A stretch of 24,245 nt of DNA, taken from the IMG/VR virus record IMGVR_UViG_3300014838_000917, positions 1 through 24,245 of that record, one strand, 5' to 3'. The first letter of the stretch is position 1. The number at the start of each line of letters is the position of its first letter. The notes beneath the pieces were generated by a model. The model was not told the origin of the DNA. It ran no database searches and saw only the letters and a list, made by a program, of their open reading frames with translations. Shown here one piece after another: positions 1 through 24,245 of the stretch. Both the position numbers and the translations under genes were made by a program. The stretch comes from a virus.

Positions 1-125
1 ATTACGTGACGATTCGCGAGTATGAGGAAGTGATGAAGCACCTCGAGATCGAGATCGGCGATATGAAATCATCGATCGGGCGGATGGACGGTTATCTTCG
101 GCAGGCGATGCCGCTGAAGCGATGA
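1..125 (+). CDS. 3' end of a small coiled-coil phage protein (partial)
   Basis: An open frame enters from the left edge (codons from base 3) and stops at TGA 123-125, giving the last 40 residues of a protein whose start lies outside the window. The visible part (for example EEVMKHLEIEIGDMKSSIG) is charged and helical with a heptad-like pattern, ending in a basic PLKR tail. The stop overlaps the ATG of the tailspike gene (ATGA), so the two are probably translationally coupled. No family is recognised; a small virion, holin-accessory or chaperone-like protein would all fit. That it is coding is inferred from the uninterrupted frame and the ATGA junction. Confidence 0.6.
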   Translation, partial: YVTIREYEEVMKHLEIEIGDMKSSIGRMDGYLRQAMPLKR

Positions 126-1471
126 TTTCTTATCTGGCGTCGGTTGCTCCGACGGATGTGCTTCGGTCGATCAACCAGCTTATCGAGCAAGCGAACTCGC
201 CTCACGCCGGCCCTGGTCCTGCGGGCGCGGATACATCGGGGGTTAGCGACAGCCTCGTCGCCTGCACCGAGGCGCACGCCTCCGGGCGAGCGGTTTATTA
301 TCCCAGCGGGATTTACAACTTTTCGTCCGGCCCGCTGGTTATCCCGGCGGGCGGCGGAATTATCGGCTCCGGAGCGGTCGGCAACCCGACAGGCGGGGCG
401 GTGGGCGCGACGGTTTTCATCGCGCCTTATGGCATAGTTCACGAGGGCTCGACGACAAATGGGGCGGCTCCGGTTTTCCGGGATTTTTCAATTGCTGGAA
501 ATTACACGACTGCCAGCTTTGGCCTGACCGTAGGGCCGAGTGGGGCCGGGATTCAGGCGAATGCTCTTCTCGACAATATCTCGATCGTCGGCTTTCATAC
601 GGGCGTATTTCTTCGGAACTGCGTTCAGTCTACAGTTCGGTTTCTTAATCTCGGCGGTTGCATCGATAATCAAATTCTCATCTCGTGCCCAAACTCCATA
701 GACAACGACTTTGGCACGATCACGGAATGCATGTTCAATATGGCCGGGCAACCGGCATGCATAGCCGTTCATCATCAATCCCCCGGAGATCTGCGGGTAA
801 TTTCCAACAAGTTCAACAATGCCGGGCTGCGTGGATACTGGAACGACATTCTTGTCGGCGCGGCAAGCGGCACGTCGATCCTGCTGATTCAGGGCAACAG
901 CTTCGAGAATATGACGACGGCGCTCGCCTTCACCAACGCATCGACGTCTGGCACGGTCGGGTTCGACAAAACCATCATCTCGGGGAATGAGTTCGCCGGT
1001 AATACGGTGGATATCGGTTTTGGCCAATCCGTTCGGGTTTGGTCGAATATTATCATCGGTCACAATCTATTCACCAATCCGGCGGCTGGCCTCACAACCA
1101 GCGTCGATATGCTTTCCTGCCAGGACTTTGGAGTTTTTGAAAACATATGGACCAACGGAGGGGCCGGGCAGACCGCGCTATCTGTAGCAGCGGGGAATTA
1201 CGGGAGTAATACGATCGCAGCGAATACCATTCTCGGCTATGCCACGCCGATATCGAACGGATCTCAGGGCGCGACTTTCGTTAAATCCATGTACCCGAGC
1301 CCCGTATCGGCCGCCAACCTGCCGTCCGCATCTCTCATCGGACCCGGTTGCGGAATGGAGATCACAGACGCCGCGGCGCCTCCTGTTTGGGGAGGCGCCG
1401 TCTCCGGCGGGGGCGGGGGTCCGGCTATCGTTCGCGTACTCTCGACGAGCTCGGGTTGGGTTTATGGGTAG
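122..1471 (+). CDS. Tailspike / pectate-lyase-like beta-helix protein
   Basis: A 449-residue protein. After a short N-terminal region (about 1-35) comes the entry signature of pectate-lyase-3-type right-handed beta-helices: GADTSGVSDSLVACTEA, then a VYYPSGIYNF strand and an IIGSG turn (about residues 38-90). The rest is a run of short beta strands rich in N, G, S, T, I and V (ISGNEF, IIIGHNLF, NTILGY), typical of helix coils, ending in a Gly-rich linker and a short C-terminal strand (SSGWVYG). Family knowledge suggests a tailspike or fibre that binds or cuts host surface polysaccharide. Catalytic residues cannot be assigned by eye. The start is the ATG overlapping the upstream stop. Its place directly upstream of the scaffold gene is unusual, since the portal normally sits there. 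Confidence 0.75.
   Translation: MISYLASVAPTDVLRSINQLIEQANSPHAGPGPAGADTSGVSDSLVACTEAHASGRAVYYPSGIYNFSSGPLVIPAGGGIIGSGAVGNPTGGAVGATVFIAPYGIVHEGSTTNGAAPVFRDFSIAGNYTTASFGLTVGPSGAGIQANALLDNISIVGFHTGVFLRNCVQSTVRFLNLGGCIDNQILISCPNSIDNDFGTITECMFNMAGQPACIAVHHQSPGDLRVISNKFNNAGLRGYWNDILVGAASGTSILLIQGNSFENMTTALAFTNASTSGTVGFDKTIISGNEFAGNTVDIGFGQSVRVWSNIIIGHNLFTNPAAGLTTSVDMLSCQDFGVFENIWTNGGAGQTALSVAAGNYGSNTIAANTILGYATPISNGSQGATFVKSMYPSPVSAANLPSASLIGPGCGMEITDAAAPPVWGGAVSGGGGGPAIVRVLSTSSGWVYG
1374..1400 (+). other. Perfect 10-bp hairpin near the 3' end of the tailspike gene
   Basis: CGGCGCCTCC (1374-1383) and GGAGGCGCCG (1391-1400) pair perfectly around a 7-nt loop. It lies inside the codons for an Ala/Pro to Gly linker, about 70 bp before the tailspike stop. 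No T-run follows, so it does not look like a standard intrinsic terminator. It could stabilise the 3' end of the tailspike mRNA or be a by-product of GC-rich linker codons. Confidence 0.45.
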
Positions 1472-1477
1472 GCTCTA

Positions 1478-1506
1478 TTGTCAAGCACTAAATTCACGCA
1501 TATTAT
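1478..1506 (+). promoter_or_regulatory. Sigma70-type promoter ahead of scaffold and capsid genes
   Basis: TTGTCA (1478-1483) and TATTAT (1501-1506) each match five of six bases of the -35 and -10 consensus and are separated by exactly 17 bp. The site lies a few bases after the tailspike stop in the largest non-coding gap of the window (1472-1593), in locally AT-rich sequence. The predicted start of transcription, near 1513, would put the hairpin array at the 5' end of the mRNA. The match is seen directly; activity is inferred. Confidence 0.6.
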
Positions 1507-1520
1507 TCGAGGTATCGAGC

Positions 1521-1581
1521 AGCTTCCGTAAGAAGCTTCGATCGACGGCCGTAAGCCGTTTCGTGGCGCAGCGTAAGGCGC
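1521..1581 (+). promoter_or_regulatory. Tandem hairpins sharing a CGTAA loop in the capsid-operon leader
   Basis: Three successive units carry CGTAAG at 1527, 1550 and 1572, spaced 23 and 22 nt. Unit 1 is AGCTTC/GAAGCT (6 bp) around the pentaloop CGTAA. Unit 2 is ACGGC/GCCGT (5 bp plus a possible G-U pair) around the same pentaloop. Unit 3 is weaker, GCGC/GCGC around an 8-nt loop containing CGTAA. The stems of units 1 and 2 differ in sequence but keep pairing, while the loop is unchanged, as expected for an RNA structure whose loop is recognised. The array lies between the predicted promoter and the scaffold ribosome-binding site (GGGGAG, 1582-1587). Possible roles are a boxB- or put-like antitermination element, or a translational operator. 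Confidence 0.5.
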
Positions 1582-1593
1582 GGGGAGAATGAC

Positions 1594-2373
1594 ATGATCG
1601 AGCGGGAATATGACGATGGCGGCGAAGACCAAGGCGGCGAAGAAGATCTCGATACCCAAGGCGCGCCGGGAGAAAGAGGAAATGCCGATCCAGCCGCCGG
1701 GCTTGAAGAAGGGCTCGAGGGGGATGATGCCGCAGAAGGCGGTCAAGGCGGTCATGGAGGGGAAGGGGCGCAAGAAGGCGGGCTGACGCGTCGGGAGCGG
1801 CGCGTTCAGGCGATCGCCAACGAAGCGCGGTCTCTGCGGGAGGAAGTCAATCGCCAGCGGGAGGAAATGCGGCAGCTGCGTGAGGCGCAGATGCAGCGCC
1901 AGCAGCAGCCGGATCCGGCGTTGCTCGAGGCCCAGCTGGCGGCGATGGACCCCGTCGAACGGATGGAATGGCGGCTACAGCAGGCGGAGCGCAGTCATCA
2001 GCAGCAGATGATCAATATGCAGGTTGGCATTGCGAACCAGCAGGATCGGGCGAAGCACGAAGCTTTGCTCGCGGCGCGCCCGGAGCTGAAGCGATACGAT
2101 CAGACGGTGGAACAGATATTTCAGCAGCAGCTCGCGAACTGCTTGCCGCGCGGGGTCAACCCGCCGACGCGAGAAATGATTCTGGCCTATGTGACGGGGC
2201 TGGAGCGGCTTCAGCCGAATGCAGGGAAGGCCGAGCGGCAAAAGGCGGCGGCGAACATTCAGGGGCAGCGGGCGCCGGCCGGTACGAGCAAGGGGAATGT
2301 CGCCGCGGGCGGCGGCCCGAAGGCGAATTCGATCGAGGCGATCCGTAAGCGGATTGAAAATGTGACTTTTTAG
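1594..2373 (+). CDS. Putative capsid scaffolding protein
   Basis: A 259-residue hydrophilic protein without hydrophobic core segments. Residues 1-65 are very acidic and Gly-rich, about 66-185 form a Gln/Glu/Arg-rich coiled coil (EEVNRQREEMRQLREAQMQR), and the C-terminus is basic and disordered (KAERQKAA to EAIRKRIENVTF). An acidic N-terminus, a helical middle and a basic capsid-binding tail, placed immediately before the major capsid gene, is the usual make-up of phage scaffolds. The ATG has a good Shine-Dalgarno (GGGGAG) 6 nt upstream. It is the first gene after the predicted promoter and hairpin leader. The role is inferred from composition and position. Confidence 0.75.
   Translation: MIEREYDDGGEDQGGEEDLDTQGAPGERGNADPAAGLEEGLEGDDAAEGGQGGHGGEGAQEGGLTRRERRVQAIANEARSLREEVNRQREEMRQLREAQMQRQQQPDPALLEAQLAAMDPVERMEWRLQQAERSHQQQMINMQVGIANQQDRAKHEALLAARPELKRYDQTVEQIFQQQLANCLPRGVNPPTREMILAYVTGLERLQPNAGKAERQKAAANIQGQRAPAGTSKGNVAAGGGPKANSIEAIRKRIENVTF
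2339..2356 (+). promoter_or_regulatory. Further CGTAAG hairpin before the capsid gene
   Basis: ATCCG (2341-2345) and CGGAT (2350-2354) pair around TAAG, with a G-U and a C-G pair extending the stem to seven pairs. The sequence CCGTAAG matches the units at 1521-1559, but here it forms a tetraloop hairpin inside the last codons of the scaffold gene, about 55 nt before the capsid start. It may be related to the leader array or be chance similarity. Confidence 0.3.
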
Positions 2374-2411
2374 GCGGCAAGATTCGATCGCCGCGTTGAT
2401 GGAGACTTAAC

Positions 2412-3758
2412 TTGGCGACGAATCTCTCGAACCAATTCTCATCCGACATCGAAGCTGTCATAGCCGCGGAAACGCTCCCGTTGGCGCAAAGGCAGCTTGT
2501 AGCCTACAAGTTCGGCGACCCTGAGCGTATTCCAGAGGGCCGCGGCACAACCCTCACGATGACGCGGTACAACCGGCTGCCTCTGCCTTATGCGCCGCTG
2601 TCGGAGGGGGTACCGCCGCAATCCAACCAAATGGCGATCTCGCAGGTTACGGTGCAGGTCCAGCAATGGGGCGGCCTCGTCCTGATGACGGACGTCGCGG
2701 AATTGACGATCAAGCACCCGGTAGTGAGCGAGGCGAAAAAGCTGATCTCGTTGCAATCGGCCGAGACGCTCGAGCGGAATACGTTCAACACTTTCGCCGG
2801 GATGACGCAGGTCAATTACGTCAATTCCCGCGGCAGCCGCTACGCGCTCCAGGCGGGGGACGTCCTGAACACCTACGAGATTAATCGCGCGCAGGTGCAG
2901 CTGGTCAACCTCGGCGCTCCCCTATATATGGGAACCGAGCAGACCGACGAGGAACTTGACGCGGGCCGCGATGCACACAAGCGAGCGGTCAAACAGCCCT
3001 CACCGCATTACGTCGCGATTTGCCACCCATTCGTTCAGGGCGATCTTCGCAATAACGCGACCTTCATCCAGTCCTCGTCCTATTCCGACATCAACAAACT
3101 CTACGGTTCCGAGTTCGGCCAATGGGCAGGCACCCGCTTTGTCGCCTGCAATCTCGTCCCGTTCTGGACCGGCCTCGCTCTCGTGACGGGGACCCCCTCC
3201 GCCTCCGGCGGAAGTCTCGCGACCTCGACGACCTACAATATCATCGTCACCTATTCCGATATTCAAAACCAGTACGAAAGCCAGCTCTGTCAGGTTTCGG
3301 GAAACATCAGCGTTACCGGATCGACCGGGTCGATCAGCGTCGTCATTCCTGCGCTCGCGGGATACACCGCGAACGTCTATATCGGCACGACGTCGAGCCC
3401 GGCCAATCTCGCTGCGTGCAGCGCAGGGCCGACGCAGGGCCCGTTCATGGGCATGGCGACGCAGCTCGCGACCGGCCAGACCGTTACCCTCACCGCCATC
3501 GGCGTCGCGCAAACCCCGCCCGCCCCCGTCGCCACCGGCGTCACCGTCTACCCGACCTACATCTTCGGCAAAGGCGGCTATTCGCAGGTCGTTCTCTCGG
3601 ACATTCAAATCGTTCTGCTGACCGGACCAGACAAGGCCGACCCATTGAACCAACTAAGGGAAATTGGGTGGAAGGTGTTTTACGGAACGCTTTTAAAAAA
3701 CGTGCTGTTCATGCTCAGGGTCGAGTCGGCCTCGGCGTTCAGTTCGACGTTCGGCTGA
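2412..3758 (+). CDS. Major capsid protein, N4-gp56 family, with inserted Ig-like domain
   Basis: A 448-residue protein. The N-terminus (NLSNQFSSDIEAVI) and the section covering FGDPERIPEGRGTT, LPLPYAPLSEGVPP and QWGGLVLMTD match my memory of N4-gp56-type HK97-fold capsid proteins, and the C-terminus resumes this fold with YIFGKGGYSQVVLSD and QLREIGWKVFYG. Between residues about 256 and 378 lies a Thr/Ser/Gly-rich stretch (TYNIIVTYSDIQNQYES, GYTANVYIGTTS) resembling fibronectin/Ig-like beta sandwiches that decorate phage surfaces. Translation starts at TTG: in-frame TGA at 2397-2399 leaves no upstream ATG, the next ATG would remove about 50 conserved-looking residues, and GGAG sits 7 nt before the TTG. 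It follows the scaffold gene after 38 bp. Confidence 0.85.
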   Translation: MATNLSNQFSSDIEAVIAAETLPLAQRQLVAYKFGDPERIPEGRGTTLTMTRYNRLPLPYAPLSEGVPPQSNQMAISQVTVQVQQWGGLVLMTDVAELTIKHPVVSEAKKLISLQSAETLERNTFNTFAGMTQVNYVNSRGSRYALQAGDVLNTYEINRAQVQLVNLGAPLYMGTEQTDEELDAGRDAHKRAVKQPSPHYVAICHPFVQGDLRNNATFIQSSSYSDINKLYGSEFGQWAGTRFVACNLVPFWTGLALVTGTPSASGGSLATSTTYNIIVTYSDIQNQYESQLCQVSGNISVTGSTGSISVVIPALAGYTANVYIGTTSSPANLAACSAGPTQGPFMGMATQLATGQTVTLTAIGVAQTPPAPVATGVTVYPTYIFGKGGYSQVVLSDIQIVLLTGPDKADPLNQLREIGWKVFYGTLLKNVLFMLRVESASAFSSTFG

Positions 3759-3782
3759 TCCCTCGAATGATAAGAGATTGAC

Positions 3783-4124
3783 ATGGCCCTAAAGACGCTC
3801 GGCACGGCGGGAACGACGACGCTTCATGCGCTTCCGTTTTATCAAGGCGGGATGAGCACGGCGGATGTGGCGGCGCTCGTGGCTTACATGAAGAACGACG
3901 TCCCTGTGCTGCTGGGCAATGCGAAAGGAACCGAGGGGGCGGCGGGGTCTTCACTCCAGATCGGAATGGGGCTATTCTGCTATGACACCGGCCAGCTGTT
4001 TATTCCCGGCCGCGGCGCCCTGAAAGTTTTGCCTGGGGATTATATCGCCGTGGACGGGACAACGGGCTGGCCTGTGCTGATTTCCGGCGGGGCCGCGGCG
4101 AGCGGCGCTTATGTGCATACTTGA
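3783..4124 (+). CDS. Small head protein, possible capsid decoration protein
   Basis: A 113-residue, Gly/Ala-rich, mostly beta protein with a MALKTLGTAGTTTL opening and a PGDYIAVDGTTGWPVLIS strand-turn-strand segment near the C-terminus. It starts 24 bp after the capsid stop with a purine-rich AAGAGA ribosome-binding site. Small beta proteins right after the major capsid gene are often decoration or cement proteins, or head-completion factors. No specific family is recognised, so the role rests on position and size. It lacks a signal peptide or membrane segment. Confidence 0.6.
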   Translation: MALKTLGTAGTTTLHALPFYQGGMSTADVAALVAYMKNDVPVLLGNAKGTEGAAGSSLQIGMGLFCYDTGQLFIPGRGALKVLPGDYIAVDGTTGWPVLISGGAAASGAYVHT

Positions 4125-4133
4125 GGGTTGGAA

Positions 4134-4595
4134 ATGACCGACGTGAATGATGCGCTCGCAGGGAGAGACCCGGACGAGATCTTGACGCCGAAAGAAATCG
4201 AGCAGCTTCGGCGAAAAGCGCAGGCGAAGACGATCGCGTCGCGGAAGATGAAGCGCGAGGATGAGCTGCTCAAGCAGTTCGAGCAGGAAGAGCGGGCCTT
4301 ATCCGATCCGAAGGAAGAAAGGGTCGAGATTTTCATCGACCTGCCCGGCTATGCGAAGGATCTGAAGATCAATGGCGTAGCCTATAACCACGGCGAAATT
4401 TGGGTGGTTGCGCGAAGCCTGTACGACTGCATCCGAGACATTATGTTCCAGGCCTGGAAGCACGAGCATGCTTTCAAGGAGCCGAATCGAGGGCAGTATA
4501 TTCAGCCGCATCAACCATTTGGATCGTTTGTCGCGCTGAACGGCCCTGGGGCGGTGATTCCCGGCGCGCAAAGAAACCAGTTTGTGCGCGGCTGA
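4134..4595 (+). CDS. Head-region protein with helical N-terminus, function unknown
   Basis: A 153-residue protein. The first 65 residues are a charged helix (PKEIEQLRRKAQAK, KREDELLKQFEQEE), followed by a compact section containing IFIDLPGYAKDLKINGVAYNHGEIWVVARSLYDCIRDIMFQAW and a Pro/Gly-rich tail. The frame is open from a TTG at 4128, but ATG 4134 is the better start because GAGGG lies 6 nt upstream of it. It is encoded between the small head protein and a coiled-coil protein, so a structural role in the head or neck is likely. I do not recognise a named family. Confidence 0.6.
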   Translation: MTDVNDALAGRDPDEILTPKEIEQLRRKAQAKTIASRKMKREDELLKQFEQEERALSDPKEERVEIFIDLPGYAKDLKINGVAYNHGEIWVVARSLYDCIRDIMFQAWKHEHAFKEPNRGQYIQPHQPFGSFVALNGPGAVIPGAQRNQFVRG

Positions 4596-4639
4596 CGGAG
4601 CTTGCACCCGGCCCAGGCAGCCGGTCATCCATGCGGTTC

Positions 4640-4670
4640 GGGGTCTCTCGCTGGCAAGAAACGAGACCCC
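4640..4670 (+). terminator. Strong hairpin after head genes, possible partial terminator
   Basis: GGGGTCTC (4640-4647) pairs perfectly with GAGACCCC (4663-4670) around a 15-nt loop, in the 95-bp gap after the 4134-4595 gene. It is followed by AATAATTT rather than a clean T-run, so it may act as a weak terminator or as an RNA 3' stabiliser. With the promoter at 1478 it would bracket the scaffold-capsid block. The rest of the 4596-4690 gap shows only the ribosome-binding site GAGAGG of the next gene. Confidence 0.5.
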
Positions 4671-4690
4671 AATAATTTCGAGAGGCGTTT

Positions 4691-5128
4691 ATGACAGACC
4701 AGGTGGTTCCGGTTATCGGCGTGAGCTATAAAATGCAGGTCGCGGACGGCAAGGAAGTCGTCCTTCAGACGCATGTCGATCGCGACATAGAGCAGTCCGT
4801 CTTGGACGCGCTGGTGGATAAGCTTTATTATGCGTGCGAGCGTCAGGTGCAGTTCTCGAAGATGGCGACATTGCAGAACGAGGTCGACCATAACGCCCGG
4901 ATGATGACGCAGCTGTCCGCGTCTCTAGGGGCGGTCGACGAGAAATATAAGACTCGCGCGGCGAACGCGCCCGCAAACGGCAAGGGGCGGCAGCTCTCGG
5001 CCACGGAGCAGTCGGCGCGTGAGCAAGCGATCGAAAGCTACAAGCAGCACGAGAGCCACAAAGTCTTGGCCGAGAGGCGCCTGGCGGCTCTGAGGATGGA
5101 GTTATGCCCCTCACCAGCGCCCAGATAG
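4691..5128 (+). CDS. Coiled-coil head-tail region protein, function unknown
   Basis: A 145-residue protein with a beta-like N-terminus (VVPVIGVSYKMQVADGKEVV), then a long helical stretch with predicted coiled-coil character (DALVDKLYYACERQVQ, LQNEVDHNARMMTQLSA, SAREQAIESYKQHESH). GAGAGG stands 5 nt before the ATG. Its 3' end overlaps the ring-adaptor gene by 25 bp in another frame, pointing to coupled translation. The location between head proteins and the adaptor suggests a virion or assembly role, but no family is recognised. Confidence 0.6.
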   Translation: MTDQVVPVIGVSYKMQVADGKEVVLQTHVDRDIEQSVLDALVDKLYYACERQVQFSKMATLQNEVDHNARMMTQLSASLGAVDEKYKTRAANAPANGKGRQLSATEQSAREQAIESYKQHESHKVLAERRLAALRMELCPSPAPR

Positions 5129-5817
5129 TTTCCCTCTCCGTGCAGTCGGCCCGCGTTCCTGGGATGACGTCCCAGGCGGGCCAGACCCTCAATGCGATCC
5201 TCTCTGATCTGTGCCAGACCTACGACTTTGCGAAGGCGCTCAATACGACGACGGTCGTACTGACGTCGCAGGTGGGGTCCGGCCCCTATCCCCTTCCCGC
5301 GGACTATCTGCGTCTCGCGATCGACGAGGCGGTGTATCAGGTCGACGGCGTTCCCTACGTCATGGTGAATATCGACCTGGCGGAGTTCGACGCGGCCGTC
5401 CAGGTCGCGGGGCTTCAGAATTACCCGGTCAATTTTACGACAGACCCGTCTCAAACGCCGCCGGTCATGTATGTCTGGCCGCCGCCGACCGGGGTGTTCA
5501 ACGTGCAAATCCGCTATTATCGGCAAATGGCGGACATCACGACGCCGGAGACGTCGGCAACCGTGCCCTGGTTTCCGCATCAGAATTATCTGATCAAGCG
5601 GTTGTCCGGCGAATTGATGCAGCAGATCGCCAACGATGACCGCTACAAGGACTTTCTCGGCAGCTCCGAGGACGGTACCGGGGCGGCGGGGATTCTGCGT
5701 GAATATCTGCGCCTGCAAGACGACGACGAGGGGCGCGCAAAGACCGTGAAGCTCGACCGACGAAGGTTCGGCCGCAATTTTGGGAGACTCCCGGCGACCA
5801 AGCTGATCGGATTTTGA
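5104..5817 (+). CDS. Head-tail ring adaptor (P22 gp4 / T7 gp11-like)
   Basis: A 237-residue protein. An N-terminal helical region (TLNAILSDLCQTYDFAKAL) is followed by a beta section containing GPYPLPADYLRL, then VMYVWPPPTGVFNVQIRYYRQMADI and PWFPHQNYLIKRLSGELMQQI. This helical start, LPxDYLR segment, YYRQMADI strand and PWFP helix are what I associate with the adaptor ring proteins of short-tailed phages, which sit under the portal and connect to the nozzle. The C-terminus is basic (RRRFGRNFGRL). The next gene starts inside its stop (TGATG), and that partner looks like the nozzle, which supports the call. Family assignment is from pattern memory only. Confidence 0.7.
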   Translation: MPLTSAQIVSLSVQSARVPGMTSQAGQTLNAILSDLCQTYDFAKALNTTTVVLTSQVGSGPYPLPADYLRLAIDEAVYQVDGVPYVMVNIDLAEFDAAVQVAGLQNYPVNFTTDPSQTPPVMYVWPPPTGVFNVQIRYYRQMADITTPETSATVPWFPHQNYLIKRLSGELMQQIANDDRYKDFLGSSEDGTGAAGILREYLRLQDDDEGRAKTVKLDRRRFGRNFGRLPATKLIGF

Positions 5818-8800
5818 TGCCTCGGACGATCCCCTATAAATTCTCTCCTCAGGGCGTGACGGACACGCGCGATGTCGGCGCGCAACAGCAGCCGGGGTCT
5901 ATGATCGCCCTGACGAATTTGATCCCATCGGTGGACACTGCGAACCAATGGGTTGGCCGCCCTGGCGCGCTACAGCTGCCGAACTCGGCGACGAGCATGC
6001 TGTACGGGCCGATCACGGCGATGATCATTTCGGCTGATTTCATCGTCGGAATGGCGAATTCGTTCCTGTATCCGGGTTACGATGTTCCGTTTGTCTACAA
6101 TCTGGCGACGAATGCCTATGTAGCTATTACGGGGGTTACAGCCTCGAACGTTCCGCTCAGCGTGGCCAGTAACGATCCATCGTGGTTTATTCCGAATATT
6201 TGCACGGTTGGCGTAAAGCAGATCATTTGCCACCCCGGCTACTCGATAGCGGTCGGGTTCTTTTTTGGTTATATCGATTTTTCGAACGAATTGATCCCGG
6301 TTTACAATTCAGCCAACACGACGACCAATACTCTTCCCTATCAGCCGACGCTGTGTGTGAATTTCAACGAGCGCGCCATGTTCTTTATGAACCCGCCGGC
6401 GGGGGCGAACGCTCCGCCGGCGATCATAGGGAGTAACGTTCTGGAACCGCTGATTGTCGGCAACAGCAGCTACACGCTGACATTTGGCGACTACATCCCG
6501 CTTACGGCCGGGGCGGGCCTTCCGCTATCCAACCAATTAGGGGGTATTACTCAATCCCTGGTCGTGTTCAAGGGTACGACGAATATTTACCAGATCACAG
6601 GCGACTTCGCCTCTTCGATCTACATAAATTCCCTTAACGTCGCTACGGGGACAAATTCCCCCCTGGGTGTGGCCTCGACGCCGAACGGGTTGGCGTTCGT
6701 GTCGACGGATGGAATACGGCTGATTAATTTCCAAGGGCTGGTGTCGCCTCCGATCGGCTACAACGGGGAGGGGGTTGTCGCGCCCTTCTTGAATTCCGGC
6801 AATCCGGCAGAGATTTCCATGGCCTGTAATGGAACGATGCTGCGGATCTGCGGGCCGAACAGCGCGGGACAACAGCAAGATTGGATTTACAACATTGTTA
6901 CGCAGCAATGGGGCGGTCCTCACACGAATGCGGCGTCCTTTCTCGGGGTGTACGGATATGAGTTCATTGCCGCGTTTGCCTCTCCGTGGCAGCAGGGGCT
7001 ATGGCAGGAGTCTGTCGTCCCGACAGCCGCGTCGACGTATTCGGATGGCGTGTCTGCGGCTGCTGTGGGAACATTATCGTTTACAAATGGCACGATGCCG
7101 GGGGATCAGCTGGCGCTGAACGGGTCTATCTTTCCATTTATTTCGGGGGCGAGCAGCGGATACAACATTCAGGCGTCCTCGACGCCCGCGACAGCGGCCG
7201 CGAATGTTATACTCGCTCTCAGCGCCTCGACAGATGCGCAAGCCCTTCTTTGCAGTTATACGGCTGGGAATGTGATCGCAATCACATACAAGACGACGGG
7301 GACGTCTGGTAACAACTTCGATCTTTCGACAAATTCCCCCAATAATATTTTGTTCAGCGGGCCGACGTTGACCGGAGGAGCAACCGGCAAGTACGCCAGC
7401 GGTACGATTACATTTCCGAACGGGACGGTTCCCGGAGAAACGATGACTCTCGGGGCCGCGGCCAACGGTTCGGTCTGGACGTTCATCTCGGGGGCGAGCA
7501 GCGGATACAACATTCAGGCGTCCACAAACCCAACGTTGGCGACAATATACGCGCAGATAGCCTTGGCCGCATCGACAAATTCCCCTGTAGACCTCGCGAC
7601 ATATTCTTACGCATCGACCGTCGTTACGGTAACATACACCACGACGGGAGCCGTGGGGAATTCGTTCACGCTGAATTCGAACACGACGCAGACCGCGTAC
7701 TTGTCCAGTTATACACTATCAGGCGGTTCGACGGCCGCTGCTGCAACGGGGTCGTTCCTTTTTCCGACAGGCACAACGGCCGGTAATACGCTCAGTATCA
7801 ACGGTTCGGTCTGGACGTTCATCTCGGGGGCGAGCAGCGGATACAACATTCAGGCGTCGGCAACGGGAACGACGGCCGCCGCAAATGTGACGGCCGCTCT
7901 ATCGGCGTCGAGCGACGTGAATGCCCTGTTATGTACATATGCCACGTCGACAAGTACTACGAACATCACATGCAAAACAACAGGAACGGCAGGAAATAAC
8001 ATCAACATAGCGTGGACGCTAAACAACATCAGCGGGCCGACGTTGACCGGAGGCGCTGCGACGGTGAACGCGAGCGCGACGGTGACGTTTCCGTCTGGAA
8101 CGCAGCCGTCCCAAATACTCAACCTGAACGGCTCGGTGTTTACTTTCGCGTTGGCGAGCAGCGGATACAACATTCAGGCGTCCTCGACGCCCGCGACAGC
8201 GGCCACGAATGCCGCCGCGGCCCTTTCGGCGTCGAGCGACACGAATGCGCTGCTTTGCACCTATGCGGCGGTTGGAGACGTTCTGACGATCACCTATGCC
8301 ACGTCGGGGACCGGCGGAAATTCCTTCACCCTCGCGACCCTCCCCTCCGGTTCGTCCTATGTTTCGATGCCGACTTTGACCGGGGGCTCTCCGTTTATCG
8401 CGCCCTCCGGGACCTTTTATTTTCCAAGTGGGACCGTGGCGGGGATGATGCTCAACCTGAACGGCTCGGTGTTTTCCTTCGGACCTTCATCGAGCGGATA
8501 TGTCATCCAGGCCAATCCGACGCCGGGGACGGCTGCGACGAACGTGCAGGTGGCTCTCGCCGCATCGAGCGATCCGAATGCGTCCCTTTGCGCATATGCC
8601 GTGACAGGAACCAGCAATGTCACGGTGACCTATAAAACGACGGGGACGGCCGGGAATACCTTCGGCTTGTCCATAGGCCAGCTGTTTTCGGTCGGCGTCA
8701 CCGGGGCGACGCTCCAAGGCGGCTCTTCCGCGTCGCCAGAGTCGTTCGTTTTCCAGACGTCGTACCTGCCTCTTCGCGATGACATCCGGCAATGTGCGTC

Positions 8801-9062
8801 TGTGCTTTCTGTTCAATATGGCGCGGACGGCGGCGGCTCCTGGGCGGTGACCGCGACAGATCAGGCGGGGACAGTGATCGATAGCGTCACTCTCGCGCCG
8901 CCGGCAGTTCTCGCCGCGAACCAGATTCCCTGGAATGTTCCGCTTGTTTTCGACAAGATGAGCATCGCGGTGACAGGGCAGCTGAGCGCCGGGACGCGGA
9001 TCGGCGACCTGTATCTCGAATATCAACCTCTCGGGTATGTGCCGATCCCCTTCCCCGGATAG
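5817..9062 (+). CDS. Tail nozzle/hub protein (P22 gp10 / T7 gp12-like) with five tandem beta domains
   Basis: A 1081-residue protein starting at ATG 5817 (TGATG junction; a TTG one codon earlier is possible). Residues 1-410 resemble nozzle or 'packaged DNA stabilisation' proteins: an IPYKFSPQGVTDTRDVG start, repeated strand motifs, the QSLVVFKGTTNIYQITGDF segment and a GLAFVSTDGIRLINFQG blade-like unit, consistent with a beta-propeller hub. Residues about 414-970 are five repeats of about 110 residues, each with a NGSVWTFISGASSGYNIQAS-like core, an alanine-rich helix and a TYKTTGTAGNxF strand. The last 110 residues are a different, non-repeated beta domain. Nozzle proteins of this group are usually about 470-800 residues, so the repeat array accounts for the extra length. 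A hairpin (GGCTG/CAGCC, 9062-9076) follows the stop. Confidence 0.7.
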   Translation: MPRTIPYKFSPQGVTDTRDVGAQQQPGSMIALTNLIPSVDTANQWVGRPGALQLPNSATSMLYGPITAMIISADFIVGMANSFLYPGYDVPFVYNLATNAYVAITGVTASNVPLSVASNDPSWFIPNICTVGVKQIICHPGYSIAVGFFFGYIDFSNELIPVYNSANTTTNTLPYQPTLCVNFNERAMFFMNPPAGANAPPAIIGSNVLEPLIVGNSSYTLTFGDYIPLTAGAGLPLSNQLGGITQSLVVFKGTTNIYQITGDFASSIYINSLNVATGTNSPLGVASTPNGLAFVSTDGIRLINFQGLVSPPIGYNGEGVVAPFLNSGNPAEISMACNGTMLRICGPNSAGQQQDWIYNIVTQQWGGPHTNAASFLGVYGYEFIAAFASPWQQGLWQESVVPTAASTYSDGVSAAAVGTLSFTNGTMPGDQLALNGSIFPFISGASSGYNIQASSTPATAAANVILALSASTDAQALLCSYTAGNVIAITYKTTGTSGNNFDLSTNSPNNILFSGPTLTGGATGKYASGTITFPNGTVPGETMTLGAAANGSVWTFISGASSGYNIQASTNPTLATIYAQIALAASTNSPVDLATYSYASTVVTVTYTTTGAVGNSFTLNSNTTQTAYLSSYTLSGGSTAAAATGSFLFPTGTTAGNTLSINGSVWTFISGASSGYNIQASATGTTAAANVTAALSASSDVNALLCTYATSTSTTNITCKTTGTAGNNINIAWTLNNISGPTLTGGAATVNASATVTFPSGTQPSQILNLNGSVFTFALASSGYNIQASSTPATAATNAAAALSASSDTNALLCTYAAVGDVLTITYATSGTGGNSFTLATLPSGSSYVSMPTLTGGSPFIAPSGTFYFPSGTVAGMMLNLNGSVFSFGPSSSGYVIQANPTPGTAATNVQVALAASSDPNASLCAYAVTGTSNVTVTYKTTGTAGNTFGLSIGQLFSVGVTGATLQGGSSASPESFVFQTSYLPLRDDIRQCASVLSVQYGADGGGSWAVTATDQAGTVIDSVTLAPPAVLAANQIPWNVPLVFDKMSIAVTGQLSAGTRIGDLYLEYQPLGYVPIPFPG
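7058..8727 (+). repeat. Five tandem ~110-codon beta-domain repeats with near-identical DNA cores
   Basis: Repeats begin near 7058, 7380, 7729, 8056 and 8389. Most of each unit has diverged, but short DNA blocks are identical: 7148-7199 equals 8153-8204 (52 bp), 7463-7522 equals 7799-7858 (60 bp), and the sequence for GPTLTGG near 7355-7378 recurs near 8031-8053. The fifth unit shares only a short block (about 8451-8475) with the fourth. Different pairs share different blocks, which suggests repeated recombination or gene conversion between units. Confidence 0.85.
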
Positions 9063-9106
9063 GCTGATTTACAGCCGGGGCGACTTGATGTAAGAGGAGG
9101 ATCGAT

Positions 9107-9355
9107 ATGGGGTTTGCTCAAATGACGACGCCTGCGACACTCAATTTCGCCGCCCACGGAACCACCGCGATCTATCCGCTTTTTACGAATGACGGAAGCG
9201 GAAACTTGATGGCCTCGGGCGTGGCTCCGGTCATCGGCATGCTGGTCGAGCTGCGGCTTTTATCCACCTTCCTGAACACGAGCGGCCTCGATCTCGCGCC
9301 GATGCGTGCGGACGAGTTGGCCGAAATCCTGGTCGGCGGGAAGGGGTCTCTCTGA
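9107..9355 (+). CDS. Small virion-associated protein, paralogue of the next gene
   Basis: An 82-residue protein with an excellent ribosome-binding site (AGAGGAGG) before ATG 9107. The N-terminal half is beta-like (TPATLNFAAHGTTAIYPLF); the C-terminal half is VELRLLSTFLNTSGLDLAPMRADELAEIL. The second half is shared with the following gene, which starts in its stop codon (TGATG). Such small proteins downstream of the nozzle gene may be tail or head decoration subunits. No named family is recognised. Confidence 0.6.
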   Translation: MGFAQMTTPATLNFAAHGTTAIYPLFTNDGSGNLMASGVAPVIGMLVELRLLSTFLNTSGLDLAPMRADELAEILVGGKGSL

Positions 9356-9645
9356 TGCCCCAGGGCCTCGGAACAATTCCCTATGTGACGCTGACCGATC
9401 CTTCCCAGAGCGTCTACAATTTCAATATGTTGATCGAGCAGATCAACGCACAGCTGCTGAACAATGTCGCCGTCGTCGCCGGCCAGTTCGCACAGACGAG
9501 CAACCTCGCCTCGACCGGAACGGGACAGCTCACGGCGACGACGCTCGCGGCGCAGATTTCGATTCTGGTCGAACTTCGGGTAATCGCCAACCTGCTGAAT
9601 CCGACAGGCCTCGATCTCGCGCCGATGCGTGCGGACGAGTTGGCC
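9284..9645 (+). repeat. Identical 39-bp segment in two neighbouring paralogues
   Basis: 9284-9322 and 9607-9645 are identical and encode the GLDLAPMRADELA segment in the same reading frame of the two small genes. Flanking codons differ, so this is a conserved block between tandemly duplicated genes, kept by recent duplication or gene conversion. Confidence 0.85.
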
Positions 9646-9672
9646 AATATTCTGCCACCGGGCTCGCTTTAG
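9355..9672 (+). CDS. Small virion-associated protein, paralogue of the previous gene
   Basis: A 105-residue protein starting at the ATG that overlaps the upstream TGA. Residues about 20-60 form a helical and beta section (YNFNMLIEQINAQLLNNVAV) and residues about 63-100 repeat the VELRVIANLLNPTGLDLAPMRADELANIL module of its neighbour. Only the C-terminal module is shared; the N-terminal halves are unrelated by eye. Fusing the same C-terminal element to different N-termini suggests a docking or oligomerisation element. Function is otherwise unknown. Confidence 0.6.
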   Translation: MPQGLGTIPYVTLTDPSQSVYNFNMLIEQINAQLLNNVAVVAGQFAQTSNLASTGTGQLTATTLAAQISILVELRVIANLLNPTGLDLAPMRADELANILPPGSL

Positions 9673-9685
9673 AAAGGCCGCTCCC

Positions 9686-10285
9686 ATGTCGATCATTCAA
9701 GGCGTCGTCGTCGCGCCAGGCGCAAATCCGACAGGCTCCAATCCGCAAGTTCCGGCCAGCCCGCAGGGCGATCTCATGGTCTCCGAAGTCCATGGGAAAT
9801 GGTACAACGCCTCGCGCAACGGGCATTTGTGGATCGCGGCGTCCCTGATCGCCGGCGTGACCATCCCCGTCAACACCGCGACTGCCGCAACCTTCGGCAT
9901 TTACAATCCGCCGGGATCTGGAATCAATGTCGAGCTCGTGCATTTCACGTTCGGCACCGTCGCCGCCGGCGTCGCGACCATCGGCCAGCTTCTCGCCACG
10001 ATCTCCAAGCAGCTGCCGACGTCCGTCACCGCGGCGGTCAACACGATGAACCCGATGAACCCGGGCTCGCCGAGCGCGACCGCGTTTACCGTTGCGACCT
10101 TCACGGCCAGCACCCAGCATATTCCGCTGGTCGCGGCTTTCGCGACGTCGAGCATGACCGCGACGCAGTACGAATTCGACGGCAAGCTCATTCTGCCGCC
10201 CGGTTGGGCAATGCAAATCACCTCCTCGCCCGTTCAGTCCGCGGTCAGCATGCCGAGCCTGGCCTGGACCGAATGGCCAGTTTAA
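9686..10285 (+). CDS. Beta-rich virion protein, possible tail or decoration protein
   Basis: A 199-residue protein. The frame is open further upstream, but ATG 9686 fits best: AGAAAGG lies 8 nt before it and it clears the previous stop. The N-terminus holds a PQGDLMVSEVHGKWYNASRNGHLW segment that I associate with phage structural proteins; the rest alternates strands and Ala/Thr-rich turns (TIPVNTATAATFGIYNPPGSG, KLILPPGWAMQITSS), compatible with a jelly-roll. It has neither signal peptide nor membrane segment. Position among nozzle-associated genes suggests a surface protein of the virion; the exact role is not known. Confidence 0.6.
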   Translation: MSIIQGVVVAPGANPTGSNPQVPASPQGDLMVSEVHGKWYNASRNGHLWIAASLIAGVTIPVNTATAATFGIYNPPGSGINVELVHFTFGTVAAGVATIGQLLATISKQLPTSVTAAVNTMNPMNPGSPSATAFTVATFTASTQHIPLVAAFATSSMTATQYEFDGKLILPPGWAMQITSSPVQSAVSMPSLAWTEWPV

Positions 10286-10295
10286 GGAGAGCGAG

Positions 10296-10469
10296 ATGAA
10301 GGGCAAGGGCAGCATGCACAAAGGGCTGACCCACAAGGGTCACCCTTCGCCGACGCAGAAGAGCGGCGGTTCGCGCGGGGCGTCCATGAACAAGCCGTCG
10401 GTCGGCGATAAGGCGACGCGCGGCGGCGTGGCAAAATCGCCGAAAGGAATGGGACCGCGCACCGCATGA
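10296..10469 (+). CDS. Very basic 57-residue protein
   Basis: ATG 10296 is preceded by AAGGAGA at ideal spacing, 10 bp after the previous stop, and the frame ends at TGA 10467-10469. The product is almost entirely Lys, Gly, Ser, His, Thr, Pro and Arg (MKGKGSMHKGLTHKGHPSP, KATRGGVAKSPKGMGPRTA) with a single acidic residue. It is expected to be disordered and to bind nucleic acid or acidic surfaces. Possible roles are DNA condensation in the head or an ejected protein; none is proven. It is easily missed because of its size. The strong ribosome-binding site and operon position make it a likely gene. Confidence 0.6.
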   Translation: MKGKGSMHKGLTHKGHPSPTQKSGGSRGASMNKPSVGDKATRGGVAKSPKGMGPRTA

Positions 10470-10702
10470 GAACGCCGCGCGAAGAGGGGCAGGAGGCCGC
10501 GGAGAATTATCGCGCGGCCGCGGCCAAGGAGCGGCGGGATGAACTTTCCTGTACAGGCGATGTCTATGGCGGCGACCCGGAACCCGACGTTCCAATGGGA
10601 GCCATTTGCGCGGATCGCTCAGGAGGCGATGCCGGTATTGCGCGCCTATTGGGACGAGTCGCAAATCTTTGGGCGCGAATTGCCCATGGATCCGGATTTT
10701 GA
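10466..10702 (+). CDS. Possible small overlapping ORF before the GNAT gene
   Basis: A 78-codon frame starting at an ATG that overlaps the stop of the basic protein (ATGA). The first 30 residues (TPREEGQEAAENYRAAAAKE) look like a charged helix, but the remainder overlaps the GNAT gene by 164 bp in another frame and reads like a shadow. No ribosome-binding site stands at good spacing, so it would depend on coupling. It may be expressed as a coupling peptide or not be a gene at all. Confidence 0.25.
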   Translation: MRTPREEGQEAAENYRAAAAKERRDELSCTGDVYGGDPEPDVPMGAICADRSGGDAGIARLLGRVANLWARIAHGSGF

Positions 10703-11030
10703 CGCGTTCTTCCAGCTCGAGCGCGCAGGCCGATTCCGCGTCTATACTTGCCGCAGGCAGGGCCGGCTTATCGGGGTCAACAGCTTCATGGTCGGCGGGA
10801 CCCTCTTGCGCCGAGAACCGCCGACAGCCGCCGGGTTCATTCTCGTGCTGTCGCCGGCGGAACGGCGCGGCTGGACCGGCTACAAGCTCGTAAAGGGGGC
10901 GGAGGACGCATTCCGGGAGTGGGGCGTGCGTCTTGTGATTTACACGCCCAGCTCGACAACGGACCTCGGACCGATCTTGCGGCGCCTCGGATATCGGGAG
11001 CAGGGCGCGACTTACGAGAAACTCCTATGA
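10539..11030 (+). CDS. GNAT-fold acetyltransferase-like protein in the T7 gp13 position
   Basis: A 163-residue protein whose ATG has AAGGAG about 8 nt upstream. GNAT features: a VYTCRRQGRLIGVNSFMV strand pair (about 67-85), the acetyl-CoA loop-like RRGWTG (109-114) followed by a helix (YKLVKGAEDAFREWG), and the closing LRRLGYREQGATYEKLL. The pyrophosphate-binding loop matches the family's R-x-x-G-x-G/A pattern only loosely. Its position, after nozzle genes and before long internal-virion-like proteins, is that of T7 gene 13. It could be a true acetyltransferase acting on host or virion proteins, or a structural relic of the fold. The stop overlaps the next ATG (ATGA). Confidence 0.65.
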   Translation: MNFPVQAMSMAATRNPTFQWEPFARIAQEAMPVLRAYWDESQIFGRELPMDPDFDAFFQLERAGRFRVYTCRRQGRLIGVNSFMVGGTLLRREPPTAAGFILVLSPAERRGWTGYKLVKGAEDAFREWGVRLVIYTPSSTTDLGPILRRLGYREQGATYEKLL

Positions 11031-12364
11031 GCGGCGGCGGGACGGCCAGTTCCTCTGGCAGCCAATGGCAGGGGCTGTACGGGACGAACGCGCAAAATTC
11101 GTATGGCTCGCCTGCAGGGTCACAGCCGGCCGGCTCCGGCTATGGAGGCTTCCCTGCTTACGGATCATCGGCAGGCGGAGGGTTGATGTTCGGACCCACG
11201 GCCGGCGGCGGCCAGCCCGGAACCGGCTCGACATGGGGCGGATCGGGCGGCGGCTCTACCCCAATGACGCAATCTGGGGGGCTCGGAGCCACCACCTCCA
11301 CTCCGGCCTACGGAACCCCGGCGGGCGGCGGCTTGATGTTCGGACCCACGGCCGGCGGCGGCCAGCCCGGAACCGGCTCGACATGGGCCAACACGCCGAG
11401 CTCGACGTGGCAGGCGGCTCCCGATGCTCCTCCGGGTCTGTTGCCCGGCCAGGGGATGCCGTCAAATTACGCCATGCCGACGTCGCAGAGCAATTTCGCC
11501 GCCGCGATCGCCGATCAAGATCCATACAATCCGATGCAGCAGGTCTACGGCAGCTCGCTGAATTCCGCTGGGGGCCCGCGTGGGATTTTCAATGCGGACG
11601 GGACCCCGATGTCTGGCTCGAGCTACAATAGTCTTGCGGCGACGGGGTATCAGCTCGCGCAGAATGCAGGCACGCCGACTTTGCAAAATATCACCGGGGC
11701 CGACCAGCTGCAGAGTCAGGCGGGAGGGCCATACGGAGGGTTCATAATCGAGCCGGGCGGCCCGACCGGCGGCGGCCAGCTTCTTGCCGGCGCGAGTCAG
11801 GGCAATAAGCCAGGGAGCCTGATTTATACGGCGGGAGGGTCTCTGCCCCAGCAATCTGCGGCCGGCTCGTTGACGACGTCTCAATTCGATCAGGAAGTCG
11901 CGTCGGCCCCGGCGCTGCAATATCTCATTGCGATGAATCCTGCCTTGGCCAATAATTACGGAGCTCCGGCGGGTTTCGACGTCAATCAGCAATCCCTGCT
12001 CGATACCCAGGCGCAAGGGCAGTTGCAAGGGCAGCTGCAAAAGGACAACCTTGTGCAGAATTTGAACTACAACAATGGAAACTATACCTACGGGACGAAT
12101 GTCTCGATACCCGGAATGCAGCAGTCGTACAGCATGACGCCCATGACGTCCCAGCAAGCGCAAAGCGGCATGACCGGGGCGTTCAATCCGCAGCTCGGGA
12201 TGTACGTCGATCAAACGCCGATAACAGGGCAGGCCATGGCCCCACAAGCGCAGCAGCAGGCCAACTTCTCCGGACCGGGGACCTTTGAAACTCTGGGCTC
12301 GACGATTGTGGATCCCGCCCTGCTCTACCGCGCGCAACTACGCGCCCAAGGCCAAAACGCATAG
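11027..12364 (+). CDS. Gly/Gln/Ser-rich putative internal virion protein
   Basis: A 445-residue protein. The frame is open upstream to 10748, but the start is placed at ATG 11027, which overlaps the GNAT stop. It is low-complexity: a Gly/Ser/Thr/Pro-rich N-terminal third with an in-frame duplicated AGGGLMFGPTAGGGQPGTG segment, a middle section, and a Gln-rich helix-prone C-terminal third (LDTQAQGQLQGQLQKDNLVQ). It shares the MSGGG start and general make-up with the next gene. Place and size match the ejected proteins gp14-gp16 of T7-like phages, though sequence similarity cannot be shown by eye. No enzyme motif is visible. Confidence 0.6.
   Translation: MSGGGTASSSGSQWQGLYGTNAQNSYGSPAGSQPAGSGYGGFPAYGSSAGGGLMFGPTAGGGQPGTGSTWGGSGGGSTPMTQSGGLGATTSTPAYGTPAGGGLMFGPTAGGGQPGTGSTWANTPSSTWQAAPDAPPGLLPGQGMPSNYAMPTSQSNFAAAIADQDPYNPMQQVYGSSLNSAGGPRGIFNADGTPMSGSSYNSLAATGYQLAQNAGTPTLQNITGADQLQSQAGGPYGGFIIEPGGPTGGGQLLAGASQGNKPGSLIYTAGGSLPQQSAAGSLTTSQFDQEVASAPALQYLIAMNPALANNYGAPAGFDVNQQSLLDTQAQGQLQGQLQKDNLVQNLNYNNGNYTYGTNVSIPGMQQSYSMTPMTSQQAQSGMTGAFNPQLGMYVDQTPITGQAMAPQAQQQANFSGPGTFETLGSTIVDPALLYRAQLRAQGQNA
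11183..11387 (+). repeat. Two identical 55-bp segments, 150 bp apart
   Basis: 11183-11237 and 11333-11387 are identical and lie in the same frame, encoding the Gly-rich LMFGPTAGGGQPGTGSTWG segment twice (last residue differs after the block). The 50-codon offset and perfect identity suggest a recent in-frame duplication or gene conversion in a flexible linker. Confidence 0.85.
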
Positions 12365-12372
12365 GATAGAAA

Positions 12373-13965
12373 ATGAGTGGGGGTGGAGGCAGCTACACGC
12401 CGCAAATCACACAATTGCCGTATTCCCCGCAGGCGAACGTAAATTCGACCGTCGGCGGGACGGAATTGCTCAACCAGGGCACCGGCCTGCAGGGGTTGTT
12501 CAATTCCTATGGCGTGAACACGACGCCGTATCAGACCACGAACCTCAACAGCAGCGTGCCATACACCTATCCATCGTGGATGTCGTCGGACGGAGCGGCG
12601 CTCGGGACAGGAGCGTCCACCGGGACTCAGCAAGGGACCGGCACCGCGGCGAACACCTATACAACCGGCTATGCCCCGGTGAATACATCGACGGGCGCGA
12701 CGGGATCGTCGTCGGCGCCGGCGGCGGGCAAAGGCGGCGCGACGACGGCGAGCACCGGCCTGACGGGCGGCGGCCTTTCGACCTCCGGAACCGGCTATGG
12801 CACGACGGCCGGAGCATCGAGTCCTCTTGATCTATCGACTCTGACAGGCCTGATGAGCGCCCTCGGCGGAAGCGGCGGCTTGCCCAGCTACCAGACCTCC
12901 CTCGGCGGCGCGCCGACGAACGGGGCCGACGTAAATCTTCTTCAACCGACCAATTACACGGCGCAGCAGGGCGTCAATGCCGGGCAGGCCGTCCAGGCTT
13001 CGGTTCTCGGGCTACCCGACTATGCCTATAGCGCGCTGAACAATTTCAACTCGGGGACGAACACCGCGCTGTCGAATCAGGCGAATTCGCTCAATTTCGG
13101 GCAGACCTACGGTCAGCAAGCGGCGATCGGAGCGCAGCAGGCGGCGACCGGAGCGCTTCAGGCGGCGTCGAGCGGCGCGGGGTTGGTCGACGCGCTCTCG
13201 TCTCTCGGAAACGCCACGCAGTCCGCGGCCGGCTCGACCTTGCCTTATGTCAGTCAGGCGCTGGACGCCGGGTTCGACCCGCAAGGGGCGCTTTATAATC
13301 AGCAGTTGCAGAGCCTCGAGGACTCGATGGCGTCGCAGCAGGCGGCGAGCGGAACCGCGATGTCCCCCTATGCCAGCATGGCGACCGGGCAGGCGGTTCA
13401 GAACTTCAACAATCAGTGGGAGCAGCAGCAACTCGCAAACCAGGCGTCTGGCGCGAGCACGGCGAACGCGCTACTCAACGCGCAGACGATTCCGGCAGGC
13501 ATAGAATCTCAAGCGGCGAATGCCAGCGCCACAAACGCGGGCTCTTACGCCACAAGCGCGGGCTCTTACGGAACCGCGTCGTCGGCCGCAGCGCAACCAA
13601 CGTCCGTCCTCGACTCCTATTTGCAAGCGCTCACTTCCGGCGCGACGCAATCGCAAACCCAGGGGCAGACGGCCAGCGGCTTGCTCGGCGAGTTCAATTC
13701 GGGCATGACCGGCGGCACGAGTACGGCCATGAATTCCGCAAACAACACGCTGAATGCGCTCTCCGGCCTGACCGGCGTCGGAAATTCCGCCGCCAGTCAG
13801 CAGCAGGCCAGTGTGAGCGACGCATTGAGCTATTTGCAAACCGCGGTTCAGGCGTCGTCGGCACAGGCGCAAGCGGATCTGTCGTCGCAGCAAATGAGCC
13901 AGCAGTCGAGCGCCCAGCTCGGATCTGCGCTCGGCTCGCTCGGCGGCATGATGGGCGGAAAATAA
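12373..13965 (+). CDS. Ala/Ser/Gln-rich putative internal virion protein
   Basis: A 530-residue protein starting at ATG 12373 after AGGATAG, 8 bp from the previous gene. It begins MSGGGGSYTPQITQLPYSPQ, continues with a Gly/Thr/Ser-rich region to about residue 150, then has long Ala/Gln/Ser helices (GQTYGQQAAIGAQQAATGAL, QQAASGTAMSPYASMATGQA, SSQQMSQQSSAQLGSALGSL) and a Gly/Met-rich end. There is no signal peptide. Such alanine- and glutamine-rich helical proteins before a much larger protein are typical of the ejection-protein set of short-tailed phages. The role is inferred from context. Confidence 0.6.
   Translation: MSGGGGSYTPQITQLPYSPQANVNSTVGGTELLNQGTGLQGLFNSYGVNTTPYQTTNLNSSVPYTYPSWMSSDGAALGTGASTGTQQGTGTAANTYTTGYAPVNTSTGATGSSSAPAAGKGGATTASTGLTGGGLSTSGTGYGTTAGASSPLDLSTLTGLMSALGGSGGLPSYQTSLGGAPTNGADVNLLQPTNYTAQQGVNAGQAVQASVLGLPDYAYSALNNFNSGTNTALSNQANSLNFGQTYGQQAAIGAQQAATGALQAASSGAGLVDALSSLGNATQSAAGSTLPYVSQALDAGFDPQGALYNQQLQSLEDSMASQQAASGTAMSPYASMATGQAVQNFNNQWEQQQLANQASGASTANALLNAQTIPAGIESQAANASATNAGSYATSAGSYGTASSAAAQPTSVLDSYLQALTSGATQSQTQGQTASGLLGEFNSGMTGGTSTAMNSANNTLNALSGLTGVGNSAASQQQASVSDALSYLQTAVQASSAQAQADLSSQQMSQQSSAQLGSALGSLGGMMGGK
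13528..13569 (+). repeat. 21-bp tandem duplication in the Ala/Ser/Gln-rich protein
   Basis: 13528-13548 and 13549-13569 differ by one base and encode ATNAGSY then ATSAGSY. It is a small in-frame slippage duplication, of the same kind as the larger repeats elsewhere in the putative internal virion genes. Confidence 0.75.
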
Positions 13966-13977
13966 TCAAGGTGATGC

Positions 13978-15612
13978 ATGGTCAGCCCGTATTTTCTGAA
14001 TTCGTTCATGGAGGCGCTGGAGAAATCCCGCAAGCGTGAACAGACTGGCGGACGGCAGGCCGATCCTTATGCCGAGCAGGGACGCGCGCGAAAGGCGCAA
14101 AAAGACACCGACGCCGAAAACGAAAACCGCGCCTACACGAATTTAAAAACCGGCGGCAAAGCGGGGCTTTTGCCGGAGAGCGCATTGCCGCAGACGCAGC
14201 CGGGGAACTCCGGTCTCGGGGCGCAGCGTCCGACGCCCGGCCTTCTTGGGCTGCTGAGTGGCCTGCAGCCGCCGCAAACGGGCGGCATGGGAGCTCCTCC
14301 AAAGGGTGGCGCGGCGGCCGGCGGGCAAGGCGGCAAGGGTGGCGCTGGCGGGGCAGGGCTCGTTCCTGACGGCCGCGGCGGAATGGTTCCGATCACAAAC
14401 AGCCGGGTTATGCCGGGCGGCGGCTTGCGACCGTTCAGCCCTGCGACAGACATGCCGCAGCAGGCAAAGCCCTCCGCGCCGGCCGCTCCCGGAGCCTCCA
14501 ATGGGCTGCTCCCGCCCGGCGCACTGAGCCCGAGCCAGATGGGCTCGGCGCAACAGTTACAGCGACCGGGCGGCGCGCCGATGGCGCAGGGTGCGCTCGG
14601 CGGCCAACCGCAGGGAGCGCCGCCGCTCGGGGTCGGAGCGGGCGTGCGGCCCGCGGCCGCAGAGGCCGGCCCGCAAGCCGCATCGCCGCCGGGGCCGTGG
14701 AACAAGTTCGGGCCGAACGCGCCGCCGCCGGCGCCTGATGTCGCGCCGGGGCTCAGTGGGCCGCCGGCCTATAAGGAGCCGGACGTCGCCGCGATCCAAA
14801 AGCAGGGGCAGGAGCTGCTGAAGCAGGGATTCTCGCCCGCGGCGGTCCAGGCGGCGACCCAGCGCGCGACCGACGACGCCAAGAAAGATGCGCAGGAGCA
14901 GCATAAGATCGGGCTCGAAGACTGGCGGGCGAACTTCCAATATTGGAAAGAGCAAGCCGGGCTCGGCGAAAAGGCCGACAGGGCGGCGGAGCGGGCGGCG
15001 TCGGCTACCTACAATGTCGAAATGCAGAAACTCGATCTCGAAGGAAAGCGCATCGACGTCGAGGCGAAGCGACAAACGCTCATCGCCGCGCCGACGAAGA
15101 GTGCAAAGGCGCACTACGATTCCGCTTTGGCGGCGCTCAAGGAGGACAGTAAGGAGGTCGACGAAGGAGGCCAGAGGATCGCCACGCTGTGGAAAAACGT
15201 CGAAGACGCGAAATTGCGTGACGAGCTCATTGCTGAACAGCGAACGCGCATGACCGGCGCGCAAGGACGGCTGGAGCAGGATCAGCGCGATTTGGCTGGC
15301 GCGCGGAAGGCATATCGCGGCGAAGATAACGAAGACTCTGCCGCCGCCGCCGCGGCGGCGGCGCCTTCCCCTGCGGCTCCTCCACCGCCTTCCCCCGCGG
15401 CTCCGGCCGCCGAGCCCGGCTTGCTCGAGCGCGCGGAGCAATGGCTCGGCATGGGCGGGAAGCCATCCGCCGCCGCGGCGCCGGCGGCGAGCGCCGCCGG
15501 CGCCGCGGCGGATCCTTATGCGTTCGCGCGGCAGGCGATCCAGCAAGGCGCGCCACGTGACGCAGTTCTGAAACGTCTCCAGCAAATGGGACTCGATCCG
15601 GGTAAATTATGA
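13978..15612 (+). CDS. Pro/Ala/Gly-rich coiled-coil putative internal virion protein
   Basis: A 544-residue protein with AAGGTG 5 nt before ATG 13978. Residues 1-45 are charged and helical (SFMEALEKSRKREQTGG); about 50-270 are disordered Pro/Gly/Ala sequence; about 275-445 form a long charged coiled coil (AAIQKQGQELLKQGFSP, LDLEGKRIDVEAKRQTL, EQDQRDLAGARKAYRG); then come alanine and proline runs and a short C-terminal helical motif (YAFARQAIQQGAPRDAVLKR) like those that close many phage scaffold-type or ejection proteins. Two GC palindromes sit in the alanine linker codons. Probable role: structural or ejected virion protein. The stop overlaps the next ATG (ATGA). Confidence 0.6.
   Translation: MVSPYFLNSFMEALEKSRKREQTGGRQADPYAEQGRARKAQKDTDAENENRAYTNLKTGGKAGLLPESALPQTQPGNSGLGAQRPTPGLLGLLSGLQPPQTGGMGAPPKGGAAAGGQGGKGGAGGAGLVPDGRGGMVPITNSRVMPGGGLRPFSPATDMPQQAKPSAPAAPGASNGLLPPGALSPSQMGSAQQLQRPGGAPMAQGALGGQPQGAPPLGVGAGVRPAAAEAGPQAASPPGPWNKFGPNAPPPAPDVAPGLSGPPAYKEPDVAAIQKQGQELLKQGFSPAAVQAATQRATDDAKKDAQEQHKIGLEDWRANFQYWKEQAGLGEKADRAAERAASATYNVEMQKLDLEGKRIDVEAKRQTLIAAPTKSAKAHYDSALAALKEDSKEVDEGGQRIATLWKNVEDAKLRDELIAEQRTRMTGAQGRLEQDQRDLAGARKAYRGEDNEDSAAAAAAAAPSPAAPPPPSPAAPAAEPGLLERAEQWLGMGGKPSAAAAPAASAAGAAADPYAFARQAIQQGAPRDAVLKRLQQMGLDPGKL
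15342..15363 (+). repeat. 22-bp perfect GC palindrome in alanine codons
   Basis: The GCC-to-GCG codon switch in an alanine run makes a perfect palindrome centred between 15352 and 15353. It may be a consequence of alanine codon choice, but it lies about 110 bp before a second, larger inverted repeat in the same gene. Confidence 0.6.
15463..15516 (+). repeat. 20-bp perfect inverted repeat with 2-nt spacer
   Basis: Bases 15470-15489 are the exact reverse complement of 15492-15511, separated by AG. ATCC (15465-15468 region) and GGAT (15510-15513 region) can extend the pairing past a 3-nt bulge. It encodes an Ala/Ser/Pro/Gly linker. The RNA hairpin would be extremely stable, and the DNA could extrude or hinder polymerases. 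Confidence 0.7.
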
Positions 15613-15893
15613 GCGACAGCCCCAAACTCGATCTTCTCCGCGAGGCCATCGCGGAGGACCTTCAGCTCCTGATCCACCGAGCTGAAATCGCCCTGGCGTT
15701 TATCGAAATTGCCGACGATGGCGGTCTCTATTATGCTGTCAGGACACTTATCGCTCACGCGAGGAATATCCACGCGTGCGCGAAGGACATAAGGATTATC
15801 CGGCATGGCGGAGAACCCGTTCGCGGATCTGATCCCGCAGCAGCAACAGCGGGTCAACCCGTTCGCGGATCTGATCCCAAAAGCCGCGGCTAA
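15609..15893 (+). CDS. Small helical protein overlapping the next gene
   Basis: A 94-residue frame starting at the ATG that overlaps the upstream stop (ATGA). Residues 1-65 make a convincing amphipathic helical protein (LDLLREAIAEDLQLLIHRAEIALAFIEIADDGG, then YYAVRTLIAHARN). The last 30 residues lie in the 89-bp overlap with the next gene and read as a repeated PVRGSDP, a frame-shifted copy of that gene's NPFADLIP duplication, so this tail may be of little functional weight. No family is recognised. Coding is supported by the coupled start and by filling the space between two large genes. Confidence 0.55.
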   Translation: MSDSPKLDLLREAIAEDLQLLIHRAEIALAFIEIADDGGLYYAVRTLIAHARNIHACAKDIRIIRHGGEPVRGSDPAAATAGQPVRGSDPKSRG

Positions 15894-18822
15894 ACCGGCG
15901 GGAGCCTCCCCGCTCGGCGGCGCAATGCCCACGGCGGCCGATCTCGCCGCCAAGGGATTCGGCCGCCAGCTCAGCGTCGGCCAAGAGCTCGGCGTCGCCG
16001 GCGAGCAGCTCGGGAAAATTTTGCCGCGCCCCTCCGATTACATGGAGAATGTCCGCGGTCAGCAGACGCAGGGCCTCGCCGCGCTGAAACAGGGCGGCCA
16101 GCAACTTTGGAATGGGTCCGGCCTCGGCGCGCGCGCACTCGGCGGCGTTCAGGCGGCCCAGGGAGGCCTTCAGTATCTCGGCTCTCCGATCGAGGGACTG
16201 ACGCGCACCGCGGTCGGCGACCCGGTTCAACGGGCCACAGGAAGCTCCTACGCCGGCGATCTCGCGGACTTCACCGCCGGCCTGTTGCTGCCCGAACCAT
16301 ATGGCCTGACGAAAAACCCCTTGCGCGCGGCTGCCCCGGCCATCACGCAAAAGGCCGGCGCCGAGCTGCTCGGCAAACCGCGCAATATGTTTCCCGAGGG
16401 CATGAAGCCCGAGACCCTCGAGCTTGCCCAGCGGCTCGGCGCGCCCGAGGAGGGCATGAAGCCCGAGACCCTCGAGCTTGCCCAGCGGCTCGGCGCGCCC
16501 GAGGAGGGCATGAAGCCCGAGACCCTCGAGCTTGCCCAGCGGCTCGGCGCGCCCGTTGCCGCGCGCGGCGCGGAGTCGCCAGGACAGCCGACAAGACAGC
16601 CGGTCGGCGCGATGCCTGCGCCGAATCAAACGCCTCCGTCCCTCGTTCCGGCTTCGACCGAAGACGCGAAAGGCCTCCTCCGCCAGCGATACGGGCTTTC
16701 TTCGCGCGATATCTCCATGGTCAATTCGGAGCTCGAGCAGCATTACAAGCCGGTCGCGAGATCGACCGCGGGCGAGTTGTGGGACATGGTCGACGCGGTC
16801 GAGGGACAGTCGCCGGCGTCGCGCGTCAAGCCAGCGCTTCAGCCGCTTATGGACACGATGCAGAGGATCGCCGGAGCCGAAAAAGACAAATTCCAGCGCA
16901 CCTACGCCACCTCCGGCATGAGTTTCATTCAGGACTATTTCCCGCATCTCTACAAAAACGACGCCGCGTTGCAGAGATTCATCGGAAACGTCGGTTCGCC
17001 CGGAGCCGGCATGGGACACATGGGCTCTTCCGCCTTGACCAAAAAGCGGTCGATGTTCCCCACTTGGCGCGATGCGCGCGCCGCCGGCCTCACTCCGAAA
17101 TACGATAACCCGATCGATATGTGGAAGGCCTCCTACGCGTCGAAATCGGAATTCATCGCCTCCCACGAAGTCAAGGAGGCGATGCAGGACGCCGGAACGC
17201 TCAGATATTTCGCACCGAGCAAGGCGCCCGAAGGCTGGGCGCCTATCCAAGGGCGCTTTGCCCGAAATATCGGCGGCGAGCAGGGGTACGCGCCCGCGGG
17301 CATCGCGTCCGCCTACAACAATTGGTATTCGCGCTCGATCGCGAGCACGCTGCAAAACCCTACTGCGAAGACGGTCTGGAATTCCGTCACGAGCGCCTTT
17401 AATTCCATGCGCGCGATGAAATTTGCGCTCTCTGGCTATCACGCGATGACCATGACCACGGAGAATTCATCGCGCGCTTTCGGCTCGGCGGTCGAGGACC
17501 TGGTGAGTGCGAAGCCGGTTCGATCCCTGAAAGATCTGATGGACGTCTTCCCCGCTGGAGTGTGGTGGCGCGGAAGGCAAGGGCAGGCGATCTATCGGGG
17601 ACTGCTGAAGGGAGATCCCGAGACCGAACATCTGATAAACATCATGGCGCAGGCGAACCCGTCGATCGGGAGAGCTTTTCGCTCCCCGGAAATGGAGGGG
17701 TCGCTTCAGGAATCCCTCCCGCAAATGATCGGCCGCGGCAATCTCGGCAAGAATATCACGGGCGGCCTGACCAAGATCCGGGATAGTTTTGTCCAGAACG
17801 GCCCCTTCAAGATGGAGCCCTACACGGACGTGACGGAAGGCTTCGTCCGCACCTTCGACAAGACGTCGGAGCTCATGTCGTCCTGGCTTTTCCGCAATTA
17901 CATCCCGAATTTGAAAACCGGCACCTTTATGCGGGATCTCGGCCGCTGGCTGCACGACAATCCGACCGCAGGGCAGACCGAGCAGCTCGCCGCCGCGCGC
18001 AAGATCTCGGATCATCTCGACGATATTTTCGGAGAGATGATGAAGGACAATTTGTTTTGGCCGCGATGGGCGGACGAAATATCGCAGAAGATCATGCTCG
18101 CCCCGAGCTACAATTTCGGGACTTATCGCGCTCTGGGCAAGGGGCTTTCTGGCCCGTTCAGAGGAAGAAGCTTCAACCCTGCGTCGCCGCGCTATGAGCC
18201 GGCGATGGGCTACACCATCGGCCTCGTTGCGACGACGGCCATGGCCGCCGCGATCGGCCAAAAAGTCATGACCGGAGAATGGCCGCAAAACCTTCAGGAC
18301 ATCCTGGCCGCCCGCACCGGCGGAACAACGGAGATCACGACAAAATCCGGCCACTATAAAAATGTGCCGGAGCGGCTCCGTCCTTATGGCAACGTCAAAG
18401 AAGCATACGACGTCGTGAAGGCGCTTGGGCTGCAGGGAGGCACACCGAATGTCGGCGGCTATCTGGGCAGCAAACTCAACCCGATGATGCAACTCGGCGG
18501 CGAGCTCTTATCGAATAAGGACTGGCGCGACGATCCGATCGTAACCGGCGAGCCCGGCTCCCATGCGCTCGGGCAGATCGGCGGCCATATAGCTCAGGCG
18601 TTCGAGCCGATCAGCGTAGGGCAGGGCCTGTTCGGCGGCGGCCAAGCGGGATCGCACATTCCGGCGCTGCTTCGCGGGACGCTTTCCCCCGCCGGGCGGC
18701 AATTGACAGACCCCGAGGGCTATCGCAAAATGCAAGAGCATTTCGCGGCAGACGCGGCCAAGAAAAAACGCAAGCACGCGGAATACGATCTCCACCATCA
18801 GAGAAACGAGGACGGCAGATGA
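15805..18822 (+). CDS. Large putative internal (ejected) virion protein
   Basis: A 1005-residue protein with AAGGA 9 nt before ATG 15805. It begins with a twice-repeated NPFADLIP motif (about residues 4-25), then a Gly/Ala/Leu-rich N-terminal region, three perfect EGMKPETLELAQRLGAPE repeats (198-251), and a long mixed helical body. Residues about 804-820 (YTIGLVATTAMAAAIG) form a hydrophobic, membrane-prone helix. The C-terminus is lysine-rich. Size, final place in the series and a membrane-prone helix fit the largest ejection protein of short-tailed phages (compare T7 gp16). No transglycosylase or peptidase active site could be seen, so enzymatic function is not claimed. The stop overlaps the next ATG. 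Confidence 0.6.
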   Translation: MAENPFADLIPQQQQRVNPFADLIPKAAAKPAGASPLGGAMPTAADLAAKGFGRQLSVGQELGVAGEQLGKILPRPSDYMENVRGQQTQGLAALKQGGQQLWNGSGLGARALGGVQAAQGGLQYLGSPIEGLTRTAVGDPVQRATGSSYAGDLADFTAGLLLPEPYGLTKNPLRAAAPAITQKAGAELLGKPRNMFPEGMKPETLELAQRLGAPEEGMKPETLELAQRLGAPEEGMKPETLELAQRLGAPVAARGAESPGQPTRQPVGAMPAPNQTPPSLVPASTEDAKGLLRQRYGLSSRDISMVNSELEQHYKPVARSTAGELWDMVDAVEGQSPASRVKPALQPLMDTMQRIAGAEKDKFQRTYATSGMSFIQDYFPHLYKNDAALQRFIGNVGSPGAGMGHMGSSALTKKRSMFPTWRDARAAGLTPKYDNPIDMWKASYASKSEFIASHEVKEAMQDAGTLRYFAPSKAPEGWAPIQGRFARNIGGEQGYAPAGIASAYNNWYSRSIASTLQNPTAKTVWNSVTSAFNSMRAMKFALSGYHAMTMTTENSSRAFGSAVEDLVSAKPVRSLKDLMDVFPAGVWWRGRQGQAIYRGLLKGDPETEHLINIMAQANPSIGRAFRSPEMEGSLQESLPQMIGRGNLGKNITGGLTKIRDSFVQNGPFKMEPYTDVTEGFVRTFDKTSELMSSWLFRNYIPNLKTGTFMRDLGRWLHDNPTAGQTEQLAAARKISDHLDDIFGEMMKDNLFWPRWADEISQKIMLAPSYNFGTYRALGKGLSGPFRGRSFNPASPRYEPAMGYTIGLVATTAMAAAIGQKVMTGEWPQNLQDILAARTGGTTEITTKSGHYKNVPERLRPYGNVKEAYDVVKALGLQGGTPNVGGYLGSKLNPMMQLGGELLSNKDWRDDPIVTGEPGSHALGQIGGHIAQAFEPISVGQGLFGGGQAGSHIPALLRGTLSPAGRQLTDPEGYRKMQEHFAADAAKKKRKHAEYDLHHQRNEDGR
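15814..15878 (+). repeat. 23-bp direct repeat encoding NPFADLIP twice
   Basis: 15814-15836 and 15856-15878 are identical. In the large virion gene they encode NPFADLIP twice at the N-terminus; in the overlapping small gene the same DNA gives PVRGSDP twice. The duplication therefore affected two proteins at once. Confidence 0.85.
16396..16557 (+). repeat. Three perfect 54-bp tandem repeats
   Basis: Units 16396-16449, 16450-16503 and 16504-16557 are identical except for the last codon of the third (GTT instead of GAG). Each encodes 18 residues, EGMKPETLELAQRLGAPE, a helix-forming segment. Perfect identity implies recent expansion by slippage or unequal recombination, and the copy number may vary between relatives. 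Confidence 0.95.
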
Positions 18823-19193
18823 AACACGATCGGATCGTCAGGGTAACGCGACATGCGCTCGCCAGATACCTGCTGCGATTTATGGAAATCGATACCCAGA
18901 AGATCAAACGACAACTTCAGGAAAGTCCAGGGAAATATAGAGATAACGAGATCGTCGTTTTTGCACGAGACGAGCTGAAAATCGACATCGAGTCGATCGA
19001 GCGGCAAATCGTAGATATATGCCGACCCGCGTGCGAATTGCAGCTCGATACGTGGCCGCATGGGCCTATCCAATTCAAATTGGACGGCTTCCTCGTCGTC
19101 ACGTGCGAGAGAAATAAAAAACATTACCGCCCGGCTACAAAGCGCCATCGTCATGCTCTGAAAGAGGAAACTGTAGATGAAGGCGAATTTTAG
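18819..19193 (+). CDS. Small protein of unknown function
   Basis: A 124-residue protein whose ATG overlaps the stop of the large virion gene. The N-terminus VRVTRHALARYLLRFMEID has the basic RHALxRYxxRF pattern found in several small phage and toxin-like families (DUF4258-type among them), followed by a helical section, a strand pair (GPIQFKLDGFLVVTCERN) and a basic then acidic tail. The similarity is too short for a firm assignment. Codon use is less GC-rich than the upstream virion genes, and the gene sits between the structural block and the PurD-like enzyme, so it may be an accessory rather than a virion gene. Confidence 0.55.
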   Translation: MKHDRIVRVTRHALARYLLRFMEIDTQKIKRQLQESPGKYRDNEIVVFARDELKIDIESIERQIVDICRPACELQLDTWPHGPIQFKLDGFLVVTCERNKKHYRPATKRHRHALKEETVDEGEF

Positions 19194-19211
19194 AAAGCGG
19201 ATCGAATCCTC

Positions 19212-20537
19212 ATGCGCTGCTTGATTATCGATCCGTTCGGCGACGCTCTCGATCTCGGCATGCGCGCACGCGCGGCCGGACATCAGGTGCGTTATTTCGT
19301 TCGAGACGAGGACGCCACACGCGAAATAGGCGCTGGACTCCTCGACGTCACACGCGATTTCCAGGCTGAATTCAAATGGGCGGACTTGATTTTCTGCGCC
19401 GATAACGGGCTCTACCAGCGTGAGATATCCTCACAACGTCAGCTATACCCTGGGAAACCGATCGTCGGCCACAATCCGGAAGTCAGAGAATGGGAAATCA
19501 ACCGCACGCTCGGACAGGACATCCTGAAGCGCGCAGGCGTCGATGTTGCTCCCTACAAGGAATTTTCCGATTACGACCACGCGATCAAATATGTGAAATC
19601 GCGCAATACCCGGCTGGTCTGTAAGCCATGCAGCGACGAGGATAAATCGTTGTCCTATGTGTCCACAGGCCCAGCGGATTTGGTCTGGATGCTCGAGCGC
19701 TGGAAAAAACGGCAGCCGCTCAAGGGGACCTTTATCATTCAGGATTTTGTCGCCGGGGAGGAAATTTCCGCCGGCGGCTATTTTGGCCCGTCCGGCTTCA
19801 TCGAAGGTCTGTGGGTGGATGCGGAGGACAAGCGGCTGATGAGCGGCGGACGCGGGCCGAATACCGGTTCGATGGGCGCTATTACGGTGTTCCAGACGAA
19901 GCAGAGGAATTCTCTCGCTCGGCAGGTGCTGCTGCCACTCGAAGACCGCCTCGCCGAAGCCGGGTACGTCGGTTCGATCGACGTGTCGGTCATTATCAAC
20001 GAAGACGGCGAGCCGATCCCGCTCGAATTCACCTGTCGGCCCGGCTATCCGAGTCTCCAGATCGAAGCGGAGCTGAGAGAGGGAGATCCTCTCGATTGGC
20101 TGGTTGATTTGTGCGAGGGCCATGATCCAAAAAATGCCATTCTCGACACGGTCGCGTGCGGCGTCATGCTCAAGATTCTGGCCTCGGCCGACAAGGCCAT
20201 GACCCACGCGGACGAAATAGGCGTCCCTGTCTACGGACTCACAGACCGATTATGGCGCCACTTCCACCCCTATCATTTGATGGCGGGGGAAGCCCCCGTA
20301 GACGCCGAGCAAGGGCCGTCGACGGCCATCATGCCATGCTCCGCCGGGCGATACGTCGGAGTCGTCACCGGAACGGGAGATACGGTTTCCGCCGCGCGCC
20401 GAGCCGCCTATAAACGCGTATCGCAAATCAAAATCCCGCTGAGCATGGTCTACCGCGACGACATCGGCGAGCGACTGAAGGGCGACCTGGTCGATCTCCA
20501 CCGTCATGGATATGCTATAGGTCTCGATTATGCCTAA
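19212..20537 (+). CDS. PurD-like ATP-grasp ligase (phosphoribosylamine-glycine ligase homologue)
   Basis: A 441-residue protein, close to the 420-430 of bacterial PurD. Visible family features: ATP-grasp section with LVCKPC (135-140) and FIIQDFVAGEEISAGGYF (174-191); the PurD substrate signature GPNTGSMGA (215-223; usually GPNTGGMGA); YVGSIDVSVII then EFTCRPGYP (272-280; usually EFNxRFGDPE); and the C-terminal domain with GRYVGVVTGTGDTVSAARRAAY and VYRDDIGERL. Canonical PurD forms glycinamide ribonucleotide from phosphoribosylamine, glycine and ATP in purine synthesis. Here the N-terminal GGREHAL loop is absent (IDPFGDALDLGMRA stands there) and the metal-site Asn and DPE residues are changed, so the substrate may differ. 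It could be an auxiliary purine gene or a ligase in another pathway. Confidence 0.8.
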   Translation: MRCLIIDPFGDALDLGMRARAAGHQVRYFVRDEDATREIGAGLLDVTRDFQAEFKWADLIFCADNGLYQREISSQRQLYPGKPIVGHNPEVREWEINRTLGQDILKRAGVDVAPYKEFSDYDHAIKYVKSRNTRLVCKPCSDEDKSLSYVSTGPADLVWMLERWKKRQPLKGTFIIQDFVAGEEISAGGYFGPSGFIEGLWVDAEDKRLMSGGRGPNTGSMGAITVFQTKQRNSLARQVLLPLEDRLAEAGYVGSIDVSVIINEDGEPIPLEFTCRPGYPSLQIEAELREGDPLDWLVDLCEGHDPKNAILDTVACGVMLKILASADKAMTHADEIGVPVYGLTDRLWRHFHPYHLMAGEAPVDAEQGPSTAIMPCSAGRYVGVVTGTGDTVSAARRAAYKRVSQIKIPLSMVYRDDIGERLKGDLVDLHRHGYAIGLDYA

Positions 20538-20907
20538 TCCGCCCAGCCCAAAACAGGACGTCGCTCGAGATCTCTTTCAGGGCTGCATCGAGAGCATCGA
20601 GCAGCTGCGCGCCATCGTCAATCAGAGCTATTATTCTGACGTCGATGCAAACGGCTATGCCGACGAGGAGGCGCAGGCATCGAACCGGGCACTTCGAAGA
20701 GACAAAATCGCGGCCGCCACGGCCCTGCTGAACACGCAAGTCAAAATCGACGAAAACAGACTTCGCGCCGAGCATCGCCAAACGTCCCTGGCAAGGCTTC
20801 AGGAGCTTATTCGGGAATTTTCCGCCGCTCAGCCTGCGCGGCTATCTCGATCGCCAAATCGAGAGGAAGAACTACCAGCGGCCGTTTTCGATCCGCCCTT
20901 ACGATGA
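20530..20907 (+). CDS. Small helical protein of unknown function
   Basis: A 125-residue protein overlapping the end of the PurD-like gene by 8 bp. It is mostly helical and charged (DLFQGCIESIEQLRAIVNQS, ALRRDKIAAATALLNTQ, RLRAEHRQTSLARLQELI), with a disordered tail. Small helical DNA-binding or packaging proteins can look like this, but no helix-turn-helix is evident and no family is recognised. Its last 101 bp overlap the last gene of the leftward operon on the opposite strand, so its C-terminal 33 residues are encoded by DNA that also codes for the resolvase. It ends the rightward operon. Confidence 0.5.
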   Translation: MPNPPSPKQDVARDLFQGCIESIEQLRAIVNQSYYSDVDANGYADEEAQASNRALRRDKIAAATALLNTQVKIDENRLRAEHRQTSLARLQELIREFSAAQPARLSRSPNREEELPAAVFDPPLR

Positions 20908-21139
20908 GCAGATCCCGCCCCTCGAGCCAATCATAAAGTTGCTTGAACCCGGCGCCGCGGGATTTCGCCTCGACGACGAGATCGCGGCCGAGCAGCGGCA
21001 CGGTCAGATCGCCGAGGTAACTGCCGCCGGCCGACCCGCTGAGCGGCACGCGCTCAGCCCCAAATCCCGCGTCTTGGAAAAGCCGAACGATCGCGCGCTC
21101 GAACCGATTGCCTTTTTGTCGTGGCGCCCGGCCCCCCAT
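20807..21139 (-). CDS. Hjc-like Holliday-junction resolvase (PD-(D/E)XK nuclease)
   Basis: A 110-residue protein. The frame is open to 21373, but ATG 21139, one base after the ATPase stop (TGAGATG), gives the family-sized protein; ATG 21166 is an alternative. It carries the resolvase pattern in order: basic KGNRFE with Glu14, RVPLSGSAGG (30-39), GDL with Asp44, and VVEAK with Glu57 and Lys59, the metal-binding E-D-ExK set of archaeal Hjc-type and phage nucleases. Family knowledge: cuts branched DNA made during recombination or replication, before packaging. Neighbouring recombination genes support this. It is the last gene of the leftward operon and its end overlaps the convergent 20530-20907 gene. 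Confidence 0.75.
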   Translation of the reverse strand: MGGRAPRQKGNRFERAIVRLFQDAGFGAERVPLSGSAGGSYLGDLTVPLLGRDLVVEAKSRGAGFKQLYDWLEGRDLLIVRADRKRPLVVLPLDLAIEIAAQAERRKIPE

Positions 21140-21140
21140 C

Positions 21141-22088
21141 TCAGCCGCCACGACTCGCGTCGGCATATTCCGCGACGCCCTTCCAGAACGCCAGCTTCGT
21201 TTCGCCGCCGATCTCCGTCTTTTGTTTCGGCAACAAACCGCCCCAGAACGCGCGCAGGGCAGCCATCCCGGCCGCCGCGGCAGCATCGCCACGCGCGAGC
21301 AGCTCTGGGTCTCCAGCGGGCGCGCCAGAGGCCCAACGCGCCAATTTCTCCCCGATCTCCTCGTCGAGCGCACGCGACTCCAGAAAGACCGTCTCGAATT
21401 GGCGCGGCAGCTTCATTGTGGCCCGTTCGCCCGGCCGATCGGACGCCCATTGAGGCACGCCGCCGGAACGGGGAGCCAATAAACAACATGCGCTAAGCTC
21501 ATATAGAAAATCGTCACCAGCGACAGGAGTAAATCCATAGTCTACAATCTCCATTTTGCCTTGCCGGTTTTTTCCAGGTTTTACGATTTCTTTGGCCCGA
21601 AAGCAGAAAATCAACAAACAATTCATTTGCAGGATGAACTGAATAAGTTTTCTTCTGTCTGCCTTCGGTTTTCGAATCGCGGATAATTTAACGCGCTCCC
21701 GCTTCGCGTAGTCATCGCCGCCCATGCGAATAATTTCATTTTCCCATTGATCCAACAGGCCGCCGACAGATTCGTGTTCGTGCGACATGCTGTCGATCAC
21801 GATTATTTTCGCGCCACGCTCCCGACAGAACGTCAGGGCCTCGAGATAATCAAGCGCGCCGAAGGGCGCGGCGAACGGGACGTGTTGAAAGCGAAAGTCC
21901 TCCGCATAATGCAGGGCCCGATTCGATTCTGTGTCGATCACATAGATTTCGCCGCCGACGACACGCGCCATGCCTGTCGCCAGCCGCAGAGCCGAGAACG
22001 TTTTCCCCGAGCCGGACGCGCCGGCGAGCCCGATCAGAAGAGGGACCTCATGCCGAATCGCAGCGGCGGCCTGAAACGATCTACCCAT
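21141..22088 (-). CDS. RecA-like / Sak4-like phage ATPase
   Basis: A 315-residue protein from ATG 22088 (overlapping the previous stop by 8 bp; the open frame extends to 22151). Walker A GASGSGKT is at 23-30, a VIDTES strand-acidic motif at 50-55, and Walker B KIIVIDS with Asp99. A segment ending LLIFCFRAKEI (about residue 180) provides the sensor-like strand of RecA/AAA phage ATPases, followed by a smaller helical C-terminal region. I place it with the Sak4 / phage nucleotide-binding RecA-like group, which anneals or exchanges DNA strands together with a phage exonuclease. That exonuclease is encoded two genes upstream, and the resolvase directly downstream. A non-recombination AAA role cannot be excluded. 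Confidence 0.75.
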   Translation of the reverse strand: MGRSFQAAAAIRHEVPLLIGLAGASGSGKTFSALRLATGMARVVGGEIYVIDTESNRALHYAEDFRFQHVPFAAPFGALDYLEALTFCRERGAKIIVIDSMSHEHESVGGLLDQWENEIIRMGGDDYAKRERVKLSAIRKPKADRRKLIQFILQMNCLLIFCFRAKEIVKPGKNRQGKMEIVDYGFTPVAGDDFLYELSACCLLAPRSGGVPQWASDRPGERATMKLPRQFETVFLESRALDEEIGEKLARWASGAPAGDPELLARGDAAAAAGMAALRAFWGGLLPKQKTEIGGETKLAFWKGVAEYADASRGG

Positions 22089-22308
22089 GCTCGGGCTCGG
22101 GCTCGACCGCCTCTCGCGCCATTTCGGCGTTGAACGCGGCGATCGCGCCAAACAATTTGATTTTCATCTCGAGGGGGAAAAAAATAGAAATCGAAAACAC
22201 CCCCAGGAACGAGGGATCATCGAGATCGACACATGCATTGTCCAGGATCTGCGATGCGGTCATCCGCAAATCATTGGCGTGCAGATAGATATTATGAATT
22301 TTCATCAT
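22081..22308 (-). CDS. Small protein between exonuclease and ATPase
   Basis: A 75-residue protein starting at ATG 22308, which overlaps the exonuclease stop (ATGATG; a start one codon later is possible), and ending across the ATPase start. Content: MKIHNIYLHANDLRMTASQILD, then a hydrophobic stretch (FLGVFSISIFFPLEMKI) and an acidic EPEPEHG end. The T7C5 run in the FFP codons is a possible slippage spot. No family is recognised. Coupling on both sides suggests it works with the recombination proteins or is an accessory early gene. Confidence 0.55.
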   Translation of the reverse strand: MMKIHNIYLHANDLRMTASQILDNACVDLDDPSFLGVFSISIFFPLEMKIKLFGAIAAFNAEMAREAVEPEPEHG

Positions 22309-23147
22309 TCGGTCTCCCAATATGTCTGCGCCCATGCAGGGCAGTCGATCGTCGTGATCTCCGTCGCATAGCCCGGCCAATCTCCCCGCGCGAGACAATG
22401 CGTCCAGATCTCACGCGCCTTCGCCGCTTTGCGAACGCCGATTTCACGAAAGCGGGCGTCGAGCCGGCAAAATATGCATTCGTAGGGCTCTGCCGTCTCC
22501 TGAAAGAAAAAGACGAAATCAGTCCGGCCGGCCAAGTCGGGGAAAATTTCCTCGATCAGCTCGAGATATACTGCCGCTTGCAAGTCGTATCCGCTAGAGA
22601 CGATCAAGCGACCAAGGGAGTTCGGCGTCAGAGAAGAACACGTCTTGTAGTCGCATATCATAGCGAGCTCTGGAATCCACACATCCAGCATTCCGCGCGT
22701 CAGAACGCCGTCTATCTCCGCGATCGCGACGGCCTCTTTTGGACTCGCCACAAAAGATTCCAATAAGCCGGCGCGCTCCAGCCCCGTCATCATCGCCGCG
22801 CGCATCGCCGCTACACGCCGGAAGTCCCGCGGCAGGCTTGGCGTCAATCCCGACGCCAAGGCCTCATCGCGCGCCGCCTGCGCCGCCTTCGTCCGATAAT
22901 CACCGGCGTCTATCTCCACTATCCCAGCGCCGCGAGACAGGAGAGTCTCGTGCGCCAGGCTGCCGAGCTCCATCGACCGATTTTTTTCCCACCGGCGAGC
23001 CCCTCCGAGTCGTGGGTGAGCCAACCACGCATGCCGCGGCGATTTTTCGATCAGAATTTTGCCGACCGAGGCCGATAGCGATGGCGTGGCGCAGCAATCG
23101 TCATGATAATCCGCCGCCGGGATATCCAAATGCAGGCCATGTTTCAT
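22305..23147 (-). CDS. RecE/DUF3799-like PD-(D/E)XK exonuclease
   Basis: A 280-residue protein. ATG 23147 is chosen because of the strong GGAGG site upstream and the ATGA overlap with the previous gene; the open frame goes to 23255. It begins with the typical IPAADYHDD-x-LSASVGKILIEKSPRHAW section (9-41), then GSLAHE with His66, LDVW with Asp155, CDYKT with Asp166 and Lys168, and QAAVY (190-194), which is the QxxxY motif. This is the RecB-family nuclease core seen in RecE/exonuclease VIII-like and DUF3799 proteins. Family role: resects double-stranded DNA ends to make 3' tails for the partner annealing protein, here likely the Sak4-like ATPase. Confidence 0.85.
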   Translation of the reverse strand: MKHGLHLDIPAADYHDDCCATPSLSASVGKILIEKSPRHAWLAHPRLGGARRWEKNRSMELGSLAHETLLSRGAGIVEIDAGDYRTKAAQAARDEALASGLTPSLPRDFRRVAAMRAAMMTGLERAGLLESFVASPKEAVAIAEIDGVLTRGMLDVWIPELAMICDYKTCSSLTPNSLGRLIVSSGYDLQAAVYLELIEEIFPDLAGRTDFVFFFQETAEPYECIFCRLDARFREIGVRKAAKAREIWTHCLARGDWPGYATEITTIDCPAWAQTYWETE

Positions 23148-23344
23148 GTCGCCACCCCCTCCTTTCGCGAATGCCCAAACAGCGATTTGTGCTCTTCGTC
23201 CAGGTTGTGAATTACCCGGAGCGCCTCCTCTGAGCTCAGCCCGCTCGCCCAGCACACCCGCAACTCATGCCGATGCTCACGACTCAATAGACAATTTTCC
23301 TGCAGGCATCGCTCGTACCATTCCAACCAGGAGAACGCGGTCAT
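23144..23344 (-). CDS. Small helical protein upstream of the exonuclease
   Basis: A 66-residue protein from ATG 23344 (AAAGGA about 7 nt upstream; ATGA overlap with the previous gene), whose stop overlaps the exonuclease ATG. The frame could start at 23392, but that would lie inside the upstream gene. Sequence TAFSWLEWYERCLQENCL, HRHELRVCWASGLSSEEAL is helical with Trp and Cys residues; the final part carries the ribosome-binding site of the next gene. No family is recognised. Confidence 0.6.
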   Translation of the reverse strand: MTAFSWLEWYERCLQENCLLSREHRHELRVCWASGLSSEEALRVIHNLDEEHKSLFGHSRKEGVAT

Positions 23345-24245
23345 GTGCGGATCCTTTCGGAATACCACGTTTGCGAAATCCCATATTGCCACGCCTCAGC
23401 CTCATGCGGACTGCGCACCTCGAGAGGAACCCCCTCGATAAATTCCCGTCTCGATCCATCCGGCTCGAGCGTCCCGTTTCTGAGCCGGATAACCCGCATT
23501 CTCTCGTCGCCGACGACGATGTCTATGAGTTCGCGCGCCTGGCCGTGAATAATGTCCGTGCTGACACATGTGCCGTCGAGCATTTCAAGCGCTCTGTCCC
23601 ACCCGATTACCTCACACATCACACGCCGGATTTCCGTGTTCGTCTCGGCCAGGATCGAGGCTTTATTTATCCGCTCTGGCTGGGCGATGATCCACGCGTT
23701 ATCGTCGCTCAAAACCAGGCCGTGCCACACATGCACAGAGAACCCGTCCCGCCATAATAGCGCGGGGCCGGAATCGGAGTGTAGCCGCCTACTATCGTCG
23801 AGCTTGATCATTAGCGGGCGGTCTGAAACGATACAGAATTTTTCGTGCATTACGCGAGGGCCGCCATGAATAGCCGCGCTCTCATAGAAGGTATAACTAG
23901 TGCATGCCGATAGATCTATTTTTGCAATATCACGGAAAAACGACACATATGCACACCAACCACTCCACAAATTTCCGTAATTTTGTATTATCAGCGGCTG
24001 TTCACAGCATTCTATCATCAGACTAGACATGTCCGGCGCGAGCTCCTTTGCCAGCTCGACAGCCCACCCTCTGCCGCGGGCGCGCACCGCGCCGCGCACC
24101 GCGTAGTCCACCACGTCTCGCACCGCGGCGAGCGACGCGTCGTTCACCGCGTCGCGCGCCGTGTAGTCCACCGCCTCGCTCAGCGCGGCGCGCGTCGCGG
24201 CGAGCGTCGCGACGCTCGCCCGGACGTCCACCGAGCCGCGCGCCG
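23341..24245 (-). CDS. DUF6745-like protein with Ala/Val-rich repeats, open at the window edge
   Basis: The reverse frame is open from the right edge to TGA at 23343-23341. A GTG at 24231 gives 296 residues, but no stop lies between it and the edge, so the true start may be outside. Residues 1-55 (from the GTG) are Ala/Val/Arg/Asp-rich, with a 20-residue repeat around two VDY motifs. Residues about 120-212 hold HGGPRVMHEKFCIVSDRPL, RLHSDSGPALLWRDGFSVHVWHGL and ETNTEIRRVMCEVIG, which I recognise as the DUF6745 pattern. Function is unknown. It is the first visible gene of the leftward operon and coupled to the next gene by ATGA. Base composition changes between the GC-rich repeats and the AT-richer DUF part. 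Confidence 0.65.
   Translation of the reverse strand, partial: ARGSVDVRASVATLAATRAALSEAVDYTARDAVNDASLAAVRDVVDYAVRGAVRARGRGWAVELAKELAPDMSSLMIECCEQPLIIQNYGNLWSGWCAYVSFFRDIAKIDLSACTSYTFYESAAIHGGPRVMHEKFCIVSDRPLMIKLDDSRRLHSDSGPALLWRDGFSVHVWHGLVLSDDNAWIIAQPERINKASILAETNTEIRRVMCEVIGWDRALEMLDGTCVSTDIIHGQARELIDIVVGDERMRVIRLRNGTLEPDGSRREFIEGVPLEVRSPHEAEAWQYGISQTWYSERIRT
24101..24200 (-). repeat. 60-bp-period degenerate repeat in the DUF6745-like gene
   Basis: The word GTAGTCCACC recurs at 24103 and 24163, exactly 60 bp apart, with partly matching flanks. It encodes the 20-residue units AVDYTARDAV and VVDYAVRGAV with their neighbours. It may continue beyond the window edge. Confidence 0.55.

Follow-up and report, generated by a model that had tools for sequence, protein, structure and literature searches.

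What does a phage do with a gene resembling purD, placed at the end of the operon for its virion? The question is raised by a virus record of 24,245 bases, analysed here in its entirety (the window), which is a fragment of a phage genome. At positions 19212..20537 (+) it carries a real open reading frame, running from ATG to TAA with positive codon bias, for a putative PurD-derived ATP-grasp ligase of 441 aa in which the N, A, B and C domains are all present. A first-pass annotation had seen a PurD homologue lacking the N-terminal substrate loop, and had suggested a new ligase activity rather than plain purine supply. Our reading, to which we assign a probability of roughly 0.6, is that the protein is a PurD paralogue other than a GAR synthetase, acting as a carboxylate-amine ligase with an acceptor that is not phosphoribosylamine.

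The protein belongs to the PurD superfamily by descent, as the annotation had proposed. It matches Pfam GARS_A (E 4.4e-12) and GARS_C (E 2.4e-6; 28.2 bits, below the cut-off of 34.8), scores 77 bits with the PurD model TIGR00877, and finds GAR synthetases among PDB sequences, down to E 1e-16. An AlphaFold model (pLDDT 91, pTM 0.89), for which the input alignment comprised 81 sequences from the window and viral contigs, shows the ATP-grasp A/B and C domains in the order and fold of GAR synthetase. In a structure search with this model, GAR synthetases make up the whole of the best 13 PDB entries (Z 28.7-33.3), and PurK and PurT follow at less than 24. The model also covers the N domain whole. 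The domain set is thus complete, and the losses concern residues, not a domain: the loop residues are indeed replaced, but the N domain is not missing. No PHROG matched the protein, and none of the viral predicted structures resembled it closely.

By the sequence tests, the protein is not a GAR synthetase. Its score with TIGR00877 compares with an equivalog cut-off of 288 bits, and GARS_N found no match in a Pfam search. The PurD signature PS00184 (R-[LF]-G-D-P-E-x-[EQIM], as quoted in PMC3261824) fails, with RPGYPSLQ in the window and RPGWPTFN in the family. Family members in other phages give the same picture: GARS_A and GARS_C are matched by 81 of 81 aligned sequences and GARS_N by at most one, at E up to 1. 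Phage and cellular members score 77-94 bits with the PurD model, versus 613 for a true PurD.

Residues were compared across 82 phage sequences, 14 cellular paralogues (described below, and forming one clade with the phage sequences) and 9 PurD sequences. In the residue alignment, residues 7-14 of the window protein (DPFGDALD; 19230..19253, +) stand where PurD has its GxGGREHA loop, and D14 is common to the clade. The N-domain GPE-PL motif is gone from the clade together with this GGREHA loop; in PurD both face the phosphoribosylamine side. The PurD motif EFNxRFGDPE has become EFTCRPGYP at residues 272-280 (20025..20051, +), with T274 for Asn and Y or W279 for Asp, while E272, R276, G278 and P280 are retained; T281 replaces Glu in the clade. 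The Asn of EFN is Thr in 82/82 phage sequences. Residues 257-259 are DVS (19980..19988, +): D257 takes the place of a PurD Tyr, and position 259, a Gly in PurD, carries Asn in the clade and Ser in the window. R98, D257, T274, W/Y279 and T281 all stand in place of PurD residues. The replacements noted in the first-pass annotation are therefore present, and the changes at the substrate side and the metal site are fixed across the 82 phage and 14 cellular sequences.

The other half of the active site is conserved. The ATP-site lysines K138 and K145 (residues 138-145; 19623..19646, +) are retained in 100% of the 82 phage sequences, as are E184, K207, E272 and R276, and all six are found in nearly all cellular ones. 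Also kept in the clade are the GxxTG turn, G278, P280 and the C-domain motif RxDIG, which reads RDDIG at residues 415-419 (20454..20468, +) and is followed by a clade-specific C-terminal extension with an invariant G433. Going by ATP-grasp role assignments, we take the kept residues to form the ATP site and the half in which the activated carboxylate is bound. In contrast to the invariant ATP-site residues, those of the metal site are rearranged, with Thr for Asn at 274 and Asp for Tyr at 257. Given the changes at T274, W/Y279, T281, D257 and N259, the metal site may be rebuilt.

The window copy has the clade residues E95xxR98, Q177, E205xK207, D257, EFTxR(F/P)G and the C-terminal extension with G-Y. 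It departs from the clade at E220 and N259, both Ser, and in two extra residues after MG. Residues 215-222 read GPNTGSMG (19854..19877, +) against a clade consensus of G(V/P)xTGE(Q/M)G, in which the E at 220 is near-invariant. The shorter form TGE.G-T, by two residues, occurs in 98% of the phage family and in all cellular sisters. The PurD-like MGA of the annotated GPNTGSMGA signature results from these departures; the signature is present in the window, but makes this copy more PurD-like than its family, to which it is an exception. Because of positions 220 and 259, the insertion and a long branch in the tree, the window copy may have drifted in function.

The family is widespread among uncultured phages. 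Scans of IMG/VR returned at least about 550 candidate contigs at E 1e-3, and at least 80 full-length loci were kept in the larger scan; the family loci compared here are the best-scoring ones. Exactly one copy of the gene was found in each of the 29 related long records searched. One GenBank phage, MW202796, has a family member (38% identity), and two phages with a similar capsid, MW202477 and MW202637, gave no family match in either genome. MW202637 has a gene annotated as a putative amidoligase (L087:10638-12692), another possible ligase, on the replication side. We considered this gene as a counterpart in a relative without the family gene and rejected it, as it sits elsewhere in that genome. 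In 39 close pairs of phage family genes dN/dS is 0.02-0.14; the window copy is in none of these pairs, as even its closest relatives share just 50% identity with it. By these ratios, the phage gene is under strong purifying selection. A literature search for a phage PurD-like ligase turned up none.

Relatives are also encoded in cells. Our first impression was that there were none, as phage-specific patterns run on genome contigs gave only an ordinary PurD fragment; tblastn and profile searches then recovered a sister clade from Bacteroidota, alphaproteobacterial plasmids and a haloarchaeon. On plasmids, tblastn identified relatives that are full-length in a haloarchaeon and a Roseomonas but frameshifted in a Sphingomonas; the Sphingomonas copy, on a Sphingomonas daechungensis plasmid (L109:11513-12813), is annotated in two pieces. 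A profile search of whole genomes in the phylum of a Bacteroidales genome gave 422-453 bits in 5 of 296 genomes and at most 134 for everything else reported. The paralogue occurs in 12 of 245 genomes in the class of one carrier, and in one genome outside that class (G309). Each of the 13 paralogue-bearing genomes checked encodes a true PurD above the cut-off as well, the paralogue itself scoring 78-118 bits with the PurD model there; it is therefore no replacement for PurD. A maximum-likelihood tree resolves three supported groups, phage (98/97), cellular paralogue (98/88) and PurD (100/100), with long branches for the window, one cellular sequence (cell_L108) and two PurD rows. The phylogeny and active-site mapping that had been suggested as checks thus place the phage family apart from PurD, with changed substrate-side residues. 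The fixed changes, the clean split in the tree and the retention of true PurD by carriers support the earlier preference for a different ligase over purine supply.

The cellular side of this clade has probably been noticed before. A 2011 survey of archaeal purine genes judged two haloarchaeal 'extra' PurD-like proteins, Haloarcula rrnAC0307 and Halorubrum Hlac_1553, not to be GAR synthetases (PMC3261824). Both are reported to be missing GARS_N, the Mg-binding sites and the PS00184 Asp (PMC3261824), the same losses as in the clade, and their genomes also hold a true PurD, like those of the cellular paralogues. They were described from cells alone and are uncharacterised, whereas the clade here extends to phages. 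They probably belong to the same group, judging by the common losses and by a member of the clade in Halarchaeum rather than by their own sequences. The novelty of the ligase suggested in the first-pass annotation is relative, as proteins with the same losses were already in print.

We found no reaction assigned in the literature to the cellular side of the family. In one cell genome the paralogue is fifth in an array, immediately behind aspartokinase, dapB, dapA and dapD. An MR_MLE enzyme, which we take to be dipeptide-epimerase-like, lies with a DUF1611 gene beside the paralogue in two genomes, and a GNAT gene directly follows it in four closely related ones. The cellular neighbourhoods are mixed, and several copies are solitary. 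These loci, from few genomes of one group, give no more than hints of amino-acid chemistry.

The window has a major capsid gene at 2412, tail genes and a plus-strand late operon that extends to about 20.5 kb; behind it, the minus strand encodes replication and recombination functions (RusA-like, AAA ATPase, exonuclease VIII-like). Across the family, the ligase gene closes the late virion operon, away from the replication genes, which agrees with its earlier placement behind the structural genes. In 65/65 of the best-scoring loci, the conserved gene that follows is read from the other strand. In many family loci it overlaps the preceding gene (-4 or -1 bp), and we predict that it is usually translationally coupled to that virion-operon gene. 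In the window, a small late gene matching phrog_8252 (18819..19193, +) ends 18 bp before the ligase gene. It is preceded by a gene for a 1005-aa protein (15805..18822, +) of a conserved cluster usually found just upstream of the ligase gene. By position only, this is a probable internal virion (ejection) protein, and the long proteins that precede the ligase gene across loci are taken for the same.

Repeats and other genes were also noted in the window. Within the 1005-aa protein, a 54-bp unit (EGMKPETLELAQRLGAPE) occurs three times in frame with no mismatch (16396-16555), reflecting either an expansion of very recent date or an artefact of assembly. A 1082-aa late protein (5814-9062) has several repeats of about 100 residues (FPxGT..LNGSV.TF..ASSGYNIQAS), and four of its stretches match phrog_28344. 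Two adjoining small ORFs (9107-9672) are paralogues with 58% identity over 50 C-terminal residues, and short degenerate GC-rich repeats occur at the record end (24074-24217). The late operon also encodes a GNAT-like acetyltransferase (10539..11030, +); among the best-scoring loci, 52 have 6.5 kb or more of upstream sequence, and in 45 of these a member of its cluster lies further up from the ligase gene. Phages described as lacking the ligase have a comparable GNAT next to their internal virion genes (PMC6775973). An attractive role as dedicated partner of the ligase was rejected on this ground and because the phage and cellular GNATs align poorly and are not closely related.

Sequence, model and tree show the gene to be the viral branch of a PurD-paralogue family distinct from GAR synthetase; its product is likely an active ATP-grasp carboxylate-amine ligase. 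With the acceptor half altered and the ATP and acyl-phosphate half intact, a ligase is the simplest reading. It has in common with PurD the fold, domain order, ATP-grasp core and RxDIG motif; it differs in lacking the GGREHA loop and RFGDPE, in the Asn-to-Thr and Tyr-to-Asp changes at metal-site positions, in its C-terminal extension and in its separate clade. The carboxylate that ATP phosphorylates would be small, probably an amino acid like the glycine of PurD, with R276 and the GxxTG turn keeping it in place; an amine other than phosphoribosylamine would then attack the resulting acyl phosphate. Other ATP-grasp carboxylate-amine ligases include L-amino-acid ligases such as YwfE, PylC and dapdiamide synthase, in which an acyl phosphate meets an amine, the same chemistry as we propose. 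These ligases resemble the protein in structure less closely than PurD does (PylC, Z 22), and no sequence relation exists beyond the superfamily.

The nature of the acceptor can be suggested only tentatively. It may be the amine of an amino acid, peptide or protein, which would make this a dipeptide-type or protein-tagging ligase produced late, beside virion proteins; we hold this to be possible, at rather less than even odds. Late expression beside the virion genes would leave room for a virion protein or the cell wall as substrate. A more specific version is doubtful, namely that a widespread late enzyme, recruited from a PurD paralogue of cells, joins an amino acid to a virion or ejection protein or to an amino acid of the cell wall. 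We know of no described phage precedent for such peptide-bond-forming activity.

The same position, directly after probable internal virion proteins and with translational coupling, would also suit a catalytically dead PurD relative that serves as a virion or assembly protein. We regard this as unlikely: K138, K145, E184, K207, E272 and R276 are invariant in the 82 phage sequences, and nearly all cellular paralogues keep the ATP-site residues, yet are not virion proteins. A counter-defence or host-takeover enzyme, ligating a host signal molecule or host protein, would fit a gene that is widely conserved under strong purifying selection and has no pathway partner elsewhere in the phage genome. 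The late-operon position speaks against it, since counter-defence genes tend to be early, and no defence context surrounds the cellular sisters in the few loci read; we consider this reading quite improbable.

Addition of an amino acid or amine to a nucleotide or base for phage DNA modification was the first-pass suggestion, and is very unlikely. An ATP-grasp ligase with a changed substrate site could serve this purpose, post-replicative late expression would be possible, a GNAT is encoded, and MW202796 also has a cytosine methyltransferase. The expected base-precursor enzymes are nevertheless missing: the search for modification genes in related genomes identified no thymidylate-synthase-like enzyme (synthase or hydroxymethylase) in 29 related records and no PurZ-like enzyme in 30. 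Two genomes, one with most of its genes and the other with a selection, were scanned with Pfam and showed no gene for purine synthesis or modification. Cellular proteins encoded outside any modification locus seen are the closest relatives, and the idea is left with no support. Also very unlikely is an ordinary, fast-diverged PurD that boosts purine supply in infection as an auxiliary metabolic gene, which the ancestry and full fold would favour but which is contradicted, since three of the four PurD membership tests made fail and the fourth, fold and domain order, follows from ancestry. The GARS signature fails, the N-loop is lost family-wide, the EFN Asn is uniformly replaced in the phage sequences, the PurD-model score is far below its cut-off, cells with the sister gene have a true PurD besides, and no further purine gene was found in the scanned genomes.

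In summary, a single conspicuous metabolic-type enzyme is found in each of many related uncultured phages. It is under strong purifying selection, and no reaction is known for its family in either phages or cells. Automatic annotation labels such proteins GAR synthetase-like, and their genes can therefore easily be mistaken for purine auxiliary metabolic genes. The reaction of either the phage or the cellular branch, once found, would help identify that of the other.
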